Translations under genes and position numbers: made by a program | Shown here: positions 1 to 64,000 of the stretch, piece after piece | How positions within the stretch are numbered: the stretch's first letter is position 1 | Layout: every line of letters starts with the position of its first letter | The notes under the pieces: model-generated | Seen by the model: only the letters and a program-made list of their open reading frames with translations | The model's database searches: none | What the model was told of the DNA's origin: nothing | Source: Trujillonella endophytica | GTDB taxonomy: Bacteria; Actinomycetota; Actinomycetes; Mycobacteriales; Geodermatophilaceae | NCBI RefSeq assembly: GCF_900110555.1 | Contig: NZ_FOEE01000001.1 | Location: 310,001-374,000 of the forward strand | Length of the DNA: 64,000 nt | Reading direction: 5' to 3'

Positions 1-356
1 GGATCATCAACCTGTCGTCGACCTCGGCGCTGGGCAACCGCGGGCAGGCCAACTACTCGACGGCCAAGGCCGGGCTGCAGGGCTTCACCAAGACCCTCGC
101 CATCGAGCTCGGCAAGTTCGGCGTCACCGCCAACGCCGTCGCCCCCGGGTTCATCCAGACCGAGATGACCAAGGCGACCGCTGACCGGCTCGGCGTCGGC
201 TTCGAGGACTTCATCCAGTTCAACGCGTCGCAGATCCCGGTGGCCCGCGTCGGCCAGCCCGAGGACATCGCGCACCTCGTGTCGTTCTTCGCCAGCGAGG
301 GCGCCGGATTCGTCTCCGGCCAGGTCGTCTACGCCGCGGGTGGCCCCCGCAACTGA
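1..356 (+). CDS. Short-chain dehydrogenase/reductase, C-terminal part (5' truncated)
   Basis: This is the C-terminal 117 residues of a classical SDR oxidoreductase, cut by the window edge; the reading frame begins at base 3 and ends at a TGA. The visible part holds the core of the active site: an N-L-S-S strand with the catalytic Ser, then YSTAK, the Tyr-x-x-x-Lys pair, followed by the NAVAPGFIQTEMT loop that normally covers the nicotinamide. The end, with a G-Q-V-V-Y-A-A-G-G-P motif, resembles 3-oxoacyl-ACP reductases (FabG-like) and related acyl-CoA or aromatic alcohol dehydrogenases. Because the N-terminal TGxxxGIG cofactor site is outside the window, I cannot say whether NADH or NADPH is used, nor name the substrate. 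A strong hairpin terminator follows 14 bases after the stop, so it is the last gene of its transcript. Confidence 0.9.
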   Translation, partial: IINLSSTSALGNRGQANYSTAKAGLQGFTKTLAIELGKFGVTANAVAPGFIQTEMTKATADRLGVGFEDFIQFNASQIPVARVGQPEDIAHLVSFFASEGAGFVSGQVVYAAGGPRN

Positions 357-369
357 CGGCAGGTTCCGT

Positions 370-402
370 GAGGGCCCGGACGGCGATGCCGTCCGGGCCC
401 TC
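370..402 (+). terminator. Perfect hairpin terminator after the SDR gene
   Basis: A perfect 15-bp stem (370-384 with 388-402) closes on a three-base loop GAT just after the SDR stop codon. There is no T tract, as is common in high-GC actinobacteria. It probably ends the upstream transcript before the TetR gene. Confidence 0.75.
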
Positions 403-468
403 GGCGTTCCCGGGTGCGACACGCTGCACACGCTGAAAGATTGCGTGCACTGAAGCGAATGTGCTGAA

Positions 469-1092
469 GTGGTCCCCGTGACCGGACCGGGGCTGCGCGA
501 GCGCAAGAAGGCCGACACCCGGGCGGCGCTGGCCCGCGCGACGCTGCGGCTGGCCCGGGAGCAGGGCTGGGCCGAGGTCACGGTCGAGCAGATCGCCGCG
601 GCGGCCGACGTCTCCTCCCGCACGTTCTTCAACCACTTCTCCTCCAAGGAGGAGGCCCTCCTCCAGCCCGCCGGGGCCGAGCCCGGGCGGTTCGCGCGGC
701 AGCTGGCCGAGCAGCCCGCGGCGCTGCCCGCCCGCGAGGCGGCCCGTGCCGTCCTGCGCGCCGGGCTCGCCGAGATCGCCGCGGACGAGGACGGCGGCGG
801 CTGGCGGGTCCGCATGGAGGTCATCGGCAGCGATCCGGCGCTGCTGGCCCGCGCCGTCGAGGTCAGCACCGCGGGGGAGCGGGAGATGGCCGAGGCCCTC
901 GCCCGGCGCGCCGGGCAGGACCCCGACCGGGACCTGGAACCGGTGCTGCTGGCCGCGGTCCTCGGGGCCGCCCTCCGCGTCACGCTGGTCCGCTGGGCGT
1001 GCGCCCCGGGTCCGGTCGATCTGCCCGCGCTCTTCGACGAGGCCGTCGAGCTCGTCGCCACCGGCCTGCCCGGTCCCGCCGCGCTCTCCTGA
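469..1092 (+). CDS. TetR/AcrR family transcriptional regulator
   Basis: A 207-residue TetR-type repressor. The N-terminal domain starts with the usual basic stretch LRERKKADTR, followed by a helix-turn-helix at about residues 38-57 (VTVEQIAAAADVSSRTFFNHF) and the typical K-E-E/A-L continuation; the C-terminal ligand domain is unremarkable. The start used is GTG 469; a second GTG at 478 would remove three residues and is equally possible because neither has a strong ribosome-binding site. The gene lies 79 bp upstream of a DHA2-type drug exporter on the same strand, the common arrangement of a local repressor that controls an efflux pump and itself. The effector cannot be deduced. Confidence 0.88.
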   Translation: MVPVTGPGLRERKKADTRAALARATLRLAREQGWAEVTVEQIAAAADVSSRTFFNHFSSKEEALLQPAGAEPGRFARQLAEQPAALPAREAARAVLRAGLAEIAADEDGGGWRVRMEVIGSDPALLARAVEVSTAGEREMAEALARRAGQDPDRDLEPVLLAAVLGAALRVTLVRWACAPGPVDLPALFDEAVELVATGLPGPAALS

Positions 1093-1171
1093 CCCGCCCG
1101 GCCCCGCCCCGCCGGCCGTGCAGGCGCGCGGCCGACCGACACCATCCAGCACCACGAACCGAGGAGCACCC

Positions 1172-2755
1172 GTGTCCGCGATGGCCGATCCCGCCGCCCC
1201 GACGAGCCCGGCGGACGACGGCCCGCCGGCGGCGATGACCCGCCGGGAGGTGCTGTCGGCGCTGTCCGGCCTCTTCATGGGCATGTTCGTCGCCATCCTG
1301 GCGGCCACCATCGTCACCAACGCCCTGCCGACGATCATCCCCGAGCTCGGGGGCAGCCAGTCGGTCTACACCTGGATCGTCACCGCCGAGCTCCTGGCCA
1401 TGACCGCCACGGTGCCGCTGTGGGGCAAGCTCGCCGACCTCGTCGACCAGAAGCTGCTCATCCAGCTGTCGTTCGCGCTGTTCCTGGCCGGCTCGCTGCT
1501 CGCCGGGCTCTCGCAGGACACCACGATGCTCATCCTCGCCCGCGTGCTCCAGGGCGCCGGAGCCGGTGGCCTCACCGCGCTCGTGCAGATCGTGATGGCG
1601 GCGATGATCCCGCCGCGCGAGCTGGGCCGCTACGCCGGCGTCTTCGGCGCCATCTTCGCCGTCGGCACCGTCGCCGGGCCGCTCATCGGCGGCGTCATCG
1701 TCGACACCTCCTGGCTCGGCTGGCGCTGGTGCTTCCTGTTCGGCGTCCCCTTCACGGTGGCCGCGATGGTGCTCATCCAGCGCACGCTGAACCTGACCGC
1801 CGTCCGCCGCCGCGAGGTGCACGTCGACTGGCAGGGTGCGCTGCTGCTCACCGCCGGCGTCAGCACGCTGCTCATCTGGGTGACGCTGGCCGGCAACGAC
1901 TTCGACTGGATCTCCACCCCGACCGCGCTCATGGTCCTCGGCAGCGTCGTCCTGCTGGCGCTGGCCGTGCTGGTCGAGGCGCGCTCGCCGGAGCCGGTGA
2001 TCCCGCTGGGGCTGTTCCGCAACCGCACCGTGTCGCTGGCGATCGTCGCCAGCGCGCTGGTGGGCATCGCGATGTTCGGCGGCACGGTGTTCCTCACCCA
2101 GTACTTCCAGGTGGCCCTGGGCTACTCGCCGACGAAGGCCGGCCTGCTCTCCCTGCCGCTGGTGGGCGGCCTTCTGGTGTCCTCCACCGTGGCCGGCGCG
2201 CTGATCACCCGGAGCGGCCGCTGGAAGGGCTACCTGATCGCCGGCGGCGTCCTCATGACGCTCGGCTTCGGCCTGCTGTCCACGATCGACGCCGCGACGT
2301 CGATGTCGCTGCTCGGGATCTTCATGGCCGTGACCGGCGCCGGCGTCGGCCTGCTCATGCAGAACCTGGTGCTCGCCGCCCAGAACGACGTGCCGGCCGC
2401 CGAGCTGGGCACGACGACATCGGTCGTCTCCTTCTTCCGCAGTCTCGGCGGCACCATCGGCGTCAGCGTCCTGGGCGCGGTGCTGGCGGCGAAGGTGGCC
2501 GACGGGCTCGGGACGGCCGGCGGCGGCTCGGGCGGGCACGGAGAGGCCACTGCGCCGGACATCTCCGAGCTGCCCCCGGAGGCCGTGACCCTGGTCCAGG
2601 ACACCTACGCCGGCGCCACGGCCGACCTGTTCCTGATCGCCACGCCGCTGGCCGCGCTGGCCCTGGTCGCCGTCCTGTTCATCCGGGAGAAGGCGCTCAA
2701 GACCACCTCGGGTGCCGAGCGGCTCGCCGCGGAGCAGGCCCCGATCCCGCACTGA
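1172..2755 (+). CDS. MFS transporter, DHA2 (EmrB/QacA-like) drug exporter
   Basis: A 527-residue major facilitator of the 14-helix DHA2 family, an inner-membrane proton antiporter that usually exports cationic or lipophilic drugs. Visible are the first helix (GLFMGMFVAILAATIVTNALPTI), the loop 2-3 motif A form GKLADLVDQK, the motif C-like GAIFAVGTVAGPLIGG in helix 5, and many hydrophobic segments up to residue ~510. The start GTG 1172 is chosen because GAGGAG lies at 1161-1166 with proper spacing; an in-frame ATG at 1181 is the alternative. The preceding TetR gene very probably controls it. Substrate unknown. A strong hairpin follows the stop codon. Confidence 0.9.
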   Translation: MSAMADPAAPTSPADDGPPAAMTRREVLSALSGLFMGMFVAILAATIVTNALPTIIPELGGSQSVYTWIVTAELLAMTATVPLWGKLADLVDQKLLIQLSFALFLAGSLLAGLSQDTTMLILARVLQGAGAGGLTALVQIVMAAMIPPRELGRYAGVFGAIFAVGTVAGPLIGGVIVDTSWLGWRWCFLFGVPFTVAAMVLIQRTLNLTAVRRREVHVDWQGALLLTAGVSTLLIWVTLAGNDFDWISTPTALMVLGSVVLLALAVLVEARSPEPVIPLGLFRNRTVSLAIVASALVGIAMFGGTVFLTQYFQVALGYSPTKAGLLSLPLVGGLLVSSTVAGALITRSGRWKGYLIAGGVLMTLGFGLLSTIDAATSMSLLGIFMAVTGAGVGLLMQNLVLAAQNDVPAAELGTTTSVVSFFRSLGGTIGVSVLGAVLAAKVADGLGTAGGGSGGHGEATAPDISELPPEAVTLVQDTYAGATADLFLIATPLAALALVAVLFIREKALKTTSGAERLAAEQAPIPH

Positions 2756-2775
2756 CCGGCGCACTGACCGGCGCG

Positions 2776-2807
2776 CCGGCCGGCGGGCAGAACGCCCGGC
2801 CGGCCGG
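2776..2807 (+). terminator. GC-rich hairpin after the DHA2 exporter
   Basis: The arms 2776-2788 and 2794-2807 pair over 13 bp with a single bulged G and a loop AGAAC. It lies 20 bases after the exporter stop and ends just before the hydrolase start, so it may reduce read-through into that gene. Confidence 0.55.
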
Positions 2808-2820
2808 TGTTGTGCCGGGG

Positions 2821-3444
2821 GTGACGGACTCTCCCCGCCTGCACCTGGCCCTCCTCGGAGACAGCATCGCGTTCGGCACCGGCACCGAACGCGTCGAGGA
2901 CGGCCTCGGCCCCCGGCTGGCCGTGGCCCTGCGCGCCGACGGGCACGACGTCGCGCTGGCGGTCCTCGCCGTTCCCGGAGCGGTCTCGGCCGACCTCGCC
3001 GCGCAGGTGCGCCGGGCGGTGCCGGGGACCGACCTGGCCGTGGTGGTGGTGGGCGCCAACGACCTCGCCCGGATGGTGGCCCCGGAGCGCGCGGCCACCG
3101 CCCTGGGCGAGGCGGTCCGGGCGCTGCGCGCGGCCGGCGCCGACGTCGTCGTCGTCCCGGCGCCGGACATGTCGTCGCTCCCGCTCGTGCCCCCGGCGCT
3201 GCGGCCGGTCGTGCGCGCGGCCTGCGCCGAGCTGCAGCGCCGGCAGGAGGAGGTGGCCGAGTCCGCCGGTGCGCGGGTGGCCGCCGTCGCGGCGCACGTG
3301 AGCAGCACGTTCGACGGCGACCTGTCGATGTTCGCCGCCGACCGCTACCACCCGTCGTCGGCGGGCTACGCGGCGATCGCCGCGGTCCTCGTCCCGTTCG
3401 TGCTGGACGCGGCGCGGGCGCGCCGGGACGGCGAGGTGGCCTGA
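2821..3444 (+). CDS. SGNH/GDSL-family hydrolase
   Basis: A 207-residue small esterase or lipase of the SGNH superfamily. Block I is GDSIAFGTG with the nucleophile Ser15, block III is the GAND element near residue 79, and block V is D-R-Y-H near residues 173-176, supplying the catalytic Asp and His. There is no clear signal peptide, so it is probably cytoplasmic. The GTG at 2821 is used; a GTG at 2812 would add three residues. The substrate may be an acylated lipid, sugar or other ester; the sequence does not tell. It faces the convergent cupin gene, with a shared hairpin between them. Confidence 0.85.
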   Translation: MTDSPRLHLALLGDSIAFGTGTERVEDGLGPRLAVALRADGHDVALAVLAVPGAVSADLAAQVRRAVPGTDLAVVVVGANDLARMVAPERAATALGEAVRALRAAGADVVVVPAPDMSSLPLVPPALRPVVRAACAELQRRQEEVAESAGARVAAVAAHVSSTFDGDLSMFAADRYHPSSAGYAAIAAVLVPFVLDAARARRDGEVA

Positions 3445-3520
3445 CGGGCGCGGGCGCGGGGGCGGGCGCAGGGGCGGGAGCGACGTCGGCGGGGCGCGAC
3501 GGCGGCAGGGTCCGACGGCG

Positions 3521-3547
3521 GCGGGGCCCCCGGTCCGGGAGCCCCGC
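3521..3547. terminator. Hairpin between convergent hydrolase and cupin genes
   Basis: Arms 3521-3533 and 3535-3547 pair at 12 of 13 positions across a very short centre, so the real loop is about seven bases. It stands between two convergent genes and can serve both. The 40 bases before it are an extremely G-rich tract (GGGCGCGGGGGCGGG type). Confidence 0.5.
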
Positions 3548-3554
3548 CCGCACG

Positions 3555-3956
3555 TCAGTCGGACGTCGGCGGCTCGTCCTTGCCCGCCTCCTCCAGCTCG
3601 TCGGCCTCCTCCTTCGTCGCGTGCACCGCGCCGTCGGCGTGCTCCGGCGGGCCGTAGACCGTGTAGAGGACGAGCGGGTTGGGTCCGGTGTTGACGAAGT
3701 TGTGCTTCGTGCCGGCCGGGACGACGACCAGGTCGCCCTGCACGACCTTCTTCGTCGAGCCGCCGACCCGCGCCTCGCCGGTGCCGCTGACGAAGGTCAG
3801 GATCTGGTCGATGTCCTCGTGGACCTCCTCGCCGATCTCCCCGTCCGGCGGGATGGTCATGATGACCAGCTGGGTCTTGTCCCCGGTCCACAGGACCCGG
3901 CGGAAGTCGGCGGACTTCTCCGCCTCGGTGGCGATGGTGTAGTGGATGACGGCCAT
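3555..3956 (-). CDS. Cupin domain-containing protein
   Basis: A 133-residue single-domain cupin. The first cupin motif is present as G-x-x-V-H-E-D-I-D-Q-I-L-T-F-V-S-G-x-G (residues ~38-60), the second as G-D-L-V-V-V-P-A-G-T-K-H-N-F-V-N. A His and Glu from motif 1 and a His from motif 2 could bind a metal. The C-terminal tail is very acidic (KEEADELEEAGKDEPPTSD). The start ATG 3956 has GAGAGGAG a few bases upstream and is preferred over upstream in-frame codons. Such stand-alone cupins can be isomerases, dioxygenases or sensory modules; no function can be assigned. It is a single-gene transcript, convergent with the SGNH hydrolase. Confidence 0.85.
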   Translation of the reverse strand: MAVIHYTIATEAEKSADFRRVLWTGDKTQLVIMTIPPDGEIGEEVHEDIDQILTFVSGTGEARVGGSTKKVVQGDLVVVPAGTKHNFVNTGPNPLVLYTVYGPPEHADGAVHATKEEADELEEAGKDEPPTSD

Positions 3957-4089
3957 CGTCGGCTCCTCTCGTCGTGCAGCGCAGGTGCCGTCCGGGCGAG
4001 GGCCCGGACGGCGAACGCCCTGCTCCTGCCCGGTGCGAGCGCGGATTAGTCGTCCCGGAGGTGTGAGCTGTCCGGTGGCGGCGCCGGGC

Positions 4090-5358
4090 CTACGCGGCGG
4101 TGACACTCCCGGCCATGTGGGCGCGCCAGAGCCGCACCAGGCCCGTGGCGACGAGCAGGACGCTGGCCGTGACGGCCGCGAACACGACGTTCAGCACGGT
4201 CAGCAGGTCGAGGGCGATCAGCAGCTCCACCAGGACGACCTCGAGCACGACGGCGCCCCACACCGCGGCGGCGGCCACCCGGTCGGCGGCCGCGATCCCC
4301 GAGTACAGCAGCAGCTGGGCCAGTGCCAGCAGGGTGCCCAGCAGGGCGAAGACCCAGGAGGCGTCGCGGAGGGCCGCGCCGTACTCCGCGCCGCCGACGA
4401 GCGGGAGCGCCCGGGCGCCCAGGATCGCCGTGGCGGCGGTGAGCAGCGCGCCGACCGAGCCGACGAGGGCGACGGCGGCCGGGAGCACCCGCCGGCGGGA
4501 CCGCGCGTTGGCCAGCCGGGGCAGCAGCACCACGCTGACGCCCTGGGGAAGCCAGAAGGCGATCTTGGCGAAGATGGACGCGACCGCGTACTCGCCGGCG
4601 AGCTCCGCGGGCAGGTAGTGGCGGGCCAGCAGGACGTCGAGGTTCACCAGGAGCACGAGCCCGAGCAGCGGGACCGACGCCCGCGCGGCGGCGACGACGT
4701 GCGGTCGGGCACCGCGCGCGATCCCCGGCCGGCCGCAGGCCACCCAGCCCAGCACCGCGCTGGCCGTGCAGCCGAGGGCCATGCCGATCAGCGCGGACCC
4801 GGGGGTCCCCCCGATGAGCAGGCCGCCGACGCCGCCGCCGGTCTTGGCCACGCCGAACAGGCCGGTGAGGATCGCCAGCCGGTGGTAGCGGCCGCACCCC
4901 TGGAGGAGGCCGTCGTAGCCGCCGACCAGCGTGTGCGGCACGAGGACGGCGACCAGCCACAGCACCGTCGACGGGCGGTCCAGGTGCAGCAGGGCCACGA
5001 GGGGGCCGACGGCCAGCAGCCCCAGCACGCCGACGGCGAGCGCACCGGCGAGCTGGGCCGCGTGCAGCCGGGCCATGGTCAGGCGCTGCTCGTCGGGGCC
5101 GGCGTCCCGGCGCAGCGCGCCCAGCCGCAGCGCGGCCGCCGTCTGCAGGCCCGTCATCGGCACCACACCGATGAACATGACGCTGAGCAGGGCGGCGAGC
5201 TCGCCGTACGCCTCGGGGGCCAGCAGCCGGGCGGCCGCGACCGTGAAGACGTAGGCCAGCCCGTTGACGCCCAGCAGGGCGAGCGAGACCAGCGCCGCCG
5301 GGACGGCGGCCTGGCGCCGCGTGCGGGCGATGCCGGGGACGGTCGGGGTCGCGGTCAT
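4090..5358 (-). CDS. Polysaccharide/lipid-linked sugar flippase-like membrane protein (MOP superfamily)
   Basis: A 422-residue polytopic membrane protein whose start (ALVSLALLGVNGLAYVFTVAAARLLAPEAYGELAALLSVM) is the signature of Wzx/MurJ-type flippases of the MOP superfamily: a helix, then A-x-x-L-x-x-x-x-Y-G-x-x. About twelve hydrophobic helices can be counted. Its job would be to move a lipid-linked sugar across the cytoplasmic membrane. It lies 70 bp downstream of, and on the same strand as, a GT4 glycosyltransferase, and beside AftD-like and DUF3068 genes, which supports a role in cell-wall glycan export. Start ATG 5358 gives a natural N terminus; longer in-frame versions add an Arg/Pro-rich non-membrane tail typical of read-through. 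Confidence 0.82.
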   Translation of the reverse strand: MTATPTVPGIARTRRQAAVPAALVSLALLGVNGLAYVFTVAAARLLAPEAYGELAALLSVMFIGVVPMTGLQTAAALRLGALRRDAGPDEQRLTMARLHAAQLAGALAVGVLGLLAVGPLVALLHLDRPSTVLWLVAVLVPHTLVGGYDGLLQGCGRYHRLAILTGLFGVAKTGGGVGGLLIGGTPGSALIGMALGCTASAVLGWVACGRPGIARGARPHVVAAARASVPLLGLVLLVNLDVLLARHYLPAELAGEYAVASIFAKIAFWLPQGVSVVLLPRLANARSRRRVLPAAVALVGSVGALLTAATAILGARALPLVGGAEYGAALRDASWVFALLGTLLALAQLLLYSGIAAADRVAAAAVWGAVVLEVVLVELLIALDLLTVLNVVFAAVTASVLLVATGLVRLWRAHMAGSVTAA

Positions 5359-5428
5359 CGCGGCACCCCGGACCGAGGCGCCCGGACGACCGCGGCCCGC
5401 TGCCGCGTGGTGCACCGGGCGCGCCCGC

Positions 5429-6724
5429 TCATGCCGTTCCCGCCCGACCGGCCACCGCGGCGGTGCCGGGGTCGTCGAGGGCGGGGGGGACGGCGCCGTC
5501 GGCGGTGCCGGCGCCCCCGATCGCCACGCGGTCGAGCGTGCTGCTGAGGTGCGCGAGGTCGGGATCGCCGCCGGCCGGGATCGCGTCACGGACGGAGCGG
5601 GCCAGGACCGCGGCGAAGTTGCGGACGGTGACCGGCCACTCCAGCGAGGCGGCGTGGCGGGCGGCCGCGGCCCCCATCGCCGCGCGCGTCTCGTCGTCCT
5701 CCAGCAGCCGGGCGGCCGCGGCGGTCATCTCGTCGAGGTCGTCGACGAGCACGCCGCTCACCCCGTCGAGGACCGACTCCCGCAGGCCACCGGCCGAGCG
5801 GTAGCCGACGGTGGGGACGCCGTGGCCGCCGGCCTCGTTGACCACCAGCCCCCAGCCCTCCTTGATCGACGGGCACAGGTGCACCCATGCCGAGGCGAGG
5901 AGCTCGTGCTTGCCCTGCTCGTCGACGTAGCCGGCGAACGTCACCCGCTCGGCGACGCCCAGCCGCTCGGCCTCGGCGCGCAACTGGTCCTCCCACCAGC
6001 CGTCGCCGATGATGGTCAGGCGCAGGTCGGGCCAGCGGTCGCTCAGCCGGGCGAGGACCTCCAGGGCGTGCTCGACGCGCTTGTGCGGAACCAGCCGCCC
6101 CAGCGCCACCAGTTCGGGGATGGCCGACCGCCGGGTCGTCACGGACGGAATCGGCTCGATGCCCACGGGGACGACGGTGATCCGCTCCGCCCCGATGCCG
6201 AGCCCGACCATCTCGCCGCGCGTGGCCTCGGAGATCGTCACGTAGCGGGAGCGCCGGTAGACGCGCGGCGCGATGATCGACTCCAGCCACCAGCCGACCC
6301 GGCCCATGACGCGGCCGAAGACGATCGGCCACTGCTCGCGGTGCACGTGGTAGACGACGGCGGTCACCGGCCCGCGGCGGACCAGCGTGCTGCAGAACGG
6401 GATGCCGTTCTGCACGTCGACCACCAGGCGGGGGCGGGTGCGCCGGACGAAGGCCAGGGCCCGCGGGTAGACGCTCAGCCGGCTGCCGCGGCGGACGATG
6501 CGGACGCCGTCGACGACCTCGTCGGCCGGGGCCCGGTCGTGGGCGGCGCAGAACAGGGTGACGCGGAGCCCGGCGGCGGCCAGCCCCTGGGCGACCTGGT
6601 GGACATAGCGCTCCGACCCGCCGCCCTCGGGGTGGGTGGTGTCGCGCCAGTTCACGATCAGGACGTCGGTGTCCACGGGTCGGTCGAGCACCCGGGGCAC
6701 ATTAATGCACGTGACAGACTCCAT
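5429..6724 (-). CDS. Glycosyltransferase family 4 protein
   Basis: A GT-B fold transferase of about 431 residues. The N-terminal domain carries the E-G-G-G-S-E-R-Y loop after an N-W-R-D-T-T-H strand, and the C-terminal domain has V-A-L-G-R-L-V-P-H-K-R and the EX7E motif in K-E-G-W-G-L-V-V-N-E-A-G-G-H-G-V-P, all standard for retaining GT4 enzymes that use nucleotide sugars. It would act on the cytoplasmic face. I use ATG 6724; a TTG at 6748 or a GTG at 6676 are possible, since no strong ribosome-binding site marks any of them. It is divergent from the methyltransferase (start 6767), leaving only about 40 bp for both promoters, and precedes the flippase gene. The combination resembles mycobacterial Rv0224c-Rv0226c. 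Confidence 0.85.
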   Translation of the reverse strand: MESVTCINVPRVLDRPVDTDVLIVNWRDTTHPEGGGSERYVHQVAQGLAAAGLRVTLFCAAHDRAPADEVVDGVRIVRRGSRLSVYPRALAFVRRTRPRLVVDVQNGIPFCSTLVRRGPVTAVVYHVHREQWPIVFGRVMGRVGWWLESIIAPRVYRRSRYVTISEATRGEMVGLGIGAERITVVPVGIEPIPSVTTRRSAIPELVALGRLVPHKRVEHALEVLARLSDRWPDLRLTIIGDGWWEDQLRAEAERLGVAERVTFAGYVDEQGKHELLASAWVHLCPSIKEGWGLVVNEAGGHGVPTVGYRSAGGLRESVLDGVSGVLVDDLDEMTAAAARLLEDDETRAAMGAAAARHAASLEWPVTVRNFAAVLARSVRDAIPAGGDPDLAHLSSTLDRVAIGGAGTADGAVPPALDDPGTAAVAGRAGTA

Positions 6725-6766
6725 CGATCCCACACGCGGGACCGGCAACCCGAATGGAGTGCTCGC

Positions 6767-7495
6767 ATGGACCGATCGGCCACCTTCTCACGGTCGGTCA
6801 CGCTCTTCCGGGCCTTCCGGCGCGAGCAGTCGGACCCCGACGACTTCTACGGCATCCTGGCCGCCGACTCGGTGGCCCAACTGTCCCGCTGGGTCGACCT
6901 CCCGGGCACCACGGTGCTCGACGTCGGGGGCGGTCCGGGGTACTTCGCCGACGCGTTCCGCGGCGCCGGCGCCACCTACGTCGGCCTGGAGCCGGACGCC
7001 GGCGAGATGGCCGCCCGCGGGGAGATCGAGCCGGGCACGCTGCGCGGCAGCGGCGAGGAACTGCCCATCCGCACGGGGGCGGTCGACGTCTGCTACTCCT
7101 CGAACGTCCTCGAGCACGTCCGCCGTCCCTGGGCCATGGCCGACGAGATGGTGCGGGTGACCCGCCCCGGCGGCCTCGTCTACCTCTCCTACACCCCGTG
7201 GTTGTCGCCGTGGGGCGGGCACGAGACCTCGCCGTGGCACTACCTCGGCGGCATGCGGGCGCGTCGGCGGTACGTGCGCCAGACCGGCGCGGAACCGAAG
7301 AACCGGTTCGGCGAGTCGCTGTTCCGGGTCACGGCCGGCGGGGCCGCGCGGTGGGCCCGGTCGTGCCCGGACGCCGACCTGCTCGCCGTGCTGCCGCGGT
7401 ACCACCCGTGGTGGGCGGCCTGGGTGGCGCGGGTGCCGGGGCTGCGCGAGTTCGCGTCCTGGAACTTCGTGCTGGTCCTGCGCAAGCGGGGCTGA
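6767..7495 (+). CDS. Class I SAM-dependent methyltransferase
   Basis: A 242-residue methyltransferase with Rossmann motif I as L-D-V-G-G-G-P-G (residues ~45-52), an acidic G-L-E-P-D post-motif, an S-S-N-V-L-E-H-V motif and V-T-R-P-G-G motif III. This is the Methyltransf_11/25 type, often modifying lipids or sugars. The ATG 6767 has GGAG about eight bases upstream. It is divergent from the GT4 gene and upstream of DUF3068 and AftD-like genes, the same neighbours as the M. tuberculosis Rv0224c methyltransferase (recalled from memory), so modification of an envelope glycolipid is plausible but inferred. Confidence 0.85.
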   Translation: MDRSATFSRSVTLFRAFRREQSDPDDFYGILAADSVAQLSRWVDLPGTTVLDVGGGPGYFADAFRGAGATYVGLEPDAGEMAARGEIEPGTLRGSGEELPIRTGAVDVCYSSNVLEHVRRPWAMADEMVRVTRPGGLVYLSYTPWLSPWGGHETSPWHYLGGMRARRRYVRQTGAEPKNRFGESLFRVTAGGAARWARSCPDADLLAVLPRYHPWWAAWVARVPGLREFASWNFVLVLRKRG

Positions 7496-7595
7496 AACCC
7501 GCCTCGGCGTCGGCTCGTCGGCACCGGTCCGGGCGCTCGGTCGGGGTAGCCTGGGCGGGTTGTCGCGACCCGGCCGTGGCGGGGGAAGGAAGTGC

Positions 7596-8609
7596 ATGCG
7601 GGCACGTGTCGTCGGGCTGACCGTGGTCGGGCTCGGGGGCTGCGCGCTCGCCGTCGCCCTGCTGGCGGGCACCTGGCCGACCCCGTCGCCGGAGGAGCTG
7701 GCCCTGGACGAGTCGTTCGAGACCGTGGCCACCGGTGAGGGCAGCTACCTCGACCCCGCTGACCTCGTGCCGCGCACCGGTGCCGAGCTCTCGCGGTCGG
7801 TCCGGGTGAGCGGCGACGAGGACACCGGCGACGCCGACGACGACACGGTCGTCTGGACCGCGCAGACCACCACGAGCGACGCCGACGGCACGCTGATCGA
7901 CACCGGCGTCACCATCGCCTGCCTCGACCGGCGCACCGCCGAGGCCCAGCCCTGCGCCGCGGAGTCCGTCGACGGCGAGCCGGTCGACGTCGCGGGGCTG
8001 ACCGTGGCCTTCCCGCCCGACACCCAGCGCCGCGACCACGACGTGTGGGACGGCGCCGTGCGGCAGGCGCTCCCGGCCCGCTTCGCCGGCACGGACGAGG
8101 TGCGCGGGCTGGCGGTCCTCCGCTTCGAGCAGGAGGTCCCCGAGCAGGCCGTGGCCACCGTCGCCGTGCCGGGCGAGTGGTTCGGCCCGGCCCCCGATGC
8201 GGACGCCGACGACGACGCCGCAGCCGACGACGACGAGCCGGCGGGCGACCTGTCCGCCGACGTGCTGCACAGCGGCACCCGCACGCTGCTCGTGGAGCCG
8301 GTCAGCGGCGTCGTCGTGACCGCCGAGGAGAGCGTGCTCACGGTGCTCCGCGCCCCCGACGGCCGGGCCGGACCCGTTCTGCTGTCGGGCACCTTCCGCT
8401 CCACCGACGCGACCGTCGCCGACGCGGTCGCCCGCGCCCGGCAGGCCCTCGACCGGCAGGACGGGATGGACGACGGCCTGCGCTGGGCGCTCGGTGGCAC
8501 CGGTCTCGCGCTGGTCGTCCTCGGCGCCCTCCTGGCCGTCCGCAGCCGTCCGGCGACCGCCCAGCCCGGTGAGGACGAGCCCGCACGGGTCCCCGTCCTC
8601 ACCGCCTGA
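7596..8609 (+). CDS. DUF3068 (PorA-family) membrane-anchored extracytoplasmic protein
   Basis: A 337-residue protein with an N-terminal transmembrane or signal anchor (residues 5-25), a large outside domain, and a second membrane helix near the C terminus (ALGGTGLALVVLGALLAVRS) before a short acidic-proline tail. The F-E-T-V-A-T-G-E-G-S-Y-L-D-P segment right after the anchor is typical of DUF3068, a family annotated as porin PorA-like in mycolic-acid actinobacteria but of unproven function in others. An insertion rich in Asp (DADADDDAAADDDEPAGD, residues ~200-220) is peculiar and may bind calcium or simply be a linker. Start ATG 7596 has GGAAGGAAG upstream. The AftD-like gene follows after 23 bp, so both are probably co-transcribed. 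Confidence 0.82.
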   Translation: MRARVVGLTVVGLGGCALAVALLAGTWPTPSPEELALDESFETVATGEGSYLDPADLVPRTGAELSRSVRVSGDEDTGDADDDTVVWTAQTTTSDADGTLIDTGVTIACLDRRTAEAQPCAAESVDGEPVDVAGLTVAFPPDTQRRDHDVWDGAVRQALPARFAGTDEVRGLAVLRFEQEVPEQAVATVAVPGEWFGPAPDADADDDAAADDDEPAGDLSADVLHSGTRTLLVEPVSGVVVTAEESVLTVLRAPDGRAGPVLLSGTFRSTDATVADAVARARQALDRQDGMDDGLRWALGGTGLALVVLGALLAVRSRPATAQPGEDEPARVPVLTA

Positions 8610-8632
8610 GCGCCGGCGAGGTCGCCGTCCCC

Positions 8633-11600
8633 ATGGCGACGATGGTCACCGACACCCCGGCCGGGCCCGCAGCGGCCCAGCTCCCGCCGCCCCCGGGTCC
8701 GCGGGTGCCGCTGCGCGGCCGGCTGACCGCGCTCGCCGTGCGCTTCCGGCTGGCACTGGTTTGCGTCGGCTTCCTCGTGCTGGCGCTGCTGCAGGCGCCG
8801 GGCCGGATCGTCGGCGACACCAAGATCGACCTCGCGGTGGACCCGCTGGGCTTCCTCGGCCGCGCGCTCACGCTGTGGGAGCCCCTGGGGTCGGCCGGGC
8901 AGGTGCAGAACCAGGCCTACGGCTACTTCTTCCCGATGGGGCCGTTCTTCGCGCTGGGCGACCTTGCCGGGCTCCCCGTGTGGGTCGTGCAGCGGCTGTG
9001 GTGGGCGGCGCTGATGAGCGTCGCGTTCACCGGGATCGTCGTCCTCGCCCGCCGGTTGCGGATCGGCACGCCGGCGACCGCGCTCGTGGCCGGCATCGCC
9101 TACGCGCTGGCGCCGCGCATGGTCACTGAGATGGGGGAGACCTCGATCGAGCTGGTGCCGATGGCGCTGGCCCCCTGGGTGATCGTGCCCCTCGCGGGCG
9201 CGGTGCGGCACGGCTCGGCCCGGCGCGCGGCGACCCTGTCCGCGCTGGCCGTCTTCTGCGTCGGTGGCGTCAACGCCGTGGCGACGGCCGCCGTCCTGCC
9301 CCTGGCCGTGCTCTTCCTGCTGACCCGGCCCGCCGGGCCGCTGCGCCGCCGGCTGCTCGCCTGGTGGGTCCCGTCGGTCGCCCTGGCGGTGGCCTGGTGG
9401 GCGGGCCCGCTGGTGCTCCTCGGCAAGTTCAGCCCGCCGTTCCTCTACTACATCGAGAACGCGCACGCGACGACGTTCCCGACCAGCCTGCTGAGCGCGC
9501 TGCGCGGCACCTCGCACTGGATCGCCGGGCTCGCCTCGCCGACCGGCCCGACCTGGCCCGCGGGCTGGGCGCTGATCCACGACGCGCTCCCCGTCGCCGG
9601 CACCGTCGTCCTGGTGGCGGCGGGCGTGGCCGGGCTGTGCCGCCGCGACCTCCCGGAGCGGCTCTGGCTCGTGCTGGGCCTGCTCGCCGGCGTCGGCCTG
9701 GTGACGCTGGGCCACCTCGCCACGGTCCAGGGCCTGTGGGCGCAGCCGCTGCACGACGCCCTCGACGGCGCCCTGGCCCCGCTGCGCAACGTGCACAAGT
9801 TCGAGCTCATCGTGCGGCTGCCGCTGGTGCTGGGCGCGGCCCACCTCGGCGCCGTGCTGCTGCGGTGGGCCGCGCGGCGCCGAGACGGCCGGCACGCCCC
9901 CGCCGGGCGGCCGGGCGCGCGCCGGCTCGGGCGGGTCGCCGCCCGCGGCGGCCTGGTCGCCGTCGTCCTGGCCCTCGTGGCCACGGTCTCCCCGGCCGTC
10001 GCCGGGCAGCTGGCGCCCCCGACCGGGTTCACCGAGGTCCCCGGCTACTGGCGGCAGACCGCCGCGTTCCTCGAGGCCGAGCAGCCCAGCGGGCGGGCGC
10101 TCCTGGTGCCGGGCTCCTCGTTCGGCACCTACCGGTGGGGCAGCCCCAACGACGAGGTCATCCAGCCGCTGGCGGAGTCGGCCTGGGACGTCCGCAGCGC
10201 CATCCCGCTCAGCCCCGAGGCCCACATCCGCGTGCTGGACGCCATCGAGGAGCGGCTCGCGCTGGGGGAGGGGTCGGAGGGGCTCGCCCGGTACCTGGCG
10301 CGCGCCGGCATCTCCCACCTGGTGCTGCGCAACGACCTGGACGCCAGCGACGCGCGGTCGACGCGCTCGGCGCTGGTCCGCCAGTCGCTGCGCCTGTCGC
10401 CCGGCATCGCGCCGGTCGCGTCCTTCGGGCCGCTGACCTCCACGCCGGTCGACGACGACCTGGTCTGGGACGCGGGCCTGGAGGAGGAGGCCCCGGCGAT
10501 CGAGGTCTACGCCGTCGCCGACCCCGCGCCCCGCGCGTACACGACGCCCCTCTCGGAGGCCGTGACCGTCGTCGGCGGCCCCGAGGCGGTGCTCGCGCTG
10601 GAGGAGCACGACCTCATCACCGGCCGGCCGACCCTCATGGCGGGCAGCGGACCGACGACCGGGCCCGCGATGGTGACCGACGCCCTGATCCGCCGGGAGC
10701 GCAACTTCGGCCGGCTCGACGGCGCCGTCTCCGGCGCCCTGAGCGTCGACGACGAGCCCCGTCTCGACCAGCCGGTCCGCGACTACGTGGTGTCGAACGC
10801 GGCGTCGGCCGAGAGCGTGGTCCGCTACATCGGCGCCACGCCGACGGCGTCGAGCTCCGCGTCGGACCCCGACGGCTTCAACCCCACCCGCCTGGAGACC
10901 CAGCCGTTCTCGGCGGCCGACGGCGACCCGACGACCGCCTGGCGGCCCGCGCCCTGGGACGAGTCCGGCGAGGCCCCGTGGTGGCGGCTGACGACCGACC
11001 GGCAGTTCGTCGCGAGCACCGTCGTCGTCTCCCTCGGCGAGGAGCTCGGCGTGGCCCGGCCCCGCGAGCTGCGGCTGACCACCGACGCCGGGTCCGTCGT
11101 CGTCCCGGTGGCCGACACCGGCGACGAGCAGACGCTCCCGCTGCCGCAGGGGTACACCTCCGCGCTCACCATCGCGGCCACGACCGGGGAGCGCCCGGAG
11201 GCCCTCGCCCTGGCCGAGGTCCGCATCCCCGGGGTGAGCGTGCAGCGCACCGTCGTCGTCCCGCCGGCCGGCGGCCCGGTCACCGCCTACGCCTTCGACG
11301 CCGAGCGCGGGCGGTCCGGTTGCGTCGTGGACACCACGGGCGTGCCGCGGTGCGCCGGGTCCCTGATCAGCGGCACCGAGGAGCCGGTGTTCCTCGACCG
11401 AACGTTCTCGGTCCCGGCGTGGGCCGACTACGACCTGCGGGCCACCGGGGTGGCCCGCCCGGGCGCCGCGCTCGACGAGCTGCTCACCTCGGTCCGCGGC
11501 ACCCTGCCGGTCACCGGCAGCAGCTCGGCGGTGGCCGACCCCCGGGGCAGCCCCGTGGCGGCTCTCGACGGGGACCCGACCACCTCCTGGATCGCCGCCG

Positions 11601-12880
11601 GCGACGACCCGCGGCCGACCCTCGTCGTGGACTTCCCCGAGGAGCGAACCGTCGGGGCGATCCGCGTGATCACGGCGCCGGGCCTGGCGGCGGCGGTGCC
11701 GACGGCCATCACGATCGACGACGGCAGCGGGCTTCCCCGCACCGTCGCGCTCAACGGCGACGGGCTCGCGGAGTTCGTCCCGGTCACCACCTCCCGGCTG
11801 TCCGTGAGCTTCGACCTCGCCGACGAGGTGACCTCGCTGGACCCCGGCACCCGCTGGGAGCAGCGGCTCGGCGTGGGCGTCAGCGAGCTGCAGGTCGGCG
11901 AGGCCAACCCGGTCACGGCCCGGGAGACTTCGGTCGTGCTCACCTGCGAGTCCGGTGGCGGCCCCACGATCCGCGTCGACGCGGCCGTGATCGCGACCGA
12001 GGTCCGGACGACGGTCGGCGAGCTGCTGGCCGGGACCCCGGTCCGGATCAAGCCCTGCGACACGATCCCCGCGCTCCGGCTGCCCCCCGGCGAGCACCGG
12101 ATCCAGGCGCGCAGCAGCGACGCCCTGGCCGTCGACTCCGTCCAGCTCACCCGCTTCGGTCGCTCGGTGAAGCAGGACGCGGGCGTCCGCGAGCCGGTCG
12201 AGCTGGTCCGCTGGGATCCCGAGCACCGCGTCGTCGACGTCGCGGAGCGCAGCGAGCCCACGTTGCTGGTGGTCCCGGAGAACCCGAACCCCGGGTGGAC
12301 GGCGACTCTCGAAGGTCAGGCGCTCGAGGCCGTGACCGTGGACGGGTGGCAGCAGGGCTACGTGCTGCCGGCCGGGCCCGCGGGCACGGTGCGGCTGGAC
12401 TACCCGCCCGGCTCGGACTACCGGACGGTGCTGGCCGCGGGCGCGGGCGCGGTCCTGCTGCTCGTCGTGCTGGCGGTCCTCCCGGTGCGCCGGACCATCC
12501 CCGTCGGCGCCCGCCGCGGCTCGCGTCGCCCGGCCCTCGGGCCGGTCCTGTCGGGCGTCGCGATCGTCGCCGCCGGGGTCTTCGGCACGGCCCTCGTCGG
12601 CGGGGTGTTCGGCCTGGCCGCCCTGGCCGGCGCGTGGCTGCTGGCGCAGTGCAGCGGGCGGTGGCGGGCCGGGGTGCTCGCGACCGTGGCCGCCGGCGCG
12701 CTGCTCACCGCCGGTGGGCTGCTGATCGCCGACCCCGACGCGACCGCCACCGGGCAGCAGGTGGCGGCGGTCGTGGCGCTGGCCGCGGTGGTCGCGGGGG
12801 TGCTGCCCGGCCTGCCGAGCCGGCGGACCGGCAGGCGGGTCGCGGCGCACGGCGCGCGGACGGCCGGCGGAGCGCCGTGA
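8633..12880 (+). CDS. aftD: AftD-like alpha-(1->3)-arabinofuranosyltransferase (DUF3367)
   Basis: A 1415-residue membrane glycosyltransferase of GT-C type. After a first helix comes the family signature G-D-T-K-I-D-L-A-V-D-P (residues 61-71) with acidic residues expected at the active site, then QNQAYGYFFPMGPFFALG (92-109). About eleven helices follow to residue ~460; a long periplasmic part with discoidin-like (F5/8 type C) carbohydrate-binding segments follows, e.g. near FSAADGDPTTAWRPAP and VAALDGDPTTSWIA; a final group of helices lies at about 1263-1390. In mycobacteria AftD adds arabinofuranose from decaprenyl-phosphoryl-arabinose to arabinogalactan and lipoarabinomannan branches. Length equals the family norm. 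ATG 8633 is used; ATG 8642 is the alternative. The downstream lipoprotein gene overlaps by 4 bp. Confidence 0.88.
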   Translation: MATMVTDTPAGPAAAQLPPPPGPRVPLRGRLTALAVRFRLALVCVGFLVLALLQAPGRIVGDTKIDLAVDPLGFLGRALTLWEPLGSAGQVQNQAYGYFFPMGPFFALGDLAGLPVWVVQRLWWAALMSVAFTGIVVLARRLRIGTPATALVAGIAYALAPRMVTEMGETSIELVPMALAPWVIVPLAGAVRHGSARRAATLSALAVFCVGGVNAVATAAVLPLAVLFLLTRPAGPLRRRLLAWWVPSVALAVAWWAGPLVLLGKFSPPFLYYIENAHATTFPTSLLSALRGTSHWIAGLASPTGPTWPAGWALIHDALPVAGTVVLVAAGVAGLCRRDLPERLWLVLGLLAGVGLVTLGHLATVQGLWAQPLHDALDGALAPLRNVHKFELIVRLPLVLGAAHLGAVLLRWAARRRDGRHAPAGRPGARRLGRVAARGGLVAVVLALVATVSPAVAGQLAPPTGFTEVPGYWRQTAAFLEAEQPSGRALLVPGSSFGTYRWGSPNDEVIQPLAESAWDVRSAIPLSPEAHIRVLDAIEERLALGEGSEGLARYLARAGISHLVLRNDLDASDARSTRSALVRQSLRLSPGIAPVASFGPLTSTPVDDDLVWDAGLEEEAPAIEVYAVADPAPRAYTTPLSEAVTVVGGPEAVLALEEHDLITGRPTLMAGSGPTTGPAMVTDALIRRERNFGRLDGAVSGALSVDDEPRLDQPVRDYVVSNAASAESVVRYIGATPTASSSASDPDGFNPTRLETQPFSAADGDPTTAWRPAPWDESGEAPWWRLTTDRQFVASTVVVSLGEELGVARPRELRLTTDAGSVVVPVADTGDEQTLPLPQGYTSALTIAATTGERPEALALAEVRIPGVSVQRTVVVPPAGGPVTAYAFDAERGRSGCVVDTTGVPRCAGSLISGTEEPVFLDRTFSVPAWADYDLRATGVARPGAALDELLTSVRGTLPVTGSSSAVADPRGSPVAALDGDPTTSWIAAGDDPRPTLVVDFPEERTVGAIRVITAPGLAAAVPTAITIDDGSGLPRTVALNGDGLAEFVPVTTSRLSVSFDLADEVTSLDPGTRWEQRLGVGVSELQVGEANPVTARETSVVLTCESGGGPTIRVDAAVIATEVRTTVGELLAGTPVRIKPCDTIPALRLPPGEHRIQARSSDALAVDSVQLTRFGRSVKQDAGVREPVELVRWDPEHRVVDVAERSEPTLLVVPENPNPGWTATLEGQALEAVTVDGWQQGYVLPAGPAGTVRLDYPPGSDYRTVLAAGAGAVLLLVVLAVLPVRRTIPVGARRGSRRPALGPVLSGVAIVAAGVFGTALVGGVFGLAALAGAWLLAQCSGRWRAGVLATVAAGALLTAGGLLIADPDATATGQQVAAVVALAAVVAGVLPGLPSRRTGRRVAAHGARTAGGAP

Positions 12881-14109
12881 TCGGGCACCATGGGGGAGTG
12901 TTCCGCCGACGTCTCGCCCTCCTGCCCGTGGTGGGGTTGCTGCTGACCGGCTGCCTGCGGCTGGAGGCGCCGACCGCGGAGGAGCCCTCGGGCGAGCCGG
13001 ACTCGGCCCTCATCGAGGTGTCCACCGGGGAGGCGGCCGCGACCGCGACGCTGGAGCCGTCCTGCCCGCCGGCGGACCCGTCGGAGCCCCTCACCGCCGA
13101 CGACCTCAACGAGGCGATGGACGAGGCGGACCTGCGCTACTGGCAGTCCGCGGACGTCGGGGCCAGCGCCGTGCTGGCCGACGGTCGTGTCCTCTGGGTA
13201 TGGGGGGACACGATCCGCAAGCTGGGCGTGCAGCCGCGCATGGTCGACAACTCCATCCTCGTCACCTCCGGCACCTGCATCTCCCAGCTGGTCACCGAGC
13301 CGAAGGGCCCTGTCCTGCCCCCCGACCCCAACGGGCTGTCGGTGTGGCCGATGTCGGTGATCCGGATGGAGCCCGGCCCCGAGGCGGCGGCGGACGTGAC
13401 CGACGTCGTCGTCGTCTACTGCACGCGGGTGCAGCGCGGCGACCGGATGTGGGACTTCATCGTCCGCGGCATCACCGTGGCCGTGTACGAGGTCGGTGCG
13501 GACGGCGTGCCGCGGCTGGCCGACGCCGCGCAGCTGACGCCCGACGACCCCGACCTCGGCGCCATCCACTGGGGCGCGGCCTCGGTGCTCGACGGCGACT
13601 GGGTGTACCTGTACGGCACCCGCAACACCGGCGAGGCCTTCGTCTACGGCCACGAGCTGTACGTCGCGCGGGTGCCGGCGACGGACCCGACCAGCGGTGC
13701 GGCGATGGAGTACTGGGACGGCGCGACGTGGCAGGACGACCGCGGCCGGGCGGCCCCGCTCATCGGTGCCGTCGAGGGCGTGTCGCAGATGCTGTCGGTG
13801 GACGTGGTGGACGGCCGGTTCCTGGCCTACTCCAAGCTCGGCGGCGACCCCAACGACTGGGCGGCGATCTGGACCGCCGACGGCCCGGCCGGTCCGTTCG
13901 GCCCCGGCCGCCCCGTGCTCGAGTCGCCCAGCGGCCTCGACGAGGGCTACCTGCAGTACACGCCGCTGGCGCACCCCGACATCCCGACGACGCCGGGCAA
14001 CCTGCTCGTGTCGGTCTCCCGCAACGTCTCCGACTACGACCTGCTCCTCCGCCGGCCCGACCTGGGGCGGCCGCTGTTCGCCGAGATCCCGCGCGGGCCG
14101 GGCACCTGA
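12877..14109 (+). CDS. Lipoprotein with beta-propeller-like (DUF4185-type) domain
   Basis: A ~410-residue exported lipoprotein. The lipobox L-L-L-T-G-C ends a short signal peptide with a cationic start (F-R-R-R-L-A-L-L-P-V-V-G). After a Thr/Glu-rich linker comes a repeated-blade domain: W-V-W-G-D-T near residue 107, W-P-M-S-V-I, W-G-A-A-S-V-L-D-G-D-W-V-Y-L-Y-G-T, and L-Q-Y-T-P-L-A-H-P near the end. These resemble DUF4185 and five-bladed glycosidase-like propellers. GTG 12877 overlaps the aftD stop by 4 bp and has GGCGGAG upstream, so I prefer it; GTG 12898 would also give a good signal peptide. Being coupled to aftD, it may bind or trim the arabinan that AftD makes; this is inference. Confidence 0.75.
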   Translation: MIGHHGGVFRRRLALLPVVGLLLTGCLRLEAPTAEEPSGEPDSALIEVSTGEAAATATLEPSCPPADPSEPLTADDLNEAMDEADLRYWQSADVGASAVLADGRVLWVWGDTIRKLGVQPRMVDNSILVTSGTCISQLVTEPKGPVLPPDPNGLSVWPMSVIRMEPGPEAAADVTDVVVVYCTRVQRGDRMWDFIVRGITVAVYEVGADGVPRLADAAQLTPDDPDLGAIHWGAASVLDGDWVYLYGTRNTGEAFVYGHELYVARVPATDPTSGAAMEYWDGATWQDDRGRAAPLIGAVEGVSQMLSVDVVDGRFLAYSKLGGDPNDWAAIWTADGPAGPFGPGRPVLESPSGLDEGYLQYTPLAHPDIPTTPGNLLVSVSRNVSDYDLLLRRPDLGRPLFAEIPRGPGT

Positions 14110-14155
14110 TGCCGGGCGCCGGGCAGCTGATGCCGGGCACGGGCCCCGCAACCCG

Positions 14156-15985
14156 GTGACCAGCAGCTCACCCGCCGACGCGCCGGTCGAGGACCGGGAG
14201 CGGCCGCCGGACACGGTGCCCGTGGGCCTGCCGGCCGTCGGCGACCAGGGGGACGACGGGTCCGCGGCCGCGGAGGCGGTGCCCACCGACGCCCGCCCGC
14301 GTGCCGGGTGGCTGCGCTGGCCGGCCGGCCTGGTGCTGGTACTGGCCGCCGCCCTGCCCGCGCTGGTGGCCCTCGTCGACCTGCTGCGCGGCCGCGGCGA
14401 GCCCTACCTGCCCCTGGGGGACCACGCGCTGCTCGAACTGACCGTCGACGACGTCGGCGAGCACGAGGTGCTGCTCGGCGCCTACTCGCGCTTCCTGTGG
14501 CACCACCCCGGTCCGCTGCTCGCCTACGTCCTGTCCGTTCCCTTCCGGCTGCTGGACGGCGCCCACGAGGCCCTCGCCGTGGGGGCGGTTGCCGTGGCCG
14601 GCATCAGCTCGATGGCGGTGGTGGCCCTGGTCGCGCGCCGGGGCGGCCTGCTGGCCGGAGCCTGGGCGCTGCTGGTGCTGACGGTGAGCGTGCGCCTGCT
14701 CGGTGACGACTTCGTCCGCGACTCCTGGAACCCCCACCTGCCGGTGCTGCCCCTGCTCGCCGGGGTCCTCCTGTGCTGGGCGGTGATCCGCGGGTCCGCC
14801 TGGGCGCTTCCGGTCGCGGTGCTGCCGATGTCGCTGGCCGTCCAGGCCCACGTCGGGTTCGCGCCCGTGGTCGGCGCCGTGGCGGCGGTGGTCGTCCTCG
14901 GGCTCGGCGTCCGGGCGGCCGTCCGGCTGTGGTCGGGGCGGACCGGGCGACCGCGCCGCCCCCTGTGGTGGCTGCGGTGGCCGGTCTCGTTCCTCGCGGC
15001 AGCCCTGGTGGCGCTGCTGCTCTGGCTGCCGCCGATCACCGAGCAGCTGACCGGTGAGCCGGGCAACATCACCCTGCTGCTGGACTATCTGCGGGAGGGC
15101 TCGGGCGAACCGGCCGCCTTCTCGTCCTCCGAGGCCGTGCGGCTCATCGCGGAGGAGTTCGCCAAGCTCCCGGCGTACGTCGGCGGCGCCGTGCCGCCCG
15201 AGCAGGACCTGGTGGAGGACGGGCTCTGGCCGACGTGGGCGGTCGTGGCGGGCCTCGGGCTGTTCGCGGCCGCGCTGGCCGTCGCCGCGTTCCGTCGGCG
15301 GGGTGACGTGCTGTGGCTGGGGGGCCTGACCCTCGCGGTCGCCGCCGCCGGGGTCGTCGCCCTCACCCGCATCGAGGGGCTGCCGTTCGTCTACATCACG
15401 CGGTGGACCGTCGTCGTCGGCATCCTGGCCTGGATCACGGTGGGGCTGGGCCTGCTGCCCGAACTGGTGACCGGCGTCCGGGCGCTCGCCGGGCGACGCG
15501 GTCCGGCCCTGCTGCCCGCAGCAGTGGTGGGCGCGCCGCTCGCGGTCCTCGCCGCCGTCGCGGTGGTGGGCGCCGGCCAGGGGGCGGCCCGCGCGCAGAC
15601 GCCGTTCACGGACACGACCGGCGAGCTGAGCGGGCTCGCGTCGGCGGTGGTCGCCGATCTGGACCGGCTCGGGCTGCGCACGGTCCCGGATCCGCCGGTC
15701 GTCCGCGTCGACATGGCCGGGACCACCCGACAGGAGCTCGTCGGCACGTTCTGGCCCGGCACCGGGGTGGTGCTGCACCTCCATCGCGACGGGGTCGACG
15801 TCCAGGTGTCGGACTTCTGGGAGCTGCAGCTCGGGCCGCGCTACACCGACCGCGCCGACGACGCCGGCTACGTGGTGACCCTGGCCTACGCCGACGGCTC
15901 CTCCCCGCCGCCCGAGCCCTGGCAGCAGATCCTGGCCGTCGAGGGCGAGCTCCAGGTCTACGGCGGCGTGCCGCCCACCGCCTGA
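14156..15985 (+). CDS. Large multi-pass membrane protein, possible GT-C glycosyltransferase
   Basis: A 609-residue protein: about 55 soluble, acidic N-terminal residues, then roughly ten to twelve transmembrane helices, ending in a ~130-residue extracytoplasmic domain. The first outside loop holds L-P-L-G-D-H-A-L-L-E-L-T-V-D-D and F-L-W-H-H-P-G-P-L; acidic residues in the first loop are where GT-C enzymes (e.g. mannosyl- and arabinosyltransferases) keep their catalytic base, so a polyprenyl-phosphate sugar transferase is a reasonable guess. No family could be named with certainty. It follows the lipoprotein by 46 bp and is probably the last gene of the aftD transcript. The only in-frame start near the gene border is GTG 14156, which lacks a clear ribosome-binding site. 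Confidence 0.72.
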   Translation: MTSSSPADAPVEDRERPPDTVPVGLPAVGDQGDDGSAAAEAVPTDARPRAGWLRWPAGLVLVLAAALPALVALVDLLRGRGEPYLPLGDHALLELTVDDVGEHEVLLGAYSRFLWHHPGPLLAYVLSVPFRLLDGAHEALAVGAVAVAGISSMAVVALVARRGGLLAGAWALLVLTVSVRLLGDDFVRDSWNPHLPVLPLLAGVLLCWAVIRGSAWALPVAVLPMSLAVQAHVGFAPVVGAVAAVVVLGLGVRAAVRLWSGRTGRPRRPLWWLRWPVSFLAAALVALLLWLPPITEQLTGEPGNITLLLDYLREGSGEPAAFSSSEAVRLIAEEFAKLPAYVGGAVPPEQDLVEDGLWPTWAVVAGLGLFAAALAVAAFRRRGDVLWLGGLTLAVAAAGVVALTRIEGLPFVYITRWTVVVGILAWITVGLGLLPELVTGVRALAGRRGPALLPAAVVGAPLAVLAAVAVVGAGQGAARAQTPFTDTTGELSGLASAVVADLDRLGLRTVPDPPVVRVDMAGTTRQELVGTFWPGTGVVLHLHRDGVDVQVSDFWELQLGPRYTDRADDAGYVVTLAYADGSSPPPEPWQQILAVEGELQVYGGVPPTA

Positions 15986-16038
15986 CCTCCGGCGCCCGGT
16001 GGGCGAGGTCACGCTCGGCGGGCGGAAGAACACGGGGG

Positions 16039-17379
16039 GTGCCGGGCGTCTTCCCAGAGGTGAGTGCCCCGCCGACGCTGCGCGCCTACGCCGTCTGGCT
16101 GGTGGCGCTGGCCGCCTACGTGGTGGCCGTGTTCCACCGCGCGTCGCTCGGCGTCGCCGGGCCCGAGGCGCAGGAGCGGTTCTCCGCCGGCGCGTCCGCC
16201 GTCTCGCTGTTCGTGGTGCTCCAGCTCGCGGTGTACGCCGGCATGCAGGTGCCGGTCGGCGTCGCCCTGGACCGGTTCGGCGCCCGCCGGCTCATCGTCG
16301 TCGGCGGCCTCACGATGGCCGCCGGCCAGCTGGTGCTGGCCCTGGCGACCGACGTGCCGACCGCGGTCGTCGCCCGCGTGCTCGTCGGCGCCGGGGACGC
16401 GATGACCTTCATCAGCGTGCTCCGGGTGATCGGCGCGTGGTTCTCCGGGGGCACCGTCCCGGTGATCACCCAGCTGACCGGGATCCTCGGCCAGCTCGGC
16501 CAGGTGATCGCGGCGACCCCGCTGGTCGCACTGCTGCACGGGGCCGGCTGGCGGAACACCTTCCTCGGCGCGGCCGCCGTCGGGCTGCTGGCGGCGGTGC
16601 TGGTGGCGACCACGCTGCGCGACGCCCCCGCCGGCGTCGTCCGCCCGGCCGCGCCGGGCCTCGCCGCCGTCCGCGAGTCGCTCGCGGCCACCTGGCGGGA
16701 GTCGGGCACCCGGATCGGGCTCTACACCCACCTCGTCACCCAGTTCTCGGGCACCGTGTTCGCGCTGCTGTGGGGGTATCCCTTCCTCACGGTCGGCCAG
16801 GGACTGGCGCCGGGCACCGCCGCGGCCCTGCTCACCCTGCTGGTCCTCGTCGGGATGGTCGTGGGGCCGCTGCTGGGCCGGTTCTGCGGCCGCTGGCCGC
16901 TGCACCGCTCCACGCTCGTCTTCGCGATCCTGGTGGCCACGGTCGCGGTGTGGACCGTCGTCCTGCTGTGGCCCGGCCGGGTGCCGCTGCCGGTGCTGGT
17001 CGTGCTCGTCGTCGTGCTCGGCACGAACGGGCCCGGCTCGATGATCGGGTTCGACTTCGCCCGCACCTGGAACCCGGTCGAGCGGCAGGGCAGCGCCAGC
17101 GGCGTGGTCAACGTGGGCGGGTTCGTGGCCTCGCTGCTGACCATCCTGGCCATCGGCGTGGTCCTCGACGTGCTCACCCCGGGCGGCTCGACCGCCTACG
17201 ACCGGGACGCCTTCCGGGGCGCGTTCGCCGTCCAGTACGTGTTCTGGGCGATCGGGGCGGTCGGGGTGTTCCGCCACCGCCGCCTGCTGCGCGACCGGCT
17301 GGCCCGGGACGGCGTCGTCCTGGTGCCGCTGCGCGTGGCGGTCGTCACCCGGCTGCGCGGAGAATCCGCCGCCCGCTGA
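16039..17379 (+). CDS. MFS transporter (12-helix)
   Basis: A 446-residue major facilitator. Helix 1 contains A-V-F-H-R-A-S-L-G-V-A-G, and motif A appears as G-V-A-L-D-R-F-G-A-R-R in loop 2-3. In the middle, an E-S-G-T-R-I-G-L-Y-T-H segment begins the second half, so the count fits twelve helices. The helix-1 form is reminiscent of anion:sugar-phosphate and nitrate-type carriers, but the substrate is unknown. GTG 16039 has GGCGGAAG about eleven bases upstream; GTG 16060, seven codons later, is the alternative. It is followed after 54 bp by the glutamate synthase-like gene on the same strand; there is no functional link I can support. Confidence 0.82.
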   Translation: MPGVFPEVSAPPTLRAYAVWLVALAAYVVAVFHRASLGVAGPEAQERFSAGASAVSLFVVLQLAVYAGMQVPVGVALDRFGARRLIVVGGLTMAAGQLVLALATDVPTAVVARVLVGAGDAMTFISVLRVIGAWFSGGTVPVITQLTGILGQLGQVIAATPLVALLHGAGWRNTFLGAAAVGLLAAVLVATTLRDAPAGVVRPAAPGLAAVRESLAATWRESGTRIGLYTHLVTQFSGTVFALLWGYPFLTVGQGLAPGTAAALLTLLVLVGMVVGPLLGRFCGRWPLHRSTLVFAILVATVAVWTVVLLWPGRVPLPVLVVLVVVLGTNGPGSMIGFDFARTWNPVERQGSASGVVNVGGFVASLLTILAIGVVLDVLTPGGSTAYDRDAFRGAFAVQYVFWAIGAVGVFRHRRLLRDRLARDGVVLVPLRVAVVTRLRGESAAR

Positions 17380-17433
17380 CCGGTCGCGACCTCGCCGGCC
17401 GACCCCCGCTCGCCGCTCCGGTCGGGCGGAGGC

Positions 17434-19020
17434 ATGGTGTGGCGCATGAGAGGCATCGTCCGCACCGCCGTGGCCGGGATGGGAGCGGTCGCCGCCGTCG
17501 CCGCCCGGGACCTGCTCCAGCGGGAGCACACCCTGCTGCGCAACTTCCCGGTGATCGGGCACGCCCGCTACCTGCTGGAGTCGATCGGCCCGGAGCTGCG
17601 GCAGTACCTGGTCGCCGGCAACGAGGAGGAGCGGCCGTTCACCCGCGACCAGCGCCGCTGGGTCTACGCCTCGGCGAAGCGGGAGAACAACTACTTCGGG
17701 TTCGGCACGGACAACGACATGGAGCACGCCTCCGGCTACCCGATCATCAAGCACCGGACGTTCGGCTCGACCGTGCCGCCGTCGCACCCGGCCTCGGCCA
17801 CCGACGTCGCGCTGCCCTCGGCCAAGGTGCTCGGCGGGCCGCGGGGGAGGGCGCACGCGTTCCGGCCGGCGTCGGTGGTCAACGTGTCGGCGATGAGCTT
17901 CGGCTCGCTGTCGGGGTCGGCGATCGAGGCGCTGAACCGGGGCGCCGCGCTCGCCGGCTGCCTGCAGAACACCGGCGAGGGCGGGCTGTCGGTGCACCAC
18001 CGCCACGGCGGGGAGCTGGTCTTCCAGATCGGCACCGCCTACTTCGGCTGCCGCGACGAGCGCGGCCGCTTCGACCTCGACAGGCTGTGCGACCTGGTCG
18101 CGGGCGCCCCGGTGCGCGCGCTGGAGATCAAGCTCAGCCAGGGCGCCAAGCCGGGGCTGGGCGGGGTGCTCCCGGCGGCGAAGGTGTCGGCGGAGATCGC
18201 CGCGGCCCGCGGGGTGCCGGTGGGGGAGACCTGCGTCAGCCCGTCGCGGCACGCGGAGTTCGCCGACACCGACGGGCTGCTGGACTGGGTGGAGCTGCTG
18301 GCGGCCGCGACCGGGCTGCCGGTGGGCATCAAGGCCGCGGTCGGCGACATGGGGTTCTGGGACGAGCTGACCGAGCTGATGGCCACCACCGGCCGGGGCG
18401 TGGACTTCGTGACCGTCGACGGCGGCGAGGGCGGCACCGGCGCCGCGCCGATGGTGTTCGCCGACTCGGTGTCGCTGCCGTTCCAGCTCGGCTTCGCGCG
18501 GGTGTACGCCGCCTTCGCCCGGCGCGGGCTGGCCGAGCAGGTGACGTTCATCGGCGGCGGCAAGCTCGGGCTGCCCGACAACGCGATCGTCGCCTTCGCC
18601 CTGGGGTGCGACATGGTCAACGTCGCGCGCGAGGCGATGCTGGCCATCGGCTGCATCCAGGCGCAGAGGTGCCACACCGACTCCTGCCCGACCGGCGTGG
18701 CCACCCAGAACGCGTGGCTGGCCCGCGGCCTGGACCCGCAGCTGAAGTCCGTGCGGCTGGCCAACTACGTGGCCACGCTGCGCCGGGACCTGGTGAAGGT
18801 GGCCGAGGCGTGCGGGGTCGAGCACCCCGGCCTGATCGCCTCCGACGCGGTGGAGATCCTGGAGGGCCGGACGTCGTCCACCCCGCTCGGCGAGGTCTAC
18901 GGGTACGAGCCCGGGTGGGGGCTGCCGTCGGCCGCCGACCGGGCGGAGATCGCCCGGATCATGCGCGGCGAGGCCACGCACGGCGGCTCCGCCGAGCCGT
19001 CCCCCGACGCCGCCGCCTGA
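17434..19020 (+). CDS. FMN-binding glutamate synthase family protein (GltB-like, no amidotransferase domain)
   Basis: A 528-residue protein that matches only the central FMN barrel of glutamate synthase. The segment F-V-T-V-D-G-G-E-G-G-T-G-A-A-P is the typical glutamate synthase barrel signature, and C-I-Q-A-Q-R-C-H-T-D-S-C-P (about residues 405-417) provides the cysteines of a [3Fe-4S] cluster. It lacks the N-terminal glutamine amidotransferase Cys domain and the C-terminal beta-helix, so ammonia would have to be used directly, or the substrate differs. A short hydrophobic N terminus (VRTAVAGMGAVAAVAA) may anchor it to the membrane. GGAGG lies only one base before ATG 17434 but 13 bases before ATG 17446, so the start is uncertain. 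A long hairpin ends the gene. Confidence 0.85.
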   Translation: MVWRMRGIVRTAVAGMGAVAAVAARDLLQREHTLLRNFPVIGHARYLLESIGPELRQYLVAGNEEERPFTRDQRRWVYASAKRENNYFGFGTDNDMEHASGYPIIKHRTFGSTVPPSHPASATDVALPSAKVLGGPRGRAHAFRPASVVNVSAMSFGSLSGSAIEALNRGAALAGCLQNTGEGGLSVHHRHGGELVFQIGTAYFGCRDERGRFDLDRLCDLVAGAPVRALEIKLSQGAKPGLGGVLPAAKVSAEIAAARGVPVGETCVSPSRHAEFADTDGLLDWVELLAAATGLPVGIKAAVGDMGFWDELTELMATTGRGVDFVTVDGGEGGTGAAPMVFADSVSLPFQLGFARVYAAFARRGLAEQVTFIGGGKLGLPDNAIVAFALGCDMVNVAREAMLAIGCIQAQRCHTDSCPTGVATQNAWLARGLDPQLKSVRLANYVATLRRDLVKVAEACGVEHPGLIASDAVEILEGRTSSTPLGEVYGYEPGWGLPSAADRAEIARIMRGEATHGGSAEPSPDAAA

Positions 19021-19027
19021 CGCCGGA

Positions 19028-19074
19028 CGGGCAACTCCGCGCTCCTGCACCGTGCAGAAGCGCGGAGTTGCCCG
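19028..19074. terminator. 22-bp bidirectional hairpin terminator
   Basis: The arms 19028-19049 and 19053-19074 pair at 21 of 22 positions around a three-base centre. It sits exactly between the stop codons of two convergent genes (19020 and 19076). No T tract is present on either strand. Confidence 0.8.
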
Positions 19075-19075
19075 G

Positions 19076-19705
19076 TCACTGCCCCCGGAGGAGCTGGTCG
19101 AACGGGACGACGTCGGCGAACGGGTCCGACCGGCGCGGGGCCCCGCCGTCGCCGGCCGACCGCCGCCCGGAGACCAGGTCGGCCAGCTCGCCGGCCGCGC
19201 GCTCGATGCGCGGGGTGAGGGTGCCGCCGTCGCCGCCGGCCCAGTCCTCGGACGCGGCGAACACGGCCGTGGGCACCGCCACCGCCCGCAGGTGGGCGAA
19301 CAGCGGCCGCATCGCGTGCTCCAGCACCAGGGAGTGCCGCGCGCTGCCGGCGGTCGCGCCGAGCAGCACCGGCGTACCGGCCAGCGCGTCGGCGTCCAGG
19401 ACGTCGAAGAAGGTCTTGAACAACCCGCTGTAGGAGGCGGCGAACACCGGGGTCACGGCGATCAGGGCGTCGGCGCCGGCCACGGTGTCGAGCGCGCTCC
19501 GCAGGCCCCCGGCCGGAAAGCCGGTCACCAGGTGGTCGGCCAGCTCCCGGGCGTGGCCGCGCAGCTCGACCACCTCGACGGTGGCGTCGTCCCCGCGCGC
19601 CCGCAGGGCCTCGACGGTCGCCGCGGTCAGCCGGTCGGCGAGCAGCCGGGTGGACGACGGCGTGCTCAGCCCGGCGCTGACGACGGCGAGCGTGCGCGTG
19701 GTCAT
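19076..19705 (-). CDS. NAD(P)H-dependent FMN reductase (CE1759 family-like)
   Basis: A 209-residue flavodoxin-fold reductase. It starts L-A-V-V-S-A-G-L-S-T-P-S-S-T-R-L-L-A, a phosphate-binding loop for FMN, and contains V-T-P-V-F-A-A-S-Y-S-G-L-F-K-T-F-F-D (~residues 90-107), the canonical P-x-Y-x-x-S-x-S-G-L-F-K element of this family, and L-L-G-A-T-A-G-S-A-R-H-S. It would reduce free FMN with NAD(P)H and deliver it to the monooxygenase encoded just upstream, whose stop overlaps this ATG (19705) by 4 bp. Such luciferase-like oxygenase/reductase pairs work as two-component flavin monooxygenases. Confidence 0.87.
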   Translation of the reverse strand: MTTRTLAVVSAGLSTPSSTRLLADRLTAATVEALRARGDDATVEVVELRGHARELADHLVTGFPAGGLRSALDTVAGADALIAVTPVFAASYSGLFKTFFDVLDADALAGTPVLLGATAGSARHSLVLEHAMRPLFAHLRAVAVPTAVFAASEDWAGGDGGTLTPRIERAAGELADLVSGRRSAGDGGAPRRSDPFADVVPFDQLLRGQ

Positions 19706-20820
19706 CGGGTGCTCGCCCCCTCGGGGGTCTCGGTCCGGGCCTGGGCGGCGCGGCGGGCCGCGACGCGGGCGGCGTGCGTGGGGGCGTCGGGGACGTGCGC
19801 GGGCTTGAGCGCGGCGAACTCCTTGCGCAGCACCGGCACGACCTCCTCGCCGAGCAGGTCGAGCTGCTCGAGCACGGTCTTCAGCGGCAGCCCGGCGTGG
19901 TCGACCAGGAACAGCTGCCGCTGGTAGTCGCCGACGTAGTCGCGGAAGCCGAGGGTGCGCTCGATGACCTGCTGCGGGCTGCCGACGGTCAGCGGGGTCT
20001 CGGAGCTGAACTCCTCCAGCGACGGGCCGTGGCCGTAGACGGGCGCCTCGTCGAAGTAGGGGCGGAACTCGTTGACGGCGTCCTGGCTGTTCCGGCGCAT
20101 GAACACCTGCCCGCCCAGGCCGACGATCGCCTGGTCGGCGCTGCCGTGGCCGTGGTGGGCGTAGCGGCCCCGGTAGAACTCGACCATCTTCGCGGTGTGC
20201 TCGGGCGGCCAGAAGATGTGGTTGGCGAAGAAGCCGTCGCCGTAGAACGCGGCCTGCTCGGCGATCTGGGGGCTGCGGATCGAGCCGTGCCAGACGAAGG
20301 GCGCGACGCCCTCCAGCGGCCGCGGGGTGGACGTGAAGCCCTGCAGCGGCGTCCGGTACTTCCCGGTCCAGTCGACGACCTCGGTGTCCCAGAGCCGGCG
20401 CAGCAGCGCGTAGTTCTCCACCGCCAACGGGAGGCCGTCGCGGATGTCCTTGCCGAACCACGGGTAGACCGGGCCGGTGTTGCCGCGGCCCATCATCAGG
20501 TCCACCCGGCCACCGGCCAGGTGCTGCAGCATCGCGTAGTCCTCGGCGATCTTCACCGGGTCGTTGGTGGTGATCAGCGTGGTGGCCGTCGACAGCTGCA
20601 GGGTCTGCGTCTGCGCGGCGATGTAGGCCAGCGTCGTCGTCGGCGAGGAGGAGAAGAACGGCGGGTTGTGGTGCTCGCCGAGCGCGAAGACGTCGAGGCC
20701 GACCTCCTCGGCCTTCTTGGCGATGGCCACCACCGCCTGGATCCGCTCCGCCTCGCTCGGCGTGCGGCCGGTCGTGGGATCGGGAGTGATGTCGCTGACC
20801 GTGAAGATGCCGAACTGCAC
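19702..20820 (-). CDS. LLM class flavin-dependent monooxygenase (CE1758 family-like)
   Basis: A 372-residue bacterial luciferase-like TIM barrel. The N terminus Q-F-G-I-F-T-V-S-D-I, the A-L-G-E-H-H-N-P-P-F segment (~residues 46-55) with the conserved EHH of luciferase-like enzymes, and the D-L-M-M-G-R-G-N-T-G loop support this. It uses reduced flavin and O2 to oxidise an unknown substrate; the reductase gene overlaps by 4 bp. The start is GTG 20820 with AAGAGG about nine bases upstream. The promoter region holds an inverted repeat (20836-20867) and next comes a TetR gene in the same direction, the likely regulator. The substrate is probably a small organic compound linked to the catabolic genes that follow. 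Confidence 0.87.
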   Translation of the reverse strand: MQFGIFTVSDITPDPTTGRTPSEAERIQAVVAIAKKAEEVGLDVFALGEHHNPPFFSSSPTTTLAYIAAQTQTLQLSTATTLITTNDPVKIAEDYAMLQHLAGGRVDLMMGRGNTGPVYPWFGKDIRDGLPLAVENYALLRRLWDTEVVDWTGKYRTPLQGFTSTPRPLEGVAPFVWHGSIRSPQIAEQAAFYGDGFFANHIFWPPEHTAKMVEFYRGRYAHHGHGSADQAIVGLGGQVFMRRNSQDAVNEFRPYFDEAPVYGHGPSLEEFSSETPLTVGSPQQVIERTLGFRDYVGDYQRQLFLVDHAGLPLKTVLEQLDLLGEEVVPVLRKEFAALKPAHVPDAPTHAARVAARRAAQARTETPEGASTR

Positions 20821-20835
20821 TGGACCCGCCTCTTA

Positions 20836-20867
20836 GGTTGAGAGTTCAACTACTGACCTTCTCAACC
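20836..20867 (-). promoter_or_regulatory. Inverted repeat, candidate TetR operator ahead of the monooxygenase
   Basis: GGTTGAGA (20836-20843) and TCTCAACC (20860-20867) are perfect inverted arms 16 bases apart, and a smaller GTTGA/TTCAAC pair lies inside. The element lies immediately upstream of the GTG start of the monooxygenase and 36 bases past the stop of the TetR gene. A minus-strand TTGAGA in the outer arm could be a -35 element. Confidence 0.5.
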
Positions 20868-20903
20868 GTGCACCGGTCGGAGGGATTCCCGGCGGGGGAG
20901 TGC

Positions 20904-21620
20904 TCAGGAGGCGGGGCGCGCCTCGGAGCCGGGGCGGGCCAGGGCGCCACGGACGATGTCCAGGAAGTCGCCGAGGTCGATGCCGTCGGGGGCGCCGGTG
21001 ATCTCCGGGTCCACCTGGGCCTGGGCGAGGACCAGGCCGCCGACGAACTGCGCCAGGTGGCGCGGGTTGCCGCCGCGCACCGTCCCGTCGCGCTGACCCT
21101 CGCCGAGCGCCTCGGCGTAGCGGGCGAGCACGGCCCCGAACGCGCCCCGGTTCTCCTCCGGCTCGCGGTCGTTCGTCGTCATCGAGGTGGCGGTCAGGCG
21201 GGCGCGGCCGGGCGCGCCGCGCAGGTCGAGCACCGCGGCCCGGGCCATCTCGACCACCTTGTCGATGCCGGTGCCGGCCGACTCGGCGGCGGTGCGCAGG
21301 AGGTCGCCCAGCGAGGTCGCGTGCCGCTCGAGGACCGCCGAGTAGACGGCGTCCTTGCCCGCGAAGAAGTTGTAGATGCTGCCGACCGAGTAGCCCGAGC
21401 CGGTCGCGATCTGCTCCAGGCTCGTCCGGTCGAACCCCTGGCGCAGGAACAGGTCCTCGGCCACGGCCAGGATCTCGCGCCGGCCGCTCTCGACCCGCTC
21501 CAGCCGGCGACGCTCGCGCGCCGCCGCGGCTGCCTCGGCCGGGAGCCCCCGCGCAGGAGGGCGCGCGCCGGATCGCGGTCCGGCCTCGCCGCCGGGCCGG
21601 GGCTGCTGTGCTGCTGTCAC
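20904..21620 (-). CDS. TetR/AcrR family transcriptional regulator
   Basis: A 238-residue TetR repressor with an unusually long, Ala/Pro/Arg-rich N-terminal tail (about 45 residues) before the DNA-binding domain. The helix-turn-helix is T-S-L-E-Q-I-A-T-G-S-G-Y-S-V-G-S-I-Y-N-F-F (about 66-86), followed by A-G-K-D-A-V. The start GTG 21620 could be shortened: later in-frame codons may be the true start because no clear ribosome-binding site precedes 21620. The gene is co-directional with the monooxygenase pair and divergent from the amidohydrolase genes, a position from which it could govern both. Possible operators are the inverted repeat at 20836-20867 and the TTCA-N6-TGAA elements before the amidohydrolase genes. 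Confidence 0.85.
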   Translation of the reverse strand: MTAAQQPRPGGEAGPRSGARPPARGLPAEAAAAARERRRLERVESGRREILAVAEDLFLRQGFDRTSLEQIATGSGYSVGSIYNFFAGKDAVYSAVLERHATSLGDLLRTAAESAGTGIDKVVEMARAAVLDLRGAPGRARLTATSMTTNDREPEENRGAFGAVLARYAEALGEGQRDGTVRGGNPRHLAQFVGGLVLAQAQVDPEITGAPDGIDLGDFLDIVRGALARPGSEARPAS

Positions 21621-21659
21621 GGGCCGAGTGTGCCAGCAAACGGCTCGGAATGAAGGGGG

Positions 21660-21696
21660 TTCAGCTCATTGAAGGTGACTCAGCCCACGCGATAGG
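21660..21696 (+). promoter_or_regulatory. Promoter-operator module of amidohydrolase copy 1
   Basis: Contains TTCA-N6-TGAA (21660-21673), a -35-like TTGAAG (21669-21674), the 14-mer GTGACTCAGCCCAC directly after it, and a -10-like GATAGG (21691-21696) at 16-bp spacing. The same arrangement with the identical 14-mer recurs upstream of the second amidohydrolase gene, which argues that it is functional. Confidence 0.6.
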
Positions 21697-21789
21697 CTCG
21701 GGTCGCCGGTGCGGAGGCGTGCCCGACCGGCCGATCCGTGTCCACCCCCGGCCCGCCGCGCTCACGAGGCAGAGGAAGAGGAGATCAGC

Positions 21790-23067
21790 GTGTCGAGACG
21801 ACTCGACTTCCCGGTGTTCGACGCCGACAACCACATGTACGAGACCACCGATGCCTTCACGAAGTACCTCCCGGCGGAGTACGCGGGCCTGGTCAAGTAC
21901 GTGCAGATCAACGGCCGGACCAAGATCGCCCTGAAGAACACGATCAGCGAGTACATCCCGAACCCGACCTTCAACAAGGTCGCCCCGCCCGGTGCTCAGG
22001 AGCTGGAGTTCCGCGCCAAGAACCCCTCGTCCAAGCACGTGCCGGTCGGGGGCGCCACGCAGTTCACGGAGCGGCAGGCCGGTGACGAGAAGCTCGCCGG
22101 GATGCCGCCCAAGTACATCGAGTCGCCGCCGGCGTTCTTCGAGCCCGGCCCGCGGCTGCAGCTGCTGGACGAGCTGAAGATCGACCGGGCGATCATGTGG
22201 CCGACGCTGGCCTCCCTGCTGGAGGAGCGGCTGGCCGACGACCCGGAGGCCACGCACGTGATGGTCCACGCGCTCAACGAGTGGATGATCGAGCACTGGA
22301 CCTACAACTACGAGAACCGGATCTTCCCCACCCCGGTGATCACCCTGCCGCTGGTGGACAAGGCGATCGCGGAGCTCGACTACGTCGTCGAGCGCGGCGC
22401 CAAGACCATCCTGATCCGGCCGGCTCCCGTGCCCGGCTACAACGGCCGCCGCCGCTCGTTCGCGCTGCCGGAGTACGACCCGTTCTGGAAGCGCGTGCAG
22501 GAGTCCGGCGTGCTCGTCGGCATGCACTCCTCCGACGACGGCCAGCAGCGCTACCTCAACGAGTGGGAGGGCCACGTCGGTGAGTTCCTGCCGTTCGGCC
22601 AGAAGCCGTCGGGCTTCTCGAAGGTCCTCGGGGCGCAGTACCGGGGGATCAAGGACACGGTGACCTCGATCATCGGGCACGGCCTGGCGACCCGGTTCCC
22701 CGACATCCGGTTCATGCCGGTGGAGAACGGCAGCTCCTGGCTCAAGCCGCTGATGACCACGATGGAGAAGGTCTACAGCCGCAACCCCGGCGCCTTCGAC
22801 GAGGACCCGCTGGTGGCCCTCAAGCGGTCGATCATGATCCACCCGTTCTTCGAGGAGGACGTGCTGGGCCTGGTCGAGGCCATCGGCGCCGACAACGTGG
22901 TCTTCGGCTCGGACTACCCGCACCCGGAGGGGCTGCACGACCCGACGAGCTTCGTCGACGAGATCGCCAGCCTGCCGGTCGCGGACCAGGCCAAGATCAT
23001 GGGCGGCAACCTGAACAAGCTGCTCGGCTTCCCGGCCGAGAGCGGGGCCCTGCCCGCCGCCGCCTGA
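21790..23067 (+). CDS. Amidohydrolase family protein (Amidohydro_2), copy 1
   Basis: A 425-residue TIM-barrel amidohydrolase of the ACMSD/resorcylate-decarboxylase-like branch (Amidohydro_2), which hydrolyse or decarboxylate C-C or C-N bonds with one catalytic metal. Metal-site elements visible are D-A-D-N-H-M near residues 11-16, V-G-M-H-S-S-D-D-G, I-I-G-H-G-L and G-S-D-Y-P-H-P-E-G (~residue 373). The first motif has a single His instead of the usual H-x-H. GTG 21790 has GAGGAGA five bases upstream. It is followed by a close paralogue and then by crotonase and thioesterase genes, suggesting ring or chain cleavage to CoA esters; the substrate is unknown. Confidence 0.85.
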   Translation: MSRRLDFPVFDADNHMYETTDAFTKYLPAEYAGLVKYVQINGRTKIALKNTISEYIPNPTFNKVAPPGAQELEFRAKNPSSKHVPVGGATQFTERQAGDEKLAGMPPKYIESPPAFFEPGPRLQLLDELKIDRAIMWPTLASLLEERLADDPEATHVMVHALNEWMIEHWTYNYENRIFPTPVITLPLVDKAIAELDYVVERGAKTILIRPAPVPGYNGRRRSFALPEYDPFWKRVQESGVLVGMHSSDDGQQRYLNEWEGHVGEFLPFGQKPSGFSKVLGAQYRGIKDTVTSIIGHGLATRFPDIRFMPVENGSSWLKPLMTTMEKVYSRNPGAFDEDPLVALKRSIMIHPFFEEDVLGLVEAIGADNVVFGSDYPHPEGLHDPTSFVDEIASLPVADQAKIMGGNLNKLLGFPAESGALPAAA

Positions 23068-23072
23068 CGCAT

Positions 23073-23106
23073 GGCCGGCCGGGCCGCCGTCGCGGCCCGG
23101 CCGGCC
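23073..23106 (+). terminator. Perfect 15-bp hairpin terminator
   Basis: Arms 23073-23087 and 23092-23106 are perfectly complementary around a four-base loop CGTC, starting six bases after the stop of amidohydrolase copy 1. It separates the two paralogues into different transcripts. Confidence 0.78.
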
Positions 23107-23165
23107 GGCTCCGCAGCGCTCCCGACTGTGTCGGGGAACACGCCCCTGCGGAGCGGTGAACGCCG

Positions 23166-23201
23166 TTCAAGATCTTGAAAGTGACTCAGCCCACTGATAG
23201 C
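23166..23201 (+). promoter_or_regulatory. Promoter-operator module of amidohydrolase copy 2
   Basis: A perfect 14-bp palindrome TTCAAGATCTTGAA (23166-23179) overlaps a -35-like TTGAAA (23175-23180). It is followed at once by GTGACTCAGCCCAC, identical to the element before copy 1, and by GATAGC (23196-23201) at 15-bp spacing. The palindrome half sites TTCA...TGAA are kept in both modules, as expected for a dimeric regulator. Confidence 0.62.
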
Positions 23202-23285
23202 GTCGAGGATGGCCGCAGTTCCCCGCGCTGCCCCGCTGGCCGTACGGCCGGGGCGCGTCCGCGATTGACAGAGAGAGGGCCCTTC

Positions 23286-24557
23286 GTGTCCCGACGACTC
23301 GACTTCCCGGTGTTCGACGCCGACAACCACATGTACGAGACCACCGACGCCTTCACCAAGTACCTCCCGAAGGAGTACGAGGGCCTCGTCAAGTACGTCC
23401 AGGTCAACGGGCGCACCAAGATCGCGCTGCGCAATGTGATCAGCGAGTACATCCCGAACCCGACCTTCAGCAAGGTCGCCCCTCCCGGCGCCCTCGAGCT
23501 CGAGTTCCGCGCGAAGAACCCCTCGTCGAAGCACAAGCCGCTGAGCAACAAGACCAGCTTCGGCGAGGTGACCAACGAGGAGCGCAAGTCGATCGAGGGC
23601 ATGCCGCCCAAGGTCATCGAGTCGCCTCCGGCCTTCTTCAACCCGGCGGACCGGCTGGTCGTCCTCGACGAGCTCGGCCTCGACCGTGCGGTCATGTGGC
23701 CGACGCTGGCCTCGCTGCTCGAGGAGCGCATGGCCGACGACCCCGAGGCCACGCACGTCATGGTCCACGCGCTCAACGAGTGGATGCACGAGCACTGGAC
23801 CTACAACTTCGAGAACCGGATCTTCGCGACCCCGGTCATCACGCTGCCGATCCTGGACAAGGCGCTCGCCGAGCTCGACTACGTCCTCGAGCGCGGTGCC
23901 AAGGCGATCCTGATCCGGCCGGCTCCGGTGCCCGGCTACAACGGCCGCCGCCGCTCGTTCGCGCTGCCGGAGTACGACCCGTTCTGGAAGCGCGTGCAGG
24001 AGTCCGGCGTCGTCGTGGGGATGCACTCCTCCGACGACGGCCAGACCCGCTACCTCAACGAGTGGGAGGGCAGCGGCGGCGAGCACATGCCGTTTGTGAA
24101 GAAGTCGGCCTTCTGGCACCTGGTGAACGCCGAGTACCGCGGCATCAAGGACACGGTGACCTCGATCATCGGCCACGGCCTGGCGACCCGGTTCCCCGAC
24201 ATCCGGTTCATGCCGGTGGAGAACGGCAGCTCGTGGATCAAGCCCCTCATCGGGACGATGGAGAAGGTCTACAGCCGTAACCCGGGCGCCTTCGACGAGG
24301 ACCCGGTCGTGGCCCTCCGTCGCTCGATCATGCTGCACCCCTTCTTCGAGGAGGACGTGCTCGGCGTGATCGAGGCCATGGGCGTCGACAACGTCGTCTT
24401 CGGCTCGGACTACCCGCACCCCGAGGGCCTGCACGACCCGATCGAGTACATGAACGAGCTCGAGGGTCTGTCCGACGTGGACAAGGCCAAGGTCATGGGC
24501 GGCAACCTGAACAAGCTGTTCGGCTTCGCGGCCGACAGCAAGGCGATCGCCGCCTGA
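23286..24557 (+). CDS. Amidohydrolase family protein (Amidohydro_2), copy 2
   Basis: A 423-residue paralogue of the preceding gene; by eye about four in five residues are the same, with the largest differences at residues ~85-105 and ~265-285 (E-H-M-P-F-V-K-K-S-A-F-W-H against E-F-L-P-F-G-Q-K-P-S-G-F-S). All metal-site motifs (D-A-D-N-H-M, M-H-S-S-D-D-G, G-H-G-L, G-S-D-Y-P-H-P-E-G) are kept, so both copies are probably active, perhaps on different substrates or as two subunits of one complex. GTG 23286 has GAGAGAGGG upstream. It has its own promoter module and a strong terminator. Confidence 0.85.
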   Translation: MSRRLDFPVFDADNHMYETTDAFTKYLPKEYEGLVKYVQVNGRTKIALRNVISEYIPNPTFSKVAPPGALELEFRAKNPSSKHKPLSNKTSFGEVTNEERKSIEGMPPKVIESPPAFFNPADRLVVLDELGLDRAVMWPTLASLLEERMADDPEATHVMVHALNEWMHEHWTYNFENRIFATPVITLPILDKALAELDYVLERGAKAILIRPAPVPGYNGRRRSFALPEYDPFWKRVQESGVVVGMHSSDDGQTRYLNEWEGSGGEHMPFVKKSAFWHLVNAEYRGIKDTVTSIIGHGLATRFPDIRFMPVENGSSWIKPLIGTMEKVYSRNPGAFDEDPVVALRRSIMLHPFFEEDVLGVIEAMGVDNVVFGSDYPHPEGLHDPIEYMNELEGLSDVDKAKVMGGNLNKLFGFAADSKAIAA

Positions 24558-24562
24558 GAACG

Positions 24563-24580
24563 GGCCCCGCTCGCGGGGCC
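24563..24580 (+). terminator. Short hairpin after amidohydrolase copy 2
   Basis: GGCCCCGC (24563-24570) and GCGGGGCC (24573-24580) form a compact hairpin six bases after the stop codon; with the longer hairpin at 24591-24638 it makes a double terminator. Confidence 0.55.
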
Positions 24581-24590
24581 GTGACCCGCT

Positions 24591-24638
24591 GCTGAGGCGC
24601 CGGCCGGACGAGTTCGACCGTCCGGCCGGCGCCTCAGC
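24591..24638 (+). terminator. Perfect 20-bp hairpin terminator
   Basis: Arms 24591-24610 and 24619-24638 are perfectly complementary over 20 bp, with an eight-base loop AGTTCGAC. It lies between the second amidohydrolase and the crotonase gene and should end the upstream transcript. Confidence 0.82.
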
Positions 24639-24724
24639 CGTGTTCGCACCCCCTGCACGTCTGCACTCCCATCCGATCGGACCCACCCCGGCGAGGGCGC
24701 CGGGCGGAGAGGCGGCAACACCGC

Positions 24725-25618
24725 ATGACGGACTACCAGTTCATCGCCACCGAGTCCTACGACGACGGCGCGATCGTCCGGATCAACCTGAACCGGCCCA
24801 AGCAGCGCAACGCGCAGAACCGCGGCATGCTCGTCGAGCTCGACGAGGCGTTCCGCGCCGCCGAGATGGACGACACCGTGCGCGTGATCATCCTCGGCGC
24901 CGAGGGCACGATGTTCTCCGCCGGCCACGACACCGGCTCCAAGCAGTCCATCGCCGAGTGGAGCCCCGGGCCCGACCAGCACCCCACGGTGAAGATCGAC
25001 GGCGGCACCCGGCTGGGCCCGGAGAAGCTGTTCCTGCAGGAATGGCACTACTACTTCCAGAACACCCGCCGCTGGCGCGACATCCGCAAGATCACCATCG
25101 CCGAGGTGCACGGCAACGTCATGTCGGCCGGCCTCATGCTGATGTGGGCCTGCGACCTGATCGTCGCCGCCGAGGACACCCAGTTCTCCGACGTCGTCGG
25201 GCAGCGGCTGGGCATGTGCGGGGTGGAGTACTTCGCCCACCCGTGGGAGTTCGGCCCGCGCAAGACCAAGGAGCTGCTGCTCACCGGCGACTCCATCGGC
25301 GCCGTCGAGGCCCACGCGCTGGGCATGGTCAGCAAGGTCTACCCGCGCGAGGAGCTCGCCGGCGGCACCCTCGCCCTGGCCCGCCGCATCGCCTCGCTGC
25401 CGACCGTCACCTCGCTGCTGATCAAGGAGTCGGTCAACCAGTCGGTGGACAACATGGGCTTCCAGAACGCGCTCAAGGCGTGCTTCACGCTGCACGAGCT
25501 CAACCACGCGCACTGGTCGACCATCCACGAGGACGGCTACCCCGGCGCCCGCGCCGAGGACGGCATCCAGGGCACCATCCAGGCCGAGAAGGCCGCCGCC
25601 AACGGGACGAAGGCGTGA
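24725..25618 (+). CDS. Enoyl-CoA hydratase/isomerase (crotonase) family protein
   Basis: A 297-residue crotonase-fold protein. The two oxyanion-hole regions are visible: A-G-H-D after M-F-S (~residues 62-65) and V-H-G-N-V-M-S-A-G-L-M-L (~residues 128-139), the latter with W-A-C-D-L-I-V-A-A-E-D. The two Glu residues that do hydration in classical enoyl-CoA hydratases are not in their usual places (G-L-M-L-M-W and V-G-Q-R-L-G-M), so it may carry out another crotonase reaction such as thioester or C-C bond hydrolysis. The C-terminal extension (H-W-S-T-I-H-E-D-G-Y-P-G-A-R) is family-specific. The next gene, a thioesterase, overlaps by 4 bp (GTGA), so the two are translationally coupled. Confidence 0.85.
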   Translation: MTDYQFIATESYDDGAIVRINLNRPKQRNAQNRGMLVELDEAFRAAEMDDTVRVIILGAEGTMFSAGHDTGSKQSIAEWSPGPDQHPTVKIDGGTRLGPEKLFLQEWHYYFQNTRRWRDIRKITIAEVHGNVMSAGLMLMWACDLIVAAEDTQFSDVVGQRLGMCGVEYFAHPWEFGPRKTKELLLTGDSIGAVEAHALGMVSKVYPREELAGGTLALARRIASLPTVTSLLIKESVNQSVDNMGFQNALKACFTLHELNHAHWSTIHEDGYPGARAEDGIQGTIQAEKAAANGTKA

Positions 25619-26463
25619 GCGCCGGCGAGGCGCCCGCACGGCCGACGCTCGACGGTCTCCTGGCGGTGCTCCGGCTGGAGCGCGAGGGGGAGGGCCGGTA
25701 CACCGCCTCCTGCCTGGCCACCGAGGGGCCGGTCGTCCCGGGCGCGCAGATGATCGCCCAGGCGATCGTGGCCGCCACCGCGGAGGCCCAGGGCAAGCGC
25801 GTGACGTCGATCCACTCGAACTTCGCCCGCACCGGGCGCGCCGACCAGCCGGTGACGCTGGAGGTCGATAAGTTCCACGAGGGTCGCTCCCTGGCGTCGA
25901 TCACCGTGACGGTCACCCAGGGCGAGCGGCGGCTGGCCCGCTCCCTAGTACTCCTCGGTGCTGACGAGGCCGACGTGATCCGGCACGACAGTGAGCCGCC
26001 GGCCACGGGGGGCCCGGACGCCTCCGCGGCGCAGGACAGCCACCTGGAGGGTCACGAGCAGCGGACCGTGGGCGCCGTCGACGTGTTCGACCCCGCCCTC
26101 GTCGGCCCGCCGGAGTTGCAGTACTGGTCGCGCTGGGCCACCGACCGTACGGAGCGCGACGTGGCCCAGGCGCTGCTGACGTGGGCGAGCACCAACTCGT
26201 TCATCGGCACGGCGATGCGGCCGCACGAGGGCGTCGGGCTCTCCCGGGCGCACCGCAACCTGTCGACCGGGGTGCTCAGCCACGCGCTGTTCTTCCACGA
26301 CGACTTCGCCGCGGGGGAGTGGCTGCTGTACTCGCTGCGCAGCACCTTCACCGGCGGCGGTCGCGCCTTCGGCGTCGGCGAGGTCTTCACCGAGGACGGC
26401 CGGCTCGTGGCCACCTGCACCCAGGAGTCGATGATCCGGCCCATGACGGGCGGGGCCCTCTGA
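25615..26463 (+). CDS. TesB-like acyl-CoA thioesterase family protein
   Basis: A 282-residue double-hotdog protein. The first hotdog includes G-A-Q-M-I-A-Q-A-I-V-A-A-T and S-I-H-S-N-F-A-R-T-G; the second ends with W-L-L-Y-S-L-R-S-T-F-T-G-G-G-R-A-F-G-V-G-E-V-F-T-E-D-G-R-L-V-A-T-C-T-Q-E, as in TesB. The position of the catalytic Asp of E. coli TesB (in S-L-D-H) seems to be Ser here (V-L-S-H-A-L-F-F-H), while the Thr and Gln equivalents look preserved; this is an alignment by eye. The start GTG 25615 overlaps the crotonase stop. It may release a free acid from CoA at the end of the catabolic pathway. Confidence 0.78.
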   Translation: MSAGEAPARPTLDGLLAVLRLEREGEGRYTASCLATEGPVVPGAQMIAQAIVAATAEAQGKRVTSIHSNFARTGRADQPVTLEVDKFHEGRSLASITVTVTQGERRLARSLVLLGADEADVIRHDSEPPATGGPDASAAQDSHLEGHEQRTVGAVDVFDPALVGPPELQYWSRWATDRTERDVAQALLTWASTNSFIGTAMRPHEGVGLSRAHRNLSTGVLSHALFFHDDFAAGEWLLYSLRSTFTGGGRAFGVGEVFTEDGRLVATCTQESMIRPMTGGAL

Positions 26464-26501
26464 GCCCAGCCGGCGCCGGCTGACGGCCGGTGGAACGACG
26501 C

Positions 26502-26533
26502 GCGGGAGCCTGCCCTCCGGGGCCGGCTCCCGC
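26502..26533 (+). terminator. Hairpin terminator after the thioesterase
   Basis: GCGGGAGCC (26502-26510) pairs perfectly with GGCTCCCGC (26525-26533) over 9 bp with a 14-base loop. The rest of 26464-26741 holds no gene that I can support; it must carry the promoter of the coiled-coil gene. Confidence 0.6.
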
Positions 26534-26741
26534 TGCGCTCTCCGGGGGTGTCGGCGTGATCCGCCCGTGACCTGGCGACCGCGGAGCGTGGCCGGCCGGG
26601 CACGCCCCGCTGGACTACGCCGGTGTCGCCGCGGCCACCGCCTGCGCCGCCGTCGCCGCGCCGTCCGTGTCTGCGAGTGTTCGCCCACGGGGCCGGCGGC
26701 CACCCGCCGACCGGGGGCCACGGGCAACCAGGGGGCGCCGG

Positions 26742-27542
26742 ATGTCGCAGCGGAAGCACCGAGTGGACGACGCCGGTCGTGCCGGATCCGGCCCGGGCGG
26801 CCTCGACGGCCTGCTGGGCACCGGCCCGGCGTTCCCCGGCGCGCTGCGCGGCTACGACCGGCTCCAGGTGGACAACTACGTGGCCTGGGCGGAGTCCGAG
26901 ATCGCCCTGGCGCGCCGCGAGGTCGACCACCTGCTGAGCCGGTACGCCGGCTGCTCCGCCGACCTGCAGAGCGCCCGGCTCCGCCTCGCCCAGTTCGCCC
27001 GCGACCGGGAGACCGCGCAGGGGCGCGGGGAGGCCGAGGAGGTCCTGGCACGCGCGCGGGCGGAGGCCGAGGCGCTGACTGCCGCCGCCGTCGCACAGGC
27101 GCTGGAGGAGGCCGAGCGCATCGGCGCGGAGGCCCGGACCGAGGCCCAGGCCCGCCTGGAGAAGGTCGAGAACATCCGCGCGGCGGCCGTCGCTGAGCGT
27201 GACACCGCGCGCATCGAGGCGCGCGGGCTGCGCTCCGAGGCCGAGGCGGTCCTCGCCGCCGCGCGGGCGGACGCGGCCGCCCTCCTGGCCGCGGCACGGG
27301 AGCGGCGCTCGGACGAGGACGCCCGGGCCCACCGGGACCGCGAGTCGGCCGAGGCGGCCGCTGCGTCCCGGCTGGCCGGTGTCCAGGTGGAGGTCGACGA
27401 CCTGCGTCGCCAGCGGGACGAGGCCCGGCAGTCGCTGCGCCGCCTCACCGGGCAACTCGAGGAGGCGCTCTCCTCGGTGGCCGCGAGCCTGCCGCCGGAG
27501 CTCCTCGTGCTCTCCGACGACCGGCGGCCCGTCGCCTCCTGA
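26742..27542 (+). CDS. DivIVA-like coiled-coil protein
   Basis: A 266-residue protein: a short flexible start, then F-P-G-A-L-R-G-Y-D-R-L-Q-V-D-N-Y-V-A-W-A-E-S-E-I (~residues 27-50), which matches the N-terminal membrane-targeting motif of DivIVA/Wag31-like proteins (F-x-x-x-x-x-G-Y-D-x-x-Q-V-D), followed by about 190 residues of continuous Ala/Glu/Arg-rich coiled coil and a short tail. Such proteins mark curved membranes and organise polar growth or septation in actinobacteria. ATG 26742 is chosen because the DivIVA motif then lies near the N terminus. Next comes a riboswitch-controlled cell-wall lytic gene, consistent with an envelope role, though the two are probably separately transcribed. 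Confidence 0.8.
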   Translation: MSQRKHRVDDAGRAGSGPGGLDGLLGTGPAFPGALRGYDRLQVDNYVAWAESEIALARREVDHLLSRYAGCSADLQSARLRLAQFARDRETAQGRGEAEEVLARARAEAEALTAAAVAQALEEAERIGAEARTEAQARLEKVENIRAAAVAERDTARIEARGLRSEAEAVLAAARADAAALLAAARERRSDEDARAHRDRESAEAAAASRLAGVQVEVDDLRRQRDEARQSLRRLTGQLEEALSSVAASLPPELLVLSDDRRPVAS

Positions 27543-27644
27543 GCGGCGCCGCGCCGGTGACTCTGCGTGCCCGCGGGCCCGGCCCGGGGGGCGCCGGGGA
27601 CGCGTGGGGCGACGATCGTCACGCAGGGGATTGCCGTTCCGGCA

Positions 27645-27674
27645 TTGTCACGGCTCGGTAACGGCACCTACCGT
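27645..27674 (+). promoter_or_regulatory. SigA-like promoter of the riboswitch transcript
   Basis: TTGTCA (27645-27650) and TACCGT (27669-27674) are separated by 18 bp, a good housekeeping promoter; transcription would start near 27681 and produce a leader of about 420 nt before the transglycosylase gene. Confidence 0.6.
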
Positions 27675-27724
27675 GGCTGAGTCCGGTCGGTCGTCTCCTC
27701 CCCAGCCGGGGAGTTCGGCCGGAC

Positions 27725-27866
27725 GCCGCCGAGTCGCGACCGCCCTGTGCGGGAGCGAGCCGGGGACCCACCGCAGTACTGGGGTGAATCCCGCTCTCCG
27801 AGCCCCGCTCGGAGCCGGGTAGGGCGCCTTCCCTCCCGAACCCGTCAGCTAACTCGGTAGGCGGCA
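27725..27866 (+). promoter_or_regulatory. c-di-AMP riboswitch (ydaO/yuaA type)
   Basis: The sequence contains the hallmark conserved blocks of the ydaO class: GGGGTGAATC at 27781-27790, GGGTAGGGCGCCTTCCCTCC at 27817-27836 and CGAACCCGTCAGCTAACTCGG at 27837-27857 (here split for reading), ending in TAGGCGG. In Streptomyces and relatives this aptamer lies before resuscitation-promoting-factor and other cell-wall hydrolase genes and turns expression off when c-di-AMP is high. The gene downstream, a secreted transglycosylase, fits exactly. Boundaries are approximate because the first helix (P1) was drawn by eye. Confidence 0.88.
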
Positions 27867-27890
27867 ACGGAAGAAACGGAGATTCTCCGC

Positions 27891-27953
27891 ATGCCTCGCC
27901 TCCGGGCTCCCGCGGCCCGCAGGTGCCGTCGGCCGCGCGCTTCGCTCGTCTAG
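27891..27953 (+). CDS. Possible 20-codon leader ORF in the riboswitch 5' region
   Basis: An ATG at 27891, preceded by GGAG at 27878-27881, opens a 20-residue Arg-rich reading frame (MPRLRAPAARRCRRPRASLV) that stops at TAG 27953, between the aptamer and the main gene. It may be a leader peptide that couples translation to the riboswitch expression platform, or chance. A GACGGCGCGCCGTC palindrome at 27985-27998 lies downstream and could belong to the same platform. Confidence 0.25.
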   Translation: MPRLRAPAARRCRRPRASLV

Positions 27954-28097
27954 CCGCGCCGCCCTCGCACCCGCCCCGCCCCGGGACGGCGCGCCGTCGC
28001 GCCCCCGGATCCCCCCGAAGACACACCAGCACCGCCTGCGCCCCCTCGACGAAGGGGTCGCTGCCGCGTGCGCACTCTCACTCGGAGTCCTCCCCGC

Positions 28098-28913
28098 ATG
28101 TCCTCGCACCGCACCGCCCGGTTCCGTCGCGCCAGCTCCCTGCTGGGCGCGCGCCGTCCCGGAGTCCTCCTCGCCGCTGCCGCCGCCGGCGGCATCATGG
28201 TCAGCGTGCTGGCCACCGGCGAGACGCCGGCCTCGGCCGACGCAGCCCCCGTTCCCGAGTCCGTGAGCGTCGCCGAGGCGCTCGGCGTCGACGGCGTGGC
28301 CCCCGCCGCGGCCGGCTCGCCGGACCTCTCCGGGCTCGGCGACCTCGCCGCCACCCGGTCCGAGCGCGGCATCGAGGCCTACGGCGCCGCAGCGGTGCAG
28401 CAGGCCGCCGACCAGGCCGAGTGGGACCGGCTGGCCGCCGAGGCCGCCGCCGCCGAGGCCGCCGCGCGCGCCGCCGCGGAGGCGCAGGCCGCCGCGGAGG
28501 CGCAGGCCGCCGCGGAGGCGCAGGCCGCCGCCCAGGCCCAGGCCGCCGCACAGCGGCCCAGCGCCCCCGCCCCCGCCTCCGCCCCCGCGCCGACGTCGTC
28601 ATCCTCGAACTCCGCCCCGGCCTCGCAGGGGTCGTTCAAGGACTACGCGCTCGCCAAGGTGGGCAGCGCCTCCGAGTTCTCCTGCCTCGAGCGGCTCTGG
28701 GGCCGGGAGAGCGGCTGGAATCCCAACGCGCAGAACCCGACGAGCACTGCGTACGGCATTCCGCAGTTCCTGAACTCCACCTGGGCCAGCACCGGGATCG
28801 CCAAGACCAGCGACGGCTACCGCCAGATCGACGCCGGCCTGATCTACATCGAGAACCGCTACGGCAGCCCCTGCGGCGCGTGGGCGCACTCGCAGTCCAC
28901 CGGCTGGTACTGA
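28098..28913 (+). CDS. Secreted lytic transglycosylase-like protein (aggregation-promoting-factor C-terminal domain)
   Basis: A 271-residue exported protein. An Arg-rich start and hydrophobic core (RRPGVLLAAAAAGGIMVSVLA, ~residues 29-49), ending at A-S-A-D-A, form the signal peptide; then a helical Ala/Glu/Gln-rich segment (~residues 100-155) with repeats, a Pro/Ala/Ser linker, and a lysozyme-like domain from ~175 on. The domain has the motif W-G-R-E-S-G-W-N-P with catalytic Glu204, T-S-T-A-Y-G-I-P-Q-F and W-A-H-S-Q-S-T-G-W-Y. It would cleave peptidoglycan outside the cell. The ATG 28098 is preferred over an in-frame GTG at 28068 because GGAG precedes it. Expression is very probably controlled by the c-di-AMP riboswitch 230 bases upstream. 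Confidence 0.88.
   Translation: MSSHRTARFRRASSLLGARRPGVLLAAAAAGGIMVSVLATGETPASADAAPVPESVSVAEALGVDGVAPAAAGSPDLSGLGDLAATRSERGIEAYGAAAVQQAADQAEWDRLAAEAAAAEAAARAAAEAQAAAEAQAAAEAQAAAQAQAAAQRPSAPAPASAPAPTSSSSNSAPASQGSFKDYALAKVGSASEFSCLERLWGRESGWNPNAQNPTSTAYGIPQFLNSTWASTGIAKTSDGYRQIDAGLIYIENRYGSPCGAWAHSQSTGWY
28470..28541 (+). repeat. 18-bp tandem repeats in the transglycosylase linker
   Basis: Three identical 18-bp units (GCCGCCGCGGAGGCGCAG) at 28470-28523 and a fourth diverged copy to 28541 encode A-A-A-E-A-Q repeats of the helical linker. The identical copies suggest recent expansion, and length is likely to vary between strains. Confidence 0.85.
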
Positions 28914-28979
28914 GGAACGGCCCCGCTGCCCCCCACGCCACGCTCCGCGCGGCGCGGGTCCCTGCAGCGGGGCCGTTCC
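28914..28979 (+). terminator. 16-bp stem terminator after the transglycosylase
   Basis: GGAACGGCCCCGCTGC at 28914-28929 is perfectly complementary to 28964-28979, with a 34-base loop that contains a further small stem (CGCGC). It begins directly after the stop codon. Confidence 0.72.
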
Positions 28980-29013
28980 AGCCGGCGGTGCCGACTGATT
29001 GGCTGACGGCGTG

Positions 29014-29655
29014 ATGACCGCGGTGGTGCCCGCCGGATTCGTCCGTGCGCACACCGCCGTGCGCCGGCCGTCCTCGGTGCCGGAGGTCCGGCTGCACGTG
29101 GCCGACGACGTCGTCGCCCTGTGGGAGGCGATGGAGGGCTCCGCGGGCGGAGCCGGTGACGCCCCGCCGTTCTGGGCGGCGGCGTGGCCGGGCGGGCAGG
29201 CCCTGGCCCGCTTCGTGCTCGACTCCCCGGAGGTCGTCGCGGGGCGGTCGGTCCTCGACCTCGGTGCCGGCAGCGGCCTGGTGGCGATCGCCGCCGCACG
29301 GGCCGGCGCCGCGCGGGTGCTCGCCAGCGACGTCGACCCGTTCAGCCGGACGGCGGTCGCGGTGAACGCCGGCCTCAACGGCGTCGGCGGCGTGAGCGTG
29401 CTGGGCGACGTCCTCGGCCATCCCCTGCCCCCGGTGGACGTCGTCCTGGCCGGCGACGTCTGCTACGACCGCGTCATGACCGAGCGGGTGCTGCCCTTCC
29501 TCGACCGGGCGCGCGATGCCGGCTGCGCGGTCTACATCGGGGATCCCGGCCGGCCCTACCTGCCGCACGAGCGGCTGGTCGAGGCCGCGGTCCACGAGAT
29601 CGCCGAGACCGAGGGGCCGGGTGTGCGCCGGACGACGGTCTGGCGCCTGCCCTGA
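29014..29655 (+). CDS. Class I methyltransferase (PrmA/ETFBKMT-like)
   Basis: A 213-residue methyltransferase. Motif I is L-D-L-G-A-G-S-G-L-V-A-I-A-A-A (~residues 82-96), with the acidic A-S-D-V-D-P-F after it and the V-D-V-V-L-A-G-D-V-C-Y-D motif (~residue 140) in the place of a substrate-binding D/N-P-P-Y-type loop. The F-W-A-A-A-W-P-G-G-Q-A-L element before motif I is characteristic of lysine protein methyltransferases such as ETF-beta KMT. The target is unknown. The start could be ATG 29014 or GTG 29011. Its last 18 codons lie in a 95-bp tandem duplication; the second copy repeats the same coding end and stop after the real stop. Confidence 0.82.
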   Translation: MTAVVPAGFVRAHTAVRRPSSVPEVRLHVADDVVALWEAMEGSAGGAGDAPPFWAAAWPGGQALARFVLDSPEVVAGRSVLDLGAGSGLVAIAAARAGAARVLASDVDPFSRTAVAVNAGLNGVGGVSVLGDVLGHPLPPVDVVLAGDVCYDRVMTERVLPFLDRARDAGCAVYIGDPGRPYLPHERLVEAAVHEIAETEGPGVRRTTVWRLP

Positions 29656-29792
29656 GCCGACTGCCCGCGGCTCGACGCCATGTCGAGATGCTCGACGACG
29701 AGACCGAGGGGCCGGGTGTGCGCCGGACGACGGTCTGGCGCCTGCCCTGAGCCGACTGCCCGCGGCTCGACGCCATGTCGAGATGCTCGACG
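29604..29792 (+). repeat. 95-bp tandem duplication of a gene end plus operator
   Basis: The 94-base stretch 29604-29697 (last codons of the methyltransferase, stop, and a GTCGAG-N3-CTCGAC palindrome) is repeated as 29699-29792 with an offset of 95 bp and no mismatch seen by eye. The second copy leads directly into the ethR promoter. The identity implies a recent event. Effect: two operator copies 95 bp apart, close to nine turns of DNA. Confidence 0.92.
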
Positions 29793-29803
29793 CCGGGTAG
29801 CGT
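29776..29803 (+). promoter_or_regulatory. Promoter of ethR with embedded palindromic operator
   Basis: TGTCGA (29776-29781) and TAGCGT (29798-29803) are spaced by 16 bp and followed by only seven bases before GTG 29811, so the mRNA may be leaderless. A perfect GTCGAG-ATG-CTCGAC palindrome (29777-29791) overlaps the -35 and spacer, an ideal place for autorepression. The upstream copy is at 29682-29696. Confidence 0.62.
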
Positions 29804-29810
29804 CCGCCTC

Positions 29811-30458
29811 GTGAGCGAGGCCCTGACCGATGTTCCCGGGCGCGGTCGGCGTCCCCGCCGTCCCTCGGGCGACGACCGGGAGCGGGCGCTGCTGGCCACC
29901 GCCGAGGCGCTGCTCGAGCAGCGGCCGCTGGACGGCATCTCGGTCGACGACCTGGCGCGGGGCGCCGGGATCTCCCGCTCGACCTTCTACTTCTACTTCG
30001 CCTCCAAGGAGGCGGTCGTCCTCGCCCTGCTCGACCGGGTGGTCGCCGAGGCCCGCGCCGCCCGCACGGCCGCGCTCGCCGGGGCCACCGGGGCGCGGGA
30101 CGCGTGGCGGGCCGCGCTGGTCACCGTGCGCGACACGTTCCGCGAGCACCGGGCGCTGACCGCCGCGGCCACCCAGCTGCTCGCCGCCAGCCCCGAGGTG
30201 CGGTCGCTGTGGTCGGCGGTGATGGAGGACTTCGTGGCCGAGACCGCCGCCGCGATCGACGCCGAGCGCGCCCGGGGCGCCGCCCCGGCCGGGCCGCCGG
30301 CCCGCGACCTCGCCGTGGCCCTCAACTGGATGAACGAGCGCGTCATCCAGGTCTCCGTCTCCGGCGCGGGGCCCGGCCTGGCCGAGGAGGACCTGGTCGA
30401 GGTGCTCCTGGCCATCTGGCTGCGGACCATCTACGGCTCGGACCGGATCGACCGCTGA
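29811..30458 (+). CDS. ethR: EthR-like TetR family repressor
   Basis: A 215-residue TetR regulator that lines up with mycobacterial EthR (216 residues) along its length: R-P-S-G-D-D-R-E-R-A-L-L-A-T-A-E-A-L-L-E-Q-R-P-L (18-40), I-S-V-D-D-L-A-R-G-A-G-I-S-R-S-T-F-Y-F-Y-F-A-S-K-E-A-V (43-69) as the helix-turn-helix, and A-A-A-I-D-A-E-R-A-R-G-A-A-P in the ligand domain. EthR represses the monooxygenase gene ethA by cooperative binding of several dimers. The GTG start fits the family N terminus; the promoter predicts a leaderless mRNA. Unlike in Mycobacterium, where the two are divergent, here ethR and the ethA-like gene are in the same direction, with candidate operators before both. Confidence 0.9.
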   Translation: MSEALTDVPGRGRRPRRPSGDDRERALLATAEALLEQRPLDGISVDDLARGAGISRSTFYFYFASKEAVVLALLDRVVAEARAARTAALAGATGARDAWRAALVTVRDTFREHRALTAAATQLLAASPEVRSLWSAVMEDFVAETAAAIDAERARGAAPAGPPARDLAVALNWMNERVIQVSVSGAGPGLAEEDLVEVLLAIWLRTIYGSDRIDR

Positions 30459-30485
30459 CCCGCGCAACCGATCCGTCGACGCATC

Positions 30486-30510
30486 GTTGAGCTGCTCGAC
30501 ACGGTGTCGA
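30486..30510 (+). promoter_or_regulatory. Overlapping palindromes before the ethA-like gene
   Basis: GTTGAG-CTG-CTCGAC (30486-30500) is the ethR palindrome with one change, and it overlaps TCGACA-CGG-TGTCGA (30496-30510), a perfect second palindrome. Two overlapping dimer sites in 25 bp fit cooperative EthR-type binding. A TTGAGC at 30487-30492 could be a -35 element. Confidence 0.6.
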
Positions 30511-30566
30511 CAGCACCGTCCGCGCGGTGCAGCATGGGAACGGCCACCACGGAGAGCGGGAGCCCG

Positions 30567-32048
30567 ATGACTGCAGAGCACGTCGACGTCCTCATCGTCG
30601 GGGCCGGGCTGTCCGGCATCGGCGCGGCCTGCCACCTGGAGCGGGAGCGGCCGGGCACGACCTACGCCGTCCTCGAGGCGCGCGCGGCGATGGGCGGCAC
30701 CTGGGACTTGTTCCGCTACCCCGGCGTCCGCTCGGACTCGGACATGTTCACCCTGGGCTACGCGTTCCGGCCGTGGACCGATCCGCAGGCCATCGCCGAC
30801 GGCACCTCGATCCGCGACTACATCGAGGAGACGGCCCGCGAGTACGGCGTCGACCGCCGGATCCGCTACCGCTCCCGCGTGCTGTCGGCGCAGTGGTCCT
30901 CGGCCGACGCCCGCTGGACGGTCACCGTCGAGCGCACCGACACCGGCGAGCAGGAGGAGCTGACCTGCTCGTGGCTGTCGGTGTGCTCCGGCTACTACCG
31001 CTACGACGAGGGCTTCACCCCGCGCTTCGAGGGCGCCGAGAGCTTCCGCGGGCAGGTCGTGCACCCGCAGCACTGGCCCGAGGACCTCGACGTCACCGGC
31101 AAGCGCGTGGTCGTGATCGGCAGCGGCGCCACCGCCGTCACCCTGGTCCCGAGCCTCGCCCCGCAGGCCGCGCACGTCACGATGCTGCAGCGGACGCCCA
31201 CCTACGTCGTCGCGCTGCCCGGGCGGGACGCGCTGGCCGAGAAGCTGCGCCGGCGCCTGCCCGAGCGGGTGGTCTACCCGGTGGTCCGCTGGAAGAGCGT
31301 GCTGGTCTCCATGGCGTCCTACCAGCTGTCGCGCCGCCGCCCGGCGCTGATGAAGAAGGTCCTGCGCAAGGCCCAGGAGCGGCAGCTGCCGGCGGGCTTC
31401 GACCTCGACACCCACTTCAGCCCGCCCTACGACCCGTGGGACCAGCGGCTGTGCGTCGTCCCGGACGGCGACCTGTTCCGCGCCCTGCGGTCCGGCTCGG
31501 CCTCGATCGTCACCGACCGCATCGCGCGGTTCGACGAGACCGGGATCCGGCTCGCGTCGGGGGAGCACCTGGCCGCGGACGTGATCGTCACCGCGACCGG
31601 CCTCAACCTGCTGCCGATCGGCGGCATGGCCCTCACCGTGGACGGGAGGCCGGTCGAGCTGTCGGAGACGGTCTCCTACAAGGGGATGATGGTCTCCGGG
31701 GTTCCCAACTTCACGCTCACCATCGGCTACACCAACGCCTCCTGGACGCTGAAGGCCGACCTGGTCGCCCGCCACGTGTGCCGCCTGCTGGAGCACCTGG
31801 AGCGAACCGGCACAGACATCGCGACCCCGCTGGCCCCGGCCGGCCCCGAGCGCGAGCCGTTCCTCGGCCTCAGCTCCGGCTACGTGCAGCGCAGCCTGGA
31901 CCGGCTGCCCAAGCAGGGCGGCCGGGCGCCGTGGAAGCTCCACCAGAACTACATCCTGGACCTGCGGCTGTTCCGCCGCGGACCGGTCGAGGACGAGGGC
32001 ATCCGCTTCTCGAGGCGGCAGCCGGCCCGGCTGCCGGCGGCCGCCTGA
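30567..32048 (+). CDS. ethA: EthA-like FAD-containing Baeyer-Villiger monooxygenase
   Basis: A 493-residue flavoprotein with the FAD loop V-G-A-G-L-S-G (11-17), the Baeyer-Villiger signature F-R-G-Q-V-V-H-P-Q-H-W (160-170), and the NADPH loop I-G-S-G-A-T-A (184-190). G-G-T-W-D-L-F-R-Y-P-G-V-R-S-D-S-D-M (43-60) and the C-terminal half, e.g. K-G-M-M-V-S-G-V-P-N and Y-T-N-A-S-W-T-L-K-A-D-L-V, follow mycobacterial EthA closely. The enzyme inserts oxygen into ketones using NADPH and O2; in mycobacteria it also activates the prodrug ethionamide. ATG 30567 has GGGAG upstream; an in-frame ATG at 30534 is possible. The downstream SDR gene overlaps by one base and could supply or use the ketone. Confidence 0.93.
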   Translation: MTAEHVDVLIVGAGLSGIGAACHLERERPGTTYAVLEARAAMGGTWDLFRYPGVRSDSDMFTLGYAFRPWTDPQAIADGTSIRDYIEETAREYGVDRRIRYRSRVLSAQWSSADARWTVTVERTDTGEQEELTCSWLSVCSGYYRYDEGFTPRFEGAESFRGQVVHPQHWPEDLDVTGKRVVVIGSGATAVTLVPSLAPQAAHVTMLQRTPTYVVALPGRDALAEKLRRRLPERVVYPVVRWKSVLVSMASYQLSRRRPALMKKVLRKAQERQLPAGFDLDTHFSPPYDPWDQRLCVVPDGDLFRALRSGSASIVTDRIARFDETGIRLASGEHLAADVIVTATGLNLLPIGGMALTVDGRPVELSETVSYKGMMVSGVPNFTLTIGYTNASWTLKADLVARHVCRLLEHLERTGTDIATPLAPAGPEREPFLGLSSGYVQRSLDRLPKQGGRAPWKLHQNYILDLRLFRRGPVEDEGIRFSRRQPARLPAAA

Positions 32049-32887
32049 TGGAGGCCTACCGCTTCGCCGGGGGGACGGCGGTCGTGACCGGCGCGGCCAG
32101 CGGGATCGGCGCCGCCCTCGCGCCGCTGCTGGCCGCCCGCGGCAGCGACCTCGTGCTCGTCGACCGGGACGCCGAGCGGCTGGGCGCGGTGGCCGCCGCG
32201 GTCCGGTCGGCGCACCCCGGGGTCTCGGTGGACACGGCCGTCGTCGACCTGGCCGACCCGGTCGCGACCCAGCGGCTGGCCGACGAGCTGGTCGCCGCGC
32301 ACCCGGACACCACGCTGCTGGTCAACAACGCGGGCGTCGCCCTCGGCGGCCGCTTCGACCAGGTGACCCTCGACGAGTTCGACTGGGTCATGGAGATCAA
32401 CTTCCGCGCCGTCGTCCGGCTGACGAAGGCGTTCCTGCCGACGCTGACGGCCCGTCCGGGGTCGCACGTCGTCAACGTCTCCAGCCTGTTCGGGCTGATG
32501 GCGCCCGCCGGGCAGGCCGCGTACTCGTCGAGCAAGTTCGCCGTCCGCGGGTTCACCGAGGCGCTGCGGCACGAGCTCGCCGAGGACGGCGTGGGCGTCA
32601 CCAGCGTGCACCCCGGCGGCATCCGGACCCGCATCGCCGAGAGCGCCCGGGTGGCCGCAGGCGTGGACCCCGAGGAGGCCGCGCGGGGCAAGGCCGAGTT
32701 CGCCCGGCTGCTGCGCTTCCCGCCGGAGAAGGCGGCGGCGCTGATCGTCCGCGCCGTCGAGCGGCGCACGCCGCGGCTGCTCATCGGCGTCAGCGCGATC
32801 GTGCCCGACCTCCTCGTGCGGGTGGCCCCGGGCGGCTACGGCCGGATCGTCGCCGCGGTCGGATCGCTGGCCGCCCGGCGCCGCTGA
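32048..32887 (+). CDS. Short-chain dehydrogenase/reductase
   Basis: A 279-residue classical SDR. It has T-G-A-A-S-G-I-G (residues ~16-23) for the dinucleotide, N-N-A-G-V (~98-102), the catalytic S (V-N-V-S-S-L-F-G) and Y-S-S-S-K (~158-162). D-R-D at the end of strand 2 suggests NAD(H) preference, though unproved. The length and the C-terminal tail with E-R-R-T-P-R-L-L-I-G are typical of membrane-associated steroid/lipid-type SDRs near Baeyer-Villiger enzymes. ATG 32048 shares its A with the last base of the ethA stop (TGATG), so translation is coupled. It may oxidise an alcohol to the ketone that the monooxygenase takes, or act on the product. Confidence 0.88.
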   Translation: MEAYRFAGGTAVVTGAASGIGAALAPLLAARGSDLVLVDRDAERLGAVAAAVRSAHPGVSVDTAVVDLADPVATQRLADELVAAHPDTTLLVNNAGVALGGRFDQVTLDEFDWVMEINFRAVVRLTKAFLPTLTARPGSHVVNVSSLFGLMAPAGQAAYSSSKFAVRGFTEALRHELAEDGVGVTSVHPGGIRTRIAESARVAAGVDPEEAARGKAEFARLLRFPPEKAAALIVRAVERRTPRLLIGVSAIVPDLLVRVAPGGYGRIVAAVGSLAARRR

Positions 32888-32966
32888 GCCGCTCCGGCGT
32901 CGCTGGGCCGTGGCGGCGGGCAGACTGGGGGAGGGAGCCCGCGCAGGTCGGGCCGGAGGGGGCGGC

Positions 32967-33359
32967 GTGACCGAGCAGGAACCGGCCGGAGGGCGCGTGC
33001 CCCGGTCGATCGAGGACTTCGTCAACCAGCTGCGCGGGTTCACCGACCGCGCCCGGGGGCTGGCCGCCGGCGCCGTCCCGTCGGGTTTCGGGCTGCCGCG
33101 GCTGCCCTCCCCGCCCGGCGCGATGTCGGCGGCGCAGCTGCGGGCCATCGACCAGGCGGTGAAGGGCCAGCGCCGGCAGATCCAGGGCATGGTCGCCCAG
33201 CTGCAGGCCTTCGACGAGCAGCTGGCCGTGTTCGAGCGGCTGCTGGACCCGCTGGTCGAGTGGAGCTCGACCTGGGCGCGGCTGGAGGAGTCCGTCGCCG
33301 AGTTCGTCCGCGGCCCGGCTCCCGGTCCGCCCGCCGACGGCGCAGGACCCACCCCCTGA
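32967..33359 (+). CDS. Small hypothetical protein with helical pattern
   Basis: A 130-residue protein of unknown function. GTG 32967 follows a GGAGGGGGCGG ribosome-binding site. After a Pro/Gly-rich start there is a predicted helical part from residue ~60: M-S-A-A-Q-L-R-A-I-D-Q-A-V-K-G-Q-R-R-Q-I, then a leucine-spaced amphipathic stretch (A-Q-L-Q-A-F-D-E-Q-L-A-V-F-E-R-L-L-D-P-L), ending in a Pro/Gly-rich tail. I recognise no family with certainty. It is followed after 16 bp by a DUF4177-like gene, so the two may form a small operon. Confidence 0.7.
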   Translation: MTEQEPAGGRVPRSIEDFVNQLRGFTDRARGLAAGAVPSGFGLPRLPSPPGAMSAAQLRAIDQAVKGQRRQIQGMVAQLQAFDEQLAVFERLLDPLVEWSSTWARLEESVAEFVRGPAPGPPADGAGPTP

Positions 33360-33375
33360 GAGCGAGGAGCGAGAC

Positions 33376-33585
33376 ATGGCAGGGCGCTACGAGTACAAGG
33401 TGGTGGAGCTCCGCGAGGGCCTCCTCGGCGGCAAGATGTCGGGTGACAAGCTGGAGAAGGTGCTCAACGAGCACGCCCGCGAGGGGTGGCAGCTCAAGGC
33501 CATCACCGCGGTCGAGGTCAAGGGCCGGATGGGCCCGGGCGGGGTCGAGGGCATCCTCGTCACCCTGGAGCGCGCCACCGCCTGA
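33376..33585 (+). CDS. DUF4177 domain-containing protein
   Basis: A 69-residue protein: [10 protein letters not shown] at the start and [17 protein letters not shown] (~residues 30-46), followed by a beta-hairpin ending I-L-V-T-L-E-R. This is the DUF4177 pattern (strand, helix with G-W-Q/E-L, strands); the fold is small and the function is unknown. A strong GAGCGAGGAGCGAG region precedes ATG 33376. It sits 17 bp before the pentapeptide-repeat gene, probably in one transcript. Confidence 0.85.
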
Positions 33586-33602
33586 CGTCCCCTGGAGGGC
33601 CC

Positions 33603-34400
33603 GTGCCACCCGCGATCCCGGCGGACGACGACCGGGCCCTCCTGCACGCCGATTGCAGCAGGTGCGCCGCGCTGTGCTGCGTCCTGCCGCCGTTCGCCGC
33701 CTCCGCCGACTTCGCCCTGGACAAGCCGGCCGGGCGGCCCTGCCCGAACCTCGCCGCCGACGACCGGTGCGGCATCCACGCGCAGCTGCCCGAGCGGGGC
33801 TTCCGCGGATGCGTCGCCTTCGACTGCTTCGGCGCCGGCCAGCAGGTCGTGCAGGTGACCTACGGCGGCCGGGACCCGCGCGGCGAGCCGGAGGCGCTCG
33901 CCGTCCTCGACGCGATGCGCGGGCTGTCGGAGCTGCTCTGGTACCTCGCCGAGGCGCTGACCCGGCCCGCCGCCGCGCCGCTGGGCGCCGGGCTGACCGC
34001 GCTCCGCGACCGCGTGCGCGGCCTGCGGGACGCCCCGCCCGCCGAGCTCGCCGTCCTCGACGTCGGGCGGCTGCGCCGGGAGGCCGGTGCGCTGCTGCGC
34101 GACGTCGGTGAGCGGGTGCGCAGCGAGCTGCCCGGCCCCCGCCGGGACCACGCCGGTGCCGATCTGGCGGGGGCGCGGCTGCGCCGCGCCGACCTGCGGG
34201 CCGCCTGCCTGCGTGGCGCGCTGCTGATCGGGGCCGATCTCCGGGAGGCCGACCTGCGCGGAGCCGACCTGCTCGGCGCCGACCTCCGGGGGGCGGACCT
34301 GCGCGGCGCGGACCTGCGCGGCGTCCTGTTCCTCACCCGCCCGCAGGTGGCCGCGGCCCGCACCGACGGCGCGACCCGGGTGCCGGAGACCGTCCGGTGA
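33603..34400 (+). CDS. Cys-rich N-terminal domain fused to pentapeptide repeats
   Basis: A 265-residue two-part protein. Residues ~15-85 hold eight Cys in the order [29 protein letters not shown], which looks like a metal-binding site of YkgJ/CxxCxxCC type. A helical middle (~90-180) follows, then from ~185 a run of pentapeptide repeats (A-D-L-x-x, e.g. A-D-L-R-G/A repeated about 13 times) forming a right-handed quadrilateral helix. Pentapeptide repeats can mimic DNA and protect gyrase (Qnr, MfpA), but most have no known role. GTG 33603 is preceded by GGAGGG. The next gene overlaps by 4 bp. Confidence 0.82.
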
Positions 34401-34927
34401 GCTCGGCGGTGGGGGTGCTCGCCCTGTTCGACTCGCTCGAGCCCGTCGCCCCCGAGGAGCTGGTCGGCCGCTGGCGGGGCGCCGAGCTCCCCACCGGCAG
34501 CCGGCTGGACGGGCTGCTGACGCTGCACGGCTGGTGGGGCAAGGAGGTGCTCGATCCCGAGACCGTGCACCCGCTGCTGTTCCCCGGCCGGGACGGCGTC
34601 CCGCGGCCCGTCACGCCCTGGCCGGTGCCGCTCGCGGTGCTCCTCCACGCCCCGGGCCTCGCGCGGACGCTGCCGGCCCGGCTGGGCGTCGCCGCCGTCC
34701 TTCCGCTGCTGCGCGCCCGCCGGCCCGGGGCGCGGGTGCGGACCGTGGCGCACCGCGGGGTGGCGACGGCGGCGATCGTCTACGACGCGCTGCCGATCAT
34801 CGACGCCTTCCGCCGGGTCGACGCGGCGACGCTGCTGGGGCTGATGGACCTGCGCGGGCTCGAGGAGCCGTTCGCGTTCGTCCTCAGTCGCGCTCCTCGT
34901 TCCTCCGGAGCCGCAGCAGCCCGGTGA
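34397..34927 (+). CDS. GXWXG / DUF4334 domain protein
   Basis: A 176-residue protein that begins with [17 protein letters not shown]-x-L-D-G-L-L: this is the GXWXG motif, and H-P-L-L-F at residues ~54-58 belongs to the same family. The second half matches DUF4334 ([20 protein letters not shown]). These proteins are small beta-barrel-like proteins implicated in heme or ligand binding, but the function is not proven. Start GTG 34397 overlaps the pentapeptide gene stop (GTGA). Its 3' end overlaps the convergent gene at 34884-35300 by 44 bp. Confidence 0.82.
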
Positions 34928-35300
34928 CCGACTCGACCCGGCTCTGGGCGGCGCGCAGGCCGGACACGATCGGCAGCAGGTCGTCGGACAGCCGGCGCAG
35001 CGTCTCCGGCAGCGTGTCGACCACGGGGTCGTCGAGCACGCGGCCGACCCGGACCAGCCCGGGCCGCAGGGCGCGCACCGGCTCCTCCAGCTCCTCGACC
35101 AGCGCCTCCAGCCGCTCGGCGGTGCGCTGGGCCGAGGTGATGGCCGCCGTCGCCGTCCGGGTGGCGGTGATCAGCTCGCGGACGGCGCCGTTGAGGTCGG
35201 TGAGCGTGCGCGGCAGCGAGGCCAGCGCCTCCGTCTGCGTCTGCAGCAGCGAGACGAGGTCGGACAGCCCGGGGATGCGCGGCAGACGGAAGGGATCCAC
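34884..35300 (-). CDS. Small hypothetical helical protein
   Basis: A 138-residue soluble protein of unknown function. It starts D-P-F-R-L-P-R-I-P-G-L-S-D-L-V-S-L-L and then looks like two or three long amphipathic helices (e.g. L-P-R-T-L-T-D-L-N-G-A-V-R-E-L-I, E-R-L-E-A-L-V-E-E-L-E-E-P-V-R-A-L-R-P-G-L), ending with a basic/acidic tail [10 protein letters not shown] recall similar short proteins in other actinobacteria, without a role. The start is GTG 35300. It overlaps the GXWXG gene at its 3' end, so the reading frames share 44 bp on opposite strands. Confidence 0.65.
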   Translation of the reverse strand: MDPFRLPRIPGLSDLVSLLQTQTEALASLPRTLTDLNGAVRELITATRTATAAITSAQRTAERLEALVEELEEPVRALRPGLVRVGRVLDDPVVDTLPETLRRLSDDLLPIVSGLRAAQSRVESVTGLLRLRRNEERD

Positions 35301-35317
35301 GCCGCCACGGTCGGCGC

Positions 35318-35350
35318 GTCGGCGGGCCGGCGCAAGGCGGGCCCGCCGAC
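35318..35350 (-). terminator. Hairpin terminator downstream of pntB
   Basis: GTCGGCGGGCC (35318-35328) pairs perfectly with GGCCCGCCGAC (35340-35350) over 11 bp, loop GGCGCAAGGCG. On the minus strand it follows the pntB stop by eight bases, and it separates pntB from the next minus-strand gene. Confidence 0.65.
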
Positions 35351-35357
35351 CCGGGGG

Positions 35358-36767
35358 TCAGAGCGCCTTGAGGATGTCCTCGACGCGCTCGCGGGCGTCG
35401 CCGAAGAGCATGCGGGTGTTCTCGCGGAAGAACAGCGGGTTCTGCACCCCCGCGTACCCGGTGTTCATCGACCGCTTGAACACGATCACCGTCTCGGCCT
35501 CCCACACCCGCAGCACCGGCATGCCGGCGATGGGGCTGGACGGGTCCTCGGCCGCCGAGGGGTTCACCGTGTCGTTGGCGCCGATGACGAGGACGACGGA
35601 GGTCCTGGCCAGGTCGTCGTTGACCTCGTCCATCTCCAGCACGATGTCGTAGGGCACCTTGGCCTCGGCGAGCAGCACGTTCATGTGCCCGGGCAGCCGC
35701 CCCGCGACGGGGTGGATGCCGAAGCGGACGTCGACCCCGCGCTCGGTCAGCTGCCGGGTGAGGTCGGCGACCGGGCCCTGCGCGTGCGCCACGGCCATGC
35801 CGTAGCCCGGGGTGATGACGACCGACTCGGCGTCCATCAGCAGCTCGGCGACGTCGGCGGCGGTGATCTCGGTGTGCTCGCCGTCCTCGTCGCCGCCGGA
35901 CGCCGCGGCCCCCTCGTTGCCGAAGCCGCCGGCGATCACGGAGATGAACGAGCGGTTCATCGCCTTGCACATGATGTAGCTGAGGTAGGCACCCGAGGAA
36001 CCGACCAGGGCGCCGGTGATGATCAGCAGGTCGTTGTCCAGCAGGAAGCCCGCGGCGGCCGCGGCCCAGCCCGAGTAGCTGTTGAGCATCGAGACGACGA
36101 CCGGCATGTCGCCGCCGCCGATTGAGGCGACCAGGTGCCAGCCCAGCGCCAGCGCCAGAGCGGTGAGGACGGCGAGCACCGGCAGGTTCGGCTCGACCAC
36201 GAAGACGACGGTCAGGACGACGAACGCCGCGAGCGCGCCGAGGTTGAGCCAGTTCTTGCCCGGCAGCACCAGGGGGTTGCTCCGGATGCGCGCCGACAGC
36301 TTGAGGAAGGCGACGATCGAGCCGGTGAAGGTGACCGCGCCGATGAAGACGCCGATCGACACCTCGGCCGAGTGGATCTCCACGGCGAGGGCCAGCTCCT
36401 CGGCCTCGCCGGCCGGGGCGCCCTCGACCGACAGGTAGCCGTTCCAGCCGACCAGCACCGCGGCGAGGCCGACGAAGCTGTGCAGCAGGGCGATCAGCTC
36501 GGGCATCCCGGTCATCTCGACCTGCCGGGCCCGCCAGATACCGACGGCGGCGCCGACGGCCATCGCGATCCCGATGGCGACGATCGCCGCGGCCTCGAGG
36601 TCGTCGGCGGCCAGGGCGACCGTGGCGACGAGCGCCAGGGCCATGCCGGCCATCCCGTAGGTGTTGCCGGCCTTCGCCGTCTCGTGCCGGGACAGCCCGG
36701 CGAGGCTCAGGACGAACAGCAGGCCGGAGACGAGGTAGGCGGCCGCGGCGGCGGACTCGAGGCTCAT
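35358..36767 (-). CDS. pntB: NAD(P)(+) transhydrogenase, beta subunit
   Basis: A 469-residue PntB. The N-terminal ~265 residues are membrane helices (domain II), beginning [16 protein letters not shown]; the C-terminal ~190 residues are domain III for NADP(H), with [36 protein letters not shown] and [12 protein letters not shown]. The complex couples proton import to hydride transfer from NADH to NADP+, so it supplies NADPH. An acidic insertion ([10 protein letters not shown]) joins domains II and III. ATG 36767 overlaps the pntA stop by 4 bp. A hairpin follows. Confidence 0.95.
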
Positions 36768-38356
36768 CGGTGCGCTCCCGCGGTCGGAGCGGACACGGCG
36801 GTGCGGGCCGGGCCGCGGGTGAACATGCCGAGCATGCGGCGGGTGACGGCGAAGCCGCCGAAGACGTTGATGCTGGCCAGCAGCACCGCGATGAAGGCGA
36901 GCACGGTCACGGCCCCGCTGATGTGGCCCAGTTGCAGCAGGGCGCCGACGACGATGATCCCGGAGATCGCGTTGGTCACGCTCATCAGCGGGGTGTGCAG
37001 CGCGTGGTGCACGTGCCCGATCACGTAGAAGCCGACGACCACCGCGAGGGCGAAGACGGTCAGGTTGCCGACCAGCTGGTTCGGGGCGAACGCCGTCGCC
37101 AGGAACAGCAGGGCCGCGGCCAGGCCGACCAGCGCCGACCGCCGGCCCGCCGACATCGCCGGCTTCTCGTGCCGCACCAGGGGCGCCGGTGGCGGGGGAG
37201 CAGCGGTCGCCGGCGCCGCCGAGACGGCCACCGACGGCGGCGGCCAGAGCACCTCGCCCTCTCGGACGACGGTCATCGCGCGGAGAACGACGTCGTCGAG
37301 GTCGAGCACGAGCCGGCCGTCCTTGCCCGGCGTGAGCAGCTTGACGAGGTTGACCAGGTTGGTGCCGTACAGCTGCGAGGCCTGGGCCGGCAGCCGCCCG
37401 GGCAGGTCGGTGTAGCCGATGATCGTGACGCCGTTGGCCGTCGTCACCACCTGGTCGGCGACCGAGCCCTCGACGTTGCCGCCCTGGGCCGCGGCCATGT
37501 CGACGACGACCGAGCCCGGCTTCATCGAGGCCACCATCTCGGCGCTGAGCAGCCGCGGGGCCGCACGTCCGGGGATCAGCGCGGTGGTGATGACGATGTC
37601 GACGTCGCGGGCCTGCTCGGCGTACATCACCGCCGCGCGGGCGTTGTAGTCCTCGCTGGTGACCGACGCGTACCCCGTGCCGCCCCCCGGCTGCGGCTCG
37701 TCGGCCGGCACGCCCACGTACTCCCCGCCGAGGGAGGCGATCTGGTCGGCGACCTCGGGGCGGACGTCGGTGGCGCGCACGATGGCGCCGAGGCTGCTGG
37801 CCGCCCCGATCGCCGCGAGCCCGGCCACGCCCGCACCGGCGACGAGCACCTTCGCCGGGGGCACCTTGCCCGCCGCGGTCACCTGGCCGGTGAAGAAGCG
37901 ACCGAACGCGTGCGCGGCCTCGATGACCGCCCGGTAGCCGGCGATGTTGGCCATCGACGACAGCACGTCCAGCGACTGGGCGCGCGAGATCCGCGGGACG
38001 GCGTCCATGGACAGGGCGGTGATCGGCCGTCCGGCCAGTGCCTGGATCAGGTCGGGGTCGAAGGCCGGCGCCAGCAGGCCCACCAGCATCCCGCCGTCGC
38101 GCAGCAGGCCGATCTCGACCGCCGACGGCGGGGTCACGTGCAGCACCAGGTCGGCGCCCCACGTGTCCGCGGCTGCCGCGATCCGGGCGCCGGCCTCGGC
38201 GTACTCCTCGTCGGGGAAGGACGCCGCCCCGCCCGCGCCGGACTCGACCACGACCTCGTGGCCCAGGCCGATGAGCTGGCGCACGGTGGTGGGCGTGGCG
38301 GCCACGCGGGTCTCGCCCGGGGCGGTCTCGCGGGGAACTCCGATGAGCACGCGCAC
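36764..38356 (-). CDS. pntA: NAD(P) transhydrogenase, alpha subunit (full-length)
   Basis: A 530-residue single-chain PntA, combining the soluble NAD(H)-binding domain I (G-V-P-R-E-T at the start, [14 protein letters not shown] near residue 165, D-V-R-P-E near 195) with the C-terminal membrane helices (~residues 395-505). Some actinobacteria split this into pntAa and pntAb; here it is fused. A ~35-residue Ala/Pro-rich linker ([17 protein letters not shown]) joins the two parts. The start is GTG 38356, with another GTG two codons later. It overlaps pntB by 4 bp and is divergent from the PAS-GGDEF-EAL gene, with about 260 bp between them. Confidence 0.93.
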
Positions 38357-38573
38357 TCCAGTACAGGTCGGTCCGGCAGCACTGCGGGGGGGCCTGGGGA
38401 CGGGGAGGCCGCGCGGGACGGCGGGTCCGTGCCCGATTCCTATCAGCCCGGGCGGTCACCGAGAGCTGCGGCTCCTGTGAGGAGCAGCACTCCGGGGGCC
38501 GGGAGGTCCCCCGTCGGGGTGGATCGGTGGCACGGCGGGTGCAGCGGAGGTACCGGACGACCGTAGACGACAG

Positions 38574-38593
38574 TGCGGACGAAATCGTCCGCA
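38574..38593 (+). promoter_or_regulatory. Perfect 20-bp palindrome upstream of the GGDEF-EAL gene
   Basis: TGCGGACGA (38574-38582), AA, then TCGTCCGCA (38585-38593) is a perfect inverted repeat 27 bases before the ATG. It could be an operator or an RNA hairpin that shields the start. The remaining intergenic bases 38357-38573 also hold a GGCTCCT-GTG-AGGAGC stem near 38470. Confidence 0.5.
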
Positions 38594-38619
38594 ACGAACA
38601 GCGTGTGCAGGACGGAGGC

Positions 38620-40734
38620 ATGACCGTGACAGCCATCCCGACGGCGATCGCCGATCCCAGGGTGGCCCCGGAGATCGTCTCCTCGGTCTTCTACGGCGCA
38701 GCGGTGAGCACCAGCCTCGCCCTGCTGGTCGCCGAGACGGTGGGCGGCGAACCCCGGATCACCTGGGGCAACGAGGGCGCGATGCACCTCCTCGGCTACG
38801 CGCTGGAGGACCTGCGGGACCTCCCGGTCGCCCACCTGCTGCCCTCGCTGCGCGGCGGCGAGCTCAAGCTCCTGCTGCGCCGCGAGCGGACCGCCCGGAT
38901 GAACCTGCCGTTCCGCACGGCCAGCGGGGTGTTCACCGAGTGCGTCGTCCTCTGCACCCCGACCCCGACCGGCCGGATGTGGAACCTGCGGATCGTGTCG
39001 GCGGACAACGAGCAGGAGCGCGCGCTGCGCGCGACCGCCGACGTGCACGAGCGGCGGTTCGCCACCCTGACCGAGCGCTCCCCGGTGCCCACGCTGCTCT
39101 CGGAGCAGGGCATGCGGCTGGCGCACGTCAACGACGCGTTCTGCAGCCTGGTCGGCCTGCAGTCCGAGCAGCTGCTGGGCACTGGCTGGATGGCGTGCAT
39201 CCACCCCGACGACCTCGACGGCGTCATCGAGCAGGTCGCGGTCGTCCTCGGGGGCGGCGACGGCGAGGCGCAGGCCCGCCTCCTCCAGCGCGACGGCGGG
39301 GAACGGCGCACCGTCATCCGCTTCGCGCACCTGTTCACCCCCGGCGTCGGCGCCGGCTTCGTCGCCAGCATCGAGGACATCACCGAGCGGCTCGCGTTCG
39401 AGACCCGGCTGGCCCACCAGGCCAACCACGACCCGCTGACCGGCCTGCCCAACCGCACCCTGCTGGCCGAGCACGTGGCCGCGCGGTTCGTCCGCGGGCA
39501 GGCCGGCCTGGCCTGCCTGTTCCTGGACCTGGACAACTTCAAGGTCGTCAACGACTCGCTCGGGCACGCCGCCGGGGACGAGCTCCTGGTCGAGGTCGCC
39601 GACCGGCTGCGCGCGGTGGTGCGGCCGGGCGACCTGGTCGCCCGCTTCGGCGGCGACGAGTTCGTCGTCGTCTGCGAGGACGTCGACGAGGACGACGCGG
39701 TGACCCTCGCCGAGCGCATCGGCGCCGCGCTGGCCGAGCCGGTGCGCCTCGGCGGCGTCGACGTGCGCCCGCACGCCAGCGTCGGCGTCACGGTCCAGGC
39801 GGACGAGCACGCCTGCGCCGACGACCTGATCCGCGACTGCGACATCGCGATGTACCAGGCCAAGGACGGCGGCAAGGGCCGGATCACCGTGCTCGACCAC
39901 CACGCCCGCGCCCAGGCCCGGGACAAGCTGCGGCTGGTCGCGGACCTGCGCGACGCCATCGAGCGGCGCGACATCGCGCTGCAGTACCAGCCGATCTTCG
40001 CCACCGCGGACGGGATCTCGACCGCGGTCGAGTCGCTGGCCCGCTGGCAGCACGCCGAGCGCGGCCCGATCAGCCCCACCACGTTCGTGCCGCTGGCGGA
40101 GGAGAGCGGCCTCATCGGGGCGCTCGGCTCGCTGGTGCTGGACGAGACGTGCCGGCAGCTGGCCGAGTGGGACCGCCTGCTGGGCGCCGACGCGCCGCGC
40201 CGCGCCAACGTCAACGTCTCGGCGCTGCAGCTGGACGCCAACCTGCTCCCGCTGGTCGTCGCCGCGCTCTCCGGGCACGGGCTGGCTCCCGGCCGGCTGT
40301 CGATCGAGATCACCGAGTCGGCGCTCATGAAGGACCCCGACTCGGCCCGGACGGTGCTCCAGCAGCTGCGCGACCTGGGCGTGCAGCTGGCGATCGACGA
40401 CTTCGGCACCGGCTACTCGTCGCTGGCCTACCTGCGGCACCTGCCGGTGGACTGCCTGAAGGTCGACCGCTCCTTCGTCGCCGAGATCGCCGAGGGACAC
40501 ACCGAGATCACCACCGCCGTCATCGCGCTGGCCGGCAGCCTCGGGCTGAGCACCGTCGCCGAGGGCGTGGAGACGCCGGAGCTGGCCGCCGAGCTGACCC
40601 GGCTGGGGGCCACCTACCTGCAGGGGTTCGGTCTGGCGGTGCCCATGAGCGGTGCCGGCGCCGCGGCCTGGTACGCCCAGCGCGCCTCCCCGCCGGGCTC
40701 CGCCGTCCCCGGGCCGCGGGCGCCCCTGCCGTGA
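38620..40734 (+). CDS. PAS-GGDEF-EAL c-di-GMP turnover protein
   Basis: A 704-residue cytoplasmic protein: an N-terminal PAS-like segment (~residues 20-130), a second PAS domain (~145-260, with [16 protein letters not shown]), a GGDEF domain (~265-430) and an EAL domain (~445-685). The cyclase site is intact (R-F-G-G-D-E-F), preceded by the R-P-G-D inhibitory I-site. In the EAL domain the first motif is E-S-L instead of E-A-L, but the metal and base residues look kept ([19 protein letters not shown]). Both synthesis and degradation are therefore possible. ATG 38620 follows GGAGG. The HDOD gene downstream is probably in the same transcript. Confidence 0.92.
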
Positions 40735-40790
40735 TCCGGACCGCCGTGCCCCGGCCCGCCCGCCCGACCCGCACTGCCCCCGGAGCCGAC

Positions 40791-41630
40791 GTGACCGCCC
40801 AGCCCCGCCCCGTGGCCCTCCTCGCCGCCGCCCCCTCCTTCGACCTGGACCGGGTGCTGGCCGGCATCGACACCATGGCCGCCCAGAAGCCGGTGGCCGC
40901 GCAGATCGTGTCGGTCGCCAACTCCGACGACACCAGCGCCCGGGTGCTGGCCGACATCCTGGCCGCCGACGTCGCCCTGGCCAGCCGGGTCATGAAGCTG
41001 GCCAACAGCGCCTACTTCGGCATGCGCGGGCGCGTGACGACGCTGCAGTTCGCGGTGACCGTCGTCGGCTTCACGACCGTGCGGACCATGGCCACGGTGG
41101 CCCTGACCGATCTCGACGACGAGTCGCGGCTGCCGGAGAACTTCTGGGCCAGCACGACCAGCGTCGCGCTCGCCGCGTCCCTGCTCGCGACCCGGTTCGG
41201 GGAGCGGCCGCAGGACACGCTCTGCCTCGGCCTGCTGGCCCAGGTGGGCGTGGCGCTGCTGCACCACAACGACCCCGACGGCTACCGCGAGCTGCTGGCG
41301 CAGGAGTCGAGCTTCCCCGGCCGGCGGGCCGCCGAGGTGCGCCGGTACGGCATCTCCGGGATGCGGCTGACCGGCGTCGCGCTCGAGCAGTGGGGCTTTC
41401 CGCACAGCATGGTGGGGCCGCTGACCGTGGTCGACGACCGGTCCTCGTCCGACGGCGCGCTGCTGCGGGTGGCGTTCGAAGTGGCGGCGCGGCTGACCGA
41501 GCCCGGGTACGAGGCCGTCGACGTCGCGCAGCTCACCGACGGCCAGCTGCGCGAGGACGCCGTCGGCCCGGTCCTCGAGCAGGTGGCCCAGGGCGCCGAG
41601 GAGCTGCGCCGGGCGATGCTCGACAACTAG
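40791..41630 (+). CDS. HDOD domain protein
   Basis: A 279-residue protein whose main part (~residues 15-215) is the HDOD domain, a catalytically dead relative of HD phosphohydrolases often in c-di-GMP signalling pathways. Visible: I-L-A-A-D-V-A-L-A-S-R-V-M-K-L-A-N-S-A-Y-F-G-M-R-G (~60-85), L-Q-F-A-V-T-V-V-G-F-T-T-V-R-T-M-A, L-C-L-G-L-L-A-Q-V-G-V-A-L-L-H-H-N and R-R-Y-G-I-S-G-M-R-L-T. The GTG at 40791 has GGAG at proper spacing; GTG 40731, overlapping the preceding stop by 4 bp, would add 20 Pro/Arg-rich residues. Adjacent to the PAS-GGDEF-EAL gene, it may be the output or regulator of the same pathway. Confidence 0.85.
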   Translation: MTAQPRPVALLAAAPSFDLDRVLAGIDTMAAQKPVAAQIVSVANSDDTSARVLADILAADVALASRVMKLANSAYFGMRGRVTTLQFAVTVVGFTTVRTMATVALTDLDDESRLPENFWASTTSVALAASLLATRFGERPQDTLCLGLLAQVGVALLHHNDPDGYRELLAQESSFPGRRAAEVRRYGISGMRLTGVALEQWGFPHSMVGPLTVVDDRSSSDGALLRVAFEVAARLTEPGYEAVDVAQLTDGQLREDAVGPVLEQVAQGAEELRRAMLDN

Positions 41631-41640
41631 GACCGGGCCC

Positions 41641-41745
41641 GATCAGGGCTCGCTCCTCGGCCACGATCAGCCCACCTGATCATGCAGCGTCCTCCCTCAC
41701 GTTCTGCGGTGAGGGAGGACGCTCCATGATCAGGGACCCTGATCC
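41641..41745. terminator. Nested hairpin terminator between convergent genes
   Basis: A 23-bp stem (41677-41699 with 41710-41732, one mismatch, ten-base loop) is framed by an outer pair GATCAGGG (41641-41648) and CCCTGATC (41738-41745). It lies exactly between the HDOD stop and the acyl-CoA dehydrogenase stop on the other strand, so it should end both transcripts. No T tract. Confidence 0.82.
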
Positions 41746-41754
41746 CCGCGGGGC

Positions 41755-42939
41755 TCAGGCGTCGACGCCGGCACCCGGGGCGTAGGGCGCGCCGAGCGGG
41801 TCGACCGTCGGGTGGTCGCCCACCGTGGCCGCGAGCCGGTCGAGGGCGAAGTCGCCGTCGCCGAGCACGTGGTCGATCGCGGTGAGCCGGCTGGTGTAGT
41901 GCCCGACCTTGTACTCCGCGGTCACGCCGATGCCGCCGTGCAGCTGGATGGCCTCCTGGCCGATGTGCCGGCCGGCGCGGCTGGTCTGCAGCCGGGCGCG
42001 GTCGGCGGCGGAGACGACGTCCCCGCCGGCGTCGGCGACCATGCTCGCCCACAGCGCGACGCTGCGGGCCAGCTCGAGGGAGACGTACATGTCCGCGGCG
42101 CGGAAGGTGAGCGCCTGGAACTTGTTGAGCGTGACCCCGAACTGCTTGCGCGTCGTGAGGTACTCCGACGTGGTGCGCAGCGCGGTGTCCATGGCCCCGA
42201 CCGCCTCGTTCGCGTAGGCGATCCGCGCGAGGGCGAAGGCCCGCTCGATGTCGGGGGTGCGGTCGGCGGGGTGGGTGGGGGAACCGCCGTCCCCGAGCAG
42301 CCGGGCCGGCGTGGCCGCGAACGTCACGTTGGCCGCGCGCCCGCCGTCGTGCGTGCGGTAGCCGGTGCGGGTCAGGCCCGTCGCGTCGCCGTCGACGACG
42401 AACAGCGCCGTGCCCCCGCCGGTGACGGCGCTGACGACCAGGACGTCGGCGCGGGCGCCGGCCAGCACCGGCTCCTTCACGCCGGTCAGGGTCCACGCGT
42501 CGCCGTCCCGGGTGGCGGTGACGCCCACGGCGGCGGCGCTCCACCGGGTGGCCGGCTCCGCGTGCGCGAACGCGAGGACGCTGCTGCCCTCGCTCAGCGG
42601 ACCCAGCAGCTCGGCCCGCTGCTCGGCGGTGCCGACGGCGGCGACCAGGCCGCCGGCCAGCACCACGGCCTCGACGAACGGCTCGGGGGCCAGCACCCGG
42701 CCGATCTGCTCGGCGACGATCGCCACCTCGATCGGGCCGGCGCCCATCCCGCCGTCGGCCTCGGCGAAGGGCAGGCCGAGCACGCCCATCTCGGCGAGCC
42801 GCGCCCAGGTCTTCTCGTCGAAGCCCGGGTCGGCCCGGGTCACCCGGCGGCGCTCCTCCGCGTCGCCGTAGGCGCGCTCCAGGAGGCCGCGGACGGCCTC
42901 GCGCAGGTCGTTCTGCTCGCTGTCGAACTGAAAGTCCAC
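41755..42939 (-). CDS. Acyl-CoA dehydrogenase
   Basis: A 394-residue acyl-CoA dehydrogenase family member. N-terminal F-D-S-E-Q-N-D-L-R-E-A-V-R helix, A-D-G-G-M-G-A-G loop (~residues 60-67) and the C-terminal R-T-T-S-E-Y-L-T-T-R-K-Q-F-G and Q-L-H-G-G-I-G-V-T-A-E-Y-K-V-G-H (~residues 336-350) are typical. The middle, V-L-A-F-A-H-A-E-P-A-T-R-W, departs from the usual Q-x-x-x-T-E-x-x-x-G-S-D, so its FAD/substrate contacts differ, as in the small subunits of heteromeric ACADs (FadE-like alpha2beta2 enzymes for steroid side chains). GTG 42939 lies seven bases after the partner gene, supporting that the pair makes one heteromer. Confidence 0.85.
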   Translation of the reverse strand: MDFQFDSEQNDLREAVRGLLERAYGDAEERRRVTRADPGFDEKTWARLAEMGVLGLPFAEADGGMGAGPIEVAIVAEQIGRVLAPEPFVEAVVLAGGLVAAVGTAEQRAELLGPLSEGSSVLAFAHAEPATRWSAAAVGVTATRDGDAWTLTGVKEPVLAGARADVLVVSAVTGGGTALFVVDGDATGLTRTGYRTHDGGRAANVTFAATPARLLGDGGSPTHPADRTPDIERAFALARIAYANEAVGAMDTALRTTSEYLTTRKQFGVTLNKFQALTFRAADMYVSLELARSVALWASMVADAGGDVVSAADRARLQTSRAGRHIGQEAIQLHGGIGVTAEYKVGHYTSRLTAIDHVLGDGDFALDRLAATVGDHPTVDPLGAPYAPGAGVDA

Positions 42940-42945
42940 GTCAGA

Positions 42946-44121
42946 TCAGAGCCCCAGGATCGTGCCGGCGATGATGGTGCGCTGCACCTCGTTGGAGCCT
43001 CCGTAGATGGAGACCTTGCGGTAGTTCAGGTACTCCGGCGTGGCCACCCGGGCCCAGTCGGGCACCTCGGAGCCGCCGTCGGCGAACGAGGCCAGCGAGA
43101 GCGGGCCCGCGATGTCGACCAGCAACTCGGTGGCCGCCTGCTGCAGCTCCGACCCGCGCAGCTTGAGCACCGAGGACGCCGGGTGCGGCCTGCCGTCGGC
43201 GGAGTTGGCGACCACCCGCAGCGCGGTCAGCTCCAGGGCCAGCAGCTCGTTCTCGATCTCGGCGATCCGACCGGCCATCCGCGGGTCGTCCAGCAGCGGC
43301 CGCCCGCCGGCGGTGGTCTGCCGGGCGAGGTCCTTGGCCAGCGACAGGTAGTACTTGGTCGTGCCGACCCGGGCGATGCCGACCCGCTCGTTGCCGAGCA
43401 GGAACTTGGCGATCGTCCAGCCCTGGTTCTCCTCGCCGACCAGGTTCTCCGCGGGCACCCGGACGTCTTCGAAGAAGACCTCGTTGACCTCGAAGCCACC
43501 GTCGAGCAGCTCGATGGGCCGCAGCGTCACGCCGGGGGTGTCCATCGGGAAGAGCAGCAGGGAGATGCCGCGCTGCTTCTTCTCCGCGGTCGGGTCGGTG
43601 CGGCACAGGCAGAAGATCCAGTCCGCGTACTGACCGAGCGTCGTCCAGGTCTTCTGACCGTTGACGATCCAGTCGTCGCCGTCGCGGACGGCGGTGGTGC
43701 GCAGCGACGCGAGGTCGGAGCCGGCGTCGGGCTCGGAGAAGCCCTGGCACCACCAGATGTCGAGGTTGGCGGTCTTGGCCAGGTAGCGCTCCTTCTGCTC
43801 CTGGTTGCCGAACTGGGCCAGCACCGGGCCGATCATGGACGTGTTGAAGGCCAGCGGCTCGGGGACGCAGGCCAGCTGCATCTCCTCGCGCCAGATGTGG
43901 CGCTGCAGCGGCGTCCAGTCCTTGCCGCCCCACTCGACCGGCCAGTGCGGCACGGCCAGGCCGGCGGCGTTCAGCGCCCGCTGGGCCCGGACGTAGTCGT
44001 CCTTGCCCAGGTGGCGCCGCGCGGCCACGGTGTCCCGGATCTCCTGGGGCACCTGCGTGGTGAAGAAGGTGCGCATCTCCTCCCGGAACGCCTCGAGCTC
44101 CGGGGACAGCTGCAACCGCAT
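42946..44121 (-). CDS. Acyl-CoA dehydrogenase (partner of the downstream ACAD)
   Basis: A 391-residue acyl-CoA dehydrogenase with the full catalytic outline: L-S-P-E-L-E-A-F-R-E-E-M at the start, W-P-V-E-W-G-G-K-D (~residues 60-68), W-W-C-Q-G-F-S-E-P-D-A-G-S-D-L-A-S-L (~123-140) as FAD/substrate motif, and I-Y-G-G-S-N-E-V-Q-R-T-I-I (~375-387). ATG 44121 has AGGAGAGAGG just upstream. The tight pair of ACAD genes, one with and one without canonical motifs, is like mycobacterial FadE heterotetramers. It is divergent from the zinc-ribbon gene, with ~130 bp between them. Confidence 0.88.
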   Translation of the reverse strand: MRLQLSPELEAFREEMRTFFTTQVPQEIRDTVAARRHLGKDDYVRAQRALNAAGLAVPHWPVEWGGKDWTPLQRHIWREEMQLACVPEPLAFNTSMIGPVLAQFGNQEQKERYLAKTANLDIWWCQGFSEPDAGSDLASLRTTAVRDGDDWIVNGQKTWTTLGQYADWIFCLCRTDPTAEKKQRGISLLLFPMDTPGVTLRPIELLDGGFEVNEVFFEDVRVPAENLVGEENQGWTIAKFLLGNERVGIARVGTTKYYLSLAKDLARQTTAGGRPLLDDPRMAGRIAEIENELLALELTALRVVANSADGRPHPASSVLKLRGSELQQAATELLVDIAGPLSLASFADGGSEVPDWARVATPEYLNYRKVSIYGGSNEVQRTIIAGTILGL

Positions 44122-44251
44122 CGGACCTCTCTCCTGACGCCGGCCGCCATGGCCGCCGCCCTCTCGTGCGTGGTGCGGACGACGATCCCACATGTGCTAC
44201 TCGCCGGTAGCAGGAGCGGGCGGCACCGCTGCCGGGAACACGGAGGCCGCG

Positions 44252-44662
44252 GTGCCCGTTCCCGCGGGCATGCAGCTGACCTGCCCCAAGTGCCACGGGT
44301 CCATGCGGACCTACGAGCGCAACGGCGTCCACGTCGACCAGTGCGGCGACTGCCGCGGCATCTTCCTCGACCGGGGTGAGCTCGAGCGGCTGATCGACGC
44401 GGAGAACGCCTGGCACGGCGGCGCCGCCCGCGCGCCGTCGGCACCGCCGGCGGAGGGGCGCTACCGCTCCGACCACGACCGCGAGGCCGACGAGCACCGG
44501 CAGGAGCAGCGGTCGTCGTCCGGCGGCGGGGGCGGTCTGGGCGCGGTCGTGAGCGAGGTGCTCGGCTCGGTGCAGGGCCGGTCGCACTCGGGCAGCCGGC
44601 ACGGGCAGCCCTACCCGCAGAAGAAGCGCAAGGAGTCCTTCCTCTCCGACCTGTTCGGCTGA
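44252..44662 (+). CDS. Zinc-ribbon (zf-TFIIB type) protein
   Basis: A 136-residue protein with an N-terminal zinc ribbon, C-P-K-C-H-G-S-M ... C-G-D-C-R-G-I-F-L-D-R-G-E-L, the zf-TFIIB signature, followed by a charged, His/Arg/Gln-rich region, a Gly-rich stretch and a Lys-rich C terminus with F-L-S-D-L-F-G. The C-terminal K-K-R-K-E-S-F-L-S-D-L-F is shared by many bacterial members. Function unknown. GTG 44252 is preferred over ATG 44192 because GGAGG is five bases before it; ATG 44270 would be minimal. It converges on the antiporter gene, with only seven bases between the stop codons. Confidence 0.85.
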   Translation: MPVPAGMQLTCPKCHGSMRTYERNGVHVDQCGDCRGIFLDRGELERLIDAENAWHGGAARAPSAPPAEGRYRSDHDREADEHRQEQRSSSGGGGGLGAVVSEVLGSVQGRSHSGSRHGQPYPQKKRKESFLSDLFG

Positions 44663-44669
44663 GCCGCCG

Positions 44670-45863
44670 TCACGTCCCGGCCCGCCGCTGCTGCGCCGCC
44701 CGCTCCGCCGCGCGGACGGCGAGGCGGCGGGCCAGGGGATCGGTGATCCGCGGGGCGAGCGGTCCGAGCACGGCGAGGACGAGGACGTAGGCCGCCACGA
44801 GCGCACCGAACTCCGGCGCGACCGCGCTCCCGACGAGGCCCGCGATGATGATCGAGAACTCGCCGCGCGGCACCAGCACCGCTCCCGCGCGCAGCCGGCC
44901 GGCGGGGCCCACCCCCGCCCGTCGCCCGGCGACCCAGCCGGTGGCGATCTTGGTGAGGATGCCGGCCGCCGCCAGGCCGAGCGCGGGCAGCAGCACCGCG
45001 GGCAGGTCGCCGGGCTCGATCGACAGCCCGGCGAACACGAAGAACACGGCGGCGAACAGGTCGCGCAGCGGCCCGAGCAGGGGACGCAGGCGGGCGACCA
45101 GTTCGCCCGAGAGCGCGATCCCCAGCAGGAACGCCCCGACGGCGGCCGACACGTGCACCGCCTCCGCGCCCCCGGCCACCAGCAGCGCGAGGCCGACCAC
45201 GCTGAGCAGCAGCACCTCGTCCGACCCCGTGCCGATCGCGCGGCTGACGACGTGCCCGTGCTGCAGCGCGACCACCAGGACCAGCACGAGGACCCCGAGC
45301 GAGACGGCGATCGAGGCCACCGCCGTCGCCCCGCCCGAGGCGGCGACGAGCGCGGTCAGGATGGGCAGGTAGGCGGCCATGGCCAGGTCCTCGAGCACCA
45401 GGACGCCGAGCACCGCCGGCGTCTCGCGGTTGCCGAGCCGGCCGAGGTCGGTGAGGACCTTGGAGACGATCCCCGAGGAGCTGATCGCGGTCACGCCGGC
45501 CAGGGCCAGCGCGGCGGTGGGGCCCCAGCCGGCGAGGAGCGCGAAGGCGGCGCCGGGCAGGCCGTTGAGGAGCAGGTCCAGGACGCCGACGGGCGCCTGC
45601 CGGCGGAGGTTGGTGACCAGCTCGTCGGCGGTGTACTCCAGCCCCAGCACGAGCAGCAGCAGCACCACGCCGACGTCCGCGCCGGCCTCGATGAACTCCT
45701 CGGGGGCGTCCAGCGGGGCCAGACCCCCGCTGCCGAAGGCGAGCCCCGCCAGCAGGTAGAGCGGGATCGGCGAGAGCCCGATCCGGGCCGCGAACCGGCC
45801 CATCACCCCCAGCGCGAGGACGACGGCGCCGAGCTCGACGAGCAGCCGCGCCGCGTCGCTCAC
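44670..45863 (-). CDS. CPA2-family cation:proton antiporter
   Basis: A 397-residue membrane protein with about twelve helices. It contains L-S-P-I-P-L-Y-L-L-A-G-L-A-F-G (~residues 30-44), L-E-Y-T-A-D-E-L (~75-82) and L-V-L-E-D-L-A-M-A-A-Y-L-P (~150-162); the E-D-L pair there belongs to the CPA2 ion-binding region. Such proteins exchange K+ or Na+ for protons (KefB/KhtU-like). It lacks an RCK/TrkA-N domain, but the gene directly upstream encodes a TrkA-C subunit, the arrangement of KhtTU. GTG 45863 follows GGGGAGG. So the pair is probably a regulated K+/H+ antiporter acting in pH, osmotic or electrophile stress. Confidence 0.88.
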   Translation of the reverse strand: MSDAARLLVELGAVVLALGVMGRFAARIGLSPIPLYLLAGLAFGSGGLAPLDAPEEFIEAGADVGVVLLLLVLGLEYTADELVTNLRRQAPVGVLDLLLNGLPGAAFALLAGWGPTAALALAGVTAISSSGIVSKVLTDLGRLGNRETPAVLGVLVLEDLAMAAYLPILTALVAASGGATAVASIAVSLGVLVLVLVVALQHGHVVSRAIGTGSDEVLLLSVVGLALLVAGGAEAVHVSAAVGAFLLGIALSGELVARLRPLLGPLRDLFAAVFFVFAGLSIEPGDLPAVLLPALGLAAAGILTKIATGWVAGRRAGVGPAGRLRAGAVLVPRGEFSIIIAGLVGSAVAPEFGALVAAYVLVLAVLGPLAPRITDPLARRLAVRAAERAAQQRRAGT

Positions 45864-45915
45864 GCTCTGGGCCTCCCCGGGGTGCGTCGTTCGTCGGTGC
45901 GGAACGGGTGGACGG

Positions 45916-46398
45916 TCAGGGCGCCTGCAGGAGGCTGCGGACCCGCGCGACCCCGTCGGCCGTGCCGACGACGATCAGCCGGTCGTCGGCCTGGAAGCGG
46001 AAGCCCGGCCGCGGCGAGGCGACGGCCTCGCCGGCGCGCAGGACGGCGACCACGGACGCCCCGGTGCGGGTGCGCAGCGCGGTGTCGCCGAGGGTCGCCC
46101 CGACGTAGGGGGACCCCGGGAGGATCGGCACCCCCTCGGTGGCCAGGCCCGACACCTGCTCGCGCAGCCGCGACAGCCGCTCGGTGATCCGCGGGGCGCC
46201 CAGCAGCTCGGCGACCGCGTCGGCCTCCTCGGGGGTCAGCTCCACGGTGGCGGCCGCGGCGTCGGGGTCGACCTCGTCGTAGAGCACGAGGTGCCGGGCC
46301 CCGGTGGACTGCGAGACGACGGCGATCCGGCGTCCCGACGCGGTCACCAGGTCGTGCCGCAGCCCGATGCCGGGCAGGCGGGTCTCCTCGACCTCCAC
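45916..46398 (-). CDS. Cation:proton antiporter regulatory subunit (KhtT-like, TrkA-C domain)
   Basis: A 160-residue soluble protein. N-terminal half: E-E-T-R-L-P-G-I-G-L-R-H-D-L-V-T and L-V-L-Y-D-E-V-D-P; C-terminal half is a TrkA-C/RCK-C domain, V-G-A-T-L-G-D-T-A-L-R-T-R-T-G-A-S-V-V-A-V-L-R ... F-Q-A-D-D-R-L-I-V-V-G-T, which binds nucleotides such as c-di-AMP or other small molecules in homologues. It would gate the antiporter encoded 52 bp downstream. Start GTG 46398 follows GGAGGAGG. The c-di-AMP link is interesting because a c-di-AMP riboswitch also occurs in this window (27725-27866), but that is inference. Confidence 0.85.
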   Translation of the reverse strand: MEVEETRLPGIGLRHDLVTASGRRIAVVSQSTGARHLVLYDEVDPDAAAATVELTPEEADAVAELLGAPRITERLSRLREQVSGLATEGVPILPGSPYVGATLGDTALRTRTGASVVAVLRAGEAVASPRPGFRFQADDRLIVVGTADGVARVRSLLQAP

Positions 46399-46503
46399 CG
46401 CGCACCTCCTCCCGCCGCGCTCCCCGTCGCGCGGCCGTCGTCCTCGCCGGTCAGGCTAGAGCCGGCGGGAGTGCGGCGCCCCCACGCAGGGCAGGAGGGG
46501 ATC

Positions 46504-47361
46504 GTGTTCGACGTCGACTGGATGGATCTGCTGTGCCGCGCCGTGCTGCGCGAGCGGACCGCTGAGCTCGTCGCCGAGGCGTGCGCGTGGACGGTCGGGC
46601 TGTCGGACCGTCCGCACCACCTGCGCCGCCGCGGCCGGCTGGTGGAGACCGGCGGCACGATGGGCGACCGGGCGGCCACCGGCCAGATGCTCAGCGGCGA
46701 GGAGGACGGCCGGCTCGACCTCGGCGACGCCCTGCCGGGCAGCTTCGCCGACGCGCTGAACGCGGTGGGACCGGACGGCGTGGTCTACGCCGACCGGTTC
46801 GACCACGAGGTGATCGAGCCCTTCGTGCTGGCGACGTGCGTGCTCGCCGCCGAGCGGGCCCGCGCCACCCGGCCCGCGCTGTGGAGCGAGCTGCTCGACG
46901 ACCTCGGCGAGGACGGGTCCGACCTGCCCGCCCTCGTCGCGGCGGGGGAGTGGGAGGTGCCGCTGCGGATCGAGGCCGAGCACCTGGCGCTGGCCGCGCT
47001 GGGCGGCGTCCCGCTGCTGCAGGTGGAGGCGGAGGGCCTGCCTCTGGCGCTGGTCCGCCGGGCGGAGGCGCTCACCCGCGAGGCGGCGGCACCGGCGCCC
47101 CGGGCCCCGCGCCGGGAGGCGCTGCCCGCCGAGGACACGGCCGCGTCGGGGGCGGTGTTCCTGGCCCGGGCCGCGCTGGCCGAGGCGGGCCCGGCCGGGC
47201 CGGTGGCGCCGGCCGACGCGGACCGGCTGCTGGCCCTCCTGCTGGGCGAGGGGATCGAGCCCGAGGAGGTCCCGGCGGTGCTCCCGCACCTGCCGCTGGC
47301 GCCGGGCACCGCCGAGACGGTCCTGGGGCTGCTGGCGGCGGGAGGGTCACCCGGCCGGTGA
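46504..47361 (+). CDS. Hypothetical protein, unknown family
   Basis: A 285-residue soluble protein that I cannot place. It starts F-D-V-D-W-M-D-L-L-C-R-A-V-L-R-E-R-T-A-E-L-V-A-E-A, so helices are likely from the beginning, includes a W-S-E-L-L-D-D-L-G-E-D-G-S-D-L-P-A-L-V-A-A-G-E-W-E-V-P-L segment near residues 125-155, and ends with a Leu/Ala/Glu-rich half and A-A-G-G-S-P-G-R. GTG 46504 has GGAGGGG upstream. It is divergent from the TrkA-C gene. Its 3' end overlaps the convergent MFS gene by 15 bp. Codon use is like its neighbours, so it is likely a real gene. Confidence 0.7.
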   Translation: MFDVDWMDLLCRAVLRERTAELVAEACAWTVGLSDRPHHLRRRGRLVETGGTMGDRAATGQMLSGEEDGRLDLGDALPGSFADALNAVGPDGVVYADRFDHEVIEPFVLATCVLAAERARATRPALWSELLDDLGEDGSDLPALVAAGEWEVPLRIEAEHLALAALGGVPLLQVEAEGLPLALVRRAEALTREAAAPAPRAPRREALPAEDTAASGAVFLARAALAEAGPAGPVAPADADRLLALLLGEGIEPEEVPAVLPHLPLAPGTAETVLGLLAAGGSPGR

Positions 47362-48846
47362 CACCGTCGCGGCCCGGCGCGGCGGCAGCAGCCGGGTGAC
47401 GAGGGCGGTGAGCACGGCGACGCCCGAGCCGGCGAGTGCCAGCGCCGAGTAGCCGCCGGCCGAGGGGTACGCCGCTCCGTCGGCGGTGGTGGCGGCCAGC
47501 ACGGCCGCGGTGGCCGCGCTCCCCGTGGCGAACCCGACGTAGCGCAGCACCTGGTTGAGGCTCATCGCGCTGCCGGTCTCCCCGGGCGGGACGGCCGCCA
47601 CGACCAGGGTCGGCAGGAGCGCGAACACCGCTCCCGTGCCGACGCCGGCGACGGCCATGACGGCGCCCAGGAGCCAGATGCTCGAGGGGGTGAGCGCGTA
47701 CAGCCCCAGGCCCGCGGCGAGCACGACCGCGCCGGCGGGCACCGCGACCCGCGGCCCGAACCGGTCGGACAGGGCCCGGGCGGAGCGGCTCGCGGCCACG
47801 CTGGCGAGGGAGAACGGCACGAGCACGAGCCCGGCGGTCACCACCGAGGCGCCGAAGCCGTAGCCGGAGCCGGTCGGCGTCTGGGCGAACACGGTGACCG
47901 AGGAGAGCAGCAGGTAGTTGGCCAGGCCGACGAGCAGCGACGCCAGGTGCGCGGTCGCCGCCCACCGGCCGCGGGCCAGCCGGAGGTCGACCAGCGGCGT
48001 GGGGGTCCGCAGCGCCCAGGCGGCCCAGCTCGCGGCGGCCAGGACGGCGACGGCGGCCAGCGCCAGCACGCGCGGCGACGTCCACCCCCACGCGCCGCCC
48101 TCGCTGAGCACCAGGAGACCGGCGCTCAGCGCGGTGCCCAGCAGGACGGCCCCCGGGACGTCGATCGCGCGGGCCGGGGCGGACCGGGCCGGGGGCAGCA
48201 CGAGCGCGCCGGCGGCGAGGGCCAGGGCCGCGACCGCCGCGCCGAACCAGAAGGCCGCGTGCAGGCCGCCCAGGTCGGCCACCAGGCCCGCGACCGGATA
48301 GCCGAGCCCCACCCCGGCGACGACGGTGATCGACAGGGCGGCGATCGCGCCGCGCTGGCGGCTGCCCGAGAGCGCGTCCCGGGCCGTGGCCATGGCGAGC
48401 GGGGCCAGCCCCAGCCCCAGCCCCTGCAGGGCGCGGCCGGCGAGCAGCCAGCCGAACCCGAGCGGCAGCGCGGCAAGCGTGCTCCCCACGACGACGACGG
48501 CCAGCGCGCCGAGCATGACCGCCCGCCGGTGCGGGCCGTCGCCGAGGCGGCCCAGGACGGGCGTCGCGACGGCGCCGACGAGGAAGGTGACGGTCAGCGC
48601 CCACTGCGCGGTGGTGACGGGGACGTCGTGCGTCTCGGCGATCAGGGGCACCAGTGGGGCGCCGAGGCTGCTGATCACCGCCACGACGGCGACCGTGGAG
48701 ACCAGCACCTGCACCAGGCCCCGGGGTGGCGTCCCCAGTGTCGTCGGCGCTCCCGGCGTCGTCGGCGTCCCCGGTGCGGCCCCCGTGCTCGTCACCGGCG
48801 CAGTGTCCTCCGCCGTCCGGCGGCCGCCCGGCGGGGTGCGGCTCAC
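47347..48846 (-). CDS. MFS transporter, possible aromatic-acid or drug carrier
   Basis: A ~499-residue major facilitator. After a 45-residue Pro/Thr/Gly-rich tail come the helices: motif A as G-R-L-G-D-G-P-H-R-R-A (~residues 95-105), and motif C-like G-V-G-L-G-Y-P-V-A-G-L-V-A-D in helix 5; about 14 hydrophobic stretches can be counted. GTG 48846 overlaps the pobA stop by 4 bp, so it is probably translated with pobA; GTG 48795 would remove 17 residues. A carrier coupled to pobA might import 4-hydroxybenzoate, but the sequence is nearer to multidrug DHA-type carriers than to PcaK. Substrate unresolved. Confidence 0.82.
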   Translation of the reverse strand: MSRTPPGGRRTAEDTAPVTSTGAAPGTPTTPGAPTTLGTPPRGLVQVLVSTVAVVAVISSLGAPLVPLIAETHDVPVTTAQWALTVTFLVGAVATPVLGRLGDGPHRRAVMLGALAVVVVGSTLAALPLGFGWLLAGRALQGLGLGLAPLAMATARDALSGSRQRGAIAALSITVVAGVGLGYPVAGLVADLGGLHAAFWFGAAVAALALAAGALVLPPARSAPARAIDVPGAVLLGTALSAGLLVLSEGGAWGWTSPRVLALAAVAVLAAASWAAWALRTPTPLVDLRLARGRWAATAHLASLLVGLANYLLLSSVTVFAQTPTGSGYGFGASVVTAGLVLVPFSLASVAASRSARALSDRFGPRVAVPAGAVVLAAGLGLYALTPSSIWLLGAVMAVAGVGTGAVFALLPTLVVAAVPPGETGSAMSLNQVLRYVGFATGSAATAAVLAATTADGAAYPSAGGYSALALAGSGVAVLTALVTRLLPPRRAATVSPAG

Positions 48847-50018
48847 GCCTCGATCGGCAGGCCGGTGTAGTTCTCGGCCAGCTCGCGGGCCGCGGCCTCG
48901 GAGGAGCAGACGCGGCGCAGCTGGGACAGCTGGAGCTGGGCGTCGAAGTCGTCGCCGGAGGCGTGCAGCATCGACGTCATCCACCAGGAGAAGTGCGTGC
49001 ACCGCCAGACCCGGCGCAGCGCGGTGTCGGAGTAGGCGTCCGCCAGGTCGGTGCGCCCCTCCCGGAGCAGCCGGACCAGGGCCGTGGCCAGCAGGGTGAC
49101 GTCGGCGACGGCGAGGTTGAGGCCCTTGGCGCCGGTCGGCGGCACGATGTGCGCGGCGTCGCCGGCGAGGAAGAGCCGGCCGCGGCGCATCGGGGCGCTG
49201 ACGAACGAGCGCATCGGCAGGATCGACCTGTCGGTGATCGGGCCGGTGTTCGGCGCCCAGCCGTCGAGGGCGAGGCGGGTGGCCAGCCCGTCCCAGATCC
49301 GGTCGTCGGACCAGTCCTCGATCTTCTCGTCCGGGTCGACCTGCAGGTACAGCCGGGAGACCTTCGGGGACCGCATCGAGTAGAGGGCGAACCCGTCGGG
49401 GTGCCAGGCGTAGATGAGCTCGTCGGTGGCGGGGGCGGCGTCGGCGAGGATCCCCAGCCAGGCGTAGGGGTAGGTGCGCTCCCACACCCGCGCCCCGCCG
49501 GCGCCGGCGGCGACGACCGCCCGGGAGGGGCCGTGGAAGCCGTCGGTGCCGGCGATCACGTCGCACTCGAGCACCTGCGGGATGCCGTCGGCGTCGGTGA
49601 ACCGGATCCGCGGCGCGTCGCCGTCGACGTCCTCGGGCGTCACGTCGGAGACCTCGAACAGCAGCGGCGGGCCGCCGTCGAGCTGGGCGGCGACGAGGTC
49701 CTTGGTGACCTCGGTCTGGCCGTAGACCCACACGCTGCGGCCGCACAGCGCCGGGAAGTCCAGCGTGTGCCGGGTGCCGGGGTACTGCAGGTGGATGCCC
49801 GAGTGCTCCAGGCCCTCGCGGTGCAGCCGGTCGCCGACGCCCGCGGCGGTGAGGGTGTCGACGGTGTGCTGCTCGAGGATGCCGGCGCGGATGCGCGCCT
49901 CGACGTAGTCGCGGGAGCGGTTCTCCAGCACCACCGAGTCGATGCCGTGGCGCGTCAGCAGCCGCGACAGCAGGAGGCCGGCCGGGCCGGCGCCGATGAT
50001 CCCCACCTGAGTGCGCAC
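48843..50018 (-). CDS. pobA: 4-hydroxybenzoate 3-monooxygenase
   Basis: A 391-residue FAD monooxygenase matching PobA along its length. FAD loop I-I-G-A-G-P-A-G (residues 7-14), D-G motif I-A-G-T-D-G-F-H-G-P-S-R (~residues 156-167), and A-G-D-A-A-H-I-V-P-P-T-G-A-K-G-L-N-L-A (~283-301) are canonical, as is E-A-R-I-R-A-G-I-L-E-Q for 4-hydroxybenzoate enzymes. It hydroxylates 4-hydroxybenzoate with NADPH and O2 to protocatechuate, the substrate of the pcaHG product downstream. The start is GTG 50018. It lies on the minus strand, next to the IclR regulator and divergent from the pca genes. Confidence 0.95.
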   Translation of the reverse strand: MRTQVGIIGAGPAGLLLSRLLTRHGIDSVVLENRSRDYVEARIRAGILEQHTVDTLTAAGVGDRLHREGLEHSGIHLQYPGTRHTLDFPALCGRSVWVYGQTEVTKDLVAAQLDGGPPLLFEVSDVTPEDVDGDAPRIRFTDADGIPQVLECDVIAGTDGFHGPSRAVVAAGAGGARVWERTYPYAWLGILADAAPATDELIYAWHPDGFALYSMRSPKVSRLYLQVDPDEKIEDWSDDRIWDGLATRLALDGWAPNTGPITDRSILPMRSFVSAPMRRGRLFLAGDAAHIVPPTGAKGLNLAVADVTLLATALVRLLREGRTDLADAYSDTALRRVWRCTHFSWWMTSMLHASGDDFDAQLQLSQLRRVCSSEAAARELAENYTGLPIEA

Positions 50019-50069
50019 GCCGCCGAGTGTGGTCGCGGCGGGGTGGCGCGGTCATCCCCGGCCTCCCGC

Positions 50070-50840
50070 TCAGTGGAAGTCGCGCACCCGGGCCAGCTGC
50101 CGGCCGATGCCGCGGGCGGCCACCTCGAGCACCGGCGCGAGCCGGGTCACGTCGCGGCGCGAGCTCGGGACGACGACGCCGAGCGCCGCGGCCACCACCG
50201 GCGTCCCCTCCACCTGCACCGGCACGGCGACCGAGTGGGTGCCCAGCGACATCTCCTCGGTCGTCCGGGCGTAGCCACGGCGGCGCACCTCGGCCAGCTC
50301 CCGGCGCAGCCGCCGGGGGTCGACGACCGTGTGCCGGGTCTGGCGGGTCAGCGATCGCAGCACCGAGTCGACGACGTCGTCCGGCGCCGCGGCCAGCAGC
50401 ACCTTGCCGACGCCGGTCGCGTGCAGCGGCAGCCGGCTGCCGACGGTGCTGACCACCGGCACCGACTCGCGGCCGGAGATCCGCTCGACGTAGAGCGCGG
50501 TCGGGCCCTCGCGGACCGCCAGGTGCACGGTGTCGCGGGTGGCGGTGTGCACGTCGAGCAGGAACGGCGCGGCGACCGTCCGCAGCTCGGCCTGCACCGG
50601 CGCGAGCAGGCCGAGGTCCCACAGCCGGTGGCCGATCTCGTAGCGGCCGTCGGGCCGGCGGGCCAGGCCGCCCCAGTCGGCGAGCTCGGCGACCAGCCGG
50701 TGCGCGGTCGACAGCGGCGTGCCCGACCGCTCGGCGATCTGGGTGAGCGTGAGGCGGGGCGCGTCGGCGGTGAACGCGTCGAGCACGGCCAGGGCGCGGG
50801 ACGTCACCGACCGTCCCGGCAGCGCGGCGCGTCCGGCCAC
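50070..50840 (-). CDS. IclR family regulator of aromatic catabolism (PcaR/PobR type)
   Basis: A 256-residue IclR-type regulator: the winged helix-turn-helix at ~10-75 (S-R-A-L-A-V-L-D-A-F, L-T-L-T-Q-I-A-E-R-S-G-T-P-L-S-T-A-H-R-L-V-A-E-L) and a C-terminal effector domain (L-H-A-T-G-V-G-K-V-L-L-A-A-A ~138-151, G-Y-A-R-T-T-E-E-M-S-L-G ~192-203). IclR regulators commonly control pca and pob genes with protocatechuate or 3-oxoadipate as ligand. GTG 50840 has GGAAGGGG upstream. The gene is divergent from pcaH by 67 bp, so one region must hold the promoters in both directions and its operator. Confidence 0.88.
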   Translation of the reverse strand: MAGRAALPGRSVTSRALAVLDAFTADAPRLTLTQIAERSGTPLSTAHRLVAELADWGGLARRPDGRYEIGHRLWDLGLLAPVQAELRTVAAPFLLDVHTATRDTVHLAVREGPTALYVERISGRESVPVVSTVGSRLPLHATGVGKVLLAAAPDDVVDSVLRSLTRQTRHTVVDPRRLRRELAEVRRRGYARTTEEMSLGTHSVAVPVQVEGTPVVAAALGVVVPSSRRDVTRLAPVLEVAARGIGRQLARVRDFH

Positions 50841-50872
50841 GGGCGCCCCTTCCGTCCAGTGGGAGTGCGAGC

Positions 50873-50901
50873 TTGGGCAGCGTAGTGCCGCGGCCTACGG
50901 T
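50873..50901 (+). promoter_or_regulatory. pca operon promoter, probably leaderless
   Basis: TTGGGC (50873-50878) and TACGGT (50896-50901) are separated by exactly 17 bp, and only six bases separate the -10 from ATG 50908. No ribosome-binding site precedes that ATG. A leaderless pcaH transcript is the simplest reading. The IclR regulator should bind in or around this segment. Confidence 0.6.
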
Positions 50902-50907
50902 CGCGGC

Positions 50908-51687
50908 ATGACGCGGAGCACCTCCGACGACCCGGTCCTGCCGCGCTACCTGCGCGAGGACCCCTCGATGCGCACCCCGCTCGCGTACCCCGGCTACCGG
51001 AGCACCGCCCTGCGGGCCCCGCTGCGCACGCCGGTCGACCTGCCGCACCGGCTCACCGAGGTCACCGGCCCGGTCCTGGGCGCCGACCGCGTCACCCCCG
51101 CCGACGCCGACCTCACGCAGCGCCTCGGCGGCGAGGCCGTGGGCCAGCGGATCCTCGTGCACGGCCGCGTGCTCGACAGCGACGGCCGCCCGGTCCCCGG
51201 CGCGCTGATCGAGGTGTGGCAGGCCAACGCCGCCGGCCGCTACCGGCACGTCGTCGACACGTGGCCCGCGCCGCTGGACCCGCACTTCGACGGGATGGGC
51301 CGCGTGGTCACCGACGACCTCGGCCGCTACGAGTTCCTGACGATCCGGCCGGGCGCCTACCCCTGGGGCAACCACGCCAACGCGTGGCGGCCGGCGCACA
51401 TCCACTTCTCGCTGTTCGGCCGCGCGTTCGTCCAGCGCCTGGTCACCCAGATGTACTTCCCGGACGACCCCTTGTTCGGCCAGGACCCGATCTTCGGTGC
51501 GATCCCCCCCGCGGCGCGGCACCGGGTGATCAGCCGGTTCTCGCTGGAGCGGACGCAGGCCGACTGGGCGCTCGCGTTCGAGTGGGACATCGTGCTGCGC
51601 GGGGCCGAGCAGACGCCGTTCGAGACCACCGCCGACTCCGAGGTGCGGGGGACCGCGGGGCGGAATCGCGCGGGAGGCGCGGCGTGA
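50908..51687 (+). CDS. pcaH: Protocatechuate 3,4-dioxygenase, beta subunit
   Basis: A 259-residue intradiol dioxygenase beta chain. The four Fe(III) ligands can be placed: Tyr112 (A-A-G-R-Y-R-H), Tyr151 (G-A-Y-P-W), His164 and His166 (W-R-P-A-H-I-H-F-S). Their spacing (39, 13, 2) is the same as in the Pseudomonas enzyme. Together with the alpha subunit it opens protocatechuate between its hydroxyls to 3-carboxy-cis,cis-muconate. The ATG 50908 lacks a ribosome-binding site, consistent with the leaderless promoter. pcaG overlaps by 4 bp. Confidence 0.96.
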   Translation: MTRSTSDDPVLPRYLREDPSMRTPLAYPGYRSTALRAPLRTPVDLPHRLTEVTGPVLGADRVTPADADLTQRLGGEAVGQRILVHGRVLDSDGRPVPGALIEVWQANAAGRYRHVVDTWPAPLDPHFDGMGRVVTDDLGRYEFLTIRPGAYPWGNHANAWRPAHIHFSLFGRAFVQRLVTQMYFPDDPLFGQDPIFGAIPPAARHRVISRFSLERTQADWALAFEWDIVLRGAEQTPFETTADSEVRGTAGRNRAGGAA

Positions 51688-52340
51688 CGGCCCTGAATCC
51701 GCTCGACGTGCCGGCCGACCCGCCCGGGCCCTTCCAGCCCCGGTCGGGGAGGCGGGGCAGCGGCTTCCTGACCGAGCCCCTGCGCCGCGGCACCACCCCG
51801 AGCGCAACCGTCGGCCCCTACCTGGCGATCGGCCTGACCTGGCCCGACGGCGAGTGGGCCGCCGCCGAGGGGATCGCGGGCGGCTTCTGGATCCGCGGGC
51901 GGGTGTTCGACGGGGCGGGCGACGTCGTTCCCGACGCGATGGTGGAGACGTGGCAGGCCGACCCCGACGGGCGGTTCCCGTCGCCCGAGGATCCGCGCGG
52001 GGCGGCCGGCCGTCCCGGGTTCCGCGGCCACGCGCGGGCGCAGACGCTGTCGGGCGAGTTCGCCGTCTTCACGCTCAGGCCGGGCCGGGTGCCGGACGGC
52101 GAGGGCGGCCTGCAGGCGCCGCACGTGGACGTCTCGGTCTTCGCCCGCGGCCTGCTCGACCGGGTGGTCACGCGCATCTACTTCGCCGACGAGGCCGAGG
52201 CCAACGCCGCCGACGTCGTCCTGCGGTCGCTGCCCGACGACGCGGCCCGGGAGACGCTGCTGGCCACGCCCGCCGACGACGGCTACCGCTTCGACGTCCG
52301 GTTGCAGGGGGAGCGCGAGACGGTGTTCTTCGCGGTATGA
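51684..52340 (+). CDS. pcaG: Protocatechuate 3,4-dioxygenase, alpha subunit
   Basis: A 218-residue alpha chain. It has the intradiol fold (T-V-G-P-Y-L-A-I-G-L, V-P-D-A-M-V-E-T-W-Q-A-D-P-D-G-R-F, H-V-D-V-S-V-F-A-R-G-L) but not the iron ligands, as expected for the non-catalytic alpha subunit. It packs with PcaH to form the active site and substrate-binding pocket. Start GTG 51684 overlaps the pcaH stop (GTGA) and a GGGAGG lies ~10 bases upstream. pcaB follows with another 4-bp overlap. Confidence 0.94.
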   Translation: MTALNPLDVPADPPGPFQPRSGRRGSGFLTEPLRRGTTPSATVGPYLAIGLTWPDGEWAAAEGIAGGFWIRGRVFDGAGDVVPDAMVETWQADPDGRFPSPEDPRGAAGRPGFRGHARAQTLSGEFAVFTLRPGRVPDGEGGLQAPHVDVSVFARGLLDRVVTRIYFADEAEANAADVVLRSLPDDAARETLLATPADDGYRFDVRLQGERETVFFAV

Positions 52341-53500
52341 GCCTCTTCGCCGGCACCTTCGCCCGCGGCGGCACCGCCGCCACCGTCTCCGACGACGCCT
52401 GGTTCCGGGCGCTGCTCGCGGTGGAGGCGGCGCTGGCCCGCGCCGCCGCCCGCGCCGGTCTCGTCCCCGCCACCGCGGCCGACGCGGTGACCGCCGCCTG
52501 CGCCGATCCGGGCCGGCTGGACCTGGCCACGGTGGTGGCCCGGGCCGCCGATGCCGGCAACCCCGTGCCGCCGCTGGTCCGGGCGCTGCGCGAGGCCGTC
52601 GGGCCCGATGCGGCCCGCGCCGTGCACGTCGCCGCCACCAGCCAGGACGTGCTGGACACCGCGCTCGTGCTGCTCGCCCGCAACGCGATCGCCGTGCTCG
52701 ACGCCGATCTGGCGGCGGCCGCGGAGAGCGCGGCCGGGCTCGCGGCGGCGCACCGGGACGACGTCCTCATCGGCCGGACGCTGATGCAGCAGGCCCTTCC
52801 GACCACGTTCGGGCTGAAGGCCGCGGGCTGGACGGCGGGCCTGGACGGCGCCCGCACCCGGCTGGCGGAAGTGGTCGCGTCGCTGCCGGTGCAGTACGGC
52901 GGGGCGGTCGGCACGCTCGCGGGGTCGGCCGTCGCCGTCCGGGACGCGCTCGCCGCGGAGCTCGGGCTCGAGTCGACGGCGCTGCCCTGGCACACCGTGC
53001 GGCTGCCCGTCGCCGACCTGGCCGGCGCCCTCGGTGCGGCGGCGGGAGTGGTCGCGACGGTCGCCGTCGACGTCGTCCTGCTCGCGCAGGCCGAGGTCGC
53101 GGAGGTCGCCGAGGTCAGCGACACCCGCGGCGGGTCCTCGGCGATGCCGCACAAGAACAACCCCGTGGCGGCGATCTCCGCGCGCGCCTGCGCCCGGCGG
53201 GCGCCCGGCCTGGTCGGCACCCTGTTCGCCGCCATGGAGCAGGAGCACGAGCGGGCCGCCGGCGCCTGGCACGCGGAGTGGCCGACGCTGACCGGGCTGC
53301 TGGTCACCGTCGGGTCGGCGGCGTCCTGGCTGGCGGAGAGCCTGGCCTCGCTCCGGGTCGACGTCCCGCGGATGGCCGCCACCGCGGCGGCCGCCGCCGA
53401 GGCGATCCCCGCGGCCGCCGGGCTCGACGTCGGGGAGGCGGGCGCGCAGGTGGACGCGGCGCTGGCGGACCACCGCCGGCTGACGGAGGGAGACGCATGA
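52337..53500 (+). CDS. pcaB: 3-carboxy-cis,cis-muconate cycloisomerase
   Basis: A 387-residue member of the fumarase/aspartase superfamily. The signature G-G-S-S-A-M-P-H-K-N-N-P lies at about residues 265-276; H-V-A-A-T-S-Q-D-V-L-D-T-A-L-V-L-L (~97-113) is the conserved T-S-x-D region. It converts carboxymuconate into 4-carboxymuconolactone. At 387 residues it is shorter than the ~450-residue proteobacterial enzyme, which is normal for actinobacterial PcaB. Start ATG 52337 overlaps the pcaG stop and pcaD overlaps its end, all by 4 bp, so the operon is tightly coupled. Confidence 0.93.
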   Translation: MSLFAGTFARGGTAATVSDDAWFRALLAVEAALARAAARAGLVPATAADAVTAACADPGRLDLATVVARAADAGNPVPPLVRALREAVGPDAARAVHVAATSQDVLDTALVLLARNAIAVLDADLAAAAESAAGLAAAHRDDVLIGRTLMQQALPTTFGLKAAGWTAGLDGARTRLAEVVASLPVQYGGAVGTLAGSAVAVRDALAAELGLESTALPWHTVRLPVADLAGALGAAAGVVATVAVDVVLLAQAEVAEVAEVSDTRGGSSAMPHKNNPVAAISARACARRAPGLVGTLFAAMEQEHERAAGAWHAEWPTLTGLLVTVGSAASWLAESLASLRVDVPRMAATAAAAAEAIPAAAGLDVGEAGAQVDAALADHRRLTEGDA

Positions 53501-54270
53501 GCGCGGTCGAGGTCGCCTTCTCCGAGGACGGGCCGGTCGACGCGCCGGTCGTCGTCCTCTCCAACTCCTTGGGGGCCACGCGCGGCATGTGGGATCCGCA
53601 GGTGCCCGCCCTGGCCGAGCGGTTCCGGGTGGTCACCTACGACACCCGCGGTCACGGGGAGTCGCCCGCGCCTGCCGGGCCGTACACCCTCGACGACCTG
53701 GTGGACGACGTCGTCGCGCTGCTCGACCGCGTGGGCGCGCGGCGGGCGCACGTCGCCGGGCTGTCGCTGGGCGGGATGACCGCGCTGCGGCTGGCCGCGC
53801 GGGAGCCCGACCGGGTGCACCGGCTCGCCGTCCTGTGCAGCTCGGCGAAGGCGGACCCGCAGGGTTTCCGCGACCGCGCGGCCGCGGTCCGGACCGGCGG
53901 CACCGCGCCGGTCGCGGCCACCGTCGTCGGCCGCTGGCTCACCCCGGCGTACGCCGCCGAGCACCCCGACCTGGTCGCCCGCCTGGAGGCGATGATCGCC
54001 GGGGCCGACGACGAGGGGTACGCCGCGTGCTGCGAGGTCGTGGCCGGCCTGGACCTGCGCGAGGACCTCTCCCGCATCGCGGCGCCGACCCTGGTGATCT
54101 CGGGTGCCGACGACCTCGCGCTGCCCCCGGAGCACCAGCGGCTGATCGCCTCCGGCATCCCGGGCGCCGAGTTCCTGTCGGTGAGCCCGGGCGCGCACCT
54201 GGCCAACCTGGAGCGGGTGTCCGAGGTGACGGGCGCGCTGCTGGCCCACGTCGACGGGGCGGGGCGATGA
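53497..54270 (+). CDS. pcaD: 3-oxoadipate enol-lactonase
   Basis: A 257-residue alpha/beta hydrolase. The nucleophile elbow is G-L-S-L-G-G with Ser90; the oxyanion strand S-N-S-L-G is at 22-26, Y-D-T-R-G-H-G-E-S near 48-56, an acid in S-G-A-D-D-L-A-L-P (~residue 207) and a His in P-G-A-H-L-A-N (~232). It hydrolyses 3-oxoadipate enol-lactone to 3-oxoadipate. In many actinobacteria it is fused with PcaC as PcaL; here they are separate but adjacent (4-bp overlap). Start ATG 53497. Confidence 0.93.
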   Translation: MSAVEVAFSEDGPVDAPVVVLSNSLGATRGMWDPQVPALAERFRVVTYDTRGHGESPAPAGPYTLDDLVDDVVALLDRVGARRAHVAGLSLGGMTALRLAAREPDRVHRLAVLCSSAKADPQGFRDRAAAVRTGGTAPVAATVVGRWLTPAYAAEHPDLVARLEAMIAGADDEGYAACCEVVAGLDLREDLSRIAAPTLVISGADDLALPPEHQRLIASGIPGAEFLSVSPGAHLANLERVSEVTGALLAHVDGAGR

Positions 54271-54680
54271 GCGAGGACCTGCCCGACACCGATGCCGCGC
54301 GCCGGGAGGCGGGCATGCGCACCCGGCGGGAGGTGCTGGGGAACGCGCACGTCGACCGCGCGGTCGCGAACACCACCCCGTTCACGGCGGGCTTCCAGGA
54401 CTTCATCACCCGGGTGGCCTGGGGCGATGTCTGGCAGCGGCCCGGCCTGACCCGCCGCGAGCGCAGCATCGCCACCCTGTCGACCACCGTCGCGCTGCGG
54501 CACTGGGACGAGTTCGCACTGCACGTGCGCGCCGCCGTGGCCAACGGGCTCACCGACGACGACATCGCCGAGGTGCTCCAGCACGCCGCGGTGTACGCGG
54601 GGGTGCCCGCCGCCAACCACGCCTTCGCGGTGGCCGGCCCGATCCTGGCCGAACTCCGCGCCGGCACTTCCGAGGACTGA
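54267..54680 (+). CDS. pcaC: 4-carboxymuconolactone decarboxylase
   Basis: A 137-residue AhpD-like helical protein. It carries V-A-W-G-D-V-W-Q-R-P-G-L-T-R-R-E-R-S-I-A-T-L-S-T-T-V-A-L (~53-80) and H-A-A-V-Y-A-G-V-P-A-A-N-H-A-F (~112-126), as in PcaC. It decarboxylates 4-carboxymuconolactone to 3-oxoadipate enol-lactone, immediately before PcaD. ATG 54267 overlaps the pcaD stop by 4 bp. It is the last strictly overlapping gene of the pca run; an aldehyde dehydrogenase starts ten bases later. Confidence 0.94.
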   Translation: MSEDLPDTDAARREAGMRTRREVLGNAHVDRAVANTTPFTAGFQDFITRVAWGDVWQRPGLTRRERSIATLSTTVALRHWDEFALHVRAAVANGLTDDDIAEVLQHAAVYAGVPAANHAFAVAGPILAELRAGTSED

Positions 54681-54689
54681 GGAGACACA

Positions 54690-56150
54690 GTGGCACTGCT
54701 CGACGACGGCGTCTGGCACGGCAAGGTCTGGACGGGCGCGTGGACCGACGGGTCCGGCGGCACCTACGACGCGGTGGAGCCCGCGACCGGGAACGTCATC
54801 GCCCCGGTCGGGAAGGCGACCCCCGAGGACGTGATCGCGGCCGCGGAGCGCGCCGCCGAGGCGCAGAAGGCGTGGGCGGCGGCGCCGTTCGAGCAGCGCG
54901 CCCGGGTGCTGCGCCGCGCGGGTGAGGTGCTGGAGGCGAACGCCGAGGAGATCAAGGGCTGGCTGGCCCGGGAGTCCGGCGCGATCGCGCCGTTCGGCGA
55001 CTTCCAGGTGCACACCAGCGCCCAGGAGTGCTTCGAGGCCTCCGCGCTGCCCTCGCACCCCTACGGCGAGCTGCTGCGCACCGGCTCGCCGCGGCTGTCG
55101 TTCGCCCGGCGCGTGCCGGCCGGGGTGGTCGGCGTGATCGCCCCGTTCAACGTGCCGACGATCCTCGCCATCCGGGCGATCGCGCCCGCGCTGGCGCTGG
55201 GCAACGCCGTCGTCCTCAAGCCCGATCCGCGCACCGCGATCTGCGGCGGCGCCGTGTTCGCCCGGGTGTTCGAGGAGGCCGGCCTGCCGGCCGGGGTGTT
55301 CCAGGTGCTGCCCGGCGGTGCCGACGTCGGCGAGGCGCTGGTCGTCGCCCCGCAGGTGCGGGTGATCGCCTTCACCGGCTCGACCCGCGCGGGCCGGGCC
55401 GTCGGCGCGCTGGCCGGTCAGCACCTGAAGCGGGCGCACCTGGAACTCGGCGGCAACTCCGCGCTGATCGTGCTGCCCGACGTCGACGTGACCGCGGCGG
55501 CCCCGGTCGGCGCCTGGGGCACCTTCTCCCACCAGGGTCAGATCTGCATGGCGACGTCGCGGCACCTCGTGCACGAGTCGATCGCCGAGGAGTACACGCA
55601 GGTGCTCACCGAGAAGGTGGAGAAGCTGCCGGTCGGCGACCCGTTCCGCGAGCAGGTGGCCCTGGGGCCGCTGATCGACGCCGGGCAGCGCGACCGGGTG
55701 CACGGCCTGGTCACGGCGTCGGTGGCACGGGGGGCCACGGTGCGTACCGGCGGCGAGTACGACGGGCTGTTCTACCGGCCGACCGTGCTCGCCGACGTCG
55801 CGATCGACCACCCGGCCTACGCCGAGGAGATCTTCGGCCCGGTCGCGCCGGTGACCCCGTTCGCCTCGCTGGACGAGGTGGTCGGGCTGGCGTCGGGCAC
55901 CGAGTACGGGTTGTCGCTGGGCATCCTGACGCGCGACGTCTACGCCGGACTGCAGCTGGCCGAGCGGATCCCCTCCGGCCTGGTGCACATCAACGACCAG
56001 ACCGTGAACGACGAGGCGGTGGCCCCCTTCGGCGGGGTCGGCGCCTCGGGCACCGGCTCCCGGCACGGCGGGGCGCAGGCCAACATCGAGGCGTTCACCG
56101 AAACGCAGTGGGTGACGCTGCGGGGGGATCTGCCGCGCTATCCGTTCTGA
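54690..56150 (+). CDS. Aldehyde dehydrogenase (benzaldehyde/vanillin dehydrogenase-like)
   Basis: A 486-residue NAD(P)-dependent aldehyde dehydrogenase. Catalytic Glu252 (E-L-G-G-N) and Cys286 (G-Q-I-C-M) are 34 apart as in the family, with P-F-N-V-P (~residues 151-155) and F-T-G-S-T-R-A-G (~229-236). The I-C-M-A-T-S-R form is typical of benzaldehyde, vanillin and 4-hydroxybenzaldehyde dehydrogenases. This would feed 4-hydroxybenzaldehyde or protocatechualdehyde into the pathway of PobA and PcaHG. GTG 54690 has GGAG five bases before it. It belongs to the same transcript as pcaHGBDC. Confidence 0.9.
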   Translation: MALLDDGVWHGKVWTGAWTDGSGGTYDAVEPATGNVIAPVGKATPEDVIAAAERAAEAQKAWAAAPFEQRARVLRRAGEVLEANAEEIKGWLARESGAIAPFGDFQVHTSAQECFEASALPSHPYGELLRTGSPRLSFARRVPAGVVGVIAPFNVPTILAIRAIAPALALGNAVVLKPDPRTAICGGAVFARVFEEAGLPAGVFQVLPGGADVGEALVVAPQVRVIAFTGSTRAGRAVGALAGQHLKRAHLELGGNSALIVLPDVDVTAAAPVGAWGTFSHQGQICMATSRHLVHESIAEEYTQVLTEKVEKLPVGDPFREQVALGPLIDAGQRDRVHGLVTASVARGATVRTGGEYDGLFYRPTVLADVAIDHPAYAEEIFGPVAPVTPFASLDEVVGLASGTEYGLSLGILTRDVYAGLQLAERIPSGLVHINDQTVNDEAVAPFGGVGASGTGSRHGGAQANIEAFTETQWVTLRGDLPRYPF

Positions 56151-56156
56151 GTGCAG

Positions 56157-56195
56157 CCGCGCGCCGTGGGGGGCTCGGTCCCTGATGGCGCGCGG
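56157..56195 (+). terminator. Hairpin after the pca operon
   Basis: CCGCGCGCC (56157-56165) pairs perfectly with GGCGCGCGG (56187-56195), a 9-bp stem starting seven bases after the aldehyde dehydrogenase stop. Loop 21 bases. Confidence 0.5.
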
Positions 56196-56279
56196 TGTCC
56201 CGCGCCGCTGTCGGGCTGGGTGCTGAGGGTCGTCCATGACGTGGATGCTGGACCGCGGGTGCGACGTCGGGCCCGGATC

Positions 56280-56307
56280 CGTCCACAGGCACTGAGGCTG
56301 TCCACAG
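56280..56307 (+). promoter_or_regulatory. Two TCCACAG direct repeats upstream of the DUF222 gene
   Basis: GTCCACAG at 56281-56288 and GTCCACAG at 56300-56307 are repeated 19 bp apart in a region with no gene. They resemble the TCCACA core of actinobacterial DnaA boxes and also the sort of element seen upstream of other 13E12 genes. Their role is open; the region 56196-56357 is otherwise featureless. Confidence 0.35.
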
Positions 56308-56357
56308 CTTCCGATTTTCTCGGCGTGGGCGGGGGGCCGGACGCCAGGATCGAACAC

Positions 56358-58091
56358 GTGATCGATACCGACGAGCTCCGCGCACCGGGAGCCGAGCTAC
56401 GGCGGCTGCTCGACGCCGGCGTAGATCATCTGGGGCAGGCCCGACATGCCGCCCGGGTCGAGGCGATGGCCGTGGCGCGCGAGATGCGGGCGCTGGCGGC
56501 GTTCGCGCGGTGCCGGCCGCAGGGCTCGTTCGATCGGCAGCCCGGGGAGCGGGGGGCGATGTCGGCGGCCACACGTGCGGCGCGGCCGTCGGCGCTGACC
56601 GAGGTGAGCGAGTGGGCGGTGGACGAGGTGGCGCTGGCCCTGCGGGTCACCTCCAGCGCGGCCGGAAGTCGGCTGGCCGAGGCGATCGTGCTGGTCGAGC
56701 GGCTGGCCGCCACGCTCGCGGCTCTGGAAGTGGGGCGGATCAGCTGGGCGCACGCCCGGCACATCATCGCGATCGTCGGCCCGGTGGAGGACGACGAGCT
56801 CCGCGCCCGGATCGAGGCGAGGGTCCTGGGGCTGCTGAAGGACAAGACGCCGCCGCAGCTGGGGGACTGCGCGCGGCGGATCGTGCTCCGCGAGGACGCC
56901 GATGCGGCAGCGCGCAAGCTGGTCACGGCGGTGCGCGGGCGCGGGGTGCGGTTCCACGACCGCCGCGACGGCACGGCCACGGTGGCGCTCGACCTGCCGC
57001 TCCCCGTGGCCGCGGCGATCCACCGCACGCTGGAGGCCCACGCCGAGCAGCTGCGGGTCGACGGCGACGAGCGGACCAAGCAGCAGCGGATGGCCGACGT
57101 CGTCGCCGACCTGCTCCTGCGCGCAGGGGAGAACGGCCTGCCGCCGGTCACGGTCGCGCTCACCCTCGTGGCGACCCTGGAGACCATGCTCGGCGGCAGC
57201 GAGCCCGGGCACATCGAGGGGCACCTGGTCCCGGCGGAAGCGGTCCGCGAGCTGGCGTACACCTTCGGCCTGATGCCGCGCCCCGCACCGGACCTGAGAG
57301 ATCTGCCGCCGGCCGACGAGGTCGGGACAGCCGAACCCCCCGGGACCCCCGGCGCCCTCGGCGCCCTCGGCGCCCCCGGCGCCCCCGGCGCCCCCGGCGC
57401 CCCCGGCACGCCCGGGTCCCGGACCGGGGCGCGGGCGAACTCCGGACCCGCGCAGCCCGACCGGTCGCCGCCCGTGACCCCGGCGCGCGACCGGACGCTG
57501 GCCGAGTGGATGGCGCAGGCCGCGGCACGGCACGAGGCCGCCGTCGGCGCTGCCCTCACCGGTGCTCGCGAGGCGCTGCTCGACGGCGGGTGGACCGACG
57601 GCGATGACCGCGCGCTGCTCGACCTCGGAGCCCTCATGTCCGTGCGGGACGTCGCCGGCACCGGCCTCGCGCACCGTCCGAACATCGCGGTCGTCGACAT
57701 GCTGCGCGGCAGCCTCGTCGCGCTGACCGACGCCACCGGCATCCGCCGCGGACAGGGACTCGACCCGCCGCCCGGGGTCGACGACCACCATCCCGGCGCC
57801 GAACTCGAGCGATTCGTGAAGCTCCGCGACCGGCGCTGTCGCTTCCCCGGCTGCCGCGCCCGGGCCCGCGTCTGCGACCTCGACCACCGCCGCGAGTGGC
57901 CCGACGGGCGAACCGCCCACGACAACCTCTGCTGCTTGTGCGAGCACCACCACCGGCTCAAGCACCAGGCCCCCGGCTGGCGGCTCGCCGACACCGGTGA
58001 TGGCGGCCTCGCGGTCACCGCTCCCTCGGGCGACACCCTGGTCAGTCATCCGCCGCGCTTCGGCACGGACCTCGACGTCCCGCCGTACTAG
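56358..58091 (+). CDS. DUF222 / HNH endonuclease (13E12-repeat family) protein
   Basis: A 577-residue protein of the DUF222-HNH family, multi-copy in actinobacterial genomes. Residues ~20-320 are the helical DUF222 part (e.g. L-T-E-V-S-E-W-A-V-D-E-V-A-L-A-L-R-V-T-S, E-V-G-R-I-S-W-A-H-A-R-H-I). The C-terminal HNH domain is C-R-F-P-G-C-R-A-R-A-R-V-C-D-L-D-H-R-R-E-W-P-D-G ... D-N-L-C-C-L-C-E-H-H-H-R-L-K-H (~492-540) with the metal-binding His and Cys intact. A Gly-Ala-Pro collagen-like linker (residues 332-352), coded by tandem 9-bp repeats, separates them. Nuclease function is assumed from the fold. GTG 56358 is chosen because upstream codons give non-homologous sequence. No mobile-element ends are seen. 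Confidence 0.88.
   Translation: MIDTDELRAPGAELRRLLDAGVDHLGQARHAARVEAMAVAREMRALAAFARCRPQGSFDRQPGERGAMSAATRAARPSALTEVSEWAVDEVALALRVTSSAAGSRLAEAIVLVERLAATLAALEVGRISWAHARHIIAIVGPVEDDELRARIEARVLGLLKDKTPPQLGDCARRIVLREDADAAARKLVTAVRGRGVRFHDRRDGTATVALDLPLPVAAAIHRTLEAHAEQLRVDGDERTKQQRMADVVADLLLRAGENGLPPVTVALTLVATLETMLGGSEPGHIEGHLVPAEAVRELAYTFGLMPRPAPDLRDLPPADEVGTAEPPGTPGALGALGAPGAPGAPGAPGTPGSRTGARANSGPAQPDRSPPVTPARDRTLAEWMAQAAARHEAAVGAALTGAREALLDGGWTDGDDRALLDLGALMSVRDVAGTGLAHRPNIAVVDMLRGSLVALTDATGIRRGQGLDPPPGVDDHHPGAELERFVKLRDRRCRFPGCRARARVCDLDHRREWPDGRTAHDNLCCLCEHHHRLKHQAPGWRLADTGDGGLAVTAPSGDTLVSHPPRFGTDLDVPPY
57351..57413 (+). repeat. 9-bp tandem repeats in the DUF222 gene
   Basis: Seven 9-bp units, GGCGCCCTC twice, then GGCGCCCCC four times and one variant GGCACGCCC, run without gaps in the reading frame and code for Gly-Ala-Leu/Pro triplets. 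Slippage would add or remove whole triplets without breaking the frame. Confidence 0.85.
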
Positions 58092-58205
58092 CCGGAGCCC
58101 GCCCTGGCCGGAGCCCGCCGCACTAGCCGGAGCCGGCCCTGGCCGGAGCCGGCCCTGGCCGGAGCCCGCCCTGGTCGGAGCCCGCCCTCGCCGGAGCCCG
58201 CCCTC
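58091..58205 (+). repeat. 16-bp minisatellite downstream of the DUF222 gene
   Basis: Seven units of about 16 bp (GCCGGAGCCCGCCCTG, with variants GCCGGAGCCGGCCCTG, GTCGGAGCCCGCCCTC and one of 19 bp) stand head to tail from the last base of the DUF222 stop codon to 58205. There is no gene in it. It lies between the DUF222 stop and the ABC transporter promoter. Confidence 0.88.
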
Positions 58206-58292
58206 GCCAGGAGGGGAGACCGACGAGGAGGACGTCGGCGCTGCGGGTCTCGTCCAGAGCGCTCGTGCACCTTCCCGGCCACCCGCAGGCCG

Positions 58293-58298
58293 TAGGTT
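58293..58298 (+). promoter_or_regulatory. Likely -10 element of the ABC exporter genes
   Basis: TAGGTT lies eight bases before ATG 58307 with no ribosome-binding site between, suggesting a leaderless transcript. No convincing -35 element was seen. Confidence 0.45.
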
Positions 58299-58306
58299 GC
58301 AGCGCC

Positions 58307-59254
58307 ATGACGTCCGTCATCTCGATCTCCGGACTGGTCAAGAGCTTCGGCACGGCCCGCGCCCTGGACGGCCTCGACCTCGACGTCGCAGCCGGTGAGG
58401 TGCACGGCTTCCTCGGTCCCAACGGTTCGGGCAAGTCCACGACGATCCGCGTGCTGCTCGGGCTCCTACGGGCCGATGCGGGCTCCGTGCGGCTCTTCGA
58501 CGGGGATCCGTGGCGGGACGCGGTCGGCCTGCACCGGCGGCTGGCCTACGTCCCGGGCGACGTCACGCTCTGGCCCGGCATGTCCGGTGGCGAGGCGATC
58601 GACCTGCTCGGCCGGCTGCAGGGCGGGCTGGACCCCGCCCGCCGCGCCGAGTTGCTCGAGCGGTTCGAGCTGGACCCCCGCAAGAAGGCGCGGACCTACT
58701 CGAAGGGCAACCGGCAGAAGGTGGCCCTCGTGGCCGCGCTCGCGTCCGACGCGGAGCTCTTCGTGCTCGACGAGCCGACGTCCGGGCTCGACCCGCTGAA
58801 GGAGGCCGCCTTCCAGGAGGAGGTCCGCGCGCTCCGGGCCCAAGGGCGCACGGTGCTGCTGTCCAGCCACATCCTCGCCGAGGCCGAGAACCTCTGCGAC
58901 CGGGTCAGCATCATCCGGAGGGGCCGCACCGTGCAGAGCGGCAGCCTGACCGAGCTGCGGCACCTCACCCGGACGGCGATGACGGTCGAGACCGCCCGGC
59001 CGGTGCCCGGGCTCGCGGAGCTCCCCGGCGTCCACGGCCTGCGCAGCGACGCCGGGCGGATGCGCTTCGACGTCGACACCGACGCCCTCGACGCGGTGGT
59101 CGGGTGCCTCGCCGGGGCGGGCGTCCGGTCGCTGACCAGCACCCCGCCGACGCTCGAGGAGCTGTTCCTCCGGCACTACGGGGACGCGGAGGCGGAGGGC
59201 GCCGGGCCGGCGGCGGGTGCCGGAGGCGTGCCGGCCCCGGCGGCCCGGTCGTGA
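58307..59254 (+). CDS. ABC transporter ATP-binding protein (exporter)
   Basis: A 315-residue nucleotide-binding protein of the DrrA/antibiotic-export type. Walker A is G-P-N-G-S-G-K-S-T (~residues 41-49), the signature [11 protein letters not shown] (~137-147), Walker [14 protein letters not shown] (~157-169), and the H-loop S-S-H-I-L-A-E (~197). A 95-residue C-terminal extension follows. It energises the permease encoded next, whose start overlaps by 4 bp (GTGA). The Walker A Gly-Ser-Gly form and the ~315-residue length match exporters of polyketide-type antibiotics or lipids; no resistance or biosynthetic genes are nearby. Confidence 0.92.
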
Positions 59255-60846
59255 GCGGCGGACCGTCGGTCGCCGGTACCGGCACGCTGATCCGCGCCGC
59301 CCTGCGGCGCGACCGGTGGCGGCTGCCGCTCTGGATCGCCGGGGGAGCTGCGCTGGTCGCCACACAGTCGGTGTCCAGCCAGGCCCTCTACGACTCACCC
59401 CAGGACCTGGCCGCCTACGAGGCCTCCGTGGGCAGCAACGCCGCCTCGATCGCCCTGGCCGGTCCGCCGGTCGGGCTGGACACGGTCGCGGGGGCGGTCG
59501 CCTTCGAGATCTCCTCGTTCGTGATCCTCGTGGCGGCGCTGATGGCGATGTTCACCACGGGCCGGCACACGCGCGGCGACGAGGAGGCCGGACGCACCGA
59601 GCTGCTGCGGGCCACCCGGGTCGGCCGGCATGCGCCGCTGCTGGCGGCCGTCGCCGTCTCGGCGCTCGCCTGCGCCGCGATGGTGCCGGCCGTCGCCGCT
59701 GCGGGAGTGGGCACGGGGCTGCCGGCCGGTGGGTCGTTCCTGCTGGGCGCCTCCGTGGGCGCCGGAGCTCTGGTGTTCACGGGCATCACCGCCGTCGTCG
59801 CCCAGGTCACGGCCTCGGCGCGCGCCGTCTACGGCATGGTCGGGGGAGCGCTGGGGATCGCCTTCGTGCTGCGGGCGGTGGGCGACGTGGAGGGCAGCTG
59901 GGTGTCGTGGACCTCGCCCATCGGCTGGGCGCAGGCGACCCATCCGTGGTCCGACGACCGGTGGAGTCCCATCCTGCTGTGCCTGCTCGTCACCGTCGGC
60001 CTGCTCGCCGCCGCCGGCGCGCTGCTCGACCGTCGCGACCTCGGCTCCGGGCTGCTGGCCGCCCGCCCCGGCCGGGCCTCGGCGCCGCCCTCGCTGGCCT
60101 CCTCGCTGGGACTCGCGGTCCGGCTGCACCGCGGGGCGCTGCTGGGCTGGGCGGTGGCGCTCGGGCTGCTCGGCCTGGTCTACGGCGGGCTGGCGGGGTC
60201 GGTGGAGACGCTGTTCGCCGACAATCCCGAGGCGCGGGCGTTCCTGCCGGACTCGGGCAGCCTGGTCGACGCCTACCTGGCGACGACGCTGTCGATCAAC
60301 GCTCTCCTGGCCGGGGCGTACGCGGTGTCGGCGGTCCTCCGCGCCCGCGCCGAGGAGTCGGTGGGCCGGGCCGAACCGGTCCTGGCGACCGCGACCAGCC
60401 GCGCGGCGTGGCTGGCCGGGCACGGCGTCGTCGCCCTGGCCGGGGCCTCGCTGGTCCTCCTGGTCGCCGGCGCGGCCATCGGCGCCGTGCGCGCGGTCGA
60501 CACCGGGGACGGCGGCGAGTTCTCCCGGTTGCTGAGCGCGTCGACGGCGTACCTGCCCGCGGTGTGGGTGCTGGCCGGCGCGGCGGTGGCGCTGTTCGGG
60601 CTGCTGCCCCGGTCTGCCTCCGCGCTGGCCTGGGGCGCGGTCGCCTATGTCGCGGTCGTGACGATGTTCGCCGCGTCCCTCGACTGGCCGGGCTGGGTCG
60701 ACGACGCGTCGCCCCTGGCGTGGACGCCGCTGGCGCCGGTCGAGGAGTGGTCAGCCGGCGCGCTCGCCGGCCTCACCGCGCTCGCCGGCCTGCTGCTCGC
60801 CGCGGGGGTGACGGGCTTCCGCCGCCGGGACCTGGTCCCGGGCTGA
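59251..60846 (+). CDS. ABC exporter permease (polyketide antibiotic exporter-type)
   Basis: A 531-residue permease with about twelve hydrophobic helices in two similar halves ([22 protein letters not shown] near residue 10 and [19 protein letters not shown] near 290), a fused form of the two-domain exporter membrane part. Motif [22 protein letters not shown] (~residues 105-126) is characteristic of actinobacterial exporters of polyketide antibiotics. Substrate unknown. Its last 96 bp overlap, on the opposite strand, the lysG gene end. Confidence 0.86.
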
Positions 60847-61764
60847 GGGGTCCACCTCCCCGGTCGACCGGTCCAGCTCGCGGGCCGCCGCGGCGAGCAC
60901 GGCCTCGCGGACGCGGTCGAGCGCGGGGGAGCGGAGCTTCCACTGCTGCCAGTGGAGGACGACGTCCACGCCGGCGTCCGGGTCGAGCACGACCAGGTCC
61001 GCGGGCGCCGTCCGCGCCTGGAGGTCGGGCACCATGCCCCAGCCGAGCCCGAGGCCGATCGCGGCGACGAAGTCCGCCGAGGCGGGCACGTAGTGGGCCG
61101 GCGGGACGACGCCCGGACCGGCGACCGCGGACAGGTAGCGGTGCTGGAGGTCGTCCCGGCGGTCGAACACCACGACCGGGGCGTGAGCCAGCGTCTCGGG
61201 AGTGGGCCCGCCCGGGAACCAGCGGTGGGCGAAGCCGGGAGCGGCCATCGGCCGGTAGCGCATGGCCCCCAGGCGGGTGGAGGTGCAGCCGGGTAGCGGC
61301 CGCGCCTCGGCGGTCACCGCCGCCATGACGGTGCCGGCCCGGAGCAGGGCGCTGGTGTGCTCCTGGTCCTCGCGGTGCAGGTCGAAGCAGACCTCGCCGG
61401 CCAGCGGCGCCAGCGCGGGCAGCAGCCAGGTCGCCATGGAGTCGGCGTTGACCGCGATCGGCAGCACGGGCGCGGGCGCCGCCCCGCCGCCGCCGTCCTC
61501 GGCCGCGTCCTCGCCGAGCTCCCGGGCGACGTCGGCGGCGAGCAACCCGACCTGCCGCGCCAGCCGCAGCACGACCTGCCCGGAGTCGGTCACCTGCACC
61601 GGCTTGGTCCGCACCAGCAGGACCCGGCCGGTCGCCACCTCCAGCGCGCGCAGCCGCTGGCTGATCGCCGACGGCGTCACGTGCAGCGCCCGGGCCGCGG
61701 CCTCGAGCGTGCCCTCGCGGACGGTCACGTCCAGCGCCCGCAACTGGTTCAGGTCGAGATCCAT
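60751..61764 (-). CDS. lysG: LysG/ArgP-type LysR family regulator
   Basis: A 337-residue LysR regulator. Helix-turn-helix: L-N-Q-L-R-A-L-D-V-T-V-R-E-G-T-L-E-A-A-A-R-A-L-H-V-T-P-S-A-I-S-Q-R-L-R-A-L-E (~5-42); the co-inducer domain contains L-P-I-A-V-N-A-D-S-M-A-T-W-L-L-P-A-L (~98-115). This V-N-A-D-S-x-x-T-W-x-x-P form is specific to the ArgP/LysG group that binds Lys or Arg and activates the divergent lysE exporter gene. It is about 40 residues longer than usual; the extra, charged C terminus lies in the region overlapping the ABC permease end by 96 bp. ATG 61764 gives the canonical start. Confidence 0.88.
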   Translation of the reverse strand: MDLDLNQLRALDVTVREGTLEAAARALHVTPSAISQRLRALEVATGRVLLVRTKPVQVTDSGQVVLRLARQVGLLAADVARELGEDAAEDGGGGAAPAPVLPIAVNADSMATWLLPALAPLAGEVCFDLHREDQEHTSALLRAGTVMAAVTAEARPLPGCTSTRLGAMRYRPMAAPGFAHRWFPGGPTPETLAHAPVVVFDRRDDLQHRYLSAVAGPGVVPPAHYVPASADFVAAIGLGLGWGMVPDLQARTAPADLVVLDPDAGVDVVLHWQQWKLRSPALDRVREAVLAAAARELDRSTGEVDPSARDQVPAAEARHPRGEQQAGERGEAGERAG

Positions 61765-61800
61765 CGACAGCGATGCTAACGACGCGGAAGAATCATGAGC

Positions 61801-61829
61801 TGGACGGCTCGGGGCGGGGTTCCTAGCGT
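61801..61829 (+). promoter_or_regulatory. lysE promoter, probably leaderless
   Basis: TGGACG (61801-61806) and TAGCGT (61824-61829) at 17-bp spacing, with seven bases to GTG 61837 and no ribosome-binding site. The same TAGCGT-N7-GTG arrangement is seen at ethR (29798-29811). The lysG operator should lie upstream, between 61765 and 61800. Confidence 0.58.
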
Positions 61830-61836
61830 CGACGGC

Positions 61837-62469
61837 GTGCTCACCGCCCCGGCGCTCGTCGCCGCCGCCTCCGGGCTCGTGCTGGGGCTGGGGCTGATCG
61901 TCGCCATCGGCGCGCAGAACGCCTTCGTCCTGCGCCAGGGTCTCCGCCTCGAGCACGTGCTCGTCGTCGTCGCCGTGTGCGCGCTGTCCGACGTCGCGCT
62001 CATCGTCGCCGGCGTGCTCGGCGCCGGGAGCGTGCTGTCGAGCCGGCCGTGGCTGATTCCCGCGGTGTGCTTCGCCGGGGCGGCCTTCCTGCTCGGCTAC
62101 GGCCTTCTGGCCGCCCGGCGGGCGATCCGCCCGGCCGCTCTGCTGTCGGAGTCGGCTGGTGCCCGCGTCGGGATCGCCGCCACCGTCGCCACCTGCCTGG
62201 CGCTGACCTGGCTCAACCCGCACGTGTACCTGGACACGGTGGTGCTGCTCGGCTCCACGGCCTCCACCTACGGCGAGCACCGCTGGGAGTTCGCCGTAGG
62301 CGCGGGGGTCGGCAGCATCGTCTGGTTCACCGCCCTCGGGTTCGGCGCGCGGCTGCTGCGGCCCGTGTTCGCCCGGCCGGCGGCCTGGCGGGTGCTGGAC
62401 GCCGTCATCGCCGTGGTGATGATCCTGCTCGCGGTGTCGCTCGCCGTCCGCGGCGCGGGCGAGCTGTGA
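61837..62469 (+). CDS. lysE: LysE family amino-acid exporter
   Basis: A 210-residue LysE/RhtB-type exporter with five to six helices. The N-terminal G-L-V-L-G-L-G-L-I-V-A-I-G-A-Q-N-A-F-V-L-R-Q-G (residues ~11-33) is the LysE signature; L-T-W-L-N-P-H-V-Y-L-D-T-V (~residues 122-134) is the second conserved stretch. It expels lysine or arginine when these accumulate, e.g. from peptides. Divergent from lysG, as in Corynebacterium. The GTG start fits the leaderless promoter. Confidence 0.9.
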   Translation: MLTAPALVAAASGLVLGLGLIVAIGAQNAFVLRQGLRLEHVLVVVAVCALSDVALIVAGVLGAGSVLSSRPWLIPAVCFAGAAFLLGYGLLAARRAIRPAALLSESAGARVGIAATVATCLALTWLNPHVYLDTVVLLGSTASTYGEHRWEFAVGAGVGSIVWFTALGFGARLLRPVFARPAAWRVLDAVIAVVMILLAVSLAVRGAGEL

Positions 62470-62479
62470 CCGGGACCCG

Positions 62480-63322
62480 TCACCCGCGCAGCCGCAGCGC
62501 CTGCCCCGGACGCAGTTGCGCGCAGCGGTCGACGTCGTCGTCGGCGACGTAGGCGATCACCGGATAGCCGCCGGTGACGGGGCCGTCGGCGAGGAACAGC
62601 ACCGGCAGCCCGGACGGCGGCACCTGCAGCGCGCCCCGCACCATGCCCTCGCTGGGCAGCTCGCCCTCCCGCTCGCGGCGCAGGGGCTCGCCGTCCAGCC
62701 GCAGGCCGACCCGGTTGCTCTCGGCGGTGACCGTCCACGGCCGGGCGGTCAGGGCGGTCCACCCGGTGTCGCCGAACCAGTCGCGGCGCGGGCCCGGGAG
62801 CACCCGCACGGTCACCTCACCGCCCGGCGGGTCCGCCAGCGCCGCGAGGTCGACGCCGGGCGGCAGCGCCGATGCCGGGCCGACGGGCAGCACGTCGCCG
62901 GCCGAGACGACCGGCGGGCCGAGGCCGGAGAGCACGTCGGTGGCGCGCGAGCCGAGCACCGGCTCGACGTCGATACCGCCGCGGACGCCGACGTAGGTGC
63001 GCAGCCCCGTCTCCGGCACGCCGAGCCGCAGCCCCCGCCCCGCCGGCAGCGGCACCGGTGCGTTGTGCGCCTCCGACCCGGCGCACCGGGCCCCGGTGGT
63101 CACCACCAGCAGGTCGCCCTCGGCGCGCAGCACCAGGCCGCCGTAGGTGACCTCGAGCAGCGCGGCGCCGGCGTCGTTGCCGAGCAGCCGGTTGGCCAGG
63201 GCGGCGGCGGAGCGGTCGGCCGCCCCGGAGCGGCCGATGCCCAGCGCGCCCCGGCCGGGGCGGCCGAGGTCCTGGACCGTGGTGAGGGGGCCCGTCTCGA
63301 GAACGGTGACGGCGCGGCTCAC
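62480..63322 (-). CDS. pxpC: 5-oxoprolinase subunit C (biotin-dependent carboxyltransferase family)
   Basis: A 280-residue KipA-like protein (allophanate hydrolase subunit 2 family). Visible: E-T-G-P-L-T-T-V-Q-D-L-G-R-P-G (~residues 8-22), R-S-G-A-A-D-R-S-A-A-A-L-A-N-R-L-L-G-N (~29-47), G-V-R-G-G-I-D-V-E-P-V-L-G-S-R-A-T-D (~residue 110) and G-P-V-T-G-G-Y-P-V-I-A-Y-V near 255. With PxpB and PxpA it forms the ATP-dependent 5-oxoprolinase that opens pyroglutamate to glutamate. The GTG 63322 overlaps the pxpB stop by 4 bp. A plus-strand lysE gene ends ten bases away. Confidence 0.9.
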   Translation of the reverse strand: MSRAVTVLETGPLTTVQDLGRPGRGALGIGRSGAADRSAAALANRLLGNDAGAALLEVTYGGLVLRAEGDLLVVTTGARCAGSEAHNAPVPLPAGRGLRLGVPETGLRTYVGVRGGIDVEPVLGSRATDVLSGLGPPVVSAGDVLPVGPASALPPGVDLAALADPPGGEVTVRVLPGPRRDWFGDTGWTALTARPWTVTAESNRVGLRLDGEPLRREREGELPSEGMVRGALQVPPSGLPVLFLADGPVTGGYPVIAYVADDDVDRCAQLRPGQALRLRG

Positions 63323-63942
63323 GACGCCGCTCCCGACACCGCTCGGAACCGGACCCGCACCCCGGGCCGCAGCAGTGCCGCCGGGTCGCGGTCGAGGTCG
63401 AACACGGCGACGTCGGTGCGGCCGATCAGCTGCCACCCGCCGGGGGACTCCCGCGGATAGACGCCGCTGAACGGCCCGGCCAGCCCCACCGCCCCGGCCG
63501 GGACCCGCGTCCGCGGGGTGTCCCGGCGCGGCACGTCCCACGGGTCGCCGTCGGGGGTGCAGTAGCCGAACCCGGGGGCGAAGCCGCAGAAGGCGACGGT
63601 CCACCCGGTGCCCGTGTGCCGCCGCACCACCTCGTCGGGGTCGACGCCCCACAGCGCGGCGACGTCGGCGAGGTCCGCGCCGTCGTAGTGCACCGGCAGC
63701 TCCACGGTTCCCCCGGTGCCGGCGCGGCCCGGCCGCGGACGGACCCGGCGGACGGCGGCCTCGACGTCGGCGAGCGCCACCGCCGACGGGTCGGTGACGA
63801 GCAGGACGGTCCGGGCGGCCGGGACGAGGTCCACCACGCCGTCCAGCGGCTCGGCGACGAGCGCGGCGTAGAGGCCGAGGACGTCGTCCAGCCCGTCGAG
63901 CTCCACCAGCAGCGCGGTCGACCCGCTGGGCAGGACCCGCAT
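63319..63942 (-). CDS. pxpB: 5-oxoprolinase subunit B (KipI-like)
   Basis: A 207-residue protein of the KipI/allophanate hydrolase subunit 1 family. Typical: L-P-S-G-S-T-A-L-L-V-E-L (residues 4-15), V-E-L-P-V-H-Y-D-G-A-D-L (~80-91), F-C-G-F-A-P-G-F-G-Y (~118-127), R-T-R-V-P-A-G-A-V-G-L-A-G (~143-155) and S-P-G-G-W-Q-L-I-G-R-T. Start ATG 63942 shares one base with the pxpA stop (TGATG). It follows pxpA and precedes pxpC in one operon. Confidence 0.92.
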   Translation of the reverse strand: MRVLPSGSTALLVELDGLDDVLGLYAALVAEPLDGVVDLVPAARTVLLVTDPSAVALADVEAAVRRVRPRPGRAGTGGTVELPVHYDGADLADVAALWGVDPDEVVRRHTGTGWTVAFCGFAPGFGYCTPDGDPWDVPRRDTPRTRVPAGAVGLAGPFSGVYPRESPGGWQLIGRTDVAVFDLDRDPAALLRPGVRVRFRAVSGAAS

Positions 63943-64000
63943 CAGGCGGCGAAGGGGGCCAGCGCGACCCCCGCCCCGGTCAGCACCGAGCGCACCCGGC
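63942..64000 (-). CDS. pxpA: 5-oxoprolinase subunit A, C-terminal end (truncated by window)
   Basis: The last 18 codons of a minus-strand gene are visible, reading V-R-S-V-L-T-G-A-G-V-A-L-A-P-F-A-A and stop. This is the ending expected for a LamB/YcsF-family PxpA (cf. A-L-x-x-A-G-V-x-L-A-P-F), and the order pxpA-pxpB-pxpC is the usual one. The gene continues beyond the window, so the identification relies mainly on context. Confidence 0.65.
   Translation of the reverse strand, partial: RVRSVLTGAGVALAPFAA

Follow-up and report, generated by a model that had tools for sequence, protein, structure and literature searches.

A young 95-bp tandem duplication at a methyltransferase/regulator gene boundary copies a probable EthR-type operator site in Trujillonella endophytica

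The window analyzed here, a stretch of 64,000 nucleotides of Trujillonella endophytica contig NZ_FOEE01000001.1, contains a class I methyltransferase ORF (PrmA/Methyltransf_16-like, 28999–29655), a gene for an EthR-like TetR-family regulator (29811–30458) and a gene for an FMO/Baeyer-Villiger-type monooxygenase of 493 aa (30567–32048), in this order and all on the + strand. The regulator carries a TetR_N domain (PF00440, 2.3e-13) and an EthR_C domain (PF21313, 3e-40, 137.4 bits against a cutoff of 27). Its eight best relatives among solved structures in the PDB are all EthR (4.5e-60 to 3.4e-59), with NemR next at 2.9e-9, and few changes fall across the DNA-binding region in the alignment with EthR. 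By sequence, the protein is strongly homologous to EthR. The adjacent flavin monooxygenase that is looked for beside EthR regulators is present (PF00743, 3.1e-14); its best PDB matches include Baeyer-Villiger-type enzymes, with the alignment confined to the N-terminal part, and we call it EthA-like by gene context rather than by direct comparison.

Between the first two genes lies a tandem repeat. The original prediction described an exact repeat of 29604–29697 at 29699–29792 that contains the last codons and stop of the methyltransferase gene and the palindrome GTCGAG-ATG-CTCGAC, and both parts of this description were borne out. At a shift of 95, 94 of 94 bases are identical, which is also the longest exact run at that shift in the range 29400–29900 (script, starting at 29604), and TRF reports 29604–29792 with period 95, 2.0 copies and 100% matches. 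When the full 95-bp unit is compared, 29601–29695 (copy 1, + strand) and 29696–29790 (copy 2, + strand) differ by a single mismatch, C29603 versus A29698. The 3′ end of the methyltransferase ORF with its TGA (29653–29655) falls within copy 1, and the palindrome is located at 29682–29696 and again at 29777–29791. In our judgement an exact match of 94 bases is far beyond chance, whatever the base composition. This is the sole adjacent repeat with a period of 46–600 and at least 95% identity in 464,000 of the genome's 4,873,549 bases, a sample made up of the window and 20 stretches of 20 kb on the same contig, in which repeats that span a border would escape. The other output of the scan (periods 25–600) consisted of repeats with period 27 (L127) and with periods 30 and 45 (L134).

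Repeats of other kinds are also found in the window. A coding repeat with 15/30/45-bp periodicity, pentapeptide-like by eye (ADLRG...), occupies 34179–34323 within the ORF at 33486–34400. There are tandem arrays at 58091–58213 (16 bp, 7.4 copies) and 57337–57415 (9 bp, 8.8 copies). The protein encoded at 28068–28913 has alanine-rich 18-bp repeats (28470–28549) and an aggregation-promoting-factor/SLT-like C-terminal domain, and looks secreted by eye.

The endpoints of the 95-bp repeat point to the way in which it may have arisen. The pentamer CGCCG is present at both outer ends (29601–29605 and 29791–29795), and its counterpart at the junction is CGACG (29696–29700), with one mismatch. The probability of endpoint homology of at least 5 by chance is ∼0.013 at this base composition. 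A duplication by CGCCG-CGCCG microhomology, followed by one base change at the junction, would yield the observed layout. Replication slippage or a template switch between the two pentamers would thus have duplicated 95 bp across the methyltransferase/regulator gene boundary. Short tandem duplications by microhomology or slippage are a kind known from bacterial chromosomes. The one described here shares with them adjacent direct copies, 5-bp endpoint homology and near-perfect identity, and differs from them in nothing of kind, being merely placed over an operator; the duplication is an ordinary kind of mutation.

Comparison with close relatives, set as a check by the original prediction, was used to place the event in time. 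A tree built from 24 regulators groups the window's protein with those of four Blastococcus (B. endophyticus CPCC 205247, Blastococcus sp. CPCC 205250, sp. URHD0036 and sp. TF02A-26) in a clade of five rows with support 100/99. These are the nearest sister loci found (n = 4; L046, L047, L051, L053), of which L051 and L053 were taken to be genomes G002 and G001 and counted once; the genus search covered three genomes, this one included. In 4/4 sisters exactly 47 bp separate the methyltransferase stop from the conserved hexamer TAGCGT upstream of the regulator gene. In the window the first stop lies 142 bp (47 + 95) from the hexamer and its copy 47 bp, which assigns the duplication to this lineage. 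All four sister loci carry one copy, the ancestral state, and the claim that the tandem duplication is young stands. Most simply, it arose after the split from the four sisters, and would then be confined to the line that led to this genome. Between the two copies there are 0/94 or 1/95 differences (95% upper bounds of 3.1% and 4.9%), while the unit and the sister sequences are identical at 69–73 of 92 aligned positions. Sequence exchange between the copies could make the apparent age too low.

To describe the DNA that is duplicated, 80 loci were picked by regulator protein and without any DNA motif (the best 80 of 148). Sixty-two of the 80 have two TCRAC-N5-GTYGA palindromes 20 bp apart and two more have a pair at 21 bp; 18 loci are without the 20-bp pair. 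For five of the 62 (L066, L068, L073, L083, L086) the pair lies more than 400 bp from the regulator match. Within 250 bp of the nominal ends of the regulator match there are 136 sites in 39,585 bases, as compared to 16 in 467,979 bases elsewhere. In 30 of the 62 pairs another left half-site follows at 20 bp, and its right half is present in just one. The window shares the motif with the loci of related regulators, at 29671, 29766, 30475 and 30495. A search of the whole genome for TCRAC-N5-GTYGA-N5-TCRAC gave four matches, none of them outside this locus (one in each copy upstream of the regulator gene, and the site upstream of the monooxygenase gene read on both strands); the reversed control gave 0. 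These comparisons indicate that the palindromic DNA is very probably the operator of the EthR-like regulator.

A scoring matrix built from the 124 paired sites was applied to 463,664 positions (464 kb). The top four scores all belong to the window sites: 30495 (24.0), 29671 and 29766 (17.3 each) and 30475 (16.7), followed by unrelated genomic matches at 15.4 and 15.1. The duplicated palindrome scores below the 5th percentile of the training sites (18.3), and with an unrelated match at 15.4 its strength is uncertain and it may be weak.

Each copy of the unit holds one full palindrome and one half-site. In copy 1 the full TCRAC-N5-GTYGA palindrome (29671–29687) is followed by an extra half-site CTCGAC (29691–29696) whose completing half-site is absent (the 17-mer from 29691 scores −14.5). 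In copy 2 the palindrome at 29766–29782 is followed by the half-site CTCGAC at 29786–29791 (the 17-mer from 29786 scores −4.2), which adjoins the −10-like box TAGCGT of the regulator gene (29798–29803, + strand). The sequence GTCGAG-ATG-CTCGAC thus corresponds to the right half of the full palindrome joined to the left half-site of the position 20 bp on. The earlier claim that an operator is doubled holds in so far as the palindromic DNA is very probably of EthR type (62/80 loci), and fails as to the 15-bp palindrome as operator unit, since related loci keep TCRAC-N5-GTYGA and its 20-bp repetition and the bases at the joint vary. In the window and in each of the four Blastococcus sisters, an exact palindrome lies no more than 400 bp upstream of the regulator; the same holds for 0/6 Geodermatophilus loci (L048, L049, L050, L052, L065, L067).

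The place of the next right half-site in copy 2 is occupied by GTAGCG, which overlaps TAGCGT, and the four sisters are alike in this; copy 1 has unrelated bases where GTAGCG would stand. The box lies beyond the duplicated unit and is kept in 4/4 sisters at the same distance from the stop. A duplication of the promoter was considered and rejected, as TAGCGT occurs just once in 29500–30700. With the upstream copy lacking the box, it is the binding site that was doubled and not the promoter. A scan for consensus sigma-70 promoters found none, and conservation suggests that TAGCGT is the −10 of the regulator gene. The GTG start at 29811 lies 7 nt past the box, and the regulator transcript is therefore probably leaderless. 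An alternative start, ATG 29775 within the operator, is in frame and is disfavoured, as GTG 29811 trails the box kept in the four sisters. In two other loci (L017, 1241–1500; L098, 2766–2835) two full palindromes 20 bp apart are followed by a third left half-site that enters a TAAAG box, a layout that suggests that a position for a third dimer extends into the −10 region.

A second operator is located in the gap between the regulator and monooxygenase genes (30475–30511) and consists of palindromes at 30475–30491 and 30495–30511, 20 bp apart. The locus resembles the mycobacterial EthR-ethA system in having a regulator with strong homology to EthR and an EthR_C domain, an adjacent flavin monooxygenase gene and the paired palindromes common to most of the mycobacterial loci fetched. 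The window is set apart by co-directional methyltransferase, regulator and monooxygenase genes with two separate operators, and by the duplication of the operator on the regulator side. Co-directional regulator and monooxygenase genes are observed in a clade of 11 regulators with support 99/99 (the window, L046–L053, L065 and L067), though within this clade the search for the monooxygenase motif gave no match in L052. Outside the clade it gave none in L054, L056, L057, L063 and L064. The two genes are divergent in eight other Geodermatophilaceae loci of the tree (L055, L058–L062, L069, L074), seven of which are other Blastococcus loci (all but L074), unlike the window.

The EthR-like protein would bind the copy-2 site and repress its own gene, and would bind the copy-1 site as an auxiliary site without a promoter. 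As only copy 2 adjoins TAGCGT, a spare repressor site was gained while the local sequence of both neighbours is unchanged. Each flanking gene retains ∼95 bp of its original local sequence, and thus the duplication is probably tolerated as near-neutral. Possible mild effects would be a small gain in autorepression, a weak hindrance of transcription that enters from the methyltransferase gene, and a slight titration of the repressor. Our default reading is that the duplication is most likely near-neutral, with at most a mild effect. Taken as a whole, we consider it likely that a slippage duplication added an auxiliary EthR-type site here, that the event is young and that it is near-neutral.

A duplicated operator that is functional and under selection, with EthR-like oligomers bridging sites 95 bp apart or loading cooperatively to tighten autorepression, is an unlikely alternative to this reading, though the most probable of the rivals. 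The palindrome is intact in both copies. According to the title of Engohang-Ndong et al. 2004, M. tuberculosis EthR forms octamers on its operator in a cooperative manner. The original prediction had put the copies about nine helical turns apart, and the arithmetic agrees (95/10.5 = 9.05, with 10.5 bp to a turn); contact on the same face is thus geometrically possible. Against selection for function, 95 bp amounts to 4.75 steps of the 20-bp spacing, which leaves the copies out of register for one continuous array, and 4/4 nearest sister loci found manage without the second copy. The copies show 0/94 differences apart from the junction, so that too little time has passed for selection to be read from conservation.

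We also searched for comparable duplications at related loci. Direct repeats were scanned at shifts of 20–249 in 40-bp windows with at least 36 matching bases. The scan covered the 80 loci as well as L001–L019, a few of which are short upstream (e.g., L090 and L099), and reached 500 bp beyond the regulator in both directions. Only the window's own locus (L001), L084 (on the downstream side) and L098 were flagged and none of the others, and no comparable duplication upstream of a regulator was flagged in L046–L125 or L002–L019, which also argues against a selected operator copy. In L098, an actinobacterial MAG, a 26-bp tandem repeat of about five copies (∼2845–2980) separates the operator from the conserved part of the regulator gene. 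In L084 direct-repeat signals with shifts of ∼101–103 and ∼170–171 bp lie within ∼500 bp downstream of the regulator.

A more specific form, and one that we regard as quite improbable, is a freshly born auxiliary operator, in which an EthR-type repressor would bridge or oligomerise between identical sites nine turns apart, of which one lacks a promoter. In the lac and gal systems auxiliary operators serve repression loops. The likeness is that a further repressor site precedes the first by about nine turns; the difference is that the second site here is a very recent copy and that looping is only a possibility. Among the literature matches listed, we found nothing on this locus or on the duplication of an EthR-type operator.

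It is very unlikely that the repeat is an assembly artefact and that the real chromosome holds one copy. The sequence comes from one draft genome (4.87 Mb, 34 contigs), which leaves some room for such an error. At odds with this, neither flank has the junction base A29698 at the corresponding position, and a plain stutter of the assembler would not create it; no second repeat of this kind was found in the 464 kb. In addition, short-read assemblers collapse such repeats more often than they expand them.

Least probable of all is that the duplicated element matters at the RNA level, where it would double a hairpin or terminator behind the methyltransferase gene, rather than as an operator. There is some folding signal in favour of this: the sequence past the stop has z = −2.40, and three of the four sister segments also outdo their shuffled versions (z of −2.19, −1.49 and −1.92). 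However, the fourth sister has z = +1.10, the scan found no terminator-like site, and a palindrome in DNA will fold as RNA by its symmetry in any case. By eye, the GAGCCG/CGGCTC stem of the window is not seen at the corresponding place in the four sisters, whereas the TCGAC half-sites are conserved.

The near-neutral duplication of an auxiliary EthR-type site thus remains the reading that we prefer. The comparison of loci also yields a simple description of the operator in the EthR branch, a pair of TCRAC-N5-GTYGA palindromes at 20 bp, which may already figure in the 2004 paper on M. tuberculosis EthR. If bridging between the two sites were true, the first step toward a looped and more sharply autoregulated circuit would be visible in one lineage beside its single-copy sisters. 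The locus offers a clean before/after pair for testing the effect of one extra operator: there is one copy in the sisters found and two in this lineage, and the box on the promoter side is untouched.
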